Assembly (NCBI RefSeq): GCF_000214705.1
Contig: NC_015573.1
Coordinates: forward strand, 1,511,001 to 1,575,000
From: Desulfofundulus kuznetsovii DSM 6115
GTDB lineage: Bacteria > Bacillota > Desulfotomaculia > Desulfotomaculales > Desulfovirgulaceae
Length of the DNA stretch: 64,000 nt
Reading direction: 5' to 3'
Shown here in pieces: positions 1 to 64,000 of this stretch; position 1 is the stretch's first letter; every line of letters begins with the position of its first letter. The position numbers were made by a program, and so were the translations under genes. Under the pieces are notes generated by a model. The model made no database searches. It was not told the origin of the DNA and saw nothing but the letters and a program-made list of their open reading frames with translations.

Positions 1-184
1 ATTTTTCGCCTTTATTGGGGCCTACCTTTACCGGCCTGGTGGCTTCAGGCATATAGTCCGGATGGTAGGAGCGCAAAAGATTTTCTTTCTCTTCCGGCTT
101 TAGACGGGGGAAAGTTTCCTTTAAACGCCGTTCCCTGGTTTGTTCCACGAGTTTAATAGCTTCCAGCATTTCCTGAGTATACAT
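1..184 (-). CDS. FAD-binding succinate dehydrogenase/fumarate reductase-like flavoprotein, N-terminal fragment
   Basis: The gene runs off the left edge; 61 codons are visible, starting MYTQEMLEAIKLVEQ with a GGAAGGTGA ribosome site 7 nt upstream. The charged N-terminal segment (ETFPRLKPEEKENLL, then VGPNKGEK) resembles the pre-FAD extension of flavoproteins annotated as fumarate reductase/succinate dehydrogenase in clostridia, but the FAD-binding glycine motif lies outside. It follows an iron-sulfur subunit and HdrB/HdrC by 14 nt, as expected for the flavin subunit of a thiol:fumarate-reductase-like complex. Identity rests mainly on context. Confidence 0.5.
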   Translation of the reverse strand, partial: MYTQEMLEAIKLVEQTRERRLKETFPRLKPEEKENLLRSYHPDYMPEATRPVKVGPNKGEK

Positions 185-198
185 ATTATTCACCTTCC

Positions 199-882
199 TT
201 AAGGTTCAATATCCCGGGCGTTGTATAGCTTTTGTAGTTCCTCTTTATCCATCTTCATCAGCCTGTCCAGTTCCTCATCAAACTTCCCGGCCTTGATTTC
301 TTCTACCCGTTTGGCCAGGTGTTGGGCCGGTGGGGCAATATGGCGGCCATAGAGCCGGCGAGCCAGAATGGCCACATTATATTGAACGATTTCAGCGGGA
401 CAGCGGGAAGCACAGAGACCGCACATAATACAATCGAAGGATAAATGGGCCACTTTTTCAATATCTCCCCGCTGGGCCGCGGCTATATAGTCCATTACCT
501 TTAATTCCTGGGGACAGATCCTGGTACACTGGTTGCAACCAAGGCAGCGGGTTGTTTCAGGATAGTACCGCAACAATGTGGCCAGGGTGGGAGTGAGTTC
601 TTCCAGGTTATAGGTGGCTTTATTGGCCGGGTAAAAGGGGATCTGGGTCAAATACATGTTGTCTTCCACCATGGTTTGACAGGCCAGGCCCACTTTTAGC
701 CTGAAATCTCCCGGTTTGCGGTAAACCGTACCACAGGCACCGCAAAAACCCCCCCGGCAGCCGCAGCCCCGGATAAAACGGTAGCCCGCGTATTCCATGG
801 CTTTCATAATCGTCAGGCCATAGGGCACCTTATAATGTTTACCCATAATGTATATGTTTACCATTTCTCTTTCTTCGGCCAT
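199..882 (-). CDS. Succinate dehydrogenase/fumarate reductase-type iron-sulfur subunit (2Fe-2S plus two 4Fe-4S)
   Basis: About 227 residues. The N-terminal half has a plant-type 2Fe-2S site (CGCRGGFCGACG, then a later AC before QTM). The C-terminal half has two CxxCxxCxxxCP motifs (CLGCNQCTRICP and CIMCGLCASRCP) for two 4Fe-4S clusters. This is the SdhB/FrdB/TfrB domain order, so it should wire a flavin to a thiol- or quinone-active partner. The ATG at 882 is chosen because GGAGG lies 8 nt upstream; a TTG at 900 would overlap that site. It sits 25 nt after HdrB, so the complex likely contains HdrB and HdrC as electron entry or exit. Substrate unproven. Confidence 0.8.
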   Translation of the reverse strand: MAEEREMVNIYIMGKHYKVPYGLTIMKAMEYAGYRFIRGCGCRGGFCGACGTVYRKPGDFRLKVGLACQTMVEDNMYLTQIPFYPANKATYNLEELTPTLATLLRYYPETTRCLGCNQCTRICPQELKVMDYIAAAQRGDIEKVAHLSFDCIMCGLCASRCPAEIVQYNVAILARRLYGRHIAPPAQHLAKRVEEIKAGKFDEELDRLMKMDKEELQKLYNARDIEP

Positions 883-907
883 AATTCTTTCCTCCTTCAA
901 GGCAGAT

Positions 908-1771
908 CTACGCTCCCACCAGTAAAGGTCTGGGATCTACATAGTGTTGATCCAGCCCAAGGCTTTCCTGGGGGAGTTCCAGAGCTAAACCCAAAAGCTG
1001 GGTAAAATACAAAACGGGGATTTTTTGAAAACCGGCGTTCTTCTGGAGGATTTTTTCCTGCGACCAGTCCAGGTTAAACTGGCAAAGGGGGCAACTGGTG
1101 ATGATTGCTTCCGCTCCCTTGGCAGTGGCAGAGTTCAGTATTTCCTCCACCTTTTGCATTACCAAATCGTTATCATACAGTATTTGATACGAACCACAGC
1201 AGGTTGTTTTATAGGAATATTCTACCACCTCCGCGCCTATGGCACTAACTAGCTCTTCCATGATGGTGGGGTTTTCCGGATCGTCGAAATTCATTTCCGA
1301 AGCCGGCCGGACAAGCATGCAACCATAATAACAGGCAACTTTAAGCCCCTTTAGGTTTCTTGTTGCCTTGTCCCTGATTGCATCAAGCCCAACATTTTCC
1401 TTACAGATTTGCAGCGGGTGGACGGGTTCAATTTCCCCGGCATAATTTTCTTCTAAATAATCATTTAGTTTTTTTCTGGCTTCAAGGTTGTTTTTTATGA
1501 CATAATTGACCCTTTTTAGTACGTGATAGCAGAAGGAGCAAACCGTAACGAGCTTGCCCCCCTCTTCTTTGGCCGCATTGGCTAAAATGCGTGCTGCCGC
1601 GACCATGCCGATGTAATTGTCCTGGGCCAGGGGAAATACCGTGCCGCAGCAGGTCCATTGGGGCAGTTCAGTTAATTCGATGCCTAAAGCGGCCAGGGAG
1701 CCCCGGGTAGAATCATCCAGACCCTTTGCTTTGCTGTGCAAGGTGCATCCTGGAAAGTATGGGATCCTCAT
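908..1771 (-). CDS. hdrB: Heterodisulfide reductase subunit B-like protein (two CCG domains)
   Basis: A 287-residue protein with the two cysteine-rich CCG signatures of HdrB: WTCCGTVFP near residue 41 with SFCYHVL, and TTCCGSYQ near 190 with SCPLCQFNL. In methanogen HdrB these bind the noncubane 4Fe-4S clusters that cleave a disulfide. Here it is cytoplasmic, with no membrane segment. The gene lies 14 nt after hdrC and directly before an FrdB-like subunit, matching a split version of TfrB of thiol:fumarate reductase. The physiological disulfide or thiol is unknown; CoM/CoB are not expected in this organism. Confidence 0.85.
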   Translation of the reverse strand: MRIPYFPGCTLHSKAKGLDDSTRGSLAALGIELTELPQWTCCGTVFPLAQDNYIGMVAAARILANAAKEEGGKLVTVCSFCYHVLKRVNYVIKNNLEARKKLNDYLEENYAGEIEPVHPLQICKENVGLDAIRDKATRNLKGLKVACYYGCMLVRPASEMNFDDPENPTIMEELVSAIGAEVVEYSYKTTCCGSYQILYDNDLVMQKVEEILNSATAKGAEAIITSCPLCQFNLDWSQEKILQKNAGFQKIPVLYFTQLLGLALELPQESLGLDQHYVDPRPLLVGA

Positions 1772-1785
1772 CCTTGTCCCCCCTT

Positions 1786-2187
1786 TTACGCGCTTAGCTT
1801 GCGAAAACCACTGGTTAAGGCCATCTGTGGAACTTCCGTGAGCAATTCTAACGGGATTTTTTCGGCAACCAGTACTTCCCTGCCCTGGCGCAGGTTAATT
1901 ACCCGCAGGGCTTCCATCAACCGGGCAATGTCTATGCCCCGGGGGCAGCGGGCGGTACAAATTAAACAAGTGCTGCACACCCAGATGGATTTTAAATTTA
2001 ATGCCTTTGTGTTTCCCAGTTGAATCATGCGCATGACCTGGCGCGGTGGAAAGTCCATAACCTCTCTACCCGTACAACTTGCGCTGCAGGTTCCACATTG
2101 CATGCAAAGATTGGCATTTTGCCCGCTTATTTCTTTGATACGCTCAATCAAATCCCGGCTTATTTTACTTGATAGATCCATAGCCAT
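1786..2187 (-). CDS. hdrC: Heterodisulfide reductase subunit C-like ferredoxin protein
   Basis: 133 residues with two 4Fe-4S motifs, CMQCGTCSASC near residue 28 and CSTCLICTARCP near 71, separated by the basic FPPRQVMRMIQLG segment typical of HdrC. It passes electrons to HdrB. First gene of the visible minus-strand operon; the ATG has GGAGTAAG 7 nt upstream. No membrane anchor, so the complex should be soluble. Confidence 0.85.
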   Translation of the reverse strand: MAMDLSSKISRDLIERIKEISGQNANLCMQCGTCSASCTGREVMDFPPRQVMRMIQLGNTKALNLKSIWVCSTCLICTARCPRGIDIARLMEALRVINLRQGREVLVAEKIPLELLTEVPQMALTSGFRKLSA

Positions 2188-2518
2188 TTTGCATCTTACT
2201 CCTTTAAAACAATTTCTTTATTTATCCCACCTTTACTGCTTCCTGGACCTTCCCCTTCCCTCCCACCCTTTCCGAGCAGCATCATTGCTGGGAATTGCAT
2301 CTTTCCTGTCCTGCTTCTCCTGGGGTTACTAGCAATTTCCTTGCTAGATGACCTGGAGCTTGTTCTGTGAGACTCCCGGGGATTAGTATAATTATTCTTG
2401 ATAATTACATTAATTCAGCATTATAGCTACAATTCCTGCCTAAAAATAAAAAAATTAAAATTATCAGCACCTTCTAACTTTTATAAATTAACAATAGTTA
2501 TTAGAAAAAGCTTCTGCA
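2188..2518. other. Intergenic region upstream of hdrC
   Basis: No gene seen. The half nearest the selenoprotein gene (about 2395-2515) is very AT-rich and holds a minus-strand TATAAT-like hexamer near 2420-2425 (plus-strand ATTATA), without a good -35. It probably carries the hdr promoter; no operator recognised. Confidence 0.4.
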
Positions 2519-2833
2519 TTATTCACTAACAGGAGCGATTCGTGGTACACCCAACCTGTCCAGGTAGTTCACCACTGGAACGGGCGCTAAACCGCCCTTG
2601 ACTGCTAGTATTCCATCAACCAGGACTACCGGCGATTCCTCAGGAGCCAAATTGCCGTCAAACCGGTAGGTCAACACCACGCCGCTACCATACAGTCGCT
2701 CCAGCACGCCCTCTAAAAACCGGTATTGAAAGGATAGATCGCGTTCACCAAACGCGCATCCTTCCGGTAATCAACCAGGGCGCCCTCCTTCGTTAGACGG
2801 AACATTGCCTAAAACTTCCACTCTAACAGGCAT
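2519..2833 (-). CDS. Candidate selenoprotein, thioredoxin-like, Sec at codon 21 (U-x4-C)
   Basis: Reading from ATG 2833, which has GGGAGGG 8 nt upstream, gives a 104-residue protein interrupted only by one TGA (2771-2773) at codon 21. The frame is continuous on both sides: MPVRVEVLGNVP before it, and after it LPEGCAFGE and a hydrophobic core ending VVLVDGILAVKGG. Reading the TGA as Sec gives U21-x4-C26, a plausible redox pair after a first beta strand. The later pattern (helix FLEGVLERLYG, strand VVLTYRF, strand PVVLVDG) resembles small thioredoxin-fold proteins such as YuzD; that fold is inference. Directly after the TGA is a strong SECIS-type hairpin, and selA, selB and selC are in this window. 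A simple gene finder would report only the 62 codons after an internal ATG. The alternative is a pseudogene with a nonsense mutation, but the hairpin argues against it. Confidence 0.75.
2719..2770 (-). promoter_or_regulatory. Bacterial SECIS element in the selenoprotein mRNA
   Basis: The mRNA right after UGA folds into three coaxial stems with perfect Watson-Crick pairing: ACCGG with CCGGU, AAGGAU with AUCCUU, and CGCGUU with AACGCG (17 bp), closed by a five-base loop UGGUG. A six-base 3' bulge and a small internal loop separate the stems. The loop begins 21 nt after UGA and carries GGU, as in the E. coli fdhF SECIS loop, where GGU is recognised by SelB. Position, length and loop G fit the known bSECIS rules. 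Confidence 0.8.
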
Positions 2834-2908
2834 CCAGTAGCCCTCCCTACTAATTTGGGGTGGTTAGGATTATGTATACGCCCAAGTTGTGTTTACCGTG
2901 GAAGGTGG

Positions 2909-3295
2909 TCAAATAGTGATGAATTCAAAAAACTGGACCAGTTGATCACCTTTGTTTAAGAGGAGTTCTTCTATCTGGGAGGGAGTTAGACTTCTGATTT
3001 CATACGGATTTTCTTTATCAGCCACACTGAACATGACCCTTTTAATCTTTCCTGATTCTATAGCTACCGTAATCACAATATTTTCCTGTTCATTAAAATC
3101 CATACTGAATTCAAACTCATCAAAATCTTCCGGTGGATCTGGCAAATAGGTGCAACTAATTCCAAGGCAATTTATCCTCTCTGTGTCTTTTAAATTTTCC
3201 GGGTTAATTTCTTTATCCATATATTTGCGAAATCGCTCCATAAGACTTTCCTGGTTCAAAAAACTTAACAATTCCTGATACACTGTACCATTCAT
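2909..3295 (-). CDS. Hypothetical acidic protein, 128 aa
   Basis: Starts MNGTVYQELL; upstream codons in the same frame run into transposon-end sequence, and GGAGAGG lies 10 nt before this ATG. The middle is acidic (PPEDFDEFEF) and alternates strands and charged helices. No membrane segment or signal peptide, and I do not recognise a family. It lies 75 nt upstream of the candidate selenoprotein on the same strand, so they may be co-transcribed. The IS607-like remnant abuts its 5' end and may have replaced its original promoter. Confidence 0.55.
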   Translation of the reverse strand: MNGTVYQELLSFLNQESLMERFRKYMDKEINPENLKDTERINCLGISCTYLPDPPEDFDEFEFSMDFNEQENIVITVAIESGKIKRVMFSVADKENPYEIRSLTPSQIEELLLNKGDQLVQFFEFITI

Positions 3296-3299
3296 TGTT

Positions 3300-3561
3300 A
3301 AGCGGCCTCTCCATGACCAGGCTTTCACTCCTTTCCGGATTGGATTTGCCCGCCCCTGGGAGCGGGCATGGCGACTGGGAGACCTCGGCCCCGGGAGTCC
3401 CACCCGAACGGGAGAACTGCGCGAAACAGGCACCTCCGGCTTGCATCTTCATCAATGTTGACTATTTCGCGGCCCCAGCACTCAAGTTTCTTGAGTGCCG
3501 AACGCTCCCCGCAACCTGTTAGGTACGGCCTACCGGTTTGTCCGATACCGGCTAAACGGGG
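3300..3561 (-). other. Structured 3' end of the IS607-like element, possible guide-RNA (omegaRNA) region
   Basis: No ORF of interest. Contains several inverted repeats: CACTCAAG/CTTGAGTG at 3479-3497, a GCCCG..CGGGC-type hairpin near 3349-3368, and GC-rich arms further right. In IS605/IS607 elements the region overlapping and following tnpB encodes the omegaRNA guide scaffold. Assignment is by position only. Confidence 0.35.
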
Positions 3562-4539
3562 TCACCTACTTGATAAAGCGAGCTGCATCAACTCGTGCCA
3601 GACGGAATAAAACGATTCCTGCTTAAAACGGGTCAACCCGTTGTGAATGGGAATCTTTCCTTCCAGCCGCTTGAAGAGTCGCTTCACCTTTCGGGTCATC
3701 CCTCTTCCTTCCCCAGGTAAGGAATCAACCTTCTGGTTCAGCTTCTCTTTGATGACTCGAATCTTTTGCTTCAACTCGCTGGTAATGCACTCTCTGAAGC
3801 CTATCGCACGCCGGGCAATAACCAGTGCAGCGGCGTGGTGGACAATTACCCCGTACCGATCCATGTACTTGTACTTAATGTTCGGATTGCCGCCCTTGGT
3901 TTCGTCTCCCCGGACGTACAGCCGATCCTGCCGGGCATTTCGCCATTCTTCTTTTGTGGCTCTGCCCCTGCAGACCCGCTTCCACAAAGAACGGCCGCCA
4001 AAAACTACCGTGGGTATGGTGCCGTTATTTTGATGGGTTTTCAGTTCATCCAGCTTCGTCTTCAGTCTTTTGACCCGCGCTTTGCGGCCGTGTACGGCGC
4101 GTTCGGCTTTCTCGATTTTTACCGGGTCGTTTGCTTCAACCGCTTTACCCAGGTCTTTTTCCGCCCAGCCGAGTTTCTTCCTGGCACGGGCCAGCTTTGT
4201 TTCCGTTTCCTCGATTTCCAGCGCCAGCAGTCCCCTCTGTGATTCAATAATGGCCTTTGCTTTCAATACGGCATCGTCACAAAAACGGGAGTTTATGCCA
4301 AATAGCTTCTGGCCTTCTCTTTTGAGCTCTTCACGGGAACGGCCTTCCTGCAGCCGGTTGAACGCCCAACGCTGGCATGAACAAAAAAGGCGCATCTCGG
4401 TGACCAGGGGGTCTTCGCCACCTCGACCCCAACGCAGGCTGCGCCGGGCAGGAAAACTTTCCGGAAACCACTCGCCGCATACGGTGTATTTTATACTTTC
4501 ATCCGGGTTAATTGTTGCCTTCTTTTTTGGCTTTTTCAT
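3562..4539 (-). pseudogene. tnpB: IS607-type TnpB, internally deleted (RuvC core missing)
   Basis: An uninterrupted 325-codon frame. The N-terminal two thirds have the usual basic coiled region and RDRLYVRGDETKGGNPN-like segment (reads QDRLYVRGDETKGGNPNIKY), then jump straight to YMDRYGVIVHHAAALVIARR and the C-terminal tail. Full-length relatives have between these points the RuvC Asp and Glu motifs and the four-Cys zinc finger; none is visible here. The protein is therefore about 100-180 residues short and cannot cleave DNA by the known mechanism. The deletion is in frame, which is unusual for simple decay. Overlaps tnpA by 32 nt as in intact elements. Confidence 0.7.
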
Positions 4540-5168
4540 CCCGCTCCACTCCCACTATCAGCTCCCGAAACCCCTGCCTAACCCTCCTGCCGCCCCTGGC
4601 GCCGTACAAACGGGCCGAAAAGGTCGTGACTATGGCCAAAAGGTCCCGGACCAGCTCGGAATTGACGTCCTCCGGCTCTTTTTCCGCGATGGCGATTATT
4701 TCTACGCCGCAGTACCTTAAATGCCGCTCGATATACTCATAACCAAACCGGGCCAGCCGGTCGGGATATTCGATGATGAGCTTCTTATACTCGCCCTGCT
4801 CGGCCAGCTTGAGCACGTTCGCTAAACCGCGGCGCTTCTGGTTCAGGCCGCTGGCCACGTCTGTGAACTCCGCCCTGATGGTAAAACCGTTTTCCCGGGC
4901 GTACTGCCGCAGCCGTTCGATCTGCCGGTCCAGGTTGCCCGCGTCGGCCTGCTTTTTTGTGGATACCCGGGCGTAAAGCACGACTGCTTCCTGCCCGTCA
5001 TTCAACTGACCGGACTGCAGGAGCCTGTTGAGTTCGTCCATAGAGTACCGGCGCTGGCCTCCAGGCAAACGAACGGGACAAGATTTTGCCGCGTTTTTCC
5101 CAGTTGCGCAGGCTGTTGGGATGAACGCCTAATTTTTTTGCCGCTTTGCTGATGGTTAATAGTTCCAT
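4508..5168 (-). pseudogene. tnpA: IS607-family serine recombinase TnpA, frameshifted
   Basis: The C-terminal 186 codons carry the resolvase catalytic domain: LYARVSTKKQ with the active Ser, then TDVASGLNQKRRGL and the recombinase helix with YPDRLARFG. The MerR-like DNA-binding N-terminus is encoded from ATG 5168 (MELLTISKAAKKLGV, then LRNWEKRGKI) but in another frame. One extra base near 5075-5083 separates it from RLPGGQRRYSMDEL. In intact IS607 TnpA these are one protein, so this copy is broken unless the ribosome slips. Confidence 0.75.
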
Positions 5169-5595
5169 AACTTCATGGTAACTATTTTGTTATGTTTTGT
5201 CAATATTTGTTGGTGGCAACTGCTACAAACCTCCTTAAAATCCTTAAAATACACTATCTTGTCGATTTTGTCTAATGTCCCGGAAAATGGTGTTTGCATT
5301 GTTTTTATTCTTTTCAAAGAAGATAAATCTTGCTTCCGGGCATTTATTACTAAACAAAATTTCCAGTGCTTAGTGAAGTTGCCGTATGTTGTTCAAGTTA
5401 TTATTGAAGGGGAAGTTTCTCCCTTCCCCTTCTCGCAGGCACATAGTCAGGGCTTGATGTTAAGCATACCCTTCAGTTTGTTTTCTGGCAATTTTCTGTT
5501 ATGCCGGACGCTACAACTGCCACAAAGTCAGGGAGGCTCTCTTCGTCGGGCCGGCGCTCCGGGAGTGCCGTGAAGACTTCCACCGCCCGCAACTA
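5169..5595. other. Non-coding or decayed DNA between transposase and HD-GYP relic
   Basis: No convincing gene. The segment next to tnpA is AT-rich and has a minus-strand TTGACA near 5200 that could have driven tnpA. The rest shows short open stretches on both strands without ribosome sites or recognisable motifs; part may be the eroded tail of the neighbouring pseudogene. Confidence 0.4.
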
Positions 5596-6120
5596 TTAGA
5601 CAGAGGGTATATTTCCCCGTTTCTTAAACCGTTCGGGTAGCGGAACTGTCCGGCCTTTCGTGGTGTTCTTTCACTATGCGTTACACCAGCTCCGGCACAT
5701 CGGGACGGTATTGACGCAAGTAGTACGCTCCCGCTACAGGGTATACGCTGGCGAGTTTGCGGTCCTCACCGTCCAGCCCTTTCTTTCCACTAGTGCCGAG
5801 GGGCACGTGATTTTCCCGCAGTCATGGAAGAATACCGCCTGGGTGAGCCATTCCAGCCCCTTTTTTTGCAGGTCCAGCACCCGGCCCACCGCTTCGGCGT
5901 ATACCGCCGTGGCGATGGCGTGATAATCCAGCATCTCGTGCCAGGCCAGCACCTGCACGGCCAGCCTGTTCGGCCCCTGGCGCTTCAACATCTCGGACAG
6001 CCATCCGGGCAGGCCCGGGCGATGGGGAATGAGTGCGTATATGTGCGAAACCCCCTTTCTTTTTACAGTTTCACAAACCTTTTCATTTTTTTGCAAAGCT
6101 CCGCAACAAATCTTTAACAA
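5596..6120 (-). pseudogene. HD-GYP-domain phosphodiesterase relic
   Basis: The first 128 codons include the HD signature AVFFHDCGKITCP after an upstream His-rich helix (WHEMLDYHAIATAVYAEAVG). After a frameshift near 5750 the next frame reads YPVAGAYYLRQYRPDVPELV, then TAA, then IVKEHHERPD, and a further shift gives LPERFKKRGNIP. Intact HD-GYP proteins have the same order: HDxGK, a HPxxGAxxL segment, HHExxDGxGYP and xGLxGxxIP. The family degrades cyclic di-GMP. At least two frame changes and one stop make this a pseudogene. Confidence 0.6.
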
Positions 6121-6128
6121 ACTCTTAA

Positions 6129-6157
6129 TTGACCCGCAACAAATGCCTGCTTAAATA
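6129..6157 (+). promoter_or_regulatory. Likely sigma-A promoter of the secreted repeat protein
   Basis: TTGACC, a 17-nt spacer, then TAAATA. Lies about 155 nt before the start codon, leaving a fairly long leader. No operator recognised. Confidence 0.4.
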
Positions 6158-6312
6158 AGTATCGAAGATGCCTGCCGCCGAAAAAATTCTTTCGAGGAGG
6201 TGGTTACAGAGGATTCCGGCCAAAACCACTTCCGGCCAAACCCGGAGGTAGAAAGCGTCTTCACTTTTAACCGGGCAGAAGAAGTACGAAATACCAGAGG
6301 AGGGAGTTCACG

Positions 6313-6918
6313 GTGAAAAGAAAAGTTGCCGTGATTATCGCTGTTGCCTTTGCTGCGGTTGCGCTTCTTTCGGGCGTCGCCCTGGCACAAACCACACAGA
6401 ATCAGTCCGGCGTACCCGCACCGTTCCAGGCCTTCCTGGAAAAATTGGCGGCCAACCTGGGTGTGGGCCAGGATACACTGAAAGAAGCCATCAAGCAAAC
6501 CGAGTTGCAAATGATTGACGAGGCCGTCCAGCAGGGAAAGATGACTTCCGACCAGGCGGCGAAGATCAAAGAAAGGCTGCAAAACGACCCGTGGGCTTTT
6601 GGACGTTTCTTTGGCCACCGAGGCGGTAGAGGCCCAGACATAGCGCTGCTGGCCCGGGCTCTGGGGATGAGTCAGGACGAATTAAAAGCCCAATTGGAAG
6701 AAGGGAAGAAAATCGACGACATCGCCAAGGAACAAGGCATAACCATGGACCAGTTGCGCGAGAAAATGCGGGAAGCCAAAATTCAGGCTATTCAACAGGC
6801 GGTGAAGGAAGGCAAGATTTCACAGGATGAAGCCGATAAATTGATCCAGCGGCTGCAAAATGCGCCGCAGGACAGAGGTTTCAGGCACTTTGGCCCGCCT
6901 GCCTCTGACGCGCAGTAA
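6313..6918 (+). CDS. Secreted helical-repeat protein (DUF2680-like)
   Basis: 201 residues, GTG start with GGAGGGAG 7 nt upstream. Residues 1-25 form a Sec signal peptide (MKRKVAV, hydrophobic core, cleavage after ALA). The mature protein holds two copies of a helical unit: LGVGQDTLKEAIKQ...IDEAVQQGKMTSDQAAKIKERLQN, then QGITMDQLREKM...IQQAVKEGKISQDEADKLIQRLQN. Between them is a shorter LGMSQDELKAQLEEGKKIDDIAKEQG unit. Such proteins are common in clostridia and lack a proven role; CpxP/Spy-like chaperone helices are a loose comparison. Single-gene transcription unit with its own promoter and terminator. Confidence 0.75.
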   Translation: MKRKVAVIIAVAFAAVALLSGVALAQTTQNQSGVPAPFQAFLEKLAANLGVGQDTLKEAIKQTELQMIDEAVQQGKMTSDQAAKIKERLQNDPWAFGRFFGHRGGRGPDIALLARALGMSQDELKAQLEEGKKIDDIAKEQGITMDQLREKMREAKIQAIQQAVKEGKISQDEADKLIQRLQNAPQDRGFRHFGPPASDAQ

Positions 6919-6952
6919 GTCGTCATTCCGGCACAACCCTGTTAGAATTTCG

Positions 6953-6983
6953 GCGGCCTGCCCCGGAGAAGGGGGCGGGCCGC
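6953..6983 (+). terminator. Rho-independent terminator
   Basis: GC-rich hairpin GCGGCCTGCCCC / GGGGCGGGCCGC (one wobble pair), short loop, then TCCGTTTT. Closes the secreted repeat protein gene. Confidence 0.6.
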
Positions 6984-7284
6984 TCCGTTTTCGTCCACCA
7001 ATAAAAAAAACCGGGTGCCCTTTTACGAGTACCCGGCTGTAACCCAAGTTTCCTGAGAACCCACTCCCGCTTTTTCTCCTGGTTTTCCTAACACCCAATG
7101 TTTCGTGTGTTCCTTTTGCCTTGTGGTGGCGGACGAAGCTTTCCAATGCTTTCTGGAATGACAGGTTTTCGGACGTGCCAGACTCCGCGCAAGACTATGT
7201 GCAAGATTCATTTCGGGATATTGTGTGGAGAAAAACAAAAGACTTCCAGGTCGCAAACCCTGAAAGCCTTGATTTTACTGGGTT

Positions 7285-7371
7285 TGGTGCGGCAGAAGGG
7301 ACTTGAACCCCCACGGGCGTACGCCCACAAGAACCTGAATCTTGCGCGTCTGCCAATTCCGCCACTGCCGC
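7285..7371 (-). tRNA. tRNA-Leu (CAG anticodon)
   Basis: Complete cloverleaf on the minus strand including encoded CCA: acceptor GCGGCAG/CTGCCGC, T-loop GGTTCAAGTCC, and a long variable arm (GTGGGCGTACGCCC) typical of leucine tRNA. The anticodon stem-loop CAAGA TTCAGGT TCTTG gives CAG, decoding CUG. Confidence 0.95.
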
Positions 7372-7423
7372 ACGTTTTGTTGACAAGTATTATTGTAACA
7401 TATTACGGGATACTTGACAAGGG

Positions 7424-7701
7424 GGTAGTTCTCTGAGTTATCCCCACTTTCCAACTACCCTGTTTTGGCTCCCGCTCGCTCCAGTGAGCCTCGCGGGCCA
7501 AACTAGTGCTCGGCTCAAAGCTCCGGCAGGCTTCCCGGCAAATTCGGCATCCTGCCTCAGTTGCCGGCCTCGGGCATCCATGCCCTGGGGCCTGCCTTCG
7601 CTTTTCGCCTCGCTAAGTTTGGCTAGCCGCTCGGCTCAAGTCGCTCGCTACCGAGCCAAAACAGGGGCTTAAAAAAACTGGGGATACTTCAGGGTAGTTC
7701 T
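7424..7701. mobile_element. MITE-like element, copy 1 (260 bp at 7433-7692) with 9-bp target duplication
   Basis: A non-coding 260-bp block repeated almost exactly 3 kb away. Its ends are imperfect inverted repeats: left CTGAGTTATCCCCA, right (complement) CTGAAGTATCCCCA. Just inside are a second inverted pair, GTTTTGGCTC...GAGCCAAAAC. It is bounded by a perfect 9-bp direct repeat GGTAGTTCT (7424-7432 and 7693-7701), the mark of transposase-mediated insertion. No transposase is encoded, so it must have moved in trans. Most of the interior is GC-rich and palindromic. Confidence 0.85.
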
Positions 7702-7804
7702 CATTCATCTAGCGCAACATTTTTTGTTCACGTTGTACATCTCTTGACCTTTTCAGCAATTACTAATATACGAGAAGTACTGGCAGCTGTCAAGCTTTTT
7801 AAAG

Positions 7805-9328
7805 TTAAAAGATCTGGCGTGCGATTCTGGTTAACTGGGAAAGATTGCGGCATTCAAAAACGTGCCGGCAGTAGGGGGTGTAAAGATGCATAATGCTGTC
7901 TTCCTGGTTCCAGCTTTCCCGGGGGGCCGGGTTTAACCAGATCACCTGCCGGACCCGGCGGCAAATCTCCCGGAAATACTCTTCCCCGGATGGCTTATAA
8001 TTGTTCCGGGCATCTCCCAGGATGATCAGGGTAACCTTCCGGTGAAGTACATGCAGGTGTTCGTGAAAAAACTGGCGCCAAACCGCGCCGTAGTCGGAAA
8101 AACCTGTCCGCCAGATACCGGTTTGCCGCTGGATGTTCCGCACTGTCCTCTCAAGGTCCAGTTCTCTTAATTGGACGGTGACCTCGGCTATGGCGTCAAC
8201 AAAAGCATATGAACGCACCATGCGGAATTTATTTTGCATAGTGTGGACCAGGAGCAGCATGAACTGGCTGTAAGGAGCCACGGAACCGGAAAGATCGCAG
8301 AGCACAACTAAATCCGGTCGTGTTGCCTGGCGGCCCTGGTGACAGAGGATTATGGGCACTCCCCCGGTGGTGGCTGCCCGGCGTACGGTACGGCTTATGT
8401 CTACCGCCCCGCGGGTCGCCGGAACGCGCCGGTAACCCTCGCGGGTGGCCAGTCGGCGCCCCAGGCGGGCTACTTGCCTCTTCACTTGTATCACCTGTTC
8501 CGGGTCCAGCTCGGCAAAGGAACGTTGGGACAGATTGGCCTCCCGTGCGATGGCTGGAAGTTCCTTTTCTGGTTGTCTTTTGCAGCGCAGCTGTTCGAGT
8601 TCCCGGTTGAGCAGGCGTTCCAGCCGCAGGAGATTTTCCTGCTGGCGCAGCTTTTCCGCCTCCCCAAGGGGGGACCGTTCCAGCCAATCCTTTACCTGTA
8701 CCCAGTCGAGGCGTGTTTTCAATTGCTTTAGCATTTGCCGGGGATCTTCCCCGGGAGTAACTTCATCCGGTGGGACCAGGGTAAATACGGCTTCCTGGGC
8801 CAGGGCCTTCAAATCTTCTTCGCTGCCTTTGGCAATGATCATGGCCAGTCGCTGTCCCGCTGCCGCAAGGGGAACCGTACTACCATGTTGAAAATGCCTT
8901 TCTCTTCTTCCCTGTTCCGGGCCGTTTCCCTTGCCGCCCCCCTGCCCTCCCGGTTCTCCGCCCCCCGCCGGCAAATCATCTTCACTCTTCAGGGCCTGCC
9001 GCAGCCACTCTTTCATCTGTGCCAGTCTGGCGTTAAACTCTTCCCGGGACAGTCGGGGAGGATGAATGGGAATGGCGGTTTTTTTGGTTGGCTGTTCCTG
9101 CTTTCTAGTCTTCTGTTTGAGTGTTGTCCAGTATAAGTCAAAGAGTTTTTCCAGGATCCTCTCCTGTCCGGTTTCCTTAATTAGGGTGGCCTGCATGGCC
9201 AGGAGGAGGTTTTCCCGGGTGGGTTCCAGGAGGGATAGGGCCTGCAAAAGATCCAGCATTTCCCCCGTGGAGACGGGGATGCCGGCCTCCCTTAGCAATT
9301 GTATGAAGACAATTAAATACTCAACCAT
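7805..9328 (-). CDS. VWA-domain protein, CoxE-like
   Basis: 507 residues. The N-terminus (MVEYLIVFIQLLREAGIPVSTGEMLD) matches CoxE-type proteins; the middle is a low-complexity Gly/Gln/Arg linker (GGGEPGGQGGGKG). The C-terminal third is a von Willebrand A domain with MIDAS motif DLSGS (in LVVLCDLSGSVAPYS), a later FSDYGAVW segment and ILGDARNN. CoxE partners with a MoxR ATPase (CoxD) to insert metals or remodel enzymes. The MoxR gene is nearby but divergent rather than co-directional. The target is unknown; no CO dehydrogenase or other metalloenzyme is adjacent. Confidence 0.8.
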   Translation of the reverse strand: MVEYLIVFIQLLREAGIPVSTGEMLDLLQALSLLEPTRENLLLAMQATLIKETGQERILEKLFDLYWTTLKQKTRKQEQPTKKTAIPIHPPRLSREEFNARLAQMKEWLRQALKSEDDLPAGGGEPGGQGGGKGNGPEQGRRERHFQHGSTVPLAAAGQRLAMIIAKGSEEDLKALAQEAVFTLVPPDEVTPGEDPRQMLKQLKTRLDWVQVKDWLERSPLGEAEKLRQQENLLRLERLLNRELEQLRCKRQPEKELPAIAREANLSQRSFAELDPEQVIQVKRQVARLGRRLATREGYRRVPATRGAVDISRTVRRAATTGGVPIILCHQGRQATRPDLVVLCDLSGSVAPYSQFMLLLVHTMQNKFRMVRSYAFVDAIAEVTVQLRELDLERTVRNIQRQTGIWRTGFSDYGAVWRQFFHEHLHVLHRKVTLIILGDARNNYKPSGEEYFREICRRVRQVIWLNPAPRESWNQEDSIMHLYTPYCRHVFECRNLSQLTRIARQIF

Positions 9329-9346
9329 GGTTTCCGGCTGAACTCC

Positions 9347-10420
9347 TTATTGCCTGGACATTTCCAGTACCCGGTTAGTGAAACTTTCCATGGCCCTGTA
9401 CAACTGGACTACCCGATCCACTGCCCCTTCCTCTGCCAGGTTAACTGAAGCGGCGAGGCTCATTTGCCTTTCTTTGATGTTATAACTGGCCAGGAAGGTT
9501 CCCGGGCGGGTAAAAAGATGAAACCGGTGATCTTTGGTAAATCCCAGGTTTTTAATTAATGTATGAGGTTCCAGGCTGATTTTGTCTATAGTCCGATGCA
9601 GGGTTAAATCGGTAAAACCGAGCATTGCAGTCAACTGCTGGTGGAGTTTTTCGGTCAGTACCTCCGGTTTTTCCAGGTAAAGCTCCGCTTCTATTTTTTG
9701 GGCGCTCTGGCGGAAAGTGAGGTGGCCGGCAGGACCAAAAAAAGCCCGCAGGGCATCCTGCTCCTCTAAATAAAGGGTTTGGCCCTGAAAGTGATTTAAA
9801 AATTCCGCACAGCACTCCGGCGTTACAACTTTTCGGGTTGATATGGTTAGCACCCCTACCAGGGGTTCTTCCCTGGGTGCGGTTACTTCCGGGGTAAATA
9901 CCCGCAGCACTTCCGCGAGGGAAATTTTATTTAAGAGCTGCCGGCAATGGTGCTCCGCGTCCCGGAAGTGGGTGGTAAATTTAATCTTAGCCGTGGCTAT
10001 CCCTCCCTGGACCATCAGGGAAACCGGGCAACTGACCGCCACGTCCCGCGATTGCCACTGCACCTGGAATTGTCCGGCCAGCTCTTCCGCTTCCAGGTCG
10101 AGATGCTCCAGCAGGGTTAACCTTTCCATAATTTCCGGTAACGGGCGGGCTATGGCGGTAACCAGAATTTTTTGATCGGTTACCGGCTCGAAGTAAGAGG
10201 AAGAGTAGGTATGGGGTACAATGGAAAAAAGCCGGGGGACGATTTTCTCTCCCCATTCCCATTGCCGGGTGGTAATATAAATATAGCTTTGCCCCACGGT
10301 CATTTGTAGACCGTCCACAAGGATTTCATTCCCCCGGGTGCACAGGCCCGGTTGTTCCGCCAGAAAAGTCAGCAAGGCGGGCTTTTTGTCCATGTTGCGG
10401 GTGAGAATCTCAATACGCAC
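9347..10420 (-). CDS. Uncharacterised protein paired with VWA/MoxR module
   Basis: 357 residues, starting MRIEILTRNMDKKPALL, 18 nt upstream of the VWA gene and therefore co-transcribed. No signal peptide or transmembrane segment. The sequence reads as mixed alpha/beta with a repeated architecture of about 90 residues (for example a strand-rich SLMVQGGIATAKIKF segment and helix AEHHCRQLLNKISLAEVL). No catalytic motif or family recognised. Its constant company suggests it is a substrate, adaptor or third component of this MoxR-VWA system. Confidence 0.7.
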   Translation of the reverse strand: MRIEILTRNMDKKPALLTFLAEQPGLCTRGNEILVDGLQMTVGQSYIYITTRQWEWGEKIVPRLFSIVPHTYSSSYFEPVTDQKILVTAIARPLPEIMERLTLLEHLDLEAEELAGQFQVQWQSRDVAVSCPVSLMVQGGIATAKIKFTTHFRDAEHHCRQLLNKISLAEVLRVFTPEVTAPREEPLVGVLTISTRKVVTPECCAEFLNHFQGQTLYLEEQDALRAFFGPAGHLTFRQSAQKIEAELYLEKPEVLTEKLHQQLTAMLGFTDLTLHRTIDKISLEPHTLIKNLGFTKDHRFHLFTRPGTFLASYNIKERQMSLAASVNLAEEGAVDRVVQLYRAMESFTNRVLEMSRQ

Positions 10421-10503
10421 GTTTTGCCACCCGTTATGTAAAGATTTTTAGACTGCGTCTTTTTACTTTCATTTTGTCGGTTCGACTGTGGTTTCGTCAA
10501 GGT

Positions 10504-10779
10504 GCATTTGCCTGAGTTATCCCCACTTTCCAACTACCCTGTTTTGGCTCCCGCTCGCTCCGGTGAGCCTCGCGGGCCAAACTAGTGCTCGGCTCAAAGC
10601 TCCGGCAGGCTTCCCGGCAAATTCGGCATCCTGCCTCAGTTGCCGGCCTCGGGCATCCATGCCCTCGGGCCTGCCTTCGCTTTTCGCCTCGCTAAGTTTG
10701 GCTGGCCGCTCAGCTCAAGTCGCTCGCTACCGAGCCAAAACAGGGCTTTAAAAAACTAGGGATACTTCAGGCATTTTGC
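10504..10779. mobile_element. MITE-like element, copy 2 (259 bp at 10512-10770)
   Basis: Nearly identical to copy 1 along its full length and in the same orientation, with the same inverted ends (CTGAGTTATCCCCA left). The flanks read GCATTTGC (10504-10511) and GCATTTTGC (10771-10779), a target duplication that differs by one T in a T-run. It lies between divergently transcribed genes and ends 37 bp before the moxR start codon, so it occupies or replaces their promoters. Confidence 0.8.
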
Positions 10780-10807
10780 CGGTGTTTCTACGGAGGTAAG
10801 AAAAGGT

Positions 10808-11797
10808 ATGCACCGCCTGTTCCGCAGTGTGCAAACTGTAGCCGATGGCCTTTTGCGGCAGCAGTATCTGTGTAACCGTACTGTGGCCACTACCCTTTTC
10901 CTGGCTGCCCACCTGGGCAAGCCGCTGCTGGTGGAGGGACCGGCGGGCGTGGGTAAGACAGCCCTGGCCCAGGCCCTGGCCGGAGCATTGGATACCCCGC
11001 TGGTTCGCCTGCAATGTTATCCCGGTCTGGATGAAGCCAAAGCCCTTTACGAGTGGAATTATCAAAAACAGCTGCTTTACATCCAGGTTGCCGCCGGAAG
11101 TAAGCAGGTATGGGAAGAACTGCGCCAGGATATTTATACACCGGAATTTTTACTGGCCCGGCCGCTTTTGAAAGCTTTTTTGTCCGAAAAACCGGTGGTC
11201 CTTTTGGTGGATGAAGTGGACAAAAGCGATGAGGAACTGGAAAGCTTTCTTTTAGAGGCCCTTTCCGAGTTTCAGGTTTCCATTCCCGAACTGGGTACCA
11301 TACGGGCCAGGCATATCCCCTTCACCCTGCTTACCAGCAACAGCAGCCGGGAGTTCAGTGATGCCTTAAAAAGGCGCTGTTTGCACCTGTACATCCCCTA
11401 TCCCACTGCTGAGCAGGAGCGGGCCATTGTTGCTTTAAAGGTTCCCGGAATTGATGGTCGGCTGGCCGCTCAAGTGGTTGATTTCGTTCACAATCTGCGT
11501 CGTTTACCCCTCAAAAAAAGCCCCAGCATAGCCGAAACCCTGGACTTTGCCCGCACCATGCTGCTGCTGGAGGCAAAGCAACTGGAGTTCCGGGTGGTAG
11601 CTGAGGCGCTGAATGTCTTGCTGAAATACCAGGAAGATGTGGAAAAAGTCATGACCAAGCTGGGGGATTTGCTGCCGGAAGTCCGGGAGGAGGATGGTGT
11701 CCCTGCCGCCCAGGGTACCCTTCCCCGTGCGGTGGCGGCAGGTGAAGAAACGGAAGAGGAGCCAGGGGGCGTGGACCTGTCCCGCTTCAACTTTTAG
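10808..11797 (+). CDS. MoxR-family AAA+ ATPase
   Basis: 329 residues; GGAGGTAAG lies 8 nt before the ATG. Walker A GPAGVGKT at 44-51, Walker B VVLLVDEVDK near 135, sensor segment LLTSNSSREF and arginine-finger region ALKRRCLHLYIPYP. MoxR ATPases act as chaperones with VWA proteins to activate or insert cofactors. The C-terminal tail is acidic and unstructured (GEETEEEPGGVDLSRF). Divergent from the VWA operon, with a MITE in the shared upstream region. Confidence 0.88.
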   Translation: MHRLFRSVQTVADGLLRQQYLCNRTVATTLFLAAHLGKPLLVEGPAGVGKTALAQALAGALDTPLVRLQCYPGLDEAKALYEWNYQKQLLYIQVAAGSKQVWEELRQDIYTPEFLLARPLLKAFLSEKPVVLLVDEVDKSDEELESFLLEALSEFQVSIPELGTIRARHIPFTLLTSNSSREFSDALKRRCLHLYIPYPTAEQERAIVALKVPGIDGRLAAQVVDFVHNLRRLPLKKSPSIAETLDFARTMLLLEAKQLEFRVVAEALNVLLKYQEDVEKVMTKLGDLLPEVREEDGVPAAQGTLPRAVAAGEETEEEPGGVDLSRFNF

Positions 11798-11809
11798 ATG
11801 TGAGGAAAT

Positions 11810-12211
11810 CTAATCGGCTACCACCTTGACCAGCACTTTGCGCTGCCGGGGTCCGTCAAATTCGCAGAAGAAGATCCCCTGCCAGGTACCCAGGACCAGC
11901 TGGCCGCCGGTCACCAGCACGGTCAGGGATGAGCCCACGAGGCTGGCCTTGATATGGGCGTCGGCGTTTCCTTCCAGGTGCCGGTAGTTTCCCTCCCGCG
12001 GTACCAGCCTGTCCAGTTCGGACAGTATATCATAGGCAACTGACGGGTCGGCGTGCTCGTTAATGGTAATGCCGGCCGTGGTATGGGGTACAAAGAGGTG
12101 GCAGCATCCTTCGGGGATTTTTTCCGCCTGAACGATTTTCCTTACTTGAGAAGTAATATCCACAAGCTGGGAGCGGGCTGTAGTGTTAACGGTCAGGGTA
12201 TGGATCATCAT
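11810..12211 (-). CDS. YjbQ/UPF0047 family protein
   Basis: 133 residues of the secondary thiamine-phosphate synthase (YjbQ) fold: N-terminal [17 protein letters not shown], then [21 protein letters not shown] with conserved His and Asn/Glu, [15 protein letters not shown], and [22 protein letters not shown]. coli YjbQ has weak thiamine-phosphate synthase activity; the physiological role is unsettled. 10 nt follow the LOG-family gene upstream, so these two are co-transcribed. Convergent with moxR. Confidence 0.85.
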
Positions 12212-12221
12212 GGTTCCCCTT

Positions 12222-12692
12222 TCAAGTAGAAATTAAAAGCAGAGCCAGCTCCACTGCTTCCCGGGCACTGGTAGCTGGGCGTATGCCACCGGACAGGTCG
12301 GGGCGCTCCAATTTCCAGGTGCCCAGGCCAATTACCGGCTTGTTCATTTTAAGAGCCAGGCCGATTTCCGAGAGAGTGCCGTAACCTCCACCGATGGCAA
12401 CGAGGGCATCGGCGGCACAGGCTATAATGGCGTTTCGCGCATCTCCCAGTCCGGTGGGCAGGGCCACCGTTAAATAGGGATTACCTTCCCCGCGGTGGCG
12501 GCCCGGGAGAATGCCGACGACCATTCCTCCTGCCTGGCGGGCGCCCCGGGAAGCGGCTTCCATAATCCCGCCCCGGCCGCCGCAAATTAAAATAGCCCCT
12601 CGCCGGGCGATTTCACGGCCCACTTCCTCGGCCAGTTCCCGTTCCGGCTCTGTACATTCGGCTCCACCAATGACACCGATATACCAGGTCAT
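12222..12692 (-). CDS. LOG-family / TIGR00725-type protein
   Basis: 156 residues with a Rossmann-type nucleotide-binding fold: IGVIGGAEC at the N-terminus, [15 protein letters not shown] and [16 protein letters not shown]. These correspond to the PGGxGTxxE motif of lysine-decarboxylase-like LOG phosphoribohydrolases, with GGG replacing PGG. The family includes cytokinin-nucleotide hydrolases and molybdenum-cofactor carrier-like proteins; the substrate here is unknown. Confidence 0.8.
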
Positions 12693-12712
12693 TTTCTATC
12701 ACCGGCTAAAGA

Positions 12713-12735
12713 AAAGGCCGTGGTGCATGGCCTTT
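12713..12735 (-). terminator. Terminator downstream of rex
   Basis: Hairpin AAAGGCC / GGCCTTT with a 9-nt loop, followed on the minus strand by TTTTC. Separates rex from the LOG-family gene. Confidence 0.6.
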
Positions 12736-12744
12736 CACGGTGTT

Positions 12745-13389
12745 TTACAGGCGTTGGGCGGACTTGAAGCCCAAATTAAAGGTGAGTATTTCCAGTTTCA
12801 CGGACAGGTCCACATTGCGGATCTCTATCCCTTCCGGCAGGTTCAAGGCCACCGGGGCAAAGTTTAAAATTGCCTCCAGGCCGTTTTTAACCATAAAGTC
12901 GGCCACATCCTGGGCCGCCCGGGGAGGTACGGCGATAATGCCGATGCGGGCTTTGTGTTCCTGAATTACCTCGGGCATTTTTTCCATGGGCAACACTTCA
13001 AGTTCGGCAATTTTCTTGCCTATTTTGGTCAGGTCGTTGTCAAAGACGCCTACAATTTTAAAACCCCGGCTGTTAAATCCCTTGTACGTGCATAGTGCAT
13101 ATCCCAGATTACCGGCACCTACCAGAATCAACGGCCAGTCCTGGTCCAGCCCCAGAATCTTTTTGGTGTAGCGCATGAGATCTTTGACATTATAGCCAAC
13201 TCCCCGGGTGCCAAATTCGCCAAAGTAAGCCAGATCCTTGCGCACCTGGGCCGGACTTACTCCTACCCCTTCAGCGATTTCCCCGGAGGAGACAGTGGTT
13301 ACTCCGTTACGGTCCAGCCGTTCAAGATACCGGGAATATATCGATAGCCTGGTTACTGTGGCTTCGGGGACGCGCAGGGTCTTCATCAA
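12745..13389 (-). CDS. rex: Redox-sensing transcriptional repressor Rex
   Basis: 214 residues: N-terminal winged helix ([44 protein letters not shown]) and C-terminal NAD(H)-binding Rossmann domain ([17 protein letters not shown]). Rex senses the NADH/NAD+ ratio and represses fermentative and respiratory genes at low NADH. Monocistronic, just downstream of the haem operon terminator. I could not find a clear Rex operator in front of it. Confidence 0.95.
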
Positions 13390-13423
13390 ATCGCCTCCTT
13401 ACTCTTATATTCTATGCAAATAA

Positions 13424-13442
13424 GGGGCCTTATCCCGGCCCC
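13424..13442 (-). terminator. Probable terminator of the haem operon
   Basis: Minus-strand hairpin GGGGCC GGGATAA GGCCCC followed by TTATTT, lying after hemL and just before rex. It could also act as an attenuator in the rex leader. Confidence 0.5.
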
Positions 13443-13625
13443 GGTAGAAGACCGGTTTTTTAAGTTATAAAATTCACATGCTAGGTATTTTATATCATTT
13501 GTACCCCTGTCTGTCAAATGACTTTTTCCCGGAAAGCAAAGAAAAGCCCCGAAAAGAAATTTCTCCCCGGGGAATGGTTGCGAACATAAATTCGCCCTCT
13601 CCCTCCAACCCTGTAACCTTTATTT

Positions 13626-14918
13626 TTATATCTTGCTGGCAGCGGCAAAGGCCTTCCGGGCTGCTTCCACCGTCCGCTGGATTTGTTCGTCGGTATGGGC
13701 CAGGCTGACAAAGGCTGCCTCGAATTGGGACGGGGCCAGGTAAATCCCCTGTTCCAGCATAGACTGGAAGAAGGCAGCAAAGCGGCGGGTATCGGCCGTG
13801 CAGGCAGTGGCATAATCCACTACCGGTGTTTCGGTAAAGAAAGTGCAGAGCATGGAACCAACCCGGTTAAAGGAGAGCACAAGGCCTGCTTCCCGGGCGG
13901 CTTCGGCCAGTCCCCGGGCGAGAAGGGCGGACTTGCGCTCCAGTTCTTCGTAAGTGCCGGGCCGTTTTAGTACCTTTAAGGTGGCCAGGCCCGCGGTTAC
14001 GGCCAGGGGGTTGCCCGAAAGGGTGCCTGCCTGGTAAACCGGGCCTTCCGGCGCCACCTGTTCCATGATGTGCCGCTTTCCACCGTAGGCGCCCACGGGC
14101 AGGCCGCCGCCGATGATTTTGCCCAGGCAGGTCAGGTCGGGATCGATATTGTACAGGGCCTGGGCGCCGCCGTAAGAAAGCCTGAAGCCGGTGATCACTT
14201 CATCAAAGATCAATAATGCTCCGTAACGGCGGGTGATTTCCCTGAGGCCCTCCAGAAAGCCTTCCCTGGGCGGTACTACGCCCATGTTGCCCGCTACCGG
14301 TTCCACAATCACGGCGGCAATATCCTCGCCTTCCCGGGCGAAGATTGCTTCTAAAGTATCCAGGTCGTTATATGGGGCCGCAATGGTGTCCGCCGCCGTG
14401 CTGGCCGGCACACCGGGGCTGCTGGGCACCCCCAGGGTAAGGGCCCCGGAACCGGCTTTAATCAACAAAAAGTCAGCGTGGCCATGGTAACAGCCCTCAA
14501 ACTTAACAATTTTATTGCGCCTCGTGTGCGCCCGGGCCAGCCGCAGGGCGCTCATGGTTGCTTCGGTGCCCGAGTTTACCAGGCGCACCATTTCCACGGC
14601 CGGTAGCGCTTCTACAATGGCCCTGGCCAGCTCAATTTCCAGTTCGGTGGGAGCACCAAAACTGGTGCCGATTTCCAGGCATTCCTGCAGGGCCGCCGTT
14701 ACTTCCGGGTGCCGGTGACCCAGGATGAGCGGTCCCCAGGAGCCCACGTAGTCTATGTATTCATTGCCGTCCACATCATAAATCAGCGCTCCCTTTCCCC
14801 GGGCAATGAAAAGGGGTTGTCCCCCCACGGCTTTAAAGGCCCTTACGGGGCTGTTTACGCCGCCGGGCATGTAACGGCGGGCCTGGGCGAACAGTTCCTT
14901 AGACCTTTCGTAAGACAA
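13626..14918 (-). CDS. hemL: Glutamate-1-semialdehyde 2,1-aminomutase
   Basis: Converts glutamate-1-semialdehyde to 5-aminolevulinate, a PLP enzyme. Family features: [18 protein letters not shown] near the N-terminus, [20 protein letters not shown] and the PLP lysine in [19 protein letters not shown] 14918 is taken as the start because GAGGGTGG lies about 6 nt upstream and family members begin at SYERSKELF. An ATG at 14942 would overlap ahbB by 14 nt and lacks a site. Last gene of the haem operon; with hemA it completes the C5 route to aminolevulinate. Confidence 0.92.
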
Positions 14919-14928
14919 GATACCACCC

Positions 14929-15405
14929 TCATTTCTCCACAAAGTATTTCATACTGCTCTTTTTTAATTCGGCTATACTAAATAACAGACGGTAGTTGGC
15001 AACCCCGCTGGCCCGGGAGAGCCGGGCGGCAATCTCCCGGCAATCCTGGGGCGTCTGTCCGTGGACCACGGTAAACAAGTTGTACGGCCAGTCGGGTAGT
15101 CGGGCGGGACGCTGGTAACAGTGGGAAACCTCATCAAAGGAGGCCATCAGCCGGCCTACTTCTTCCATGCGTTCCTCCGGGACTTGCCAGACCACCATGG
15201 CGTTGGAAACGTAACCCAGGTCCTGATGGCGCACGGCCGCCCCAAAACGCCGGATCACCCCCCGGTCGACAAAATCCCGCACCTTGGCCAAAAGCTCTTC
15301 CTCACCAATACCCAGTTTTTCCGCCAGGGCCAAAAAGGGACGGCTGACCAGGGGAAGACCTTCCTGCAGGGCGCGGATAATTTCTTTGTCCAGCTGGCTA
15401 AGCAT
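14929..15405 (-). CDS. ahbB: Sirohaem decarboxylase subunit AhbB
   Basis: Lrp/AsnC-type fold: N-terminal HTH ([37 protein letters not shown]) and C-terminal domain with the AhbB hallmark SHCYQRP...[11 protein letters not shown] and [14 protein letters not shown]. With AhbA it removes two acetate carboxylates of sirohaem to give 12,18-didecarboxysirohaem. ATG 15405 has GGGGGAGG 5-6 nt upstream and overlaps the ahbA stop by 8 nt, which suggests translational coupling. Confidence 0.9.
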
Positions 15406-15868
15406 TCTCATCCTCCCCCAGGTCAAAGTTCACCCTGATTTTAAAAATTCTTAAGGCCGGGAGGTGGAGCATATCTGCTATGCCGGTGCGTCTTTTGATT
15501 TCCTCCAAGGTATTTTCCAGCTTGGCCTGGGATTCCACCAGCAGCGTAAACCACATGTTGTACGGGTGATCCCGCAAATAATTATGGGTTACCCCTGGCA
15601 AGCTGTTGATCACGGCCGCCACTTCCTCAATTCTCTCCGCCGGTACTTTCATAGCACATAAGGTACCGCTGTAACCTACCCGGCGGGAGTCAAAGATGGC
15701 CCCCAGTCGCCGGATAACCCCCTTTTCAATGAGACGTTTTAGCCGGGCCAGGATGTCCTCTTCAGTGGTGCCCAGGGTTTCGGCGAGTTTTTTGTAGGGT
15801 TCCGGTTCGATGGGTAGATGGCTTTGGATTATATTCAACAGTTGTTTATCCAGACTATCCAGAGTCAT
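15398..15868 (-). CDS. ahbA: Sirohaem decarboxylase subunit AhbA
   Basis: 156 residues, Lrp-like HTH (LDKQLLNIIQSHLPIEPEPY, GVIRRLGAIFDSRRVGY) followed by the AhbA signature VTHNYLRDHPYNMWFTL and C-terminal ALRIFKIRVNFDL. Partner of AhbB; the conserved His/Tyr residues contact the sirohaem iron and substrate in characterised homologues. Starts 3 nt after ahbD stops. Confidence 0.9.
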   Translation of the reverse strand: MTLDSLDKQLLNIIQSHLPIEPEPYKKLAETLGTTEEDILARLKRLIEKGVIRRLGAIFDSRRVGYSGTLCAMKVPAERIEEVAAVINSLPGVTHNYLRDHPYNMWFTLLVESQAKLENTLEEIKRRTGIADMLHLPALRIFKIRVNFDLGEDENA

Positions 15869-15871
15869 GAA

Positions 15872-16873
15872 CTATTCCCCCGTTGGTTTTTTGCCTTTCC
15901 GGTACAGGCACCAGGGGTCCTCGGCCATATAATCCCCGTGGTAGAAGTAGGCCCGGGCCCGGCAACCACCGCAAATATTCCGGTAGTTACAGCTGCCGCA
16001 ACCGCCGCCGTACCCGCCGGTGCGCAGCCGTTTGAATACCGGGTTATTCTGCCAGATAAGGCTAAAGGGTGTTTCCCGCACATTGCCCACGGGCATGTTT
16101 AAATAGGCACAGGGCTGGACGTCCCCCTTCGGGCTGATGATGCAGTAACCCGTGCCGGCCAGGCACCCCTTTTGAAAGCGCAGTTTTAAGCCCATTTGGG
16201 CGGCAATGCGCATAAACTGGGGGGCACAGGTGGGCTTTACTTCAATGGGCACTTCCCTTTGTTTTTTCATTAACCGGTGAAGTAAGCGCTCGTATTGTTC
16301 GGCCCTGAGGGATTCCTCTTCCATATTTACGGCCCTTCCGGTGGGTACCAGGAAAAACACGTGGTGGGCTACAGCTCCCATACGCACGGCCAGGTCGGTT
16401 AACGCCTCTACCTGTTCGTAGTTCCATTCCACTACCGTGGTATGAATTTGAAAGGGCAAGCCGGCTTTCCGGCAGGCTTCCATGCCCTCCACGGCGGCCT
16501 GCCAGGCTCCCGGGACACCGCGGAAACGGTCGTGCTGTTCCGGTTCGGTGCTGTCCAGGCTAATCCCCATGGCCAGCGCCCCGGCCTGCTTTAATTTTTC
16601 GGCTACACTGCCGGTAATTAAAGTGCCATTGGTACCAAAAACCGGGCGCAGGCCTTTCCGGGCCGCATACCCCACCAGCTCATATATATCGGGCCGTAGA
16701 AGGGGTTCACCTCCGCTGAAGATCATAATTTTAAAACGGGCCCGGGCAATTTCATCAATTAGACTAGCAGCTTCGGAAGTACTTAATTCTTCCTCCATCC
16801 TGGCACCGGCGTCCCGGTAGCAGTGCCGGCAGGTCAAATTACAGGCGTTGGTAGTATTCCAGGAAACCAGCAC
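15872..16873 (-). CDS. ahbD: Radical SAM haem synthase AhbD (NirJ2-like)
   Basis: 333 residues. Radical SAM cluster motif CNLTCRHC near residue 12, SAM-binding FSGGEPLL, and a C-terminal auxiliary cluster motif CGSCNYRNICGGCRARAYFYHGD (SPASM-like). AhbD oxidatively decarboxylates the two propionates of iron-coproporphyrin III to vinyls, giving haem b. The assignment over AhbC rests on the short N-terminus and the C-terminal motif of NirJ2 proteins. ATG 16873 lies 22 nt after hemB. Confidence 0.85.
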   Translation of the reverse strand: MLVSWNTTNACNLTCRHCYRDAGARMEEELSTSEAASLIDEIARARFKIMIFSGGEPLLRPDIYELVGYAARKGLRPVFGTNGTLITGSVAEKLKQAGALAMGISLDSTEPEQHDRFRGVPGAWQAAVEGMEACRKAGLPFQIHTTVVEWNYEQVEALTDLAVRMGAVAHHVFFLVPTGRAVNMEEESLRAEQYERLLHRLMKKQREVPIEVKPTCAPQFMRIAAQMGLKLRFQKGCLAGTGYCIISPKGDVQPCAYLNMPVGNVRETPFSLIWQNNPVFKRLRTGGYGGGCGSCNYRNICGGCRARAYFYHGDYMAEDPWCLYRKGKKPTGE

Positions 16874-16895
16874 GGCTTAACATCCTCTCTAAGAA

Positions 16896-17882
16896 CTAAC
16901 CTTCTCGTAACCAGCGGGCCACGTCCTTGGCGTGGTAAGTGATGATAATGTCGGCCCCGGCCCGTTTCATTCCGGTGAGGGTTTCCAGGACAACCCGGCG
17001 TTCGTCAATCCAGCCCCGCAGGGCCGCAGCCTTAACCATGGCATATTCCCCGCTGACGTTATAAACTGCTACGGGGTAGTTAAAAGCATCCCGCGCCTGC
17101 CGGACAATATCCAGGTAGGCCAGAGCAGGTTTGACCATGATAATGTCGGCCCCTTCTTCAATATCCAGGGCTATCTCCCGCAGAGCCTCCCGGGCATTGG
17201 GGGGGTCCATCTGGTAGGAGCGGCGGTCTCCGAACTGGGGTGCCGAGCCCACCGCTTCCCGGAAGGGGCCATAATAGGCCGACGCATACTTGGCTGCATA
17301 GGACATGATGGATACATCCTGGTAACCGGCTTCGTCCAGGGCACGGCGGATGGCGGCCACCCGGCCGTCCATCATGTCGGAAGGAGCTACCATGTCGGCT
17401 CCGGCCCGGGCATGGGAAAGGGCCGTACGGGCCAGGAGCTCGAGGGTCGGGTCGTTGAGAATGCGTCCCTGTTCTACCACTCCACAGTGACCGTGGCTGG
17501 TGTATTCACAGAGACAGACGTCGGTAATGACCACCAGTTCGGGGAACTCCTTCTTAATTGCCCGCACGGCCTGCTGCACAATCCCCTCATCGTCATAAGC
17601 TTCCCGTGCTGTTTCATCTTTTTCCCGGGGAATGCCGAAAAGGAGAATGCCGGGTATGCCCAGATCGACCACCCGGGCTGCTTCTTCCAGGAGCATATCC
17701 GGGGAAAGATTATACACCCCGGGCATGGCTTCTACGGGGCTTTGAACCCCCCGGCCGTGGGCGACAAAAAGCGGGTAGATAAGGTCGTCTACCGTCAGGC
17801 AGGTTTCCCGCACCAGGCGGCGGATGTTTTCCTTCACCCGCAAACGGCGGGGACGGGTTATGGGAAAGGCCACCGGACGCAC
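16896..17882 (-). CDS. hemB: Porphobilinogen synthase (5-aminolevulinate dehydratase)
   Basis: 328 residues. Condenses two aminolevulinate molecules to porphobilinogen. Visible: catalytic-metal cysteines in [14 protein letters not shown] (Zn-type site), active Lys in [15 protein letters not shown] and Schiff-base Lys in [12 protein letters not shown]. Usual length. Nine nt after ahbC in the operon. Confidence 0.95.
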
Positions 17883-17891
17883 CTCCTTGTT

Positions 17892-19067
17892 CTAAGCAAT
17901 ACCGATTTCTTCATCCGTCAAGTAACAGGCGGGATCGGGTGCCCAGAAATCGTTAAATACCGCTTCTGCCCGGGTACGGAAATTGCCGTTACATATTTCC
18001 AGCCAGCGGCAGCGGGCACAGCGTCCCTTTAAAAGAGGACGGCGGTTTTTCAACCCGGCCAGAATGGGCTGGGAGAGATCCGTCCAGATTTCACCGAAGC
18101 TTTTCTCCCGCACATTGCCGAAGGTGTGCTGGGGAGTAAACTGGTCCGGATGGACGTTGCCTTCCCAGTCCACGGCGGCAATGGCTATGCCGGAACGGTT
18201 GCCCCCGTTGTGCAAAAGCAGCTGGTAAACCCGCTCTGCCCTTTGGAGATCCCTTTCCCGCAATTTCAGGTATACATAAATCCCATCGGCATGATTATCC
18301 ACGGTTAAAATCTCTTTGGACAGGCCCCGGCGGTGGAAATCAAGCGTCCGTTCCATGATCAGGTCCAGGGCGGCCCGGGACTCCTGGTGGGTAATATCGT
18401 CTTTTAACATTTCCTTTCCCCGGCCGCTGTAAACCAGATGGTAAAAACATACCCGGGGGATGTTTTCCCGCTCAATGAGGTCAAAGATGGCTTCCATCTG
18501 GTGAAAGTTATGCCGGTTGATGGTAAAGCGCAACCCCACCCGCTGCCCCACCGCCAGGCAATTGCGGATGCCCTCCAGGGCGGCTTGAAAAGCTCCCGGC
18601 CGGCCCCGGAAGTGGTCGTTGTTTTCCCCGGTGCCATCCAGGCTGATGCCTACGTAGCCCACGCCTATTTCTTTTAAACGGCGGGCTACGGCGGGGGTAA
18701 TCAGGGTGCCGTTGGTGGAAACGGTGGTGCGGATGCCCCGGCTGGTGGCGTAAGCGGCCAGTTCAAAAAAATCCTGGCGCATTAAGGGTTCGCCGCCGGA
18801 AAATAAGAGTACCGGTACCTTGAAGGCAGCCAGGTCATCAATAAATTTTTTGGCTTCGGCCGTAGTTAATTCACCGGGGTGCTTCTGGTTGTCTGCACTG
18901 GCATAACAATGAATGCAGCGCAGGTTGCAGGTACGGGTCATGTTCCATACCACCACCGGTCCCTGGCCCGCGGTTGTTCCGTGGATCTGGTTGCGGGAGG
19001 AAGGGGTGTAACGCAGCTGATCACCAAAATTGGCGGTATCCAGGAGCAATTTACTGATACTGATCAT
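17892..19067 (-). CDS. ahbC: Radical SAM Fe-coproporphyrin III synthase AhbC (NirJ1-like)
   Basis: 391 residues. N-terminal extension MISISKLLLDTANFGDQLRY typical of NirJ1, then CNLRCIHCYAS (4Fe-4S for SAM cleavage), FSGGEPLMR, and a C-terminal Cys set CARCRWLEICNGNFR. AhbC removes the two acetate side chains of didecarboxysirohaem. Overlaps cobA-hemD by 4 nt, so it is translationally coupled. The distinction from AhbD is by family features. Confidence 0.85.
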   Translation of the reverse strand: MISISKLLLDTANFGDQLRYTPSSRNQIHGTTAGQGPVVVWNMTRTCNLRCIHCYASADNQKHPGELTTAEAKKFIDDLAAFKVPVLLFSGGEPLMRQDFFELAAYATSRGIRTTVSTNGTLITPAVARRLKEIGVGYVGISLDGTGENNDHFRGRPGAFQAALEGIRNCLAVGQRVGLRFTINRHNFHQMEAIFDLIERENIPRVCFYHLVYSGRGKEMLKDDITHQESRAALDLIMERTLDFHRRGLSKEILTVDNHADGIYVYLKLRERDLQRAERVYQLLLHNGGNRSGIAIAAVDWEGNVHPDQFTPQHTFGNVREKSFGEIWTDLSQPILAGLKNRRPLLKGRCARCRWLEICNGNFRTRAEAVFNDFWAPDPACYLTDEEIGIA

Positions 19068-20596
19068 CTTGATTCCCCCCCTTGGGCTGCCTCAATAACG
19101 ACCTCCAGCAGGCCTTCAATGGTATAGCGGCGCGCCTGTACGTGCACGGGCAGGCCCAATTCCCTGGCGGTCTGGGCCGTTACCGGGCCGATACAGGCCA
19201 CTGTTACTCCCTGCAGCAACCGGGGCAGCTTGTGTTCTTTCAGCAGTTCAACGAAATTGCGCACGGTAGACGAGCTGGTAAAGGTAATGATGTGAATCTT
19301 TCCTTCAGCCAGCATTTGCCTGACCGGTTGGGTATCCTCCCCGGCTGGGATGGTGCGGTAGGCCACCACCTCGTCAACCACCGCTCCCAGGCCGGATAGC
19401 AGTTCGGTCAACACTTTCCGCGCAATGTCCGCCCGGGGTAAAAGGATGCGGTCGCCGGGTTTGATCTGGCCTTTTAAACCGGCAATGATTTGTTCTGCCC
19501 GGTATTCATCGGGTACGTAAGTAACTTTCAAAGCATACCTTTCCAGGGCTTCTTTGGTTTTGGGTCCAATGGCGCAAAGATTGGCCCCTTTTAGATCCCG
19601 CACATCTTTCCGCTGTTGCAGCAGACGGGCAAAAAAGAAGCGCACACCATTGACGCTGGTAAAGATAATCCAGCGGTAGGAATCCAGCCGGGCAATGGCT
19701 GCATCCATGGGTTCGTAGCTTTCCGGTTCTACGATTTGGATGGTGGGAAACTCCACCGCTTCTCCTCCCAGCGCCTCAATGGCCCGGGATAACTGGCTGG
19801 CCTGTTCCCGGCTCCGGGTGACCAGGACCCGTTTCCCGAAAAGGGGCTTCTTTTCGTACCAGGACAGCTTTTCCCGCAGGGTTACCACTTCGCCCACAAT
19901 GATTACGGCCGGGTTGGTAACGCCTGCTTCCATGGTCCGGGAAACAATATTTGCTAAAGTACCCACGACGGTTTTTTGCTCCGGACGGGTTCCCCAGCAG
20001 ATTACCGCCACCGGTGTTTGGGGGTCACGACCGTGGCTGGTGAGCTGTTTGACAATGGATTCCAGGTTGGCCATGCCCATTAAAAAAACCAAAGTGTCCG
20101 CCCCGGTCGCCAGCTTTTCCCAGTTAATGCGGGAACTTTCCTTAGAGGGATCCTCGTTGCCCGTGATCACTGCCAGGGTAGAGGTGCAATTCCGGTGGGT
20201 AACCGGAATGCCCGCATAGGCCGGTACGGCAACAACCGAGGTGATTCCCGGCACCACTTCAAAGGGGACGCCTGCTTCCGCCAAAGCCTCGGCCTCTTCC
20301 CCGCCCCGGCCAAAAACAAAGGGGTCCCCCCCTTTCAGGCGCACAACCACCTGTCCTTTGAGAGCCCTTTCTACCAGGAGCTGGTTGATTTCTTCCTGGG
20401 TCATGGCATGTCCGGCGGGGCTTTTGCCCACATAAACCAGCTCTGCCCCGGGAGCAGCATGGGATAACAGCTTGGGACTGGCCAGGCGGTCGTAAACAAT
20501 AACGTCGGCTTTTTGAATACAGGCCAGACCCTTAACAGTAATCAGTCCCGGATCCCCGGGACCTGCTCCTACCAGATAAACAGTTCCCTTTTTCAT
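19064..20596 (-). CDS. cobA-hemD: Fused uroporphyrinogen-III C-methyltransferase / uroporphyrinogen-III synthase
   Basis: 510 residues, two enzymes in one chain. Residues 1-245: SUMT/CobA, with VYLVGAGPGDPGLITVKG, VRLKGGDPFVFGRGGEEAE and GITSVVAVPAYAGIPVTHR. Residues 250-510: HemD, with RVLVTRSREQASQLSRAIEALGGE and TFTSSSTVRNFVELL. It cyclises hydroxymethylbilane and methylates the product to precorrin-2, the branch toward sirohaem. Such fusions are common in Clostridia. Overlaps hemC by 4 nt. Confidence 0.95.
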   Translation of the reverse strand: MKKGTVYLVGAGPGDPGLITVKGLACIQKADVIVYDRLASPKLLSHAAPGAELVYVGKSPAGHAMTQEEINQLLVERALKGQVVVRLKGGDPFVFGRGGEEAEALAEAGVPFEVVPGITSVVAVPAYAGIPVTHRNCTSTLAVITGNEDPSKESSRINWEKLATGADTLVFLMGMANLESIVKQLTSHGRDPQTPVAVICWGTRPEQKTVVGTLANIVSRTMEAGVTNPAVIIVGEVVTLREKLSWYEKKPLFGKRVLVTRSREQASQLSRAIEALGGEAVEFPTIQIVEPESYEPMDAAIARLDSYRWIIFTSVNGVRFFFARLLQQRKDVRDLKGANLCAIGPKTKEALERYALKVTYVPDEYRAEQIIAGLKGQIKPGDRILLPRADIARKVLTELLSGLGAVVDEVVAYRTIPAGEDTQPVRQMLAEGKIHIITFTSSSTVRNFVELLKEHKLPRLLQGVTVACIGPVTAQTARELGLPVHVQARRYTIEGLLEVVIEAAQGGESR

Positions 20597-21531
20597 TCAA
20601 GATCAAACTCCTGTCGCGCCTTTTTTAAGATTTCCCCCGCCCCCAGTTTTATTAATCGGACGGCCAGCTCCTCTCCCAGCTTTTCTGCCTGGTTTGGCGG
20701 GCCGGAAATGCTGTCCCGCACCAGTTGGCAGCCGTCAAAACTGGCAACGGCTCCTTCCAGGAGCAACTGCTCATGCTGTATTTGTCCCAGGGCGCCAATA
20801 GGTACCTGGCAGCCGCCTTCCAGTTTCCTCATCAGGGCCCTCTCGGCGGTGATGGCGGTCCGGGAAGCGGGGTCATCCAGGGGGCGAATTAATTCCTGCA
20901 TTTCCGGATCGTTTGCGCGAATTTCAATGGCAATGGCTCCCTGGCCTACGGCGGGCAGGCAGATGTCAAAGGGAATAAGCTGGGTGATACGGGCATCGTA
21001 CCCCAGGCGGTGTATCCCGGCGTAGGCCAGAATTATGGCATCCAGATTTAATTCCTCCAGTTTGCGCAGCCGGGTGGTCAAATTTCCCCGGATGGTGGTA
21101 ACGTTAAAGTCGGGCCGGAAATGGAGCAACTGGGCAGTGCGCCGCAGGCTGCTGGTACCGATGCGGGCACCCGGGGGCAGGGTTTCCAGGGTATGCCCAT
21201 AGCGGGAAATCAACACGTCCCCAGGGTATTCCCGCTGGCAAAAGGCCCCGATGATAAGACCCTCGGGCAAACGGGTGGGGAGGTCCTTCATGCTATGAAC
21301 GGCCAGATCAATTTCCCGGGCCGATAGAGCCAATTCCAGTTCCTTGGTAAACAGGCCTTTATCGCCTATTTTAGCCAGGGCTACATCCAGGATGTGGTCT
21401 CCCCGGGTTTTCATCCCGCGCAGGACAAACCTTTTCCGGGGGTACAGTTTTTGCAGTTTTTCCAGTACCCACCGGGCCTGCCACATGGCCAGCTGGCTGT
21501 CCCGGGTGCCGATGATGATTTCTTGCTTCAT
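20593..21531 (-). CDS. hemC: Hydroxymethylbilane synthase (porphobilinogen deaminase)
   Basis: 312 residues. Polymerises four porphobilinogens. Signatures: IGTRDSQLAMWQARWVLE at the N-terminus, IDLAVHSMKDLPT, IGTSSLRR, and the dipyrromethane-binding Cys in LEGGCQVPIGAL. 89 nt downstream of hemA in the same operon. Confidence 0.96.
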   Translation of the reverse strand: MKQEIIIGTRDSQLAMWQARWVLEKLQKLYPRKRFVLRGMKTRGDHILDVALAKIGDKGLFTKELELALSAREIDLAVHSMKDLPTRLPEGLIIGAFCQREYPGDVLISRYGHTLETLPPGARIGTSSLRRTAQLLHFRPDFNVTTIRGNLTTRLRKLEELNLDAIILAYAGIHRLGYDARITQLIPFDICLPAVGQGAIAIEIRANDPEMQELIRPLDDPASRTAITAERALMRKLEGGCQVPIGALGQIQHEQLLLEGAVASFDGCQLVRDSISGPPNQAEKLGEELAVRLIKLGAGEILKKARQEFDLE

Positions 21532-21620
21532 AAATTTGCCTCCATGAATAAGACCCGTTCTTTTGGTCCGGAGCCGGGCACTGTTGCCACCAGCTTACTC
21601 CCATTTGGAAAGATTTAATC

Positions 21621-22946
21621 TTATCTGCCGGTAGCCAGGTTACCCTGCACAGGCTCTTTGCCACCCTGGGACTGTTCCCCCGGGAGTTCCAGTTTGAAAA
21701 GATTCTGCAATACTTTCATATACAGGTGACCCTCGGGGGTAAGGGCATAAGCTTTAAGCTGGGCCACCGGTACGTGCAGCAGCTGGTTGACAATGGAGTT
21801 GGCCAGGGAACTGACCACCTTGCGATCATGTTCGGAAATGTCCCCCAACCGGTTGAGTGCCCGGCGCAATTCCTTTTGTTTAATTTCTTCTCCCCGTTGC
21901 TTCAGGGCCGCAATGGTGGGTACGACAAACTGCATACTCAACCATTGCATAAACTGATCCAGTTCTTCCTCAATGATGCTTTCTGCTGCCACGGCGGCCT
22001 TTTTACGCTGGGCCAGGTTGTGGTCCACCACCTGTTGCAAATCATCGATATCATAAAGAGTTACTCCCGGCAGTTGGCCCACCGCCGGGTCAATGTCCCG
22101 GGGTACCGCAATATCGATGATCATCAGCTCCCGGCACCGGCGGCGGGCAATGGCTTCCGCCACGTCATTAAGGCGCACCACATAATGGGAGGCCGCGGTA
22201 CAGCTGATGATAATGTCCGCTTCCTCGATATGCTGGTAAAGTTGATCGAATTTTACTGCCCGGCCGTTAAACTGGGCGGCCAGGCCCACAGCCCGCTGGT
22301 AGGAGCGGTTGGAAACAATCACTCCCGACACCCCGTTGGCTACCAGGTAGCGGGCGGTCAACTCGCTCATCTTGCCGGCGCCAATAACCAGCACGGAGCG
22401 ACCGGAAAGGTCCTTGAATTGTTGCTTGGCCAGCTCCACGGCGGCATAGCTGATGGATACGGCGTTCTGATCGATACCCGTTTCCGTGCGCACCCGTTTG
22501 CCTACCGTAATGGCCTGCTGGAACAGCGTGTTCAGCACCCGGTTGGTTGCCCCGTACTGGCAGGCCAGCTGGTAGGCATGACGCACCTGGCCTAGAATCT
22601 GGGTTTCCCCCAGGATCATGGAATCCAGGCCGGCTGCCACCCGGAAAAGGTGGCGGATGGTATCATAGAGGGTATGGGCGTAGGTGTAGTTTTTAATTTC
22701 CGAAATGTCCACACCGGATTTCCGGGAGAGGAAGTCCCAGATGGCATTTAACCCCTCGTCCAGTTCCCGCGTGGCGGCGTAAATTTCCGTCCGGTTACAG
22801 GTGGACAGGATGATACACCCTTCAATGGCGGGATAACTGTTTAACCGGGCCAAAGATGCTTCCAGGGAATGATCCGAGAAGGAAAGCCGCTCCCGGATTT
22901 CCACCGGCGCTGTTCTATGGTTCACTCCGACCGCGATGATAAGCAT
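21621..22946 (-). CDS. hemA: Glutamyl-tRNA reductase
   Basis: 441 residues. Reduces Glu-tRNA to glutamate-1-semialdehyde, the committed step. Catalytic Cys in [12 protein letters not shown] near residue 50, [17 protein letters not shown] fold [12 protein letters not shown], and a C-terminal dimerisation helix. The start ([21 protein letters not shown]) overlaps the preceding MET8-like gene by 32 nt. Confidence 0.96.
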
Positions 22947-23562
22947 TGATTACCCGCTCCTTTGCTTGCTCGAGTTCTCCCCTGGCCAGCAGTTGCAAAA
23001 CCTGATCATCCAGGATGGCCGTTAGCAAGTCCCGTCTTTTCCTGGGGTCGGCTGTATTGTCTAAAATATCGTGGCGTATTTCGCCCAGTAAATCAACCAG
23101 AAGACCGTATTCCGGTCCATAACGTTCTTCGAGCTCCTCTTTAATCTTACGGGCCAGCAGGGGGCTTTTGCCGTCAGTGGAGACGGCGATTTGCAGGGAA
23201 CCCCGCCTTACCACCGCCGGGACATAAAAATTGCCGTGGGGTGGATCGTCCACCACGTTCACCAGCATGTTTCTGGCCATTGCCTCGGCTGCCACCCGGC
23301 GGTTGATCTCATCCCGGTCGGTGGCGGCGATTACTAAAAAGATGCCTTCCAGGTCTGTAGTTTCGTATTCCCCCTGCCGGTAGCTGATTTCTCCTTTTTC
23401 CGCCACTTCTCGTAAGGTTTGGGTAAGGGTTGGACTGACCACCTTTACTTTAGCCTCACAGGCCAGGAGGGATAAAACCTTACGCTCGGCTACGCCGCCG
23501 CCGCCCACCACCAGGCACGGCCGCCGGGATAAAATTAAAGACACAGGATAAGTCTTCGGCAA
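22915..23562 (-). CDS. Precorrin-2 dehydrogenase / sirohydrochlorin ferrochelatase (MET8/CysG-N type)
   Basis: 215 residues: NAD-binding [53 protein letters not shown] and [18 protein letters not shown]. It oxidises precorrin-2 and probably inserts iron to make sirohaem, the substrate for AhbAB. Position just before hemA is the usual arrangement in clostridial haem operons. Confidence 0.92.
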
Positions 23563-23580
23563 GAAGCCTCAGTCCTTTAT

Positions 23581-24561
23581 CTAGAATTTTCTGATGCTTA
23601 TAAAATCTGCAATAGCTTCTAATATTTTCTTGGCGGGACGTGCGGGCAAATTCTTTAAAGCCCCTTTGGCTTTCCAGATGTATTTTTCAGCTATTTCAAT
23701 GGAATATTTAATCCCGCCACAATGCTGGATTATGGTAATTGCTTCCTGGACCTGTTCCTCATTCTTATCCCGGCATAAAATCAACGTTCTTAAACGTTCT
23801 CGCCGGGGGCTGTGCTCCAGGGCGTAAATCATTGGCAGGGTAATGATGCCCTGGCGCAAATCGCTGCCCACCGGTTTGCCCAGTTGGCGCTGTTCGGCCA
23901 CCAGGTCCAGGATGTCGTCGGTTATTTGAAAAGCCATACCTATGTTATGCCCGTACCGTCGTAAAGCGAGATGGATTTCCTTCGGAGCACCGCAGGCTAC
24001 GGCCCCTAACTGGCAGCTGGCGGCAATGAGCAGGGCGGTTTTGCGGTTAATGCGATAAAAATAATCCTTTACCGTTTGTCCGGTATCAAAGCATCCGGAA
24101 ATTTGCTGGATTTCTCCTTCACACATTTTTACGCTGGTATCGGCCAGCACCCGGGGTATCAGGGGTTCATCATAACTGGCAATAAGAATCAGGGATTGGG
24201 CAAGCAGGTAGTCTCCAATATGAGTAGAAATCCGGTTTCCCCAGCGAGCTTTAATGGTGGGTACACCCCGGCGGGTCATGGCCGCGTCCACCACATCGTC
24301 ATGAACCAGGGTGGCCATATGGATGAGTTCTAAAGCTACCGCCAGAGGTAGAACCCGCTCCAGGTGAAAATTGGCGCACTTACCTCCTAACAAGCTAAAG
24401 GCGGGGCGCAGGCGCTTCCCCCCTGCCTTTAAAAGATGGGTAGAGGTTTCGGTGAGAAAGGGATCCGGGGTTTGCAAGGTGGCTTGTAATTCCCGTTCTA
24501 CGATGGCCAATTCATCTTTGATTTCTTCAAACAACTCCAGCATCTTTTCTTGAAAGCTCAC
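23581..24561 (-). CDS. Trans-polyprenyl diphosphate synthase, catalytic subunit (HepT-like)
   Basis: 326 residues. First Asp-rich motif in LVHDDVVDAAMTRRG (residues 88-92), second in FQITDDILD near 218, plus AGGKRLRPAF. It makes the long isoprenoid tail of menaquinone. Head gene of the haem operon, 18 nt before the MET8-like gene. A second homologue without these motifs is encoded in the menaquinone cluster and may be its regulatory partner, as in heterodimeric hexa/heptaprenyl synthases. Confidence 0.9.
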   Translation of the reverse strand: MSFQEKMLELFEEIKDELAIVERELQATLQTPDPFLTETSTHLLKAGGKRLRPAFSLLGGKCANFHLERVLPLAVALELIHMATLVHDDVVDAAMTRRGVPTIKARWGNRISTHIGDYLLAQSLILIASYDEPLIPRVLADTSVKMCEGEIQQISGCFDTGQTVKDYFYRINRKTALLIAASCQLGAVACGAPKEIHLALRRYGHNIGMAFQITDDILDLVAEQRQLGKPVGSDLRQGIITLPMIYALEHSPRRERLRTLILCRDKNEEQVQEAITIIQHCGGIKYSIEIAEKYIWKAKGALKNLPARPAKKILEAIADFISIRKF

Positions 24562-24604
24562 CTGCCTGTAATCAAGTCAAACCCCGGCTTTTCGTATTAT
24601 TCCA

Positions 24605-24668
24605 CGGGTAACTGGCAAAATCCTTCTCAAGCCAGCTACCGGACAACTCTCTAATCTAGGGTATTATA
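24605..24668 (-). promoter_or_regulatory. Promoter -10 and leader hairpin of the hepT-haem operon
   Basis: Minus-strand TATAAT at 24663-24668 with a poor -35, then a 12-bp imperfect hairpin (CCGGTAGCTGGC with GCCAGTTACCCG, 24605-24642) near the expected 5' end of the mRNA. No known riboswitch consensus recognised. Confidence 0.4.
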
Positions 24669-24712
24669 TTTTTCCCTTAAAATCAATGGCAGTGGATGGA
24701 GAGGTGTAGTTA

Positions 24713-24741
24713 TTGATAAATCTCGGGCAACATGCTATAAT
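24713..24741 (+). promoter_or_regulatory. Sigma-A promoter of selC
   Basis: TTGATA, exactly 17 nt, TATAAT. The best promoter seen in this window; transcription should begin near 24748, about 50 nt before the tRNA. Confidence 0.8.
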
Positions 24742-24797
24742 ATCTTCTGCCTCCTTGTAAAAATACCGGGGAACCAGTAATCTAAACCCGGACTTTC

Positions 24798-24895
24798 GGG
24801 AGTGGATGGGGCCTGGTGGCCCTCCTGGTCTTCAAAACCAGCTGTGGGGCGGTAATCCCGTCCCGGGTGAGTTCGATTCTCACACACTCCCGCCA
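24798..24895 (+). tRNA. selC: tRNA-Sec (UCA anticodon)
   Basis: 98 nt with encoded GCCA end. Extended acceptor (GGGAGTG.../CACTCCC), anticodon stem CTGGT/ACCAG enclosing loop CTTCAAA with anticodon TCA (24832-24834), long variable arm (CTGTGGGGCGG...CCCGTCCCG) and T-loop TTCGATT. Same layout as E. coli selC. It reads UGA as selenocysteine together with SelB; selA and selB lie about 20 kb away in this window. Confidence 0.95.
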
Positions 24896-24913
24896 TAATT
24901 GTTTTAGGCCAGG

Positions 24914-24938
24914 TCCAGCTGGTTAACACCCGGCTGGA
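24914..24938 (+). terminator. Terminator of selC
   Basis: TCCAGCTGG TTAACAC CCGGCTGGA stem (one mismatch) then TTATTTTTTT. Confidence 0.8.
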
Positions 24939-24964
24939 TTATTTTTTTAGCCAAAATTCCCGGT

Positions 24965-26071
24965 TTACTTTGATGGGTTATGTTTAAAGGCGGGTTTTTC
25001 TCTTAGGAAAGCCAGGAGAAGCAAAAAGGTGGGAATGCCCATTTCAAAGAGAAAGGCGTAGGGAATCCAGGGACCGTTAATCCAGGCCATCATTTCCGTT
25101 AAATTTTTAAACTGGCTCAGGGACAGGGCAATGAGCAGAATACTTAACGGAACGATAACGGTTCGATGGTCTTTAAGTCTGAGCAGCTGGACGGTGCCCA
25201 TTATCGCGGCATAATGAAATAAGGCTATCTTTCCAAAGATACCCACGATCCAGATTATAATCCAGATGGCGTCAAGCCGGGTTAGAAAGGTACCAAAACC
25301 GGCCAGCCTCACCAGTTCGAAGGTGGCAAAATTAAACCTTCCGGTGGAGACATCGAAGACGGCGGTACAGGCGAGGGCGTTTATAGTAAGGATCAATCCG
25401 ATGGCCGCTACGGCAATGATTCCGTTGCGCCGTGCCAGATCAGGCCTGGCCAGGTATGGAAAGAACATGCCCAGGAGAAACACCTCCCCCCGCCACGCAA
25501 TTGGATTGAGGCTGGCCCGGATGATGGTTTTGAAATCATGTTGGAGCATCGGGAACAGGTTGGCCGGTTGCATGTGCCCGGATACCAGAATGAGAATTAA
25601 GCCAAAGAGGATTAGCATCAACGGGTAGATTAATTCCATGACCCGGGCTACCACTTCCAGGCCGTGGTACACGCCATAGCTGCAGACAGCAACCATTAAA
25701 GCGGAAAAAACTACCTGCGGGGTTTGGGGCATAATGGCAGCAGCAATCAGTTCACCAAATTCCCGCACGATCACCCCGTTCACGTGCAGAAAAAATAGCA
25801 CATAGAAAAAAGCGATGATTTTTCCCAGCCAGGGTCCCAGCAGTTTTTCTATGTACTGCACAATGGTCCGGTCGGGAAAACGCCGGCCCAGGGCTGTAAT
25901 TACCAGGATGACGTAAAAACCGGGCAGGGTGGCCAGAACCGGGGTTACCCAGGCATCCCTTTCCACTATGGATGCAGTAAACCCGGGCAAAAAGACCAGG
26001 GCCGTAGCACCGACAACATTGATGAGCAAATATACCATTTGCAGACCTGAAATCTTCCCCGGATCGTGCAT
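24965..26071 (-). CDS. Spore germination permease, GerAB/GerKB family
   Basis: 368 residues, about ten membrane spans of the endospore germination (APC-type) permease family. The N-terminus ISGLQMVYLLINVVGATALVFLPG and the segment ILVSGHMQPANLFPM are typical. In spores this inner-membrane subunit senses germinants together with GerA(A)- and GerA(C)-type subunits. Those partners are not adjacent, so it is an orphan here. Supports a spore-forming host. Confidence 0.88.
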   Translation of the reverse strand: MHDPGKISGLQMVYLLINVVGATALVFLPGFTASIVERDAWVTPVLATLPGFYVILVITALGRRFPDRTIVQYIEKLLGPWLGKIIAFFYVLFFLHVNGVIVREFGELIAAAIMPQTPQVVFSALMVAVCSYGVYHGLEVVARVMELIYPLMLILFGLILILVSGHMQPANLFPMLQHDFKTIIRASLNPIAWRGEVFLLGMFFPYLARPDLARRNGIIAVAAIGLILTINALACTAVFDVSTGRFNFATFELVRLAGFGTFLTRLDAIWIIIWIVGIFGKIALFHYAAIMGTVQLLRLKDHRTVIVPLSILLIALSLSQFKNLTEMMAWINGPWIPYAFLFEMGIPTFLLLLAFLREKPAFKHNPSK

Positions 26072-26153
26072 CGTGACACCTCAATAAATTACATATCGAT
26101 ATTGTTAGTAACTTACATTAATTCTATGTACCATCAAAAACATAACTAAAAGG

Positions 26154-26171
26154 GCCACCTTTGACGGTGGC
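26154..26171 (-). terminator. Terminator hairpin
   Basis: GCCACC TTTGAC GGTGGC; on the minus strand followed by CCTTTTAGTT. Downstream of the Mrr-like membrane protein gene. Confidence 0.5.
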
Positions 26172-26193
26172 TCCACATTTTTTCCGAGAGTCG

Positions 26194-27195
26194 TTATGTT
26201 TCGGGCTGGAGGTCGTGGAGATCCGGCGGCGCCGTTTCCCTTTCCCCGAAAACCAGGCAGAACACGGCCAGCACGAGGTTGACCGCGGCCAGGAAAAGGT
26301 AAGCCTTGCCGACCGGATTGTTTATCCCTAGCAGGAAATGGAAGCCAGTTAAAAACGCTCCGGCGGTCAGGTAAGCGCGCCCCTTTTTATAATCAAGGGC
26401 CACTCGCTTAAAGACAGACAGGGACGGGAGGGATATGGTTTTTTCCGCCGTTATCTGGCCTGTAGACTCCTTTATTTTTTCTGCCTGGGCCACGAGGTAC
26501 AACAGTTCCTTTTCCGGCACCAGGGCAATGCGGTATTGGCTGCGCAGGGAAGCTACCAGCCGTCTGGTGCTCGGGGCAAATTCCCCGGGGGTAACCAGGA
26601 GGGCGTACTGATAACCCTGCTTTTTCATTGTCCTGACCAGGTTATGCACCGCGGAAACATCCACCGGACTCTGGTCGGCCGGTATAAACTCGACGAGTAC
26701 GGGTACATTACGGTAAGTTGCCTGGATAACTCCGGCCGGTACTTTTTTGTCCCTTTTTCTACCCTTCGGCCGCGCCTGCTCAAACTGGGGCAGGCTTTCC
26801 AGGATCGGCCATAAAAAGGAAGCCAGTTCTTCAGCAGTTCTGGAGTGCTTTAATTTCTCCCGGTACTTTTCAGCTAAAGAGCGTATTCTGCGATAGACGG
26901 TTTCCGTCTGGAACCTTTTCTTTTGGATTTTTGCCGCCAAAAGACCGGTGGAACTTACGAGGGCCAGGGAAAAGGACAGAGCGATCTTACCGGGCCAGAA
27001 CGTGGTTAAAAACATGAAACTCAATAGCCACAATATTAAAAGGGTACCGTAGAAATCCAGCCAGCGGGCAATACAGTTGCGGGTGTCTTCTTTTGGTTTG
27101 ACGTAGTAACGCAAAAGCTCACCCCGCTGGCGGCGTTTTTGCCAGGACCGGTAGGCCAGATACAAGGCGCGGCGGGGAAATTTAAATACTTTCAT
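26194..27195 (-). CDS. Membrane protein with Mrr/restriction-endonuclease-like domain
   Basis: 333 residues. Two membrane spans near residues 50-90 (LILWLLSFMFLTTFWPG, then LSFSLALVSSTGLLAA) and two near the C-terminus (AGAFLTGFHFLLGI, YLFLAAVNLVLAVFCLVFG) enclose a cytoplasmic domain. That domain has VPVLVEFIPADQSPVDVSAVHNLVRTMKKQGYQYALLVTPGEFAPSTRRL, like the Mrr_cat fold but with E and D/Q positions that may not form a complete PD-ExK site. The N-terminus is highly basic. Function unknown; monocistronic. Confidence 0.65.
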   Translation of the reverse strand: MKVFKFPRRALYLAYRSWQKRRQRGELLRYYVKPKEDTRNCIARWLDFYGTLLILWLLSFMFLTTFWPGKIALSFSLALVSSTGLLAAKIQKKRFQTETVYRRIRSLAEKYREKLKHSRTAEELASFLWPILESLPQFEQARPKGRKRDKKVPAGVIQATYRNVPVLVEFIPADQSPVDVSAVHNLVRTMKKQGYQYALLVTPGEFAPSTRRLVASLRSQYRIALVPEKELLYLVAQAEKIKESTGQITAEKTISLPSLSVFKRVALDYKKGRAYLTAGAFLTGFHFLLGINNPVGKAYLFLAAVNLVLAVFCLVFGERETAPPDLHDLQPET

Positions 27196-27332
27196 ACTGC
27201 TCCTCCTTTGAGTTTGTTTTATGGTTTATCATTCTTACGTGTAGGATTGCCATTTTTTGTATATATGATTCCTTAAAGAGGTGAATTTATTAATTCTTCC
27301 CACGGCAAACTATCCTGTAGGAGGTGAAAGCC

Positions 27333-27887
27333 GTGGCCGGCGGGGAAAAGGAGTTGGACGAAAAGTACCGGCAGCTGGACGAGATAATTGAACGCTACGG
27401 CCAGCAAGAGGGACAGCTAATCCGCATCCTGAAAGAGGCTCAGGATATTTTTGGTTACCTCCCGGAGGAAGTGCAAACTTATATTGCCGGCAAGCTGGAC
27501 CTGCCGGTAAGTGAGGTTAATGGGGTGGTCACGTTTTACACCCTCTTTCACACGGAGCCCCGGGGAAAATACGGCATCAATGTCTGCCTGGGAACGGCCT
27601 GCTACGTTCAGGGCGCCCGGGGTATTCTCGACGAGTTCAGGCGACAGCTGGACCTGCACGGGGGCGATACCTCCGCTGACGGTTTATTTACGGTGAAGAG
27701 CACCCGCTGTGTGGGTGCCTGCGGGCTGGCGCCAGTTTTAACGGTTGAGGATGAGGTGTACGGAAAATTTCGACGCCAGGATGTGGCCAGGCTGTTGCGG
27801 AAGTACCGGCGCAGGGAGGTGACTGCCGGTGATCAACGGGCTGAACGACCTGATCGATATCCGGAAGAAACGGCTCCCGGACATTAA
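27333..27887 (+). CDS. NuoE/HydC-like 2Fe-2S thioredoxin-fold subunit
   Basis: About 184 residues. Family features: GQLIRILKEAQDIFGYLP, VNGVVTFYTLF, and the four 2Fe-2S cysteines in NVCLGTACYV and STRCVGACGLAPV. It feeds electrons between a NuoF-type flavoprotein and a partner. GTG 27333 is favoured because TAGGAGG lies 8 nt before it; GTG 27324 would overlap that site. Overlaps the NuoF-like gene by 59 nt. Confidence 0.88.
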   Translation: MAGGEKELDEKYRQLDEIIERYGQQEGQLIRILKEAQDIFGYLPEEVQTYIAGKLDLPVSEVNGVVTFYTLFHTEPRGKYGINVCLGTACYVQGARGILDEFRRQLDLHGGDTSADGLFTVKSTRCVGACGLAPVLTVEDEVYGKFRRQDVARLLRKYRRREVTAGDQRAERPDRYPEETAPGH

Positions 27888-29697
27888 CGCCCGCAGGGAA
27901 AAGCCGGGGGCGGCCCCCGGCTGGCAGGTGCTGGTCTGTACCGGTACGGGTTGCACCTCTTCGGCCAGCCACCAGGTGAGGGAGGAGCTGGCCAGGCAGG
28001 TTCAGTTAAAGAAGGTCCAGGCCCGGGTGTTCAGGACCGGTTGTTTTGGTTTTTGTAAAATGGGACCCCTGGTGGTTATTTACCCCGGGCAAACTCTTTA
28101 TTGTTTGGTAAAAAAAGAAGATGTTGCCGAAATTGTGGAAAAACATTTGCTGGAAGGTCAGGTAGTGGAACGCCTCCTCTATGAAGAACCGGCTTCCGGG
28201 GAAAGAAAGCGACGCCTTTCAGATATCCGGTTTTTCCGCGCCCAACACCGGGTAGCCCTGCGCAATTGCGGTCTGATCAACCCCGAGGATATTACAGAAT
28301 ATATAGCATGTGAGGGCTATTTTGCCCTGGCCGATGTCCTGCTAAATTGGACGCCGGTCCAGGTGGTGGATGCTATTAAGCGATCCGGTTTGCGGGGACG
28401 GGGCGGTGCGGGTTTTCCCACCGGCCGCAAATGGGAGCTGGCGGCAGCCGCGGAGGGGCCGGTAAAATACGTGGTTTGTAATGCGGACGAGGGGGATCCC
28501 GGGGCGTTCATGGACCGGAGTATTCTCGAGGGGGACCCCCACAGCGTGCTGGAAGCCATGGCCATTGCCGGCTATGCCATTGGGGCCCGGGAAGGTTATA
28601 TTTACGTGCGGGCAGAGTATCCCATTGCCGTGGACCGGTTGGAACGGGCTATTGCCCAGGCCCGGCAGTATGGATTACTGGGGCGGCGCATATTCAATAC
28701 TAATTTTGACTTTGACATCGACCTGCGCCTGGGTGCCGGCGCCTTTGTTTGCGGCGAGGAGACCGCCCTTTTGCGTTCGGCCGCTGGCGAGCGGGGTGAA
28801 CCCCGCCCCCGCCCCCCCTACCCTGCCCAGTGCGGTCTGTGGGGAAAGCCCACCCTGCTGAATAATGTGGAAACCTACGCCAATGTGCCGGTGATCATTC
28901 GCGAAGGGCCCGCCTGGTTTGCCTCCCTCGGTACGGAAAACAGCCGGGGAACCAAGGTCTTTTCCCTGGCCGGCAAGGTCCTGAATACCGGTTTGATTGA
29001 GGTGCCTATGGGAACTACATTACGTACTGTAGTTTTTGACATTGGTGGGGGGATTCCCGAAGGTCGGCAATTCAAGGCGGTACAAACCGGCGGCCCCTCC
29101 GGGGGATGTATTCCGGAACGTTACCTGGATACGCCCATTGACTACGAATCCTTAAAGCAGCTGGGCTCCATGATGGGTTCCGGAGGCATGATCGTTCTGG
29201 ACGAAACCGATTGCGTTGTAGACATTGCCAAGTTTTACCTGCAGTTTAGCCAGGATGAATCCTGCGGCCAGTGCACTCCCTGCAGGGTGGGAACCAGGCG
29301 TATGCTGGAAATTCTGGAACGGATCACCCAGGGAAAAGGGGAAATGGAAGATCTTAACGAACTGGAAGAACTTTCCCGGGAGGTTATGGACGCATCACTG
29401 TGCGGTCTGGGCCAGACTGCGCCCAACCCTGTTCTTTCTACCTTAAAATACTTCCGGGACGAATATGAGGCCCACATCAGGGATAAGCGCTGTCCCGCCG
29501 GAGTCTGCCGGGCATTGTTGGACTACGTAATAGATGAAGAAAAATGCGTTGCCTGCGGCTTGTGTGCCCGGGAATGTGTCGCTAAAGCCATTATGGGGGA
29601 AAAGAAAGGTAAGCCTTATTTTATTGACCGGCAGAAATGTTTGAAATGCGGGGCCTGTTTGGCCCGCTGCCCCAAGGGAGCTATTTATACCGCTTGA
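27829..29697 (+). CDS. NuoF/HydB-like NADH-binding flavoprotein with ferredoxin domains
   Basis: 622 residues. Residues 1-110: thioredoxin-like 2Fe-2S domain (VCTGTGCTSSASH, TGCFGFCKMGPLV). 130-530: NuoF core with NADH/FMN motifs GLRGRGGAGFPTGRKW and CNADEGDPGAFMDR, and the 4Fe-4S site SCGQCTPCRVGT. C-terminus: two 4Fe-4S motifs (CVACGLCARECV, CLKCGACLARCP). This is the domain order of HydB/HndC of bifurcating hydrogenases and NADH-dependent formate dehydrogenases. The catalytic subunit is not next door, so the partner is encoded elsewhere. GTG start with GGGAGGTGA upstream. Confidence 0.9.
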   Translation: MINGLNDLIDIRKKRLPDINARREKPGAAPGWQVLVCTGTGCTSSASHQVREELARQVQLKKVQARVFRTGCFGFCKMGPLVVIYPGQTLYCLVKKEDVAEIVEKHLLEGQVVERLLYEEPASGERKRRLSDIRFFRAQHRVALRNCGLINPEDITEYIACEGYFALADVLLNWTPVQVVDAIKRSGLRGRGGAGFPTGRKWELAAAAEGPVKYVVCNADEGDPGAFMDRSILEGDPHSVLEAMAIAGYAIGAREGYIYVRAEYPIAVDRLERAIAQARQYGLLGRRIFNTNFDFDIDLRLGAGAFVCGEETALLRSAAGERGEPRPRPPYPAQCGLWGKPTLLNNVETYANVPVIIREGPAWFASLGTENSRGTKVFSLAGKVLNTGLIEVPMGTTLRTVVFDIGGGIPEGRQFKAVQTGGPSGGCIPERYLDTPIDYESLKQLGSMMGSGGMIVLDETDCVVDIAKFYLQFSQDESCGQCTPCRVGTRRMLEILERITQGKGEMEDLNELEELSREVMDASLCGLGQTAPNPVLSTLKYFRDEYEAHIRDKRCPAGVCRALLDYVIDEEKCVACGLCARECVAKAIMGEKKGKPYFIDRQKCLKCGACLARCPKGAIYTA

Positions 29698-29701
29698 GCA
29701 G

Positions 29702-29732
29702 GGGACGGGTGCATTTTCAATGTGCCTGTCCC
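29702..29732 (+). terminator. Terminator after the NuoEF-like pair
   Basis: GGGACGGGTGCA / TGTGCCTGTCCC stem with wobble pairs, followed by TTGTATTT. Confidence 0.5.
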
Positions 29733-29913
29733 TTGTATTTCTGGCAGGAAAGATTGGCTTGCTATTTCGGACAAAAAAGGGTTATAATGAGTTAGTCTAA
29801 AGAGAGAGGTCAGGTTGGCCGCGGTGAGAGGCGGCGATTGGGAAAATTTATTTAATATCAAATACCTTGTTTTACAATTAACTTAACTACTGGGAAGAGG
29901 GGATACAAAAATT

Positions 29914-30684
29914 ATGGCCAATGAAAAACCGTTTCTGAGCAGTGACAGCAAGTTTCACTTTTCCTGTCATCCGGGACTTTCCTGTTTCACCCACTGTTGC
30001 CGGGATGTAAACATTTATCTCTCACCTTTTGACGTCCTGCGCATGCGCAAACGGCTGGGACTTTCCTCGGGGGAATTTCTGGATCGTTATACCGTCTCAT
30101 TGATTGGGGAAGGAACCGGCTTACCCGTGGTACTCTTGAAAATGGATGAAGAACAGGATAAAAAGTGCCCCTTTGTAACTTCCCGGGGATGTAAGATCTA
30201 TGAGGATCGCCCCTGGGCGTGTCGCATGTTTCCTTTAGACAGGTGTTCCGAATACGATCAGTTCACTATCTTAACTGACCCGTCCCGTTGCCGGGGCCTG
30301 GAAGAGCCTCAAGAACTGTACGTTGAAGATTATCTCAGGGAGCAGGGACTGTTCATCTATGAGGATGTAGAGGCCATCTTCAAGCTGCTTTCCAACAGCC
30401 CCCGGGTGCTGAACGAAAAGGTGGCCAACCCGCGCATTATCCAGATGTATTATATGGCCTGTTATGATCTGGACAAGTTCAGGCAGTTTATCTTTGAAAG
30501 CAGATTCCTGGATGTTTTTGAAGTGGAGCCGGAGGTCGTGGAACGGATCAAGACAGACGACCTGGAATTGTTGCAGTTCGGGTTTAGATGGCTGCAATTT
30601 GGCATGGTGATGGGAGACGCCCTGAAAATCAAGGAGGAGGCTCTCCAGGAAGCTAAAAGGAAACAGGCCGCCCGTGAGGGCTAA
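29914..30684 (+). CDS. YkgJ-family cysteine-cluster protein
   Basis: 256 residues. N-terminal metal-binding pattern FSCHPGLSCFTHCCRDVNIYLSPFDVLRM and later CPFVTSRGCKIYEDRPWACRMFPL: the Cys arrangement of the YkgJ/FliB-like (UPF0153) family, thought to bind zinc or an Fe-S cluster. The C-terminal half is alpha-helical and not recognised. Own transcription unit; a TATAAT lies at 29783-29788 without a good -35. Confidence 0.8.
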   Translation: MANEKPFLSSDSKFHFSCHPGLSCFTHCCRDVNIYLSPFDVLRMRKRLGLSSGEFLDRYTVSLIGEGTGLPVVLLKMDEEQDKKCPFVTSRGCKIYEDRPWACRMFPLDRCSEYDQFTILTDPSRCRGLEEPQELYVEDYLREQGLFIYEDVEAIFKLLSNSPRVLNEKVANPRIIQMYYMACYDLDKFRQFIFESRFLDVFEVEPEVVERIKTDDLELLQFGFRWLQFGMVMGDALKIKEEALQEAKRKQAAREG

Positions 30685-30701
30685 AGGATTGTGCGCATAA
30701 A

Positions 30702-30729
30702 TTAACCCCGGCAAGATTTCCGGGGTTAA
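30702..30729. terminator. Convergent bidirectional terminator
   Basis: Perfect 10-bp stem TTAACCCCGG / CCGGGGTTAA between the YkgJ gene (+) and the nitrilase gene (-), overlapping the nitrilase stop codon. A/T-rich flanks on both sides. Confidence 0.65.
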
Positions 30730-31568
30730 TTTGTTAACTGGGTATTTACTAATAACTGGTATAACTCCGGTCTCCTGGACTGCAGGTAAAAGCTGTGGCG
30801 CATACTGGTAGCCTCATTGTGGCGGATGGTATTGATGAGCCGGGAGTCCAGGTCAACCACCAGCAACCCTTCCTTTCCCCGAAAATCTTCGGCCACCACA
30901 TTGCCCTTGGGATCAATAACCAGCGCTCCGCCACAGAATTCCTGGTTTTCCCCGGTCGGCCCCACCAGGTTGCAGGCCGCTACGAACACGCTGTTATCGT
31001 AGGCCCGGGCAGAGAGATACTTGAGCCAGATATCCCTCCGGTCCCCCACAATAGTAGGTGAGGCGTGAGGAGCAAAAATAATTTCTGCTCCCTGTAATGA
31101 GAGCACAGTGGTAACTTCAGGGAAATGCAAGTCCCAGCAAATTTCCACACCGAACCGGGCTTTTTCCGTTTCAAAAACCGGCAGCTGATCGCCGGGGGTG
31201 AAATGTGGTTTCTCGCTCCTGCCCAAATGGGTTTTGCGGTATTTATCCACCTGGCCGTTGGGGTATGCTACCACCTGGGTGATGTAGGGTTTCTCGCAGC
31301 CGGAGGTTTCCGCCAGCCCGGCCAGTATGACCATGTTAAAGGAGCGGGCCAGCTGGCTGATGTGGTTCGTGCTTTCCCCGGGAATGGGTTCGGCAAATTC
31401 CCGTGCCCTTTCCCGGTTATACCCCTGCACGCATAGCTCGGGGAAGAGAATCATCTCCACCTTCCTGCCGGCCGCTTCCTCCACAAAGGCAGCTATTTTC
31501 TCCCGGTTCTTTTTTACGTCGCCAATGGTTACTTGCATTTGAACCAGGGCAATGCGCAGATCTTTCAT
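30726..31568 (-). CDS. Carbon-nitrogen hydrolase (nitrilase superfamily)
   Basis: 280 residues with the Glu-Lys-Cys triad: LFPELCVQGYN (Glu), YRKTHLGRSEK (Lys) and GVEICWDLHFPE (Cys). Cleaves amide or nitrile C-N bonds; substrate not predictable. Typical family length. 25 nt after the oxoacid oxidoreductase subunit on the same strand, so probably co-transcribed. Confidence 0.88.
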   Translation of the reverse strand: MKDLRIALVQMQVTIGDVKKNREKIAAFVEEAAGRKVEMILFPELCVQGYNRERAREFAEPIPGESTNHISQLARSFNMVILAGLAETSGCEKPYITQVVAYPNGQVDKYRKTHLGRSEKPHFTPGDQLPVFETEKARFGVEICWDLHFPEVTTVLSLQGAEIIFAPHASPTIVGDRRDIWLKYLSARAYDNSVFVAACNLVGPTGENQEFCGGALVIDPKGNVVAEDFRGKEGLLVVDLDSRLINTIRHNEATSMRHSFYLQSRRPELYQLLVNTQLTN

Positions 31569-31593
31569 TTTTCTCTCCTAACACCCCCCACCA

Positions 31594-32364
31594 TTATATT
31601 TCTGCCTTTTCCCTCGTTTCCCTACCTTTCCCCGGAACCTTTATTTCACCTATCTTAAAAAATTTGGGCATGACCTCTTCGATATATTTCCATGTTTCTT
31701 CCGCATTGGTTCGCCAGTTGGTGGGGCAGGAAGATAAAGCTTCCACAAAGGAAAAGCCATTTCCGGCCATCTGGTTTTCCAAAGCCTTTTTTAAGTAGCC
31801 CTTCAACTGGCGCAGGTTGGCTATGGTACCCCGGGCCACGTAGGCTCCTTCCCGGGTGATGGCAGCAACCATCTCCGGTCCTAGCATGGGGTAGCCCGTT
31901 TTCAGGGGGTCCCGGCCGTAGGGGCTGGTTTCCGTTTTCTGGTCCGGCATGGTGGTGGGAGCCATCTGGCCGCCGGTCATGGCATAGACGGTGTTGTTGG
32001 CCAGAATCACAGTGATTTTCTCATTGCGTACCGCGGCGTTGACCAGGTGCTGGGAGCCGATGGCATAACCGCCCCCGTCCCCCATATAGGCGATACAGAT
32101 TAGCTCCGGCCGCGCCCTTTTGATGCCCGTCATGACCGGGGTGGTGCGCCCGTGGTGGGTTTGCACGGTATCGAGGTTAAAAAAGTCCCAGGACAGCAGG
32201 GAGCACCCGATGTCACAGCCAAAGACGGCCCGATCCTGAATGCCCAGCTCATCAATGGCATCTCCCAGGGCTTTCAGGACCAGGCCATGGCCGCAACCGG
32301 GGCAGAATTTGTGGGGTTTGGTATCCACCCGCCAGCATTTAGGCATTACCGGTTGTACACTCAT
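31594..32364 (-). CDS. 2-oxoacid:ferredoxin oxidoreductase beta subunit (thiamine diphosphate-binding)
   Basis: 256 residues. FCPGCGHGLVLKAL at the N-terminus, ThDP/Mg motif IAYMGDGGGYAIGSQHLVNAA with NNTVYAMTGGQMAPTT, and the C-terminal ALSSCPTNW motif. It would oxidise a 2-oxoacid to acyl-CoA with reduction of ferredoxin. An alpha subunit and ferredoxin (delta) subunit are normally adjacent; neither is found. The 227 bp upstream is too short and full of stops. Confidence 0.88.
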   Translation of the reverse strand: MSVQPVMPKCWRVDTKPHKFCPGCGHGLVLKALGDAIDELGIQDRAVFGCDIGCSLLSWDFFNLDTVQTHHGRTTPVMTGIKRARPELICIAYMGDGGGYAIGSQHLVNAAVRNEKITVILANNTVYAMTGGQMAPTTMPDQKTETSPYGRDPLKTGYPMLGPEMVAAITREGAYVARGTIANLRQLKGYLKKALENQMAGNGFSFVEALSSCPTNWRTNAEETWKYIEEVMPKFFKIGEIKVPGKGRETREKAEI

Positions 32365-32591
32365 GGGTAAACTACCTCCAGGGGGAAAGTTTAAAAGCTA
32401 TGCGTTGGGTCAAATCTCTTAGACCAAGGCAGGGTCCCAGTTCAGCGCTGGAGAACAACGCCCCGCCTTATGACAGGTCAGCTTTACTTTCCTTTCCAGA
32501 TATAGTGTGTACACCGGTAATGCCTTTTATTAATAACTATGGTAATGTCGCATAAGCTTTGATACAAAAAGGGGACAAACTACACCCATTA

Positions 32592-33059
32592 TTACTGCAG
32601 AGTTTTAACCAGCTCGACGATCACTGCCTCCTCTTCACAGTTGGGGAACTTGGGGCAGTTGATGCACTCCTTCCACACCTTCTGGGGTAGCTTTTCCTTG
32701 GGGATGGGCTGGAAACCGCACTTGATAAAAAAGCCCGACTGGTAAGTGAGGGCAAAAACCCGGGGAAGCCCCAGTTCCCGAGCTTCCTCGAGAAAAGATT
32801 GGACTAGGCGGCGCCCAATGCCCCGGCGGGTGTAACGAGGGTCTACTGCCAGGGCGCGGATTTCCGCCAGGTCTTCCCAGATGATGTGCAGGGAGCCAGC
32901 GCCTATAATCTGCCCTTTTTCCTCGGCTACCGTAAATTCCCTTACGGCCTCATACAGAGCGGAGCGGGGACGGGCCAGCATCAGTCCCTGGTCCGCGTAA
33001 TAATTGATTAACCTGTGTACCGATTCCATATCGGTAATTCTGGCCTTGCGAATGTTCAT
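32592..33059 (-). CDS. GNAT N-acetyltransferase (clostridial ArgA-like)
   Basis: 155 residues from ATG 33059; in-frame codons further upstream overlap purQ. Acetyl-CoA site ALAVDPRYTRRGIGRRLVQSF and C-terminal QSGFFIKCGFQPIPKEKLPQKVWKECINCPKFPNCEE match the short N-acetylglutamate synthase-like family of Clostridia, which starts arginine synthesis. 20 nt after purQ. The arginine role is by family only. Confidence 0.75.
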   Translation of the reverse strand: MNIRKARITDMESVHRLINYYADQGLMLARPRSALYEAVREFTVAEEKGQIIGAGSLHIIWEDLAEIRALAVDPRYTRRGIGRRLVQSFLEEARELGLPRVFALTYQSGFFIKCGFQPIPKEKLPQKVWKECINCPKFPNCEEEAVIVELVKTLQ

Positions 33060-33079
33060 CCTTTTCGGTTCTCCTCTTC

Positions 33080-33859
33080 TCACATCTCTTGAGCATAAAC
33101 CACAGCGTTGCGGAAAATGGGCAGGCCGTGGGGTTCGTGGAATTGCCGGCGCCGCCAGTTGGGGTGCTGGGTGAAATCCACGAAACGTTCCGGATGGGGC
33201 ATTAGCCCCAGCACCCGTCCGCTGGGATCGCAAATGCCGGCAATAGCGGCCAGAGAGCCATTGGGGTTGTGGGGATAAATGCTGGTGGGGTCACCGTTGC
33301 TGGTGGCGTAACGGAAAACCACCTGCTTGCCCGCTTCGATGCCGGCCAGAGTCTGGGCATCGGTATAAAATTTGCCTTCCCCGTGGGCGGCCTGGAGATG
33401 CAATACCCTGCCGGCCAGTCCCCGCGTAAAGATACAGGGCGTGTCTTCCACCCGCAGGTGAACCCAGCGGCACTCAAAGCGGCCGCTGTCGTTGTGCATG
33501 AGGGTGGTCCTGATGTCCCCCATTTTAGCTGCAGGCAGAAGTCCGGTACGGACGAGCACCTGAAAACCGTTGCAAATCCCCAGCACCGGCTTGCCGCTGT
33601 CCACAAATTCCTGTAACTGTTCCATTAGGAAAGAGGTCAGTTCCACGGCCAGTATTTTGCCCGAGTGCACGTCATCCCCGTAGGAAAAGCCACCGGGAAT
33701 AACCAGGATCTGATACTCGGTGAGCTTTTTCTCTCCTGCCCGGAGCTGGTTGACGTGTACCAGATGGGGGTCCCCCCCCGCCCGTTCAAAGGCATAAGCG
33801 GTTTCCCGGTCGCAGTTGGTACCATCGGTACGCAAAATACACACCTGCGGTTTTTTCAT
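33080..33859 (-). CDS. purQ: Phosphoribosylformylglycinamidine synthase, glutaminase subunit PurQ
   Basis: 259 residues, class I glutamine amidotransferase: nucleophile Cys in VLGICNGFQVL, and HPE near the C-terminus (LMPHPERFVDFTQ). It hydrolyses glutamine to supply ammonia to PurL. Somewhat longer than the Bacillus protein. Overlaps the PurL gene by 4 nt. Confidence 0.93.
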   Translation of the reverse strand: MKKPQVCILRTDGTNCDRETAYAFERAGGDPHLVHVNQLRAGEKKLTEYQILVIPGGFSYGDDVHSGKILAVELTSFLMEQLQEFVDSGKPVLGICNGFQVLVRTGLLPAAKMGDIRTTLMHNDSGRFECRWVHLRVEDTPCIFTRGLAGRVLHLQAAHGEGKFYTDAQTLAGIEAGKQVVFRYATSNGDPTSIYPHNPNGSLAAIAGICDPSGRVLGLMPHPERFVDFTQHPNWRRRQFHEPHGLPIFRNAVVYAQEM

Positions 33860-36741
33860 GCTCCCACCTCCCGGCCATGACCGGCACTAGGATTGCCGAA
33901 GATCCGGGCCATGGGTTCCTGCCAGGCCCTTTTCAGGTTGGCCAGGGGAACACTGCAAAGCCGGCGCCCCTCCTGTTCCACCACCACTGCCGGATCATCC
34001 GTGGTTTGCCCCAGCACAAGGTATGGTAAGCCGGCAAGCGTTTTTTCGGGTTTTTCTGTGGGGGCCATTTCAACCACGAAGCACCCGCTGGTTTCATTAA
34101 ATAGAAAATAATCCGGGCGTTCACCGGCAGGGATGGTGATCCAGGCTCCCACGCCGCCGCCAAAGCACATCTCAGCCAGGGCAGCGGCCAGCCCCCCTTC
34201 GCTGATATCGTGACAGGCCAGAATCTTTTCTCCCTGGATAGCCTTGTGAATGCCATCCCACACTCGAGTGACAATCTCCAGGTTGATCCGGGGGAGGTTT
34301 TTACCCAGGCAACCAGCTAAATCAAAATAAACCGATCCGGCCATTTCGGAAAGATTACGCTGGCCCACCAGGATAATTAAATTTCCGGCTCCCTTAAAAT
34401 CCGCTGAAACGGTACGTTTTACATCGGGAAGACGGCCAAAAACCGAAACACAGAGTACCGGTGGAATTTTGATCACCTCTCCGCCGTCCCCGCGGTAGGT
34501 GCTGGACAGGCTATCCTTTCCGGAAATAAAGGGCATTCCGGTAGCCCGCACAAAATCCACGCAGGCATCCACGGCCCGGTCCAGGGCACCCAGTGCCTCC
34601 TCATCGGGGAAGGGCCAGATGAAGTTGTCAATCAATACCAGCTCTTTCGGGTTGGCCCCTACCGCCACAGCATTGGAAACTGCCTCCGTTGCCGCCCAGA
34701 GACTACCGTAATAGGGATCTATTTGATTTAAAACCGGATTTAGACCGTGGCTGATCACCACCGCGGCGGGGGAACCAAGCAGGGGAGTAAGGACCACCGC
34801 GTCGTTGGGGCCGTCCTGCTCCACCCCACCAAAGGGCGCCAGGGTACAGGAGCCCTGTACTCCGTGGTCGTACATGCGTACAATGGGTTCTTTGGAACAC
34901 ACATTCAGGTGGCCCATCACCTGGCAGTAAGTCTCCTCCCAGTTTCTTGGAGTTGAAACCTGGGGGTCGGTCAGCGCCGGCTGTTGCCAGCGGGCAGTGA
35001 GGACCCGTTTGGGCAGGCCGTGGTGGAGAAATTCCATATCCAGATCGCAAATGGTTTCGTTCTCATAGGTTACCACCAGCCGCCGGTCGGAAGTAAATTC
35101 CGCCAACACGGTAGCCTCCACGTTCAGCCCCCGGCAAATCTCCAGCAGCCGCTCCAGGTTTTCCGGGGATACGGCAATGACCATGCGCTCCTGGCTTTCG
35201 GAAAGCCATATTTCCCAGGGCTTAAGACCCTGGTACTTCAAAGGCACTCTCTCCAACCAAACTCTAACGCCGGTTTTTTCCCCCATTTCGCCCAGGGCTG
35301 AGGAAAATCCCCCAGCCCCACAATCGGTGATGGCCCTGATGAGACCGGCTTCGCTGGCCGCCAGCACGGCATCGGCCACGCGCTTTTCTTCGATGGGATG
35401 GCCGATCTGGACGGCGCTAGCATTTACCTCGGTAGTACGGTGGGTCATTTCCCCGCTGGAAAAGGTGGCCCCGTGAATACCGTCCCGGCCCGTCCTCCCG
35501 CCGATGACCACGGCCAGATCTCCTGGCTGTGGCTGGCCTTTCCGGCAGCGCTCCACAGGTAGCAGTCCGTATGCCCCCACGATCACCGAGGGCTTGGCCC
35601 GGAAGTCACGGTGGAAATGCACCGAGCCGTTATTGGTGGGGATGCCCATGCGGTTGCCGTAGTCTCGCACCCCGGCCACCACCCGGCGCAGCAAATAATG
35701 GGGGGAGAGACAACCCGGGGGAATATCTTCCCGGGGGGTATCGGGTGGTGCAAAGCAGAACATATCTGTAGAAGCGATTACCCGGGCCCCCTGGCCCGTG
35801 CCCATGATATCCCTGAATACCCCCCCGCTGCCCGTCATGGCCCCCCCGTAGGGCTCAATGGCGGAAGGGGAATTATGGGTTTCCACTTTGCCGCAGACGG
35901 CCCAACCGTCGTAAAACTCCATCACCCCGGAGTTATCCACAAAAGCCGAAAGCACCAGGGGGTGGTTGGTCGCGGCGGTTGCATCCTGTAAACGTTTTAA
36001 GAGGGGTTCCTTTTCCCTGCCGTCAACCAGGAGGCGCGCCTTAAAGGTTTTGTGGCCGCAGTGCTCGGACCAGGTTTGGGCCAGGGTTTCTATTTCACAG
36101 TCCGTAGGATCCCTGCCGATGGCTTTAAAGTAATCCTGGATGGCATGCATTTCTTCCAGGTTGAGGAAAAGTCTGTCGCGGCTCAACTCCATCAGTTCCG
36201 CATCGCTCATCCCGCGTAGGGGGATGATTTCGGTCCGGCCCGGTTGGCCCGGGATGAGGAGGGTGGCGGGTTTTTCGGTGACCACCCGTTCCACGGTGGT
36301 ATTGACCAGCAGCCGGTTAAGGATGATTTCGATATCCCGTGAATTGATGTCCGGGCCGTAGAAACCATATTCCCGGCTGGAATCGGCGGCCACCAACCCT
36401 TCAACTCCCAGGTCCCGGGCTGCTTTCATCAATGAGACGGCCTCGGGGTTCATGACCCCCGGCTTGTAGGCCACTTCCACTACTACCGGAGCGTCTTTGA
36501 TGATGGGGCCGTTGATGGTGTAGTCCTGAAAAACTGCTTCGGCCAGCAGTTTTTCGGCCAGCAATTGGGCCTTTGACTCATCGATACCTTCAAAACGGTA
36601 TACCTTGGCCGTACGTACCCTTTGGACCGCATTTATGCCCAGGGCATACTTTATCTCATGGAGAACCTCCTCCCCTGCCGGATCAGGCAGATGAGGACGG
36701 TTCGTGACCCTGATCTCTACAATAGCCACCTGTATTACCAC
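33856..36741 (-). CDS. purL: Phosphoribosylformylglycinamidine synthase, PurS-PurL fusion
   Basis: 961 residues. Residues 1-80 resemble PurS (VEIRVTNRPHLPDPAGEEVLHEIKYALGI...KVYRFEG). The rest is PurL: TWSEHCGHKTFKARL, MTGSGGVFRDIMGTG, the second repeated ATPase half from about 600 and SGKDSLSSTY. ATP-dependent amidation in purine synthesis, working with the adjacent PurQ. In Bacillus PurS, PurL and PurQ are separate chains; here only PurQ is. Other pur genes are not in the window. Confidence 0.92.
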   Translation of the reverse strand: MVIQVAIVEIRVTNRPHLPDPAGEEVLHEIKYALGINAVQRVRTAKVYRFEGIDESKAQLLAEKLLAEAVFQDYTINGPIIKDAPVVVEVAYKPGVMNPEAVSLMKAARDLGVEGLVAADSSREYGFYGPDINSRDIEIILNRLLVNTTVERVVTEKPATLLIPGQPGRTEIIPLRGMSDAELMELSRDRLFLNLEEMHAIQDYFKAIGRDPTDCEIETLAQTWSEHCGHKTFKARLLVDGREKEPLLKRLQDATAATNHPLVLSAFVDNSGVMEFYDGWAVCGKVETHNSPSAIEPYGGAMTGSGGVFRDIMGTGQGARVIASTDMFCFAPPDTPREDIPPGCLSPHYLLRRVVAGVRDYGNRMGIPTNNGSVHFHRDFRAKPSVIVGAYGLLPVERCRKGQPQPGDLAVVIGGRTGRDGIHGATFSSGEMTHRTTEVNASAVQIGHPIEEKRVADAVLAASEAGLIRAITDCGAGGFSSALGEMGEKTGVRVWLERVPLKYQGLKPWEIWLSESQERMVIAVSPENLERLLEICRGLNVEATVLAEFTSDRRLVVTYENETICDLDMEFLHHGLPKRVLTARWQQPALTDPQVSTPRNWEETYCQVMGHLNVCSKEPIVRMYDHGVQGSCTLAPFGGVEQDGPNDAVVLTPLLGSPAAVVISHGLNPVLNQIDPYYGSLWAATEAVSNAVAVGANPKELVLIDNFIWPFPDEEALGALDRAVDACVDFVRATGMPFISGKDSLSSTYRGDGGEVIKIPPVLCVSVFGRLPDVKRTVSADFKGAGNLIILVGQRNLSEMAGSVYFDLAGCLGKNLPRINLEIVTRVWDGIHKAIQGEKILACHDISEGGLAAALAEMCFGGGVGAWITIPAGERPDYFLFNETSGCFVVEMAPTEKPEKTLAGLPYLVLGQTTDDPAVVVEQEGRRLCSVPLANLKRAWQEPMARIFGNPSAGHGREVGA

Positions 36742-36775
36742 CTCCTGGATGAAGACTTCAGGAAAAAGAAAATTT

Positions 36776-36795
36776 CCCGGCGGCGTACCGCCGGG
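36776..36795 (-). terminator. Terminator of the UspA gene
   Basis: Perfect CCCGGCGG / CCGCCGGG stem with a four-base loop; on the minus strand followed by AAATTTTCTTTTTC. Confidence 0.75.
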
Positions 36796-36850
36796 AGCAT
36801 AACTCCCAAAGAAATTTTAGTATACTTGTGCCGGAAAAACAAGAGTCTTC

Positions 36851-37288
36851 TTAGCGGACGATGAGCACCGGGCAGGGAGCATGACGAACCACCCGGTTGC
36901 TCACGCTGCCCATTAAATAACCGCGGATTTCCCCGAGACCACGGCTGCCCATGATAATGATGTCGTAACGACCTTCCCGGGCTTCCCGGCAGATTTCTTC
37001 CGCCGGGTTGCCCCAAACGGATTTAACTTCTAAATCCAGGCCGTAGTGCGCCAGTTCCTCCTTAACCCGGTTTAAAATCTCTTTTCCATTTTCCTCCATT
37101 TGCTTTTCAATATTGTGGTAGACTTCGCCCAGCCTGTCCTCATACTTATTCACATAAGGCGGCAGGGGCGGAATGACATGAAAGATAGTTAGATGGGCTT
37201 TGAAATGCTTGGCTAGTTGCGCCCCGTGTTCGGCAGCCAGGGCTGCCCGGTGGGAACCATCCACTGGAACAAGCATTTTACGATACAT
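36851..37288 (-). CDS. Universal stress protein (UspA family)
   Basis: 145 residues. N-terminal MLVPVDGSHRAALAAEHGA and ATP-binding signature IMGSRGLGEIRGYLMGSVSNRVV, so it should be an ATP-binding Usp. Dimeric cytoplasmic stress protein by family. Monocistronic with its own terminator. Confidence 0.9.
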   Translation of the reverse strand: MYRKMLVPVDGSHRAALAAEHGAQLAKHFKAHLTIFHVIPPLPPYVNKYEDRLGEVYHNIEKQMEENGKEILNRVKEELAHYGLDLEVKSVWGNPAEEICREAREGRYDIIIMGSRGLGEIRGYLMGSVSNRVVRHAPCPVLIVR

Positions 37289-37526
37289 AATAACCCCCCT
37301 TTTTAAGGAACGTGTTCACATTCACAATCCCCCTTTTTATGTTACTTCACGGATAGAAAACCTGTCAATCCTTTTAAAACATTTAATCAGGTCGATGGTC
37401 TATTTCGGAAGTTTATTATGCCCCCGATAAAAGCCTGGCTGGCGGCAAACTGATTTTTTGCTGGTACCCCGGTTAAGGTGGTGCTAAAATATAGGAGTAA
37501 TTCAGCATTGACGGGGGAAAATATTG

Positions 37527-38000
37527 ATGGCTGATCTGCCGGAAGTGGAGATATATACCGATGGTGCCTGCAGCGGTAATCCCGGACCCGGCGGTTACGG
37601 GGTGGTGTTGCGCTACGGTAACCATGTTAAAGAGATATCCGGGGGATACGCGCAGACCACCAACAACCGCATGGAATTAATGGCCGTAATTGAGGGGCTG
37701 AGAGCGCTAAAGCGCCCCTGCCGGGTCACCATCTATACCGACAGCCGGTATATTGTGGATGCCATGACCCGGGGATGGGTCAGACGCTGGCAGGCCAACG
37801 GCTGGCGCCGGGAGAACGGCGAGCCGGCCAAAAATGCCGATCTCTGGCGGCAAATTCTTTCCCTGGCCAGCAAGCATCGCATCACCTGGGTCTGGGTAAA
37901 GGGCCACGCCGATAATATCTACAATAACCGTTGCGATCAGCTGGCGGTGGAGGCCAGTCGCCGGGCTTCTTTGCCCGGGGACCCGGGTTTTCAAGCATGA
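37527..38000 (+). CDS. rnhA: Ribonuclease HI
   Basis: About 157 residues. Catalytic residues visible: Asp in EIYTDGACSGNPGPGGYG, Glu in NNRMELMAVIEGL, Asp in IYTDSRYIVDAMT, and Asp in HADNIYNNRCDQLA. Removes RNA from RNA:DNA hybrids. ATG 37527 chosen over the adjacent TTG; GGGGG lies 8 nt upstream. Confidence 0.95.
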   Translation: MADLPEVEIYTDGACSGNPGPGGYGVVLRYGNHVKEISGGYAQTTNNRMELMAVIEGLRALKRPCRVTIYTDSRYIVDAMTRGWVRRWQANGWRRENGEPAKNADLWRQILSLASKHRITWVWVKGHADNIYNNRCDQLAVEASRRASLPGDPGFQA

Positions 38001-38096
38001 TGAGAGCCAGGTTCGTTTAAGGGGCTTTCTGTTAAGGTATAACGCCATTGAAAACAAAAATAAATAAAAATAACCGTTGTGGAGGTGCTCTTGCTG

Positions 38097-38282
38097 TTGC
38101 ACCGTGTCAAACGCAAGGGACAGGTGAGCCGGGTGCACGTCCTGCTCACGGGAGAAAATCCGGGGGAAGAGACCAGGGTAAGTCAGCCCGGCCCTAACCA
38201 GGAAGTTGAGGGTTTTCAACTAAACACTGCCGGTGGGCCCCTGGATGAAGAATTCCGGGAGAAAGGCCCCCGCCGGGATTAA
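38097..38282 (+). CDS. Possible small basic/acidic protein, about 61 aa
   Basis: An open frame with GGAGGTG 9 nt before a TTG codon. The product begins MHRVKRKGQVSRVHVLLTGE and ends in a charged tail. No family recognised; the frame would end 15 nt before the convergent DUF456 gene. Coding status uncertain. Confidence 0.3.
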   Translation: MHRVKRKGQVSRVHVLLTGENPGEETRVSQPGPNQEVEGFQLNTAGGPLDEEFREKGPRRD

Positions 38283-38297
38283 ACACAGGTTAGGCCA

Positions 38298-38777
38298 TCA
38301 CCAGATGGCTGCAAAAAACCAGACGATCATCCCTATCTCCAGTACCAGTTTGACGGCCATCCCTCCTGCAAGGCCGACCAGGGAACCCCAGCCGGCCAGA
38401 ATGGCCTGGGTTAAGGGTTTGCGGGCAAGCAACTCCCCAATTACCGCCCCCACCAGGGGGCCAAAAACTATACCCGCGGCTCCAAATACAATTAACCCCA
38501 GGATCATACCAGCCGCGCTACCCCAGATGGCATAACCGGAACCACCGTAGCGGCGTACCGCCCAGGCTCCAGCCAGGTAATCCAGGGCCAGTACCAGAGC
38601 CATTGCCAGTGCCTGGCCCAGGTAAAAGCCCCATCCCAGGGTAGAGAAACCGGTGGCCAGGCCATAAACCAGCATTCCCAGCCAGATGAGCGGTGCGCCG
38701 GGTAGGGCCGGCACAACCGTCCCGGCCAGGCCGGCAGCAAAGAACAGGCACGCCGTTATCAAACCCAGGAGGGACAT
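38298..38777 (-). CDS. DUF456 family membrane protein
   Basis: 159 residues with four to five membrane spans and glycine-rich loops (GTVVPALPGAPLIWLGM, GMILGLIVFGAAGIVFGPLVGAVIGEL). The pattern LPGxPLIWxG and GPxxGAxxGEL is typical of DUF456. Role unknown. GGGAGGTAG ribosome site 7 nt upstream. Confidence 0.82.
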   Translation of the reverse strand: MSLLGLITACLFFAAGLAGTVVPALPGAPLIWLGMLVYGLATGFSTLGWGFYLGQALAMALVLALDYLAGAWAVRRYGGSGYAIWGSAAGMILGLIVFGAAGIVFGPLVGAVIGELLARKPLTQAILAGWGSLVGLAGGMAVKLVLEIGMIVWFFAAIW

Positions 38778-38851
38778 TTTAGTCTACCTCCCCTGTTTTT
38801 AGATTTATATGCAACGTTCGACAACCTATGATGCTTCCCCTGTTAAAAACA

Positions 38852-38875
38852 GGGGCCGGTTTGGAAACCAGCCCC
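38852..38875 (-). terminator. Terminator of the zinc-ribbon gene
   Basis: GGGGCTGGTTT / AAACCGGCCCC hairpin (one wobble) followed by TGTTTTTAAC on the minus strand. Confidence 0.75.
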
Positions 38876-38885
38876 TTGAGCCATT

Positions 38886-39071
38886 TCAGATTCCTTTCCG
38901 TGGCCCCTTATCAGCGTGTCCCGCCGACAGGGGCATGCACCCCCCGGTGCATTTTTTGCAGCTGCCCTGGCAGTACTGCCATGTCCATAGAAAGTGGTTG
39001 CAACGGGGGCAACGGGTAGCGTTAACCTCAGTTACTTTATAACCGCAACAAGGGCAAATGTCTTTAAACAT
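38886..39071 (-). CDS. Small zinc-ribbon protein, 61 aa
   Basis: From ATG 39071, with GGGAGAGGG upstream: MFKDICPCCGYKV...RCPRCNHFLWTWQYCQGSCKKCTGGC. Two CxxC knuckles form a zinc ribbon, and a further Cys-rich tail (C-x3-C-x2-C-x3-C) could bind a second metal. It lies 60 nt downstream of feoB on the same strand, so a link to iron supply is possible. Not recognised as a named family. Confidence 0.65.
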   Translation of the reverse strand: MFKDICPCCGYKVTEVNATRCPRCNHFLWTWQYCQGSCKKCTGGCMPLSAGHADKGPRKGI

Positions 39072-39131
39072 TGCATACCCTCTCCCTCCCTGTGTCACTA
39101 GTGGCGGCTCCCGAGAGCACCTTTAGATTCC

Positions 39132-41108
39132 CTACCCCGGAATATTGGTGGTGGGTCTGGCCCGGCGAAGGAACATGCACATTCCCACAATGGCCAGGGT
39201 AAGGGCTGCGAAGACCAATATTACCGGCAAAACCTGCACTTTCCCGTTGGCGGGGCTAAAGAGCCGGGCCAGCTGGGCTACCAGGCCGCCCACGAGAAAT
39301 GCCGCTACCCAGCTGCTACACCAGATCATCAGGGCTTCCTTTTTGGTCCGTTCCTTAAAAATTACCAGTATGGAGGCAATGCAGGGTACGAACAGGGTGA
39401 TGGTAATCAGGGCCACAATGGTTTGGAGCGGGGTTAAGGCCAGATCCGTTAACCCGGCGGCCCCAAAATCACGCCGTACAATCCCCATAATGAAGGCCGT
39501 GGCCGCCTCGCGGGGGAGGTTCAGCCAGCCCACGGTGAGGGGCGCCAGGAGGTTTTGTAAGAACTCCAGGATGCCCGTTACCTGAAAGGTACTGATGATC
39601 AATGCCCCCAGGGCAAAGAGTGGCGCGGCTTCCTTAAGGAAATGGTAGGACTTGGTGCCAGTCTTCTTTAACACGTTGTCCAGCCGGGGCAGCCTCAAAG
39701 GAGGCAGATCGATGAACAGGTCAGCCGACTTACCCGGCAACAGGGTGGACAGCAGCGTACCGGCCATCACCAGCACGCTGAAGATCACCAGGGCATACAG
39801 GGCTACGTACTGCGGTCCCAGTGTGGCCAGCATGCCGGCGATGACCCCCAGTTGAGCGGAGCAGGGAATGGTTAACCCCAGCAGAAAAATGGCGATCTTC
39901 CTCTCCCGGTCCGAAGATAAGAGCCGGGTGGTGATGGTGGCCATGGTTACGCAGCCAAAACCAAGAATAATGGGAATTACCCCCCGGCCATTTAACCCAA
40001 TGGAGGTTAACAGGCGGTCGACCAGGGTGGCAATCCGGGGTAAATAACCCGAGTCTTCAAATAAAGACAGGAAGAAATAGAACCCTACCACCAGGGGCAT
40101 CAACAATCCCAACAGGTAGGTCACCGTCATGGTAAGCAAACCGAACTCGCCAATCAAAATGGTACCCGGTATGGAAGACTGGGGTATAAATTGTTCTACG
40201 AATTGACGCACCGCAGGCTCATATATGCCCTGCATAATGGTTTCCTCGGTAATACCTACAACGGTGCCGGCGATAAAAACACCAATGGCTTTGTACATGG
40301 CCCAGAGGGCCAGCAACAGGATGGGAACCCCCGTAAGCGGCTTGATCATCCAGCGTCCCAAAGTGGTGGCCACACTGGCGCCCCGGGAGGTTTCCCGCAC
40401 CACCTGCTGGCAAATTGCGTTAACCCTCTCCCTCCGGCGGCGATAAATTTCCTCTCGCCGGGTGTCCGGCTCCAAGCCGTGGCGAGCGGCAATTACCGGG
40501 TCTCCTTCCAGGACCAGCAGTGCTTCCCCCCGGCTACCCACCCGGTTGAGCAGTTGGTTGAGCTCCTTTTCCAGCCCCGGTGTGGCGTGTCCCGGCCGGG
40601 CGGTAAAGAGTTCCGCCTTCAGGCGGTCAAACCCCTCTTTTTTCACGGCCACCGTGGGGATGACAGGCACTCCCAGCAACTGGCTTAACCGATCCACATC
40701 AACTTCAATGCCCATCCTCTTAGCATCGTCCATCATGTTCAGGGCAACGATTACCGGTACTCCGGTATCGATGATTTGCTGGGTGAGGAAAAGATCCCTT
40801 TCCAGATGGGCGGCCGAGACCACATTGAGCACCAGGTCGGCGGAAAGGATGATGTCCCGGGCAATACGCTCTTCGTCGTTAAAGGAGGATATACCATAAA
40901 CCCCCGGTGTATCAATTACCACGTCAGAGCCGTAACGCCCGTAGGAAATATCCAGGGTCGTTCCCGGGTAGTTGGAAACATCCACATACATGCCGGTAAA
41001 GTGGTTGAAAAATACCGACTTTCCCGTATTGGGATTACCGGCCAGCACGATGCGCCGGGCCCCGGCGGGTATTTCTATTTTAAGTCCGGGACAATGGCAG
41101 TGAGCCAT
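39132..41108 (-). CDS. feoB: Ferrous iron transport protein B
   Basis: 658 residues. G domain: GNPNTGKS at 24-31, DTPGVYG, NMMD and a helical GDI-like linker; then gate and core membrane domains (about eight spans, including GVIPIILGFGCVTMATITTRLL and TIPCSAQLGVIAGML). Inner-membrane Fe(II) importer. The N-terminus MAHCHC has a small Cys/His patch. Follows feoA by 2 nt and lies under Fur boxes. Confidence 0.96.
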   Translation of the reverse strand: MAHCHCPGLKIEIPAGARRIVLAGNPNTGKSVFFNHFTGMYVDVSNYPGTTLDISYGRYGSDVVIDTPGVYGISSFNDEERIARDIILSADLVLNVVSAAHLERDLFLTQQIIDTGVPVIVALNMMDDAKRMGIEVDVDRLSQLLGVPVIPTVAVKKEGFDRLKAELFTARPGHATPGLEKELNQLLNRVGSRGEALLVLEGDPVIAARHGLEPDTRREEIYRRRRERVNAICQQVVRETSRGASVATTLGRWMIKPLTGVPILLLALWAMYKAIGVFIAGTVVGITEETIMQGIYEPAVRQFVEQFIPQSSIPGTILIGEFGLLTMTVTYLLGLLMPLVVGFYFFLSLFEDSGYLPRIATLVDRLLTSIGLNGRGVIPIILGFGCVTMATITTRLLSSDRERKIAIFLLGLTIPCSAQLGVIAGMLATLGPQYVALYALVIFSVLVMAGTLLSTLLPGKSADLFIDLPPLRLPRLDNVLKKTGTKSYHFLKEAAPLFALGALIISTFQVTGILEFLQNLLAPLTVGWLNLPREAATAFIMGIVRRDFGAAGLTDLALTPLQTIVALITITLFVPCIASILVIFKERTKKEALMIWCSSWVAAFLVGGLVAQLARLFSPANGKVQVLPVILVFAALTLAIVGMCMFLRRARPTTNIPG

Positions 41109-41110
41109 GG

Positions 41111-41332
41111 TTAAAAACTCCCTTCCACTTCGATCTGCCGGGCCAACCCGCGGCCGATAGCGATTTCCTGACGGTTTTTGCTGATCACTACCGGTCCCGC
41201 AGGTACTACTTCACAGCAAGTTACAACTTCCCCTTCAGCGATGCCAAAACGCAGGGCCTGTGCCCGAACCAGTTCCGAGGGTATGGATAAAATGCGGCAA
41301 CGCTGACCTCTTTTCATGCGATCCAGGGTCAC
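41111..41332 (-). CDS. feoA: Ferrous iron transport protein A
   Basis: 73 residues, SH3-like: TLDRMKRGQRCRILSIPSE, LRFGIAEGEVVTCCEVVPAGPVVI and IAIGRGLARQIEV. Cytoplasmic regulator of FeoB. GTG 41332 is chosen because GAGGGA lies 6 nt upstream and the protein then matches family length. A longer frame from 41395 would run through the Fur box. Confidence 0.9.
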   Translation of the reverse strand: MTLDRMKRGQRCRILSIPSELVRAQALRFGIAEGEVVTCCEVVPAGPVVISKNRQEIAIGRGLARQIEVEGSF

Positions 41333-41381
41333 GGCAAGTCCCTCCCTATGTATGTAAGGCGTAGATAAATGCATGATGATG

Positions 41382-41396
41382 AGAATCATTATCACT
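41382..41396. promoter_or_regulatory. Fur box 1 upstream of feoA
   Basis: TGAGAATCATTATCA matches the 7-1-7 Fur consensus TGATAATNATTATCA at all but one position. Located 50 nt before the feoA start; repression of feoAB by Fe-Fur is expected. Confidence 0.8.
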
Positions 41397-41441
41397 CAGT
41401 GGTAATACTATTAAAGCGAAAAGCAGGTTTTACGTGATTTG

Positions 41442-41456
41442 TGAGAATGAATCTCA
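41442..41456. promoter_or_regulatory. Fur box 2 upstream of feoA
   Basis: TGAGAATGAATCTCA, a second imperfect 7-1-7 palindrome 60 nt (centre to centre) from the first. Weaker match, but the same half-site TGAGAAT. Confidence 0.6.
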
Positions 41457-41514
41457 ATCTAGATACAGTTTAACCCTCCTGCTTGCCCCTGTCAAGCTAT
41501 TTTTTTAAAAAAAT

Positions 41515-41535
41515 AACGGGGTGTGGAACCCCGTT
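41515..41535 (-). terminator. Terminator of the small Cys-rich gene
   Basis: AACGGGG / CCCCGTT hairpin followed on the minus strand by ATTTTTTTAAAAAAAT. Confidence 0.8.
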
Positions 41536-41546
41536 TAGGCTAGTTT

Positions 41547-41696
41547 TTACAGGTCGTCATCCGCTTTCGCGCATTCGGCGCAAGAATCAGCGGAAAGATC
41601 ATTTTCTGCCGGACAGCCACCCGTGCCCTCCAGAGCCGGGCAGGCAGTATCGTTCCTGCGTTCTGCTGCGCGATTGGTTTTGTCGTCACGGGACAT
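41547..41696 (-). CDS. Small cysteine-rich protein, 49 aa, unrecognised
   Basis: A complete short gene: AGGAGGTGATA ribosome site 5 nt before the ATG, 49 codons, then a strong terminator 12 nt after the stop. The product is acidic and polar with cysteines at 19, 28, 39 and 42 (TACPALEGTGGCPAE, then DSCAECAKADDDL), so it could bind a metal or Fe-S cluster. No membrane segment. It sits between the Fur-controlled feo promoter and an LpdD-like gene. Family unknown; easily missed because it is so short. Confidence 0.75.
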   Translation of the reverse strand: MSRDDKTNRAAERRNDTACPALEGTGGCPAENDLSADSCAECAKADDDL

Positions 41697-41746
41697 ATTT
41701 TATCACCTCCTGGAACATATTTTGTCCCCGGAGGCACAAAAAAAAG

Positions 41747-42154
41747 CTAACGAAAATTGGTATTAATTTTTAAATAGAATTTTAAATTATTTAACAATTG
41801 TTGCATGGCCTGCCGGGAATTCTCAACCAGGAGGTTTATATCTTCCGCTTGCGCCCTTTCCACATGGAGCCCGGCTACCACGACCACCGGCTGGCCGCTG
41901 GCTTTGGCCAGTTCTTCGGCCAGGGGTTTGGCTATTTCGTCGTCCTTGTGCCCCAGCCTGGGTACCACCGTGGAGGTACAGCTTAAGCGGCCGGGATCGG
42001 CCAGGCTGGGGCGGGGAATGCTCAAAACTACCGCTCCAACATGGGGCTTTTCACCGCCGAAAAGGGAGATTATAATACCCTCGCCGGTGACGGTTGCCTG
42101 CAGCTGTACCCGGTGTTTTCCTTCCCCGGCAGCAAAAAAAAGGTTTTTGATCAT
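41747..42154 (-). CDS. LpdD-like (prenylated-flavin chaperone-like) protein
   Basis: 135 residues. The segment GGEKPHVGAVVLSIPRPSLAD, then VPRLGHKDDEIAKPLAEELAKASGQPVVVVAGLHVE resembles the small LpdD-type subunit/chaperone associated with UbiD decarboxylases (PAC4-like fold). A UbiD homologue is encoded 10 kb away, but this gene overlaps a methyltransferase gene by 4 nt instead. The family call is from memory of motifs; function inferred. Confidence 0.55.
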   Translation of the reverse strand: MIKNLFFAAGEGKHRVQLQATVTGEGIIISLFGGEKPHVGAVVLSIPRPSLADPGRLSCTSTVVPRLGHKDDEIAKPLAEELAKASGQPVVVVAGLHVERAQAEDINLLVENSRQAMQQLLNNLKFYLKINTNFR

Positions 42155-43317
42155 GGCTGCCCCCTGCCTTTTGGTCCCTTCGCAAAACCGAGCAGGTCAG
42201 GTTGCCCAACCCCTTTGCATAGCGCCAGAACCTTAAAGATTCCTCCCATTCCTTCCGGTAAAAGCAGTTTTTTTACGGCCATGACGGTACGCGTGGTCCT
42301 TTCGTCAAAAACGTATTCGGGGGCGGACCGGGGAATGGCCTCCATAATGCCCAGGTTCAGCAAGAAATTCATTTGGGTGGTATACCCGACGGGGTGCAGG
42401 CCGGCCTCCCGGCCCCAGTGCATGAGGGCGGAAAAATTAACATGGGCGGTGATATCCTGCTGCCCCACATTATTCAGGGGATCGCTACCTAAACGATGTT
42501 GCCGGTAACAGCGCAGGGTGCCTTCAAAGCGGGAAGGATGGTAAAGCTCCGGGGATTCCATGCCGTAGTCAATGATGAGTACAAAACCCCGCCCCAGCCC
42601 GCCCGCCACTTCCCGCAGCCATTCCCGGGCAGCCAGATTTACTTCCGCTGCCTGGCCAGGTGCAAGTTTTATGCCCAGGGTGGTAAAGTATTCCTCCAGG
42701 AAGGGGGTGGAAAGTTCCCCCTCCTCCTCTACCAGTCTGCCGTCACGCCAGTTAACGTAAATTTCCTTGAGCCCTGACGCAGTTTGGCGCACCCGGTGGA
42801 CCGGAAAAGCGTCCACCAGCTCGTTGCCAAAAATGATTCCATTAATATGGCCGGTATCTCCTACCTCAGACAGGGCATTGACCCAGGATAATTTTTCCTT
42901 TGAAAAGGGGGTCAGAAGCTCTTTTTGCCGCCGGACCATCTCCAGGCTGGCCTCGATGATATAATAGCGCACCCCTTCCCATGCCGGGGGAAAAGATGTA
43001 GCCAGTGCGTTCAGGATATCCCGGGCTAAAAGGCCTTTACCCGCTCCATATTCTACGAGCACCCAGTTTTGCGGCCGCCCAAGGTATTCCCACATCTGGG
43101 AAAACTGTTTGGCCAGCATGGCCCCGAAAAGAGGATGTACGTCGGCGCTGGTGTAGAAATCACCCCGGGGCCCAATTTTTTCCCCGGGGCCGGTGTAATA
43201 CCCCAGTCCGGGGTAATAAAGGGCTATTTGCATAAAATCTTTAAAAGTAATGGGCCCCCGGGCCTTAATTAAAGCGATAAGTTTTTCCAACAGGGGGTTC
43301 AAATTACTCACCTTCAT
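42151..43317 (-). CDS. SAM-dependent methyltransferase, NDUFAF7/MidA (DUF185) family
   Basis: 388 residues. SAM site VLVEYGAGKGLLARDIL near residue 93, GNELVDAFPVHRV, and the C-terminal IDYGMESPELYHPSRFEGTLRCYRQHRLGSDPLNNVGQQDITAHVNFS block diagnostic of the family. The eukaryotic member methylates an arginine in complex I subunit NDUFS2; bacterial substrates are unknown. Confidence 0.85.
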   Translation of the reverse strand: MKVSNLNPLLEKLIALIKARGPITFKDFMQIALYYPGLGYYTGPGEKIGPRGDFYTSADVHPLFGAMLAKQFSQMWEYLGRPQNWVLVEYGAGKGLLARDILNALATSFPPAWEGVRYYIIEASLEMVRRQKELLTPFSKEKLSWVNALSEVGDTGHINGIIFGNELVDAFPVHRVRQTASGLKEIYVNWRDGRLVEEEGELSTPFLEEYFTTLGIKLAPGQAAEVNLAAREWLREVAGGLGRGFVLIIDYGMESPELYHPSRFEGTLRCYRQHRLGSDPLNNVGQQDITAHVNFSALMHWGREAGLHPVGYTTQMNFLLNLGIMEAIPRSAPEYVFDERTTRTVMAVKKLLLPEGMGGIFKVLALCKGVGQPDLLGFAKGPKGRGQP

Positions 43318-43446
43318 TGCACCCAGTTTTTTTATGAGTTAATTTTGCATATTTGTCCATAATAATCCGGTGATATCTTCTCGTAAAAACGTCCACACTA
43401 GAACTGCAATTGAAAATTTTTTTCTTAAAAACAAGGAGGTAAATCT

Positions 43447-43674
43447 ATGACCATTGGCGAAAAGATGCATCAAACCCTGGCCTCTTTGGAAAGTGCGGCT
43501 GCCAATTTAAAGACCTTCTCCCTGGATACCCAGGATCAGACGGCCAAACAAATGTTTGCCAGTTATTCGCAGCAACTGGAGAACATTTGCAAGGGCCTAC
43601 GGGGACGGGTTAATTACATTGAACAGCAGGAACCCCAGTACAAAGTATTGCAACCACAGCAAAAGCAGCAGTAG
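43447..43674 (+). CDS. DUF1657 family protein
   Basis: 75 residues, MTIGEKMHQTLASLESAAANLKTFSLDTQD: the small helical DUF1657 family found in spore-forming Firmicutes, often with SpoVA genes. Here it stands alone. AAGGAGG lies 8 nt before the start. A hairpin with GGAGGAC / GTCCTCC arms (43701-43728) follows and ends in CTGTCTTTT, probably its terminator. Confidence 0.85.
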   Translation: MTIGEKMHQTLASLESAAANLKTFSLDTQDQTAKQMFASYSQQLENICKGLRGRVNYIEQQEPQYKVLQPQQKQQ

Positions 43675-43773
43675 CGCTAATCTCGCCTGGACGCAGCATA
43701 GCCGGAGGACGCGGGGTTTTTCCCGGGTCCTCCCTGTCTTTTAGCCAAAGTCGGGAGAAATTTTAACAGGAGG

Positions 43774-44235
43774 ATGGTCAGAATTTATATGCTCGTACAA
43801 CCGGTAAGCCGTGGGCGCATGATTATGGGACGACTAAAAAAGGGATCCGATTTACTAGCTTCCCTGACCCAGCTTTGTGTGAATGAAAATATCCAGCTGG
43901 GCGTAGTGCGGGCCATTGGGGCGGTCACCCGTGCCCGGGTGGGCTTTTATCACCAGGACCGGCGCACCTATACCTATCTGGAGTTTGATAATCCCCATGA
44001 AATCATCGGCCTCGAGGGGAATATCTCCCTTAGGGACGGGCAGCCCTTCATTCACGCTCATATTGCCCTGATGGCTGCAGATGGACGTATGGTCGGCGGC
44101 CACCTGGCTGAAGGGACAGAGGTTTTCGCCTGCGAATATGTGATCACCGAACTCCTCCATGAGCATGAACGCGACTTTGAACGGGTCTTTGATGAAGCTA
44201 CGGGGCTATACCTCTGGCCCATGGCCGGGGACTAG
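43774..44235 (+). CDS. PPC/DUF296 domain protein
   Basis: About 150 residues of the PPC (AT-hook-associated) fold: GRMIMGRLKKGSDLLASL, VVRAIGAVTRARVGFYHQ, GNISLRDGQPFIHAHIALMAADGRMVGGHLAEG and VFACEYVITEL. The family often has a metal site built from the HAH motif. Role in bacteria unclear. The ATG at 43774 directly abuts AGGAGG; ATG 43789 is an alternative with long spacing. Confidence 0.85.
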   Translation: MVRIYMLVQPVSRGRMIMGRLKKGSDLLASLTQLCVNENIQLGVVRAIGAVTRARVGFYHQDRRTYTYLEFDNPHEIIGLEGNISLRDGQPFIHAHIALMAADGRMVGGHLAEGTEVFACEYVITELLHEHERDFERVFDEATGLYLWPMAGD

Positions 44236-44287
44236 TTATCCCCCAAAAAGGGCCAGGGTGGATGGCCGGCTGTAACCGTATTGACGG

Positions 44288-46216
44288 TTATGACCGGTTT
44301 TTTTGTTTCTCCGCCCGGGTGAGGACCCGCTTATCCTCCACCCGCCGGGTAGTTTTTTCCCGGTCAAAATACTCTAAGAGGGGCAGCGCGTACTTCCGGG
44401 ACGTTTGCAGCAAATCCCGGGTTTCTCCCACCGTGATTTCTCCCTTTTCCCGCAAATAGTCAACCAGTGCCTGCCGGGCCCTGTCTACACAGTCCGGGTG
44501 AAAGTACAGATCGTCGGCTACCCGCACCAGCAGGCCTTTCTTGAGCAGGTATTGCAAAATCTCCTGGGCCGCTGGGCCTTCCAGCCCTGCCCTGCGGGCT
44601 GCCTCACCCCAGGCAGGTGGCTGGTAATTTGCCTCCCTGTACATCTCAAGCAAATGCTTTATTTGTTGTTCCTGTTTATGGTTGGGCCTCGGGGTAAATT
44701 CAGGCAGGGCTATATCCTGGGTGTAAAGCTTCACCAGGCCATCTTCTTCCATAACCTGGAGAAGAGACTGAAACTGTTTGCTGTTCAACCCTGCAAGCAG
44801 GCGGGAACGCATTTCTTCTTTGGGGAAACCTTCCCGCAGCGGGAAGTCCCGGTGGTATTCTTGCAGTATCAAGCGCATATTTTCCGCCCACTGCAGATAG
44901 ACTTCCTGGAGAAGATAATAAACCTGGTTTTCGGAGGGTATGGGGCGAACCTGCTTTTTCTCCACCAGGGAGAGCAGGGTATCCTTTACTGTCTTCTCAT
45001 CCAGCCCGCTGGCCTTAACCAGTTCTTCTGCCGTAAGGATAGTCCGGTGACTATTGAGTTGCTGAAGCAGGAGTTCTTCAGGTGTACCCTTTTCCCGGGT
45101 TAAGAGGCTTTCAATTACTTCTGCGCGCAGGCGCCGGTGTTTTGGTGCTACCGGATCAATGATCCTACCGCCGCCAATGGTGCGTACCGGGGAATAGGAA
45201 CGTACGACAAACCGGTCCCCCTGCACGGCCACCGCGGGTTCCTCCAGTTCCAGCTGGGCCAGGGCCGTCTCCTCCGGGGCCAGTTCATCCCGGTCCAGGA
45301 GGATTACCCGGCACATAATTTCCGCCGTTCCCAGGTGCAGGCGCACCCGGCTCCTGTTTTTCAAGGGCCTGGCTGTTCCCAGCAGCACAAAGCGGACATC
45401 CAGGCGGTAGGAGGGGGTCAGACTGCCGGGAGTGGCCAGGACACTGCCCCGGGGCACTTCCTCGACTTCTACCCCGGTCAGGTTTACCGCTACCCGCTGT
45501 CCGGCCCGGGCTTCTTCCACTTTCCGTCCGTGCACCTGCAGCGTGCGGACCCGGGAGGCTATTTTGCGGGGCATAATTTCCAGCGCATCCCCGGCGCGCA
45601 GTATGCCGCTCCACAAAGTACCGGTGGCTACGGTGCCAAAACCGGTGATGGAAAAAACCCGGTCAACAGGGAGTCGTACGTGACCGGTGGCCGGTTTTTC
45701 CTTGACCTCCTGCGCTACCAGATCGATGGTGCGTAAAAGTTCGTCCAGCCCCTGACCGGTAACACTGGAAACCTCCACCACCGGTGCACCTTCCAGGGTG
45801 GTACCCTTGAGAAAATCCACCACCTCTTCCCGCACCAGGTCCAGCCATTCCCGGTCCACCAGGTCCACTTTGCTCAGCACTACTACTCCCCGCGGTATTT
45901 GCAGGAGGTGAATGATATCCATATGCTCTTTTGTTTGGGGCATAATTCCTTCATCGGCGGCAATGACCAGGAGCACCAGATCAATACCACCGACACCGGC
46001 CAGCATGTTTTTGATAAAACGCTCATGGCCCGGGACATCTACGATGCCGGCCTGCCGGCCGCTGGGCAGGGTTAAGGAAGCAAAGCCCAGTTCAATGGAG
46101 ATACCCCGTTCCTTCTCTTCCTTTAAGCGATCCGTATCTACTCCGGTAAGGGCCTTGACCAGCATGGTTTTGCCGTGATCCACATGACCGGCGGTTCCGA
46201 TGATCAAATAGGTCAC
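44288..46216 (-). CDS. selB: Selenocysteine-specific elongation factor SelB
   Basis: 642 residues. GTPase motifs [11 protein letters not shown] (7-17), DVPGHERFI and SKVD, beta-barrel domains 2-3, then C-terminal winged-helix domains (for example [28 protein letters not shown]) that bind the SECIS loop. Delivers Sec-tRNA to UGA codons followed by a SECIS. Overlaps selA by 4 nt. Expected to read the hairpin of the candidate selenoprotein in this window. Confidence 0.95.
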
Positions 46217-47640
46217 CTTTCGACCTCCTCCCCGGGTTGAAGTGCTGCTGTGACGGCTTGAACCAGAATCTCCTCTTCTCCAGGTAAAACGGTGCGGATG
46301 TCCAGGAACAACCGGTCATCCTGCACCCGTCCCATGACCGCCGGTTCCCCGGTCCGTAAGATCCTGGCCAGATTCTCGCTATCCGTTTGCCGGGATCGCA
46401 CTGTGACGGCCATGGAGGGCAGGTCGGCCGTAGGCATAGCCCCTCCCCCTACCCGGGAAATGACAGGTTCTATCTCAATGAAGGCCTTTTCTGCAACCAT
46501 CTGGCGCATTTGCTCCGCCAGTTTCCGGGCCCGTTCTTCCAGCTCGGTTACGCTTGCAGTGAGCATGCGCAGGGTGGGGATATGGACTAAGGCCTTGTCG
46601 GGCTCGAGGTATAGCCGCAGGGTGGCTTCCAGGGCGGCGGCGGTAAACTTGTCAATACGTATGGCCCGGGTCAGGGGGTTTTTCTTCATTTTTTCGATGT
46701 ACTCGCGCCGGCCCACGATAATGCCCGCCTGGGGACCACCTAAAAGCTTGTCGCCGGAAAAGGTGACCACATCGGCGCCAGAGGCCACGACCTCTTGTAC
46801 CGTTGGTTCGGCAGGGAGTCCAAAGTGGCTTAGGTCCACCAAAAAACCGCTGCCCAGGTCGCTCATCACCGGTAAACCATATTCTTTGCCCAGTATGACC
46901 AGTTCGTTAACGGTAATTTCCCGTACGAAACCTACCATACGGTAGTTGCTGGTATGAACATGCAGGAGAAGAGCGGTCCGGTCGGTAATGGCCCGGCGGT
47001 AATCATCGGGATAGGTCTTGTTGGTTGCTCCCACTTCCACCAGGGTGGCTCCGCTTTGAGCCATGACCTCGGGAATGCGAAAGGAGCCGCCAATTTCTAC
47101 CAGTTGGCCCCGGGAGACAATAACTTCCCGGCCCCGGGCCAGGGTGCTCAGGGCGAGCAAAACAGCGGCGGCATTGTTGTTCACCACCATGGCTGCCTCC
47201 GCCCCGGTCAGGCTGGTGAGCAGCCCTTCCAGGGGAGCATAACGGGAGCCCCGGCGACCGCTCTGAAGATCCAGCTCCAGGTTGCAGTAGCCGGAAGCCA
47301 CCATCTCCACTGCGGCCCGGGCGGCATGGGCCAGCACGGCCCGGCCCAGGTTGGTATGCAGCACTACCCCCGTGGCATTGATCACCCGGCGCAAATTTGC
47401 CCGGGAGCGGCGGGCGGTTTCCCGGATAACTTCCCCCACTACCCGGGCGGTAATTTCTGCGCGCCCCATCTCCTCCTTTGCCCCCTCCGTTAAGAGGGCC
47501 CGGCGCCAGCGATCCAGAACTTTCCGGACCGTTTCTACCACCAGGTTGCGGGGCTTTTCCGCCAGCAGGTCTGCCACTTCCGGCGAGCGCAATACTTCGT
47601 CCACTGCCGGCAATTTGCGTAAAGCTTCTTTATTGTCCAT
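46213..47640 (-). CDS. selA: L-seryl-tRNA(Sec) selenium transferase
   Basis: 475 residues from ATG 47640, which has GGAGG 10 nt upstream (an in-frame start 36 nt earlier is less likely). [33 protein letters not shown] and the PLP lysine in [20 protein letters not shown]. Converts Ser-tRNA(Sec) to Sec-tRNA(Sec) using selenophosphate. The supplier of selenophosphate, selD, is not in the window. Confidence 0.95.
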
Positions 47641-47746
47641 GATTCTGTTTGCCTCCGCTACCATTGTCCCCAACATTATAGGGCAAGCATGCCGTTCAAA
47701 GCAAGTGCGCGGGGTATGCCCGGTTTGCTCTGCCCAGCTCCCCCTA

Positions 47747-48814
47747 TCAATATTCCCGGATGATCTGATAAAAAGTGGTGCGCTGGGCCGGGGTGAAACC
47801 CGCCTCCCTGATGCAGCGGATTATTTCCGGCAACGGCACCCGGTAGTTTACCCCCGCTGCCCGGACCACATTTTCCTCCAGCATGGTGCTACCGAAATCA
47901 TTGGCTCCAAAGAAGAGGGCTATCTGGGCTATTTTGGCTCCCTGGGTGACCCAGGAAGCCTGGAGATTGGGTACGTTATCCAGCATCAGTCGGGCTACGG
48001 CCAGAGTACGCAGGTAATCAACCCCGGTTGCCGTTTCTCCTCCCAACTCGGTATTTAGGGGCTGGAAGCTCCAGGGGATGAAAGCAGTAAACCCCCGGGT
48101 TTCGTCCTGAAGCTCGCGCACCCGCACCATGTGCAGCACCCGCTCTTCCGGAGTTTCTATATGTCCAAACATCATGGTGGCGGTGCTTTTCATCCCCAGG
48201 CTGTGGGCGGAGCGCATTACCTCCATCCATTCGGCCCAGGAAACCTTGTGGGGGCTGATGACCCGGCGGACGCGGTCCACCAGTATCTCCGCCCCTCCCC
48301 CGGGCAGGGAGTCCAGTCCGGCTTCTTTCAACCGGGCCAGTACCTCCTTCACCGGCAGGCCGGACTTCCTGGCTATGTGCACTATCTCCGGTGGCGAAAA
48401 GGAGTGAATATGGATCTGGAAACGTTCCTTGATGGAGCGCAGCATGTCCAGGTAGTAGTCCAGGCCCAGATCCGGGTGTAGCCCTCCCTGGATAAGTACT
48501 TCCGTGCCTCCCGCCCGGATGGTTTCTTCGATCTTTTGAAAAAGTTCTTCCTTAGTAATTAAATAGGCATCGGGGTCTTGCGGGTGGCGATAAAAGGCAC
48601 AAAAACGGCAGCGACAATGGCATACGTTGGTATAATTAATGTTGCGGTCAATGATAAAAGTCACCCGGTTTTCCGGGTGCAATCTACGGCGTACCTGGTC
48701 GGCCGCCCTGGCCAGGGCCAAAAGGTCGGCCTTTTTGAGGATTTCCACCCCTTCTTCCAGGGAGAGCCTTTCTCCCGCTGCGGCTTTCTCCAGCAGAGCC
48801 GTTACCTCTGGCAC
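47747..48814 (-). CDS. mqnC: Cyclic dehypoxanthine futalosine synthase
   Basis: 355 residues. Radical SAM motif [41 protein letters not shown] and [16 protein letters not shown]. Cyclises dehypoxanthine futalosine in the futalosine menaquinone route. Overlaps mqnA by 13 nt. Distinguished from MqnE by its Cys motif surroundings and [10 protein letters not shown] start. Confidence 0.92.
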
Positions 48815-49656
48815 TTGTCTTCACCCCAGACTAAAAGCCTGACCCTTTCTTCGATGATGCCGCTCTTGTAGGCATAATCATAAAAAGTGAGTAATGCCCG
48901 GCGGTAGTCCCCGTCAAAGTCGTAACGGATGGTGTGAAAATAATCTTCCAGCACCATCAGGGGTAGCCCTGTGCGCCGGTGTGCTTTTTTAATAAGTGCG
49001 GGCAAATTCCCCATGCCTATTTCCAGGGAGTGGTAGAGCAGTTTGGCCAGGGCTGTGGCTTCCCGGGGTTGGGCTTCGGCAAATTCCCGCCTGATCACCC
49101 ACAGGGCATAAACCATCTTTTCCCCGGTGAAGTCTTTCCAGGCCTGACCCAGGTCGGTGATGAACACCGGCATGCCCTCCCCGATTACCTGCTGGTGGGC
49201 CAGCATGGCGTCGTCACCAATGAGCAGTGCCCCGTCCCCTATTTCCAGCATGGTTTTTAAATCCGCTTTCACCGGGTAGAGTTCTACTTCCACGTGGTAG
49301 TAATGTTCAAAGAGGATACGCAGTAAAACCACGGAGGTAGCCGAGGCCGTGGTTACGCAAACCCTTTTTCCCTCCAGTTCGGTAACCGGGAGGTGGCTGA
49401 AGAAAAGAACGCTGGCCACCCTGCCGTCGCTTGCTATGGACAGGCGGGGTAAAATGAAACAATCCCCGGCGTGGCGGGCGTATTCGATGGACGAAAGAGG
49501 GGTACAGTGGAGATCTCCCTCGAAAAACATGCGGTTTAACCTGGTAGGTGGTCCCTTTACCAGTTCCCCATCCAATGGAAGTAACCCTTCCTCCAGGGCA
49601 TGGTAGACCGGCAGACAGTTCAGGTATTCTATCTGCCCCAGGCGCAACCTGGTCAC
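48802..49656 (-). CDS. mqnA: Chorismate dehydratase
   Basis: 284 residues, periplasmic-binding-protein-like fold: LGQIEYLNCLPVYHALEEG, CTPLSSIEYARHAGD, VCVTTASATSVVLLRIL and LLIGDDAMLAH. Converts chorismate to 3-enolpyruvyl-benzoate, the first step of the futalosine pathway. Overlaps mqnE by 4 nt. Confidence 0.92.
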   Translation of the reverse strand: MTRLRLGQIEYLNCLPVYHALEEGLLPLDGELVKGPPTRLNRMFFEGDLHCTPLSSIEYARHAGDCFILPRLSIASDGRVASVLFFSHLPVTELEGKRVCVTTASATSVVLLRILFEHYYHVEVELYPVKADLKTMLEIGDGALLIGDDAMLAHQQVIGEGMPVFITDLGQAWKDFTGEKMVYALWVIRREFAEAQPREATALAKLLYHSLEIGMGNLPALIKKAHRRTGLPLMVLEDYFHTIRYDFDGDYRRALLTFYDYAYKSGIIEERVRLLVWGEDKCQR

Positions 49657-50759
49657 TGCAACCCCTCCCGAATTACATTATACAGGGTGTCCCGCTCCAC
49701 CGGTATTCGCCCTGCCGCCCGGATCATTTTAATGAGTTTTTGCTTGGGCATGTACTGGTCCGTTTCAGCACCCGCGTCGTGGGCAATTTTTTCCTCCACC
49801 ACCGTGCCGTCCAGATCGTCCACTCCAAAGGAAAGGGCTACCTGGGCCAGTTTAGGGCCAATCATAATCCAGAAGGCTTTGATGTGATCGAAGTTATCCA
49901 GCATGAGGCGGGCAACAGCCAGCACTTTTAAATCCTCGTAACCGGTAGTGCCGGCCAGTCCCAGGGATTCCAGCTCGGTGTTTTTGGGATGGAATGCCAG
50001 GGGGATAAAGGCCAGAAAGCCACCAGTACGGTCCTGGAGCTCCCGCAACCGGATTAAATGATCCACCCGTTCTTCAATGGTTTCAATGTGGCCGTAAAGC
50101 ATGGTAGCGTTGGTCCGCATGCCCAGGCGATGGGCTGTTTCGTGCACTTCCAGCCAGCGATCGCCACTGATTTTGCGCGGGCAGATCCGCTCCCGCACCC
50201 GGGGGGCAAAAATTTCCGCCCCTCCGCCGGGTAAGGAGTCCAGCCCGGCCTCTTTTAGCAGTTCCAGGGTTTTTTCAAGGGAGAGTCCGTTGCTCCGGGC
50301 GAGGTAATCCACCTCCACAGCTGTAAAGGCTTGGATTACCGTTCCCGGCAGGGCCCGTCGCACCCGGCGCAGCATTTCCAGGTAGTATTCCAGATCCAGG
50401 GCGTCATTTAAACCGCCCACAATGTGAATTTCCGATACACCCTGTCCCCGGCATTCCATCGCCCGGGCTTCAATTTCATCAAGGGTCATGGTATAGGCTC
50501 CCCGGTCACCGGGGTCCCGCCCGAAGGCGCACAGGGGGCAACGATTGATACAAATATTCGTGTGGTTGATATGCCGGTTGACAATGAAATACGCGCGGTT
50601 GCCGTTTTTCCGCTGGCGGACCTGGTCCGCCAGGTAACCAATGGTTAAAAGATCCCCGGATTTAAATAAACGCACCCCGTCTTCAAAACTCAGGCGTTCT
50701 CCCGCCTGTACTTTTGCGGCGATATCCTTTAGCTCTTCAGAAACAAAAAATTTATCCAT
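49653..50759 (-). CDS. mqnE: Aminodeoxyfutalosine synthase
   Basis: 368 residues. Radical SAM motif [49 protein letters not shown] and NATMLYGHIETIEERV. Joins enolpyruvyl-benzoate to the adenosyl group of SAM. With MqnA and MqnC it covers the first half of the pathway; a hydrolase/deaminase step and MqnD are not here. Confidence 0.92.
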   Translation of the reverse strand: MDKFFVSEELKDIAAKVQAGERLSFEDGVRLFKSGDLLTIGYLADQVRQRKNGNRAYFIVNRHINHTNICINRCPLCAFGRDPGDRGAYTMTLDEIEARAMECRGQGVSEIHIVGGLNDALDLEYYLEMLRRVRRALPGTVIQAFTAVEVDYLARSNGLSLEKTLELLKEAGLDSLPGGGAEIFAPRVRERICPRKISGDRWLEVHETAHRLGMRTNATMLYGHIETIEERVDHLIRLRELQDRTGGFLAFIPLAFHPKNTELESLGLAGTTGYEDLKVLAVARLMLDNFDHIKAFWIMIGPKLAQVALSFGVDDLDGTVVEEKIAHDAGAETDQYMPKQKLIKMIRAAGRIPVERDTLYNVIREGLQ

Positions 50760-50800
50760 TATCTCCTTCTCCCTTAAAAATTTTTACTTGTCTTCCCCGG

Positions 50801-51679
50801 CTAAAAGAGGTGCAGGGGAAAAAGAACGTCTAAAAGGGTAAAGACAAACATTACTACACTTAAAGTCCCGTTGAGATTGAAGAAAGCCACCCCGGCACGG
50901 GAAAGATCCCGGGGTGAAACCAGGGTATGCTGTTTGAATAAAAGGGCCACAGCAATCAGTACACCTGCCAGGTAAAATATTCCAAGGTTTAACACAAAGG
51001 CCACGGTGATGAAAAATAGCGGGGCGACAATGTGAAAGAAGGCTGAAATCAGTAAAGCCCGTTCCAGGCCAAAACGGGCCGGAATGGAGTGTATGCCGTA
51101 TTTACGGTCAAAATCATAGTCATCGCAGGCATAGATTATATCAAAACCTGCCACCCAGAAAAGAACTCCCAACCCGATGAGTACAGGGGCCAGATCAAAA
51201 CGGTTGGCGATGGCAATCCAGGCACCCACCGGGGCCAACCCCAGGGCCAGACCCAAAAAAAGGTGGCAGGTCCAGGAAAAACGTTTGGTAAAGGAATAAA
51301 AGGAGAGAACCGCCACGGCGATGGGAAAGAGCTTAAAGGCTAGAGGGCTCAACTGGTACGCCGAAAAAAACAACAGGGCAAAGGAAAGGATGATCAAAAG
51401 CCCCACTTCCTTTACGTTAACCAGCCCCCGGGGTAACGCCCGGTTGGCTGTACGGGGATTTAGCGCATCAATATGCCGGTCAATTAACCGGTTGAGAGAC
51501 ATGGCGGCAGTGCGGGCCCCCACCATGGCCAGGGTTATCCAGATCAGGTTGTGCAAGCTGGGTATTTGTTTTTGTACCAGGAGCGCACCCACATAAGCAA
51601 AGGGCAGGGCAAAAATGGTATGTTCAAATTTAATCATTTCCAGGACAATGCGTGTTTTATATACTATCCTATAGACCAT
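50801..51679 (-). CDS. mqnP: UbiA-family prenyltransferase, probably MqnP
   Basis: 292 residues, eight or nine membrane spans. Asp-rich sites MSLNRLIDRHIDALNPRTANR and YACDDYDFDRKYGIHSIPARFG bind Mg-polyprenyl diphosphate. In this cluster it should prenylate the naphthoate precursor. Overlaps the UbiD gene by 11 nt. Confidence 0.9.
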   Translation of the reverse strand: MVYRIVYKTRIVLEMIKFEHTIFALPFAYVGALLVQKQIPSLHNLIWITLAMVGARTAAMSLNRLIDRHIDALNPRTANRALPRGLVNVKEVGLLIILSFALLFFSAYQLSPLAFKLFPIAVAVLSFYSFTKRFSWTCHLFLGLALGLAPVGAWIAIANRFDLAPVLIGLGVLFWVAGFDIIYACDDYDFDRKYGIHSIPARFGLERALLISAFFHIVAPLFFITVAFVLNLGIFYLAGVLIAVALLFKQHTLVSPRDLSRAGVAFFNLNGTLSVVMFVFTLLDVLFPLHLF

Positions 51680-53105
51680 AGCTCTCCCACTTCCTGTCTA
51701 CAAGTTCCTTGATGTCGCGGCTCATCTCTATATCCGGGGGCCATTCCCTCATGTGCCCTTCCCCGGGGCCTTTTTGAGTGGCGTCAATGCCCATTTTGCT
51801 GCCGTAGTAAGGTAAGGGTGAAGAATGATCCAGGGCATCTAAGGGGCCCTCCACCATCAGGACGTCCCGGCGGGGGTCCACATTATTGAATACCCTCCAC
51901 ATTACTTCGGAAAGGTTTTGTACGTCCACGTTTTCATCCACCACAATGATCAGCTTGGCCAGCATCATCAGCCCCATTCCCCACAGGGCGCACATCACCT
52001 TTTTGGCCTGGCCGGGGTAACGCTTTTTAATTGATACAATTACACAGTTATGAAATACTCCCTCAAAGGGCATGTTTATATCCACAATTTCCGGTAGCTG
52101 CAGCCGCATGAGGGGCAAAAAGATGCGCTCGGTGGCCTTGCCGAGGTAAGCATCTTCCATTGGTGGTTTGCCCACAATGGTCGCGGTGTAAATGGGGTTT
52201 TTACGCCGGGTAATACAGGTTAAATGGAAAACCGGGTAGTGATCCGGCAGGGAATAGTAGCCCGTGTGGTCACCAAAGGGCCCCTCCAGGCGGGTTTCCC
52301 GCGGGTCCACATAACCTTCCAGGATAATTTCGGCATTGGCCGGGACCTCCAGGTCCACCGTTTCACAGCGTACCAGTTCCACCGGTTCCTTACGTAAAAA
52401 ACCGGCAAAGAGCATTTCGTCGATTCCAGGAGGCAAAGGAGCCGTTGCGGCATAAATAACAGCCGGGTCAGCGCCGATGGCCACTGCTACGGGCATGGGC
52501 CCGTCATAGTTTCGTACATGTTCTGCCCCTCCCTTGTGGATGTGCCAGTGCATACCGGTGGTGCGTTCGTCAAAAACCTGCATGCGGTACATACCCACAT
52601 TGCGCCGTCCCGTAAGAGGGTCCCGGGTAAAGACCAGGGGCAGGGTGATAAACGGCCCCCCATCCCGGGGCCAGCATTTGAGCACGGGCAGTTCTTTCAG
52701 GGAAGGGTTGTCCCGGATAATCACTTCCTTGCAGGGGCCGGTCTTTACTATTTTTGGTATGAACGAGGACAACTGAGCCAGCTTCGGTATGGCTTTTAGC
52801 TTATCTATAAAAGTTACAGGCAGTTCGGCAGGTTGCAAAATATTGATTAATTCTTCTCCAATTCGATCCAGGCTTTCTACCTCCAGGGCCAGACACATCC
52901 GTTCCAGGGAACCAAAGGCATTGGTCAACACGGGCATATCATAACCCCGCACATTTTCAAAAAGCAGTGCCGGCCCGCCGGCTTTGCAAACCCGGTCTGT
53001 AATCTCGGTTATTTCCAGTTCCACATCCACTTCCGTGGTGATTCTTTTTAACAGGCCCTTCCTTTCCAGTACCGAAAGGAAGGCCCGCAAATCTTTATAA
53101 GCCAT
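51669..53105 (-). CDS. mqnL: UbiD-family decarboxylase, probably MqnL
   Basis: 478 residues. Family signatures: MYRMQVFDERTTGMHWHIHKGG, ETRLEGPFGDHTGYYSLPD with the catalytic Arg/Glu set, and GPLDALDHSSPLPYYGSKMGIDATQK. Uses prenylated FMN to decarboxylate the menaquinone precursor. The flavin prenyltransferase UbiX is not adjacent. Starts 15 nt after ubiE ends. Confidence 0.9.
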   Translation of the reverse strand: MAYKDLRAFLSVLERKGLLKRITTEVDVELEITEITDRVCKAGGPALLFENVRGYDMPVLTNAFGSLERMCLALEVESLDRIGEELINILQPAELPVTFIDKLKAIPKLAQLSSFIPKIVKTGPCKEVIIRDNPSLKELPVLKCWPRDGGPFITLPLVFTRDPLTGRRNVGMYRMQVFDERTTGMHWHIHKGGAEHVRNYDGPMPVAVAIGADPAVIYAATAPLPPGIDEMLFAGFLRKEPVELVRCETVDLEVPANAEIILEGYVDPRETRLEGPFGDHTGYYSLPDHYPVFHLTCITRRKNPIYTATIVGKPPMEDAYLGKATERIFLPLMRLQLPEIVDINMPFEGVFHNCVIVSIKKRYPGQAKKVMCALWGMGLMMLAKLIIVVDENVDVQNLSEVMWRVFNNVDPRRDVLMVEGPLDALDHSSPLPYYGSKMGIDATQKGPGEGHMREWPPDIEMSRDIKELVDRKWESYGL

Positions 53106-53120
53106 GATACTACCCCCGCC

Positions 53121-53849
53121 TTAAACCACGGTACCCACGTGTACGGTAACAATTCCCCCGGTAAGCTCGTAGTAGCGGGCATCTGCCAGGCCCACATCAC
53201 TGAAGAGCTCTTTGATTTCCCGTTGATGGGGAAAATCCTTTAAAGAATTGGGCAGGTAGCTGTACGGGCCGTCAAAGCCTATTCCCAGACGCCCTAACAG
53301 GGGTACCAGGTGATTGAAATAAAAGTAATAGAGTTGCTTGAATAGGGGGGCGCTGGGTTTGGACAATTCCAGGGATACCACTTTGCCCCCCGGCCGGACC
53401 ACCCGCGCCATTTCACTGATGGTTTTGCGGATATCGGGTACATTGCGCAGGGCAAAGCCAATAGTGGCACAGTCAAAGGTATTATCCGGGAAGGGCAAAT
53501 TAACGGCATTTCCCTGTACAAACTGGATTTGTTCGGAAAAGGGAGTTTTTTTCACGTTTTCCCTGGCCTTGGCCAGCATATTTTCACAGAAGTCCAGCCC
53601 TACCACCCGGCCCCGGGGACCAACCAGGCGTGCTTGCTCGATGGTGAGCATTCCTGTGCCGCAACAGACATCCAGCCCACAGCCTCCCGGTTGCAGGCCG
53701 GCCTGGGCGGCGGCGAAACGGCGCCAGTACTTGTCCCGGTTAAAGCTTAAGGCTGTATTTAAAAGGTCGTAGCGGTGGGCAATGGAAGAAAAGATGGCAT
53801 GTACATATTCTTCTTTGCTGCGATAGGGTGATGGAATGTGGACCATCAA
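53121..53849 (-). CDS. menG: Demethylmenaquinone methyltransferase
   Basis: 242 residues, class I methyltransferase: HRYDLLNTALSFNRDKYWRR, LDVCCGTGMLTIEQA (SAM site), ATIGFALRNVPDIRKTISEMARVVRPGGKVVSLELS. Adds the last methyl of menaquinone. 16 nt after the prenyl-synthase homologue upstream. Confidence 0.93.
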   Translation of the reverse strand: MMVHIPSPYRSKEEYVHAIFSSIAHRYDLLNTALSFNRDKYWRRFAAAQAGLQPGGCGLDVCCGTGMLTIEQARLVGPRGRVVGLDFCENMLAKARENVKKTPFSEQIQFVQGNAVNLPFPDNTFDCATIGFALRNVPDIRKTISEMARVVRPGGKVVSLELSKPSAPLFKQLYYFYFNHLVPLLGRLGIGFDGPYSYLPNSLKDFPHQREIKELFSDVGLADARYYELTGGIVTVHVGTVV

Positions 53850-53865
53850 TCTTGCTCCTTTTTGC

Positions 53866-54618
53866 TTATCCTACCTGGACGGCCAGTCCCGCGTTTTGTT
53901 TTTGGAAAAGCCGGATTAATTGTTCTAAAGTATCGCGGCTTTCCCCGGGGGGAAGTCCGGCCAGAGCCACAAGGGCTTCCCCAAGGTAGCCGTTGGTTTC
54001 CTGGGCATATTCGCTTAGTCCCACGGCCATACCAAAGCTTGTTCCCAGCCTGTCCAGCGCTTTTTGTTCACGTTCCGACGCACCGGCCAGGTCGCCGGCC
54101 AGACGGCAGCCGCCGCCAAAAAGGATGGCCGTTTCCTTAAAGACTATTTGTTTGAGCAAATCTGCATTTTGGAGCCCATCGCCGCTTTGAACGCGCAAGA
54201 TGCCGCCCTTACTCATTTCACAGATTATTCTCGAAAGGGGATTTAAGTACTTCACCACACCGTGGTCGCACAGGCATGTAAAAAACCGGCTATAAAAGTA
54301 ATCACCCACAAGCACTGGAAACTGGTAGCCGTCTTTCGGGTCCCCCGGTACGGCGCACTCCCGGACATTACGGTGTATGCGGGCAGCCAGGTAGATGAAT
54401 TGTATAACGGCTGCCAGGGCAACGGCCTGGGAATTTAGAGGGGCAAAAATCCTGGCCGACAACAGTACCAGGGCGGGGCGGATGAAGTCATGAAAACTGC
54501 CGGGTATCAGACGGGTAAACCTGCCAAGGTGCCCGGCCCGGATCTGGTAGGTTTTGGCCAGTATGTTTTGCGCTTCCTGAAGTTCTGCTTTAATGGGGGC
54601 GAGCACCCGCTCGAACAT
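53866..54618 (-). CDS. Polyprenyl diphosphate synthase homologue without Asp-rich motifs
   Basis: 250 residues aligned by eye to the trans-prenyltransferase fold: SFHDFIRPALVLLSARIF corresponds to GGKRLRPAFSLLG of catalytic members. The first DDxxD is replaced by RIHRNVRE (80-87) and the second by FGMAVGLSEYAQE. It therefore cannot bind Mg-diphosphate normally. It heads the menaquinone operon. A likely role is non-catalytic subunit of a heterodimeric synthase with the complete homologue at 23.6-24.6 kb. Bacillus HepS-type small subunits have the same logic but a different sequence. Confidence 0.7.
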   Translation of the reverse strand: MFERVLAPIKAELQEAQNILAKTYQIRAGHLGRFTRLIPGSFHDFIRPALVLLSARIFAPLNSQAVALAAVIQFIYLAARIHRNVRECAVPGDPKDGYQFPVLVGDYFYSRFFTCLCDHGVVKYLNPLSRIICEMSKGGILRVQSGDGLQNADLLKQIVFKETAILFGGGCRLAGDLAGASEREQKALDRLGTSFGMAVGLSEYAQETNGYLGEALVALAGLPPGESRDTLEQLIRLFQKQNAGLAVQVG

Positions 54619-54704
54619 TTTAAACCTCCTTTTATCCTAACTTAGTATTGATTCGTTACGGCTAAAAAATTTCCTTCCTGGTGTGAAAAATGCCCCAAAA
54701 ATGC

Positions 54705-54744
54705 AGTGAGCCCTGCAATCTTTTTTCAGATCGCAAGGCTCACT
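54705..54744 (-). terminator. Terminator of speD
   Basis: AGTGAGCC / GGCTCACT outer stem with inner pairs TGC..ATC / GAT..GCA; on the minus strand followed by GCATTTTTGG. Confidence 0.7.
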
Positions 54745-54782
54745 AGCCCTTGGTTAGCCGGGTACTAATAAAAATCCCCCTC

Positions 54783-55175
54783 CTAAAGATTGACAGCTAC
54801 CTGTTGATCAGCCAGTTGTTCAGCCACAGGAAAGATACCGCGTTTGGTTTCTCTGGCCGACATGTGCTTGGCACGAAATTGGCTGGTCAGGTAGTTGCAG
54901 GCATCCCAGGGATTGACCTTATCGCCACAGGTAAACACATCCACCGCTGCATAACCCAGTTCCGGCCAGGTATGGATGGCCAGGTGGGACTCGGAGATAA
55001 CCACCACGCCGCTGACTCCCTGCGGGCTGAATTTATGGAACACGCATTCTCGCACTTCCGCTCCTGCTTCGAGGGCTGCATTGACCATGATTTCTTCCAC
55101 TTTTTCGATGTCGTTGAGGATGTCGAATTCGCAGCCATAAATTTCAGCCAAGACATGGCGGCCCAAGTGTTTCAT
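54783..55175 (-). CDS. speD: S-adenosylmethionine decarboxylase proenzyme
   Basis: 130 residues from ATG 55175, with GGGGGAAG upstream (the longer frame runs through the leader). Self-cleavage site [15 protein letters not shown], where the Ser becomes the pyruvoyl group, and catalytic Cys in [14 protein letters not shown]. Supplies aminopropyl groups for spermidine. speE is not adjacent. Confidence 0.93.
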
Positions 55176-55208
55176 CTTAGTTATCTTCCCCCTTTGACCC
55201 AAAATATT

Positions 55209-55264
55209 ATTGGAATCAAGCCATCTGACAAACTCGACATTTGTCAGGATTGGCCAATTCCAAT
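55209..55264 (-). promoter_or_regulatory. Structured 5' leader hairpin of speD
   Basis: A 56-nt imperfect hairpin begins about where transcription should start: ATTGGAAT / ATTCCAAT (8 bp), GCCA / TGGC, then CTGACAAA / TTTGTCAG (8 bp) with loop TGTCGAG. No known riboswitch recognised. Confidence 0.5.
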
Positions 55265-55272
55265 CAAGTTCA

Positions 55273-55300
55273 ATTGTAGCATAAGATTTGCGGTTGTCAA
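55273..55300 (-). promoter_or_regulatory. Sigma-A promoter of speD
   Basis: TTGACA, 16 nt, TACAAT on the minus strand; the leader hairpin starts 9 nt after the -10. Confidence 0.75.
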
Positions 55301-55332
55301 ATAAAATTTTAAAGGTCCTTATAGGGTTTCTT

Positions 55333-57594
55333 TTACATTTTTGGTGTTTCTTCGCTAATTTCTTTAAGTACCAAATAAACCATGGGCGGGGCGCCAAAAA
55401 CCATGGTGGTAGCTGCGGCCACTATCCCAGAATCATTAAAAATCAGGGCCAGGATGCTGGCCGTCGTGACGCCAACAAAGCCGCGAAACAGGTCGGGATA
55501 CTTGCTCCTGATGGCCGCCATCACGCCTACTGGCCGGTGAAAGAGCAGCACCAGGCTACCCAGGCTGGCCAGGAAAATGCGGCTCCAGATGGTATAACGG
55601 ACCAGCTTGATGTTCAACTCCGACTTGCGCTGGATAATATCCACCACTACCGGCCAACCGCCCTGTAATACCAGGGCCGTATTGCGCCCGATGTGGGACT
55701 GCAGCCAGGGCGGGCGATGGAGATCGTAAATCATAAAGGCCACCAGCACGGCCATCGCACCCAGGCCAATCCGGATAACGTTGTGAATGGTCAGGGGCCG
55801 TCCTGTGAGCAATAAAAAGGTTGTAAAGAACGCACCGGCTGCGGCTATGGTTCCCCCCACATTGGTACCCAGTTGCGGGGCGGCCAAAACATAAATGGTG
55901 ACCAGGTAAATTACCCCCGTAAAGGATAACAGGGGTTTCCGCCAGTGGGGTAACCGGGTTAGCAGGGCTGTAGAGCCAATAATCATTGAACCGATAAGAA
56001 TACCCATGTATTCATTGCCAATACCATAAAAACGAGCGCCGACAATGGGGTCATATCCCATGATGGCTGTTTTTTGCAGTGGTCCTCCCAGTACGGCATC
56101 CAGTAAAATCAACCCGCCATTGGCAAAGCAAAGAAAGATAAAGGGATCCAGCCGCCACCTGCGGTGCATAAAAACCGTTAATGTGGTAACCAGAACGGTC
56201 AGCGTTAATATTTCCAGAACAATCACCCCGGCCGTGGGCTGGGGGAGTAAAGGCAGGAGCAAATAGGCCAGGGGTACTACCATAACCGAGAGCAGAAAGG
56301 GCTCCAGCACCTGGCCCAACCTGGTGCGCCGCCAGAAAATGCAGTAAAGGGATACCAAAAGCAGGATGAGCTGATAAAAGATATACCCCTTTTGTATGTT
56401 CGGGCGGATGTTGTACGTCAGACTGAGCTGGTTTAGCATACGCTCCAAAAGACCTATTTGACCCTTTTCCGGGGTCGTTACCCGCATGGGCTGGCCGGTC
56501 ATTTCCCCGGGTACCCCTATTCTTAGAAAGTGCAAAACCGTCGGGGCGATGTCGGTGTTCATCACCACACCCGCCCTTTTGGTGGTGGGGGAAGATAGTA
56601 TACCGGGAGTAACCCCCGCCCCAACGGCCATGATGGGAGTCAGGTAATTTGAACTGCCGGAAACACCTTTCCCGGGTGTGGGGGAAAGGATTAGCAGGAG
56701 GTCCCGGTGCGGATCAAGCCGCGAAGCCAGTTCACCAATAAATTGATCCACCCTTTCCAGGGTTGACCGGCGCTGTTTTTCCATTACTTTATCCAAAACA
56801 TCGCCGTGCATTTCCTCCAGCCGCGAGAGATCCCCCAGTTCAAGAACGGCCAGGGATACCTCCGGTGGGAGCCGGTCAAAGGCATGCAACAGCTTTTCGT
56901 AATCGGTACGCAGCCCTCCAGGGAAGGAAGGATCACTGGCCAACATCGCCGTACCCACATTACCGTAATCAACCACACCTTTTTCGTCCATGGCGATGTT
57001 CAGTGCCTGCCGCCGCAATCCCTGGGGAACATCGGCATTTCCTAAAACAGCGGTTTTTAAGCCCGCTTTATGCAGGGCAGAGCCCAGAGCGCCCGCTATG
57101 GCTGGATAGGGCAGTTGCTGGTTCTGCCTGTGGATGCGTACAATACCCAGCTGGACCAAAGCGCCGGGCTTCACAGCCATGCCCGTGCGCCGGTAGAACT
57201 CCTCGGCGGCGGTACCCTTTTCAAATCTCTCCCGGGCGTTGAAGCCCAGAGATGCCGTGCCGTAAGCGGTAACATGTACCCCGGCTCCAATGGTAGCATA
57301 GGTATTCTCCGGAGTTAAGGCCCCTGCCGTATTGCCGTTCATCAGTCCCAGGGCACCCTGTTGCTCCAACTTTTGCAGGTAGGGCAAATGTTTTAAATCG
57401 GACAGGCCCAACCGATCCACAACAACCATGACTACCCTGCCCCCCCGGGGTGCAGGTATAAAAGGTTTACCTTGTTTATCTTTGGACGGCAGGGCGGCCT
57501 GCAGTGCCGGTTCAATGCCGGCCTGCAGGGGGGTCTGGAAAAAGGCCATGAAAAAGATGAGGGCGGTGATAATGATTGACCGCCTGGTTTTCAT
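55333..57594 (-). CDS. Alkaline-phosphatase-fold domain fused to a polytopic membrane domain
   Basis: 753 residues. Residues 1-25: signal peptide. 50-390: extracytoplasmic alkaline-phosphatase/sulfatase-like domain ([14 protein letters not shown] at the metal-binding position, [29 protein letters not shown] near its end). 400-740: about ten membrane spans. The soluble domain has Asp in VVDRLG, Thr/Asn in TPENTYAT and AP-like SPTPGKG, so metal binding is plausible but incomplete. No known family by name; conserved hypothetical in related bacteria is likely. May modify a lipid-linked or wall molecule. It is 43 nt after the glycosyltransferase gene and probably co-transcribed. Confidence 0.7.
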
Positions 57595-57637
57595 AGTTTC
57601 GTCACCTTTATTCGATTTATTATTTGTGTATCTATTT

Positions 57638-58879
57638 TCAGCACTGGTTTATTTCCGGAGGCATTTTATCATCAGTTGTCTTCAGGAAGCAGGCAGGTAA
57701 AAAACCCTCTCTTGAAAGCGCACTTTTATACTCCCCCTCAATTTTACGCACCATGGCCTCAACAGTAAAGTGTTCCACAACCCTCTGCCTTCCCTTTTGG
57801 CCCATTTCTTCCGCCTTTCTCCGTTCCGAAAGCAGTCGGGCCAGGGCCCGGGCAAGGGCCTGGGGGTTCCGGGGCGGTACCAGAAACCCGGTTTCCCCGT
57901 CTATCACCGCTTCGGGCAGGCCACCCACCCGGGTAGCTACCACCGGTTTTCCCGCGGCCATGGCCTCAAGGATGGTCAGGGGTAAACCTTCAGTGATAGA
58001 AGGCAGGACAAAAATATCCATGGCGGCTAAAATCCGGGGAATATCCCTTCGCTCCCCGGTGAAAAAAAGCCGCCCGCTGAGCCCCAGGGCCCTCCCTTGC
58101 TGTTCCAGGGCCTCGCGTAAAGGGCCGTCCCCTACGACCACGAAATTCACCTGGTAGTCCCGGCAAAGGATGGCCGCGGCTTGCAGGAAGTAAGACACCC
58201 CTTTTTGTGGGGCCAGGCGGGCGATGGTACCCACCAGCTGGCCGAGGGGAGGCAGGCCCAGGGAACGCAGTACCGCCAGCCGGTCAACTTCGCAGCGGAA
58301 AGGAGCCGGATCTATGCCGTTATGTACGGTGACCACCCGGTCCGGGGGCAGTCCTTCTTTTATTAAAAGCTCCTGTCTCAGGGCTTCCGACACGGTTAAA
58401 ATGCGGTGGGTGAAGCGGGCCAGGAGTCGCTCCCCTAAGGCAAAGGCGGTTTTTTTCCAGGACGGCCAGAATTCATAGAAAATGGAGTTGTGGGCCGTCA
58501 GAAAGACAACCGGGGTACGGGCCACCCTTGCGGCCACCCGTGCTACCAGCCCTGCTTTGGAGCTGTGGGCATGCAAAATGGTGATTTTCTCAGCCGTCAG
58601 AGTATCCACCAGGATGCGCATGACATGCCAGTCTGAACGGGGAGAAAGTTCGCCCGCAAGAGGTATGGGAATTACCTTTACCCCCAGATCCGCAATTTCC
58701 TGAGCCATATTTCCAGGCGGACAGGCTACCACAGGCTCAAAAAAATTCTTATCTCCCAGGGATAAAAGGGAAAGCAGGTGATTTTTCATACCGCCCCTGG
58801 CCGGACGGATAACATGCAGTACCTTGAATTTGGACACACTTGTTCTCTCCCGGACTTTTACCATGTATTTTACCAGCAT
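57638..58879 (-). CDS. Glycosyltransferase family 4 (GT-B fold)
   Basis: 413 residues. KVLHVIRPARGGMKNHLLSLL acceptor loop, VVTVHNGIDPAPF, and donor site GLPLTILEAMAAGKPVVATRVGGLPEAV with conserved E-x7-E. Retaining transferase using a nucleotide sugar; cytoplasmic. The start may be one of several Met near the N-terminus. Partner of the phosphatase/membrane gene downstream, perhaps in an envelope glycan pathway. Confidence 0.88.
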   Translation of the reverse strand: MLVKYMVKVRERTSVSKFKVLHVIRPARGGMKNHLLSLLSLGDKNFFEPVVACPPGNMAQEIADLGVKVIPIPLAGELSPRSDWHVMRILVDTLTAEKITILHAHSSKAGLVARVAARVARTPVVFLTAHNSIFYEFWPSWKKTAFALGERLLARFTHRILTVSEALRQELLIKEGLPPDRVVTVHNGIDPAPFRCEVDRLAVLRSLGLPPLGQLVGTIARLAPQKGVSYFLQAAAILCRDYQVNFVVVGDGPLREALEQQGRALGLSGRLFFTGERRDIPRILAAMDIFVLPSITEGLPLTILEAMAAGKPVVATRVGGLPEAVIDGETGFLVPPRNPQALARALARLLSERRKAEEMGQKGRQRVVEHFTVEAMVRKIEGEYKSALSREGFLPACFLKTTDDKMPPEINQC

Positions 58880-58946
58880 TCACCATTGTTATTCGCCGTT
58901 ATTTTGTATTCGCTACGGCAACGGAATTTACCTTCTGCAAATTAAA

Positions 58947-58968
58947 AGCACGGTTTTTGAACCGTGCT
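58947..58968 (-). terminator. Terminator before the glycosyltransferase unit
   Basis: AGCACGGTT / AACCGTGCT stem, then TTTTAATTTG on the minus strand. It ends the upstream ferredoxin transcript. Confidence 0.75.
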
Positions 58969-59102
58969 CGCAACAGGACCTTTAGGGTTTAATACCGAGG
59001 CAAGCCGTAGTGCGCCTCTTGCGTCAAGAAACGCTATGCCTGCCTGAAGCCGTTGACTGAACTTGACCTGCCGGTCAGCAAACAGGTTTGTAGAGGTACG
59101 GC

Positions 59103-59291
59103 CTAATATTCTGAAATGGCATTGGTGGGGCAGCTTTCTACGGCCTCGTGGGTCTGATCCTCCAACTCCGGGGGTACTTCGTCTACAATGGCATGGGCTT
59201 TATCTTCATCGTTCCAGTCAAATACTTCAGGACAGGTGTCCACGCAGGTGCCGCAGCTGATACAAAGATCCTGGTCCACTTCAACGCGCAT
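59103..59291 (-). CDS. Small 4Fe-4S ferredoxin
   Basis: 62 residues from ATG 59291, with GGAGG 8 nt upstream. Cys at 10, 13, 16 and 20 (CISCGTCVDTC) and C54 in ESCPTNAI: one 4Fe-4S cluster, ligated by the first three and C54, with the second cluster lost. Acidic, as in electron carriers of clostridia and sulfate reducers. Confidence 0.92.
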   Translation of the reverse strand: MRVEVDQDLCISCGTCVDTCPEVFDWNDEDKAHAIVDEVPPELEDQTHEAVESCPTNAISEY

Positions 59292-59381
59292 GACCATCGC
59301 CTCCATTGTTGGTTTTTGCCGAAGCACTATTATTCTTTGTCCCGGTATAGCAAAATTATGCTTTTTCTGAAGGCTTAAGTG

Positions 59382-60533
59382 TTACGGCAAAGGAATTTGC
59401 AAAAGGTCCCCCGGATAAATGCAATCGGGGTTGGTCAGGCCGTTGAGCCGGATGATTTCCTCTACCGATGTATTATAACGGCGGGCCAGCTCCCAAAGGG
59501 TTTCCCCGGGGCGTACCCGGTGCAGGAAAAAAGAAGAACCGCCGCTCATCCAGATTACCAGAACCCGTCCCTCCCGGTTGCCCACCACCAGGCGGCCGTT
59601 AGCGGTTAAGGTAAGATCATTAACCGGAACTTCTACCGTTATAGTCTGCTCGGGTGACGGGGAGACCACCGGCACGGGGTAGATAAAGATATGCCCTTCG
59701 GGGGTTCCCGCTACCAGCACCTCCCGGTCGGCCAACCTCCCCACGGCCAGGGCTGATATGGCTCTTCCCAGGTCATCAGTGGTGAGTACGGTAGAAAGGG
59801 TTTCCCCCACTGCCACTATCCGGACCCGCCCGTCATCGCCGCCCCAGGCCATATCCTCCCCGGGGGCACCTGTTAATCTCCCGGATACCATGGCCGTCAA
59901 GCCGGCGGGCAGTCGTTCCAGCAAGGGCCCGGCCACAAAGCCCCTCTCCGTATAGGAAAAAGTAACGATGCCCCAATTGCCTGCTTCCAGGAAAGCGACT
60001 GCAATTAAAGGTAACATCCCGGTTCGCTCGATTACGGTTACTTTCTGCGGTGCCCCGGGCACCAGCCGGATGGCCAGCAGCTGGAGATTCATTTCCACCT
60101 CCGGCCTTCCCGGCTGTTCATAAACATAAAAAGCACCTGCGCCCTCGGCGGCGGCTACGATTTCCAATCGACCGTCCCCATTCACGTCTCCCAGGGCCAA
60201 ACTGACGAAGCGGGCCTCGGGTTCCGGAGGAGTACTCCAGAAAGGAATAATAGTTTCCCCGCGGGCCGACCAGGTCAGGATCTGGTCCAGAGTGCCGGCA
60301 ATAATCTGATCCGGCGTGAAGTTCCCCATTCCCACTGCCAGGCTTAATACTTCCGCCGGTACATCGATGGTACTCAGCAGGCGGTAAGTATTATTTTCCG
60401 GTGCGAAAACGGCTATGCGGCGCCCGGTGGCCGCCACCACGTCTCCCTGGTTGCTGATGATTCTCCCGCTCCCCACCAGCACCGGTCCCCGGTTAATCCG
60501 GGCTTCCCACTGCGGATCCTTTCCTTTAACCAT
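59382..60533 (-). CDS. Beta-propeller-like repeat protein with C-terminal LysM
   Basis: 383 residues. Residues 1-320 are repeated strand-rich blades with FG-GAP/VCBS-like calcium-loop patterns (LALGDVNGDGRLEIVAAAEG). A LysM domain occupies the end (HRVRPGETLWELARRYNTSVEEIIRLNGL...YPGDLLQIPLP). No signal peptide or membrane span is visible from this start, which is odd for an extracellular LysM. It could be a spore-coat or cortex-binding protein, as LysM proteins such as SafA lack classical signals. Function not known. Confidence 0.7.
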   Translation of the reverse strand: MVKGKDPQWEARINRGPVLVGSGRIISNQGDVVAATGRRIAVFAPENNTYRLLSTIDVPAEVLSLAVGMGNFTPDQIIAGTLDQILTWSARGETIIPFWSTPPEPEARFVSLALGDVNGDGRLEIVAAAEGAGAFYVYEQPGRPEVEMNLQLLAIRLVPGAPQKVTVIERTGMLPLIAVAFLEAGNWGIVTFSYTERGFVAGPLLERLPAGLTAMVSGRLTGAPGEDMAWGGDDGRVRIVAVGETLSTVLTTDDLGRAISALAVGRLADREVLVAGTPEGHIFIYPVPVVSPSPEQTITVEVPVNDLTLTANGRLVVGNREGRVLVIWMSGGSSFFLHRVRPGETLWELARRYNTSVEEIIRLNGLTNPDCIYPGDLLQIPLP

Positions 60534-60638
60534 TGTCCTTAGCCCCCTCAGTAAAATCCCTCACCCACAAAGTATGCGCCAGTTAACCACCAGGTGTTTT
60601 GACTAAAGGACGTGATGGCACTCAAGGCATAAAAATAA

Positions 60639-60668
60639 AAGCGGGCATGGTTAATAACATACCCGCTT
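60639..60668 (-). terminator. Terminator of the chemoreceptor gene
   Basis: AAGCGGG / CCCGCTT with extra AT pairs and a 12-nt loop; on the minus strand followed by TTATTTTTAT. Confidence 0.7.
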
Positions 60669-60758
60669 CCGGAGATTATGCCAGTAAGCTGGTTAACTTT
60701 TTGAGCAACCCCTGCCTGGCGTTCGCAGGCAAAGACCGGCAGCTCCCCAGGCAGCCTT

Positions 60759-62582
60759 TTACACTTTAAACCGGGAGGACAAATGCTGTAGTTCACTGGC
60801 AATGCTGGATAAAGATTCGGCAGTAGTCGATAATTCTTCCATGGCGGAAGACTGTTCCTCGGCTGCGGCCGTGACGTTTTGCACCCCGGAGGAAATCTCC
60901 TGGGCGGCCGCAGCCATCTCCTGGACCCGGGAGGAAAGTTCCTGCACCGAGCGGATAATTTCCTGCAGGGAATGTTTTACTTCTGTGACCACCTGGTTTC
61001 CGGCCTTGACCTCCCGGGCACTGGTTTCTGTAGCGTCCACTGCTTCTTTTGTTTCCTGCTGGATTGATTCTATGGTCTGCTGTATTTCCTGTGCCGCCCG
61101 GGCCGATTGTTCCGCCAGATTACGTACTTCCTCAGCAACTACCGCAAAACCACGGCCGTGCTCACCGGCCCTGGCGGCCTCAATGGCTGCATTTAAAGCC
61201 AGCAGGTTGGTTTGATCGGCAATCTGGGTAATCAGTTCCACCATAGCGCTGATGTTTTGTGATTTGGACTTTAAGCTTTCCATGGCCCGGGAGGCTGCTT
61301 CCGAAACCCGGGCTATGTTTTCCATCTGGGCGGTGATCTGCATGATGGCCCGGGTACCTTCGTTAGCATGCTGGGATGCCATAGCTGCGGTCCGGGACAT
61401 CTCCTGGGCGTTGTCGGATACCTGCCGGGTCGAGGTAGCTACCTGGCTGATGGTAGCCGCCGTTTCGTTGGCCATGGCGGCAGTTTCTTCAGCGGTGGCA
61501 GTCAGTTGCTGGGAAGCGGAGGACAGGGTTTGGGCCTTGTCCCTCAACTCCTGCACCATTTGTTTTAAACTGCCGGCCATTTGGTTAAATGCTTGGGCCA
61601 TCCGGCCCACCTCATCCCGGGTTTTGACGCTTACTTCTTCGCCGGTCAGGTCGCCGGCTGCAATGCGGGCAGCCCTTTTTTCAATTCTGACCAGGGGGTT
61701 GGCGATTGAGCGGGACATATATAAACTAACCCCCAGGCCGACAAGTAAGGCTAAGACGATCATCGTCGGAACCAGGGCTATAGCATGCTTAACGCGCCTG
61801 GCATTTTCTTGTTTTCCCAAGTTCAAAAGCCGTTGTTCTTCATCCACTAGGGCCTGGCCGGCGTAGATAACTGCGTTGATTATATCCCCGCTGGTTTGGA
61901 GATACTGGGTTAATTCTTCCATTTGGTTATTTTGCCTGAACCGGATGACCGTTTGGGCATATTTTTCAGAATCGGCGTGGGCTGCTTGAAGGGCCATGTG
62001 CAACGAGCGTTCAGCGTTGCTTTGCAGGTGTTTAGCCAGTTCGGAAATGTCCCTTTGCAGGTGCTTGGTTTCCACCAAGTAGGCATTAAGATAACTGGGA
62101 TTTCCGGTGAGCATGTAGCCCCGTAAATCCAGGGCCGTTTTCTCATACCGGATAAGGATACCCTGGACTTTGCTCATGTTTGCTGCTTTATGTTCCATTA
62201 AATCGGTATAGGATTCATTGATGGCATTTAGTTGGGCCAGGGACAAAAGGCCCAGGGCCAGGGTAAGCAGCAATACCAGTCCGAAACCCATTAGTAATTT
62301 GCCGCGGATTTGTATGCCCTGGCGGTTTGCTCGGCGGTAAAAATCACAGCGGCGGCAAAGGCTTATCTTTTCCGCCGCGGAACTTTGACCTTCTGTGTCA
62401 CACAGGGTGTAATCCACCAGCCAACAGTCCCGGCCCCTCTTTTCAATATAAGCCGGGCAAGCTCTTTTCTTTTCCTCGGGGCATCTTTTGTAATCCCAGC
62501 AGTTCTGTAAAAATTCTTTGGTTGTTTCTTTTCTTTCCTTTTTCCCTTTCCTTGTTCTTTTCACTTTTTTCCCTTCTCCCAT
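60759..62582 (-). CDS. Methyl-accepting chemotaxis protein with Cys-rich N-terminal cytoplasmic segment
   Basis: 607 residues. Residues 1-80: highly basic then Cys-rich (Cys 28, 34, 42, 53, 61, 76, 79; [19 protein letters not shown]). TM1 near 94-118, helical four-bundle ligand domain about 120-260, TM2 ([21 protein letters not shown]), HAMP, then the signalling domain with tip [24 protein letters not shown]. The Cys prefix lies inside the cell and might sense metal or redox state. A GTG at 62564 with GGGAGAAGGG upstream may be the true start. Confidence 0.9.
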
Positions 62583-62620
62583 GGTAATATGAGCGGCTCT
62601 TAAGGCAAACTCACAATCAC

Positions 62621-63574
62621 CTAAACGACCAGTTCATCGGCCAGTTTTTTCAGTTGCCCGGCTACTGCAGCCAGTTCGTTTACAGAAGCGTTAATTTCCT
62701 GAGACGAGGCAGCCTGCTGTTGGGCTGCAGCAGACATCTGTTCAATTGAGTTAGTCAGGTTTATAATGGATTGCTGTACGTCATGCAAGGTCTGCATGAT
62801 TTCTTTAACTGAACGTTGGGTATCCTGGGATAGTTTGCGTATTTCCCCGGCTACCACATTGAAACCCCGTCCGGCGTCACCCACCCGGGCCGCCTCAATG
62901 GCCGCGTTCAAACCCAACAAGTGAGTCTGTTCGGCGATTTCCTCGATGAGGGCGACAATGCCGTCGGTTTTCTTAATTTCATTCCTGATCTTCTGGGCGT
63001 TGTTGTTCAGGTTTTCCGTGGTTGCCGCCAGTTCTTCAGAGGTGGCGGAAAGGTTGGAGGTGGCCATGGCAATGGTGTTGATCTGGTTATCCATTTCCTC
63101 CGACAATGCGATTAGATTTTCCTGGCGGGTAATGGGGGTGGTCATGCCCAGAGTACCGACTATTTTACCCGTCTTAGTGTCGGTAATGGGATAAGAAATA
63201 CCGATATATGGTATGCCGTAGACCTCTTTTCCCACCCGTCTGGCTTGTCTTTGGCCGGTGCGCAGGGCCAGGGCCGTCACGCTGCCTTCTTTGACAATGT
63301 CCCCCGCTTTTAGGGAAAGACCTACACGTCCCGGGTCGCAATAAATGTACCGTTCCAGGTCCGAAAGGTATATACCCGCTTCTTCACCCAGCAGCCCCTT
63401 GATAAAAGGAGCCAGCTCTAGGGCACAGTTCAGGAGGTCACATTCTGCTTGTTCTGGCTGGTCAACAGCCTTTGTCTCTTGGGGGTCCGGAGGTGATTCT
63501 TCCGGTAGTACAGCAGGAGCTGATGCTATTTTTTTCTGGCATGCTATTTTACTTTTGAATCGAGGCAGGATCAC
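62621..63574 (-). CDS. Soluble chemoreceptor-like protein with PAS/GAF-like sensor
   Basis: About 317 residues, no membrane span. Residues 50-150: sensor-like domain ([55 protein letters not shown]), similar to the heme/ligand-binding MCPs with PAS-type folds. Then a shortened MCP signalling hairpin with tip [26 protein letters not shown] 63574 is favoured as start because GGGGAG lies about 9 nt upstream. 38 nt before the other chemoreceptor gene, same strand. Confidence 0.82.
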
Positions 63575-63755
63575 AAATGGCACTCCCCTTCCTTTTCCCT
63601 GCATTTTTTTGTCAGCACAATTAGAAGACCTCAGGGGTTATTTCGGCAAGTTTTAGAGAAAAATTGAGGGTAAGGTGGCGAACACAGATAACTAACGCAG
63701 ATAGCTTATGTAGAAAAAAGGCGTATGTTTATGGATATGTGGTATGCAGAAAAAA

Positions 63756-63789
63756 GCCGCAAGGGAGCAGTATCCAACTTCCCTGCGGC
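63756..63789 (-). terminator. Terminator hairpin 1 near the right edge
   Basis: GCCGCAGGGA / TCCCTTGCGGC (one bulge), then TTTTTTCTG on the minus strand. Confidence 0.7.
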
Positions 63790-63830
63790 GATCAATCCAT
63801 TCGGACCTCCGCCCGGCCCTACTGAAAATT

Positions 63831-63871
63831 AAAAGCCCACAAAGCCTCCCTTATGCGGCCTTGCGGGCTTT
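63831..63871 (-). terminator. Terminator hairpin 2 just after the tRNA remnant
   Basis: AAAGCCCGCAAGG / CTTTGTGGGCTTTT hairpin on the minus strand ending in TTTTAATTTT. With hairpin 1 it forms a tandem terminator such as follows tRNA genes. Confidence 0.65.
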
Positions 63872-63875
63872 CCTC

Positions 63876-63898
63876 TGGTCGGAGCGACACGACTCGAA
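63876..63898 (-). repeat. 3' end of a tRNA gene, probable attachment site
   Basis: Minus-strand sequence TTCGAGT (T-loop) followed by CGTGTCGCTCCGACCA: T-stem 3' strand, acceptor 3' strand, discriminator A and CCA, as in bacterial tRNA-Pro (acceptor CGGAGCG). The 5' three quarters of a tRNA are absent. This is what remains at one end when an element integrates into a tRNA 3' end. Confidence 0.65.
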
Positions 63899-63927
63899 TC
63901 AATAAACCCACCCTGAAAACCTTAATT

Positions 63928-64000
63928 TTACCGGTTTTTTTGGTTTTGGTCTGCCGATTGGTCTGCCTCTGCTAAAAGGTCGGCCACGCTGCCGCCCTTG
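63928..64000 (-). CDS. C-terminal fragment of a possible integrase
   Basis: Only the last 23 codons are inside the window (ending VADLLAEADQSADQ, then a polar tail and TAA). The stop lies 30 nt from the tRNA-derived att sequence, the usual position of an integrase gene. The helical amphipathic tail fits tyrosine recombinases but is too short to prove it. Confidence 0.3.
   Translation of the reverse strand, partial: KGGSVADLLAEADQSADQNQKNR

Follow-up and report, generated by a model that had tools for sequence, protein, structure and literature searches.

The window analysed here is a stretch of 64,000 nucleotides from Desulfofundulus kuznetsovii DSM 6115, whose genome is a single contig of 3,601,386 bases. 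The gene under study (Table 1) is a frame of 104 codons that is interrupted by a TGA at codon 21 and is otherwise intact; this is what a first-pass annotation of the sequence had claimed, and it is borne out on the minus strand, from 2833 to 2519, the annotation itself having given no strand. Likewise, the ribosome site that it saw ahead of the ATG is there, and so is the U-x4-C spacing of the protein, formed by the residue at the TGA (Sec21) and by Cys26. The closest named relative found, that of Desulfofundulus thermosubterraneus, is 92% identical over the protein and has the same TGA. A contig search with the single window protein returned one true relative, together with a Natronococcus protein (34% over residues 40-103) that we set aside as likely a chance or a remote thioredoxin-like match. 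A scan for promoters and terminators around the gene gave nothing beyond chance level. Directly upstream, at 2909-3310 of the minus strand, lies a small conserved ORF (cluster C5) that recurs at four of the five loci of the genus, with no Pfam match in the copy of locus L072 and none above cut-off in that of the window; it may share a transcript with the selenoprotein gene. Two further adjoining ORFs of the minus strand, at 3562-5068, presumably encode a TnpB-type transposase and a serine resolvase, an IS607-like element by look.

Table 1. Coordinates of the features discussed, in window positions.
Feature	Position	Strand	Remarks
Predicted selenoprotein gene	2519..2833	minus	104 aa with Sec21, stop codon included; aligned TGA in 23 other genomes
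ATG start codon	2833-2831	minus	
In-frame TGA, codon 21, predicted to be read as selenocysteine	2771..2773	minus	invariant column in alignment A2
Cys26 codon, possible resolving residue	2756..2758	minus	Cys26 in 17 of 24 members
Stop codon of the gene	2521-2519	minus	
Shine-Dalgarno sequence GGGAGGG, 7 nt 5' of the ATG	2841..2847	minus	direct reading of the sequence
Conserved apical SECIS hairpin, 7-bp helix, GGU loop, covarying	2740..2756	minus	
Full predicted SECIS stem-loop in the source genome, -16.6 kcal/mol	2728..2765	minus	row L011 is the same gene
HdrC-, HdrB- and iron-sulfur (Fer2/Fer4) genes, probably a separate unit	199..2187	minus	conserved beside the gene only within the genus
tRNA-Sec gene	24798..24891	plus	Rfam RF01852, 74.8 bits against a cut-off of 47
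selB, Sec-specific elongation factor	44288..46216	minus	TIGR00475, E 8.2e-113
Probable selA, Sec synthase	46213..47676	minus	ORF adjoining selB

The same window holds genes for the insertion of selenocysteine. The ORF adjoining selB is probably selA-like, and selD, which lies elsewhere in the genome, has an in-frame TGA of its own, followed by a hairpin within the loose bSECIS limits given below. In the class, selB scores above its cut-off in 109 of the 113 genomes, so the occurrence of the family cannot be compared with a lack of the Sec machinery. Another short, Grx-like frame containing a TGA (L097, at G000:C1:1997314-1997511) occurs in the same genome and weakly matches UXX-star family 1 (26.2 of 72 bits).

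How widely is the TGA conserved? Seven of the nine genomes of the taxonomic family, the source included, hold a relative with exactly one TGA each, and in the other two (G003 and G007) no relative was found. A profile of these seven proteins (A1), run over the 113 class genomes, gave matches at E 0.01 in 26 of them, of which two were dropped, namely a false match in G017 (L042) and, in G081, a decayed fragment where the contig ends (L039). In each of the 24 intact members that were kept, which come from 24 of the 113 class genomes and from 11 GTDB families, the same aligned column is a TGA; for G054 and G056 a longer reading of the frame is needed to show the protein with this column. In alignment A2, made of 22 members (all but L037 and L038), the lowest identity to the window protein is 28%, and the invariant columns are G9, Sec21 and Y56. 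Cysteine is found at the Sec column in none of the matches in the 113 class genomes. In a search of 398 genomes of the phylum with the A2 profile, where the best 12 candidates of each genome were considered, at least 43 genomes gave a match at E 0.01; the eight strong matches (E below 1e-10) are all TGA members already known from the class, with no Cys orthologue among them, and the other matches are remote. Cysteine is present only in such remote relatives (L056; L098). The usual test of exchange between Sec and Cys is therefore missing, and we count this against the selenoprotein reading.

Cys26 is present in 17 of the 24 members. The seven members that do not have it carry APCU (L034, L037, L038 and L043), APFU (L035) or RPGU (L040 and L041) at the site, and three of them, L035, L040 and L041, the latter two from one genus, have no cysteine anywhere. 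In other words, it is Sec, and not the U-x4-C spacing, that is the constant of the family, while Cys26 is a feature of a clade. The first-pass annotation had proposed that homologues would carry Cys or TGA aligned at position 21 and would conserve Cys26: the former part stood, entirely through TGA (24 of 24, with no Cys), and the latter held in part (17 of 24). As evidence to the contrary it had named homologues lacking any Cys or Sec at this site, or close relatives with different stops, and two sequences touch on this. In G053, L036 carries Ser at the Sec column and sits in tandem with its Sec-bearing paralogue L043, and the decayed fragment L039 has TAG there. As L039 also contains two TAA stops and lacks Cys26, we take it for a pseudogene and do not count it as refuting the reading. 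A seemingly broken second copy also adjoins the gene of G052 (G052:C8:5349-5644). Nearly identical selenoproteins occur in three different families (L017 in G006, L025 in G079 and L024 in G094), and their flanks (L077, L078 and L079) are related as well, with cluster C18 in all three and clusters C33, a PIN-domain protein, and C34 in two; this looks like recent horizontal transfer.

The region past the TGA changes as expected if it is translated, with differences commonest at third positions. Between the window gene and L014 there are 17, 14 and 30 changes at codon positions 1, 2 and 3, respectively, and between the window gene and L015 there are 32, 15 and 45. Non-synonymous codons outnumber synonymous ones in these pairs (28 vs 19 for L014 and 36 vs 23 for L015), so the constraint is moderate, in a protein that continues to diverge; for the two closest pairs the two kinds are about equal (7 vs 7 and 10 vs 9).

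The model of bacterial SECIS elements (bSECIS), as given in the accessible part of PMC13188914, asks for a loop of 3-9 nt with a G in its first two positions, a stem of 4-16 bp, a distance of 16-37 nt from UGA to loop and a minimum free energy of at most -7.5 kcal/mol. The window gene agrees with it on all four counts. Taken loosely, the same limits accommodate 17 of the 24 members, with L015, L027, L029, L031, L032, L037 and L038 falling outside, and they also accommodate 21 of 101 real TGA stops and 115 of 600 coding positions, i.e. about 20% of the background, a figure slightly understated in that the background was folded at every second length and the members at every length, and whose coding frames are open stretches of more than 200 codons in any frame, as opposed to confirmed genes. 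With such a background, the loose limits are weak evidence. Folding energies are uneven as well. For the window region they are -20.5 and -22.5 kcal/mol (z of -3.5 and -3.4), and for the relatives z is -2.8 for L013, -2.3 for L014, -1.0 for L012 and near 0 (up to 0.1) for L015, L016 and L017. In a control in which 20 members were synonymously recoded, the fraction of recoded versions that are at least as stable is 0.05 or less in seven (the window, L013, L014, L024, L026, L043 and L040), and L027, L029 and L031 fold worse than most of their recoded versions (fraction above 0.7). As the energy is clear in only seven of 20, we rest the case for a SECIS element on covariation and on the position of the helix.

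For covariation we aligned 19 members without gaps, 18 of them distinct, leaving out L016, L030, L040, L041 and L043, which have length changes at the hairpin or the hairpin elsewhere. It contains a 7-bp helix at a fixed distance from the UGA. In this helix 80.2% of the cells are paired, compared with 57.8% in shuffled alignments; both sides have changed in 28 cells, compared with 9.2; and the covariation score is 0.616, compared with 0.228, with none of 500 shuffles as high on any of the three measures. With the helix shifted by 1-3 columns, 31-60% of the cells pair, 6-22 cells show double changes and covariation is 0.08-0.33. Two other counts show no clear excess, namely the number of pairs with a double change (7 vs 5.1, reached by 55 of 500 shuffles) and the number of further pair types (14 vs 12.3, reached by 127 of 500). 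RNAalifold recovers the helix unaided, with a 5-nt loop and double changes in all five pairs, and every one of the 19 aligned members has the loop G. What is more, a complete 5-bp helix at the exact place together with the loop G occurs in 14 of the 24 members, which are related and thus not independent counts, as against one of 600 coding positions and none of 101 TGA stops.

What kind of protein is it? The window protein has no Pfam or NCBIfam match at E 1, and for the 22 members scanned there is no Pfam match at cut-off. Below the cut-offs, five of the 22 match Thioredoxin_3 (PF13192; best E 0.0032, 17.9 of 24.8 bits), two reach 24.4 and 24.0 bits with DUF1462 (PF07315; best E 3.8e-5, cut-off 25 bits), and three match the thioredoxin-like model TIGR00412, whose best E of 0.0045 is also the best among the NCBIfam matches. 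Six NCBIfam families are matched in all at E 0.1 over these members, and among the selenoprotein models of NCBIfam 20.0, scanned at the same threshold with L037 and L038 left out, only seleno_TsoC appears, for one member at E 0.093. In comparisons of profiles with hhalign, the family aligns with a mixed set of remote relatives that includes one DUF1462 protein (A4) at 98.5% and a pairwise E of 4e-15, a value that does not come from a database search, with a second set (A5) at 97.8% (pairwise E 9.9e-13), and with the DUF1462 protein alone at 92.9% (pairwise E 3.8e-7). Structure 1xg8 of the PDB is matched by the A4 profile at E 2e-16, a profile that itself holds a DUF1462 protein, and by A2 alone at E 0.09. 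AlphaFold gave a mean pLDDT of 38.5 with single-sequence and 38.2 with two-sequence input, values too low for the models to be of use. A proline ahead of the third strand, Pro68, is kept in 19 of the 22 A2 members (missing in L029, L031 and L033) and would fit the cis-proline of thioredoxins. The CxxC/UxxC active site of thioredoxins is absent, the window protein having U-x4-C and seven of the 24 members having no Cys26. Judging by these profile relations, the product appears to be tied to small thioredoxin-like proteins, of which it would share the fold.

The remote relatives deserve attention in their own right. The profile searches covered this phylum, and a plasmid search gave no match; in two other classes, at E 1e-5, two of seven and two of ten genomes gave matches, all of them remote. 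Among 24 loci listed from the search of the 398 phylum genomes there are many short thioredoxin-like proteins, a dozen of them with a TGA of their own. Five such small TGA proteins from other classes of the phylum (L049, L051, L057, L060 and L065) belong to the same superfamily by profile (A4), and a hairpin is predicted 3' of the TGA in all five, at -9 to -24 kcal/mol. Their motifs differ from the U-x4-C of the window family, being C-x4-U in the first three and CxxU in the last two, and two alignments disagree as to whether Sec21 is equivalent to the Cys or to the Sec of these sisters. L049, L051 and L057 form a sister family of about 110 residues with the motif GSRxxDNCxxxGUG, a TGA and SECIS-like hairpins (-23.9, -19.7 and -9.2 kcal/mol, respectively); no selenoprotein model of NCBIfam matches L049 at E 0.1, and L098 looks like a Cys form of this family. 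L060 and L065 are small and thioredoxin-like, with REC(Y/S)(T/S)UGTLPTQEE and a hairpin 3' of the TGA, and NCBIfam gives no match for L060 at E 0.1. More short thioredoxin-like TGA proteins, of UxC, CxU and GGU types, come from other classes (L050, L054, L055, L058, L068 and L069) and probably represent several further families; L050 weakly matches the HUIPC selenoprotein model (E 0.0011, 19 of 105 bits).

Given the conserved UGA, the covarying SECIS helix, the translated far side and the Sec machinery, the first-pass reading of a hidden selenoprotein is supported, and we regard the gene as almost certainly a selenoprotein gene, as far as sequence analysis can tell. What looks like a gene broken by a stop is, in all probability, functional and codes for a small protein that contains selenium, most likely one with a redox role. 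For the fuller reading, in which UGA21 is read through SelB, Sec-tRNA and SECIS and the product, by its profile relation to thioredoxin-like proteins, is itself small and thioredoxin-like, we estimate a probability of roughly 0.8. SelB with Sec-tRNA would decode codon 21 as selenocysteine, guided by the downstream hairpin. The product would be cytosolic, with Sec21 in the loop that links strand 1 to helix 1, the place of the active site in thioredoxins, and our best guess is that Sec21 would be the attacking selenol of a reaction of the thiol/disulfide type. In the main clade Cys26 would then close a selenenylsulfide, and in clades lacking this residue its part may fall to a vicinal Cys (APCU) or to a thiol from outside. 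That the protein works as a redox protein at all we consider reasonably likely.

Could the TGA simply be a real stop, with two short adjoining genes or a pseudogene at the locus? TGA is normally a stop in this organism, a 62-residue ORF begins past it and the related copy L039 is decayed; yet the codon stands at one column in 24 genomes, with identity down to 28% among the 22 aligned, and both the covariation of the hairpin and the third-position excess beyond the TGA speak against termination, so that this explanation seems to us hardly tenable. A selenoprotein might also bind a soft metal or metalloid (arsenic, mercury or selenium species) in the manner of an ArsD chaperone, instead of being a redox catalyst. 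In ArsD-type chaperones two of the metal-binding cysteines are spaced C-x4-C, the same spacing as U-x4-C, one member weakly matches ArsD (PF06953, E 0.3), and L054, a remote relative, has a match at E 0.0063 to VcpD, a family related to ArsD. However, these matches, at 11.8 of 27 and 16.4 of 90 bits, are far under the cut-offs, the Cys-free members L035, L040 and L041 would be poor at chelation, and there is no metal-resistance gene among the ten flanking genes scanned with Pfam. Eight of these ten matched (uridine kinase-type, YchF GTPase, radical SAM, FAD protein, epimerase, ABC permease, [FeFe] hydrogenase and PIN) and two did not, with no common theme. On balance, we find metal binding unlikely.

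The neighbourhood suggests one more role, namely that of a dedicated electron carrier for the adjoining Hdr/fumarate-reductase-like gene set, the gene having been described at the outset as lying next to an Hdr-type redox operon. We compared 24 stretches around the gene by clustering their ORFs. At all five loci of the genus (L071-L075, the window's own included) HdrB-like and Fer2/Fer4-type genes follow on the same strand, and at four of the five there is an HdrC-like gene too. Against this role, a gap of 331 bp separates the gene from hdrC in the window, and none of these Hdr or iron-sulfur genes is seen in the other 19 neighbourhoods, some of which end soon after the gene (L081, L084). The proximity to the operon thus holds within the genus and the link does not extend beyond it; we conclude that the selenoprotein gene is free-standing, and a carrier function tied to Hdr is, in our judgement, very unlikely.

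The family appears new with respect to the reference lists searched, while single members may still be annotated in other sources. In a 2026 table of 119 prokaryotic selenoprotein families and subfamilies (PMC13188914) it is not recognised: there is no U-x4-C entry, the nearest spacing being UxxxxU of TsoB, and for the several entries given without a motif the distinction rests on the NCBIfam and Pfam scans. None of the new families of deep-Sep fits, going by the available portion of PMC12013277, and such a protein is not mentioned in the accessible text of a 2007 stop-codon screen (PMC1914089) or of a 2016 survey (PMC5029168). As far as Pfam, NCBIfam 20.0 and the 119-family table can show, the first-pass description of the protein as undescribed holds.

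Cys homologues exist for most of the known selenoprotein families and are an aid to discovering them. They are reported for all new families of deep-Sep in the available portion of that paper (PMC12013277). A family that has no such homologues easily escapes notice, and annotation may split its genes or take them for pseudogenes. Three members in which Sec stands without any cysteine make the question of why selenium is used, and not sulfur, directly testable in a protein some 110 residues long. Going by the sister TGA proteins, these anaerobes seem to have more selenoproteins than are currently counted. We would give even odds to a broader proposal, namely that small thioredoxin-like selenoproteins of Firmicutes-type anaerobes make up a large superfamily that has been overlooked, with the window family as the first of its branches to be recognised. 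In this superfamily Sec alone would be essential and the Cys partners would vary (U-x4-C, CU or none); no Cys orthologue is known, and the sister branches have C-x4-U or CxxU. If this were so, selenium would do something in these proteins that sulfur cannot replace.

Several known systems come close to the family in one respect or another. MTH895/ArsE-type thioredoxins (TIGR00412) and UXX-star selenoproteins (NF041114) are likewise small proteins of the thioredoxin superfamily, but neither model is matched by the window protein at E 1, and the nearest NF041114 match of the genome is a different gene. DUF1462/YuzD (PF07315; PDB 1xg8, SA0798 of S. aureus) is of similar size and aligns with the family from helix 1 to the C-terminus; it differs in having CxxC (L064) instead of Sec, and the N-terminal Sec loop stays unaligned. 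Finally, Sec.1 and Sec.2 of Brachyspira (PF13192), as described in the accessible part of PMC5330540, are also small thioredoxin-like selenoproteins with a bacterial SECIS element; in contrast to the family described here, their Sec lies in a short extension before the thioredoxin domain, and Cys homologues of them exist.
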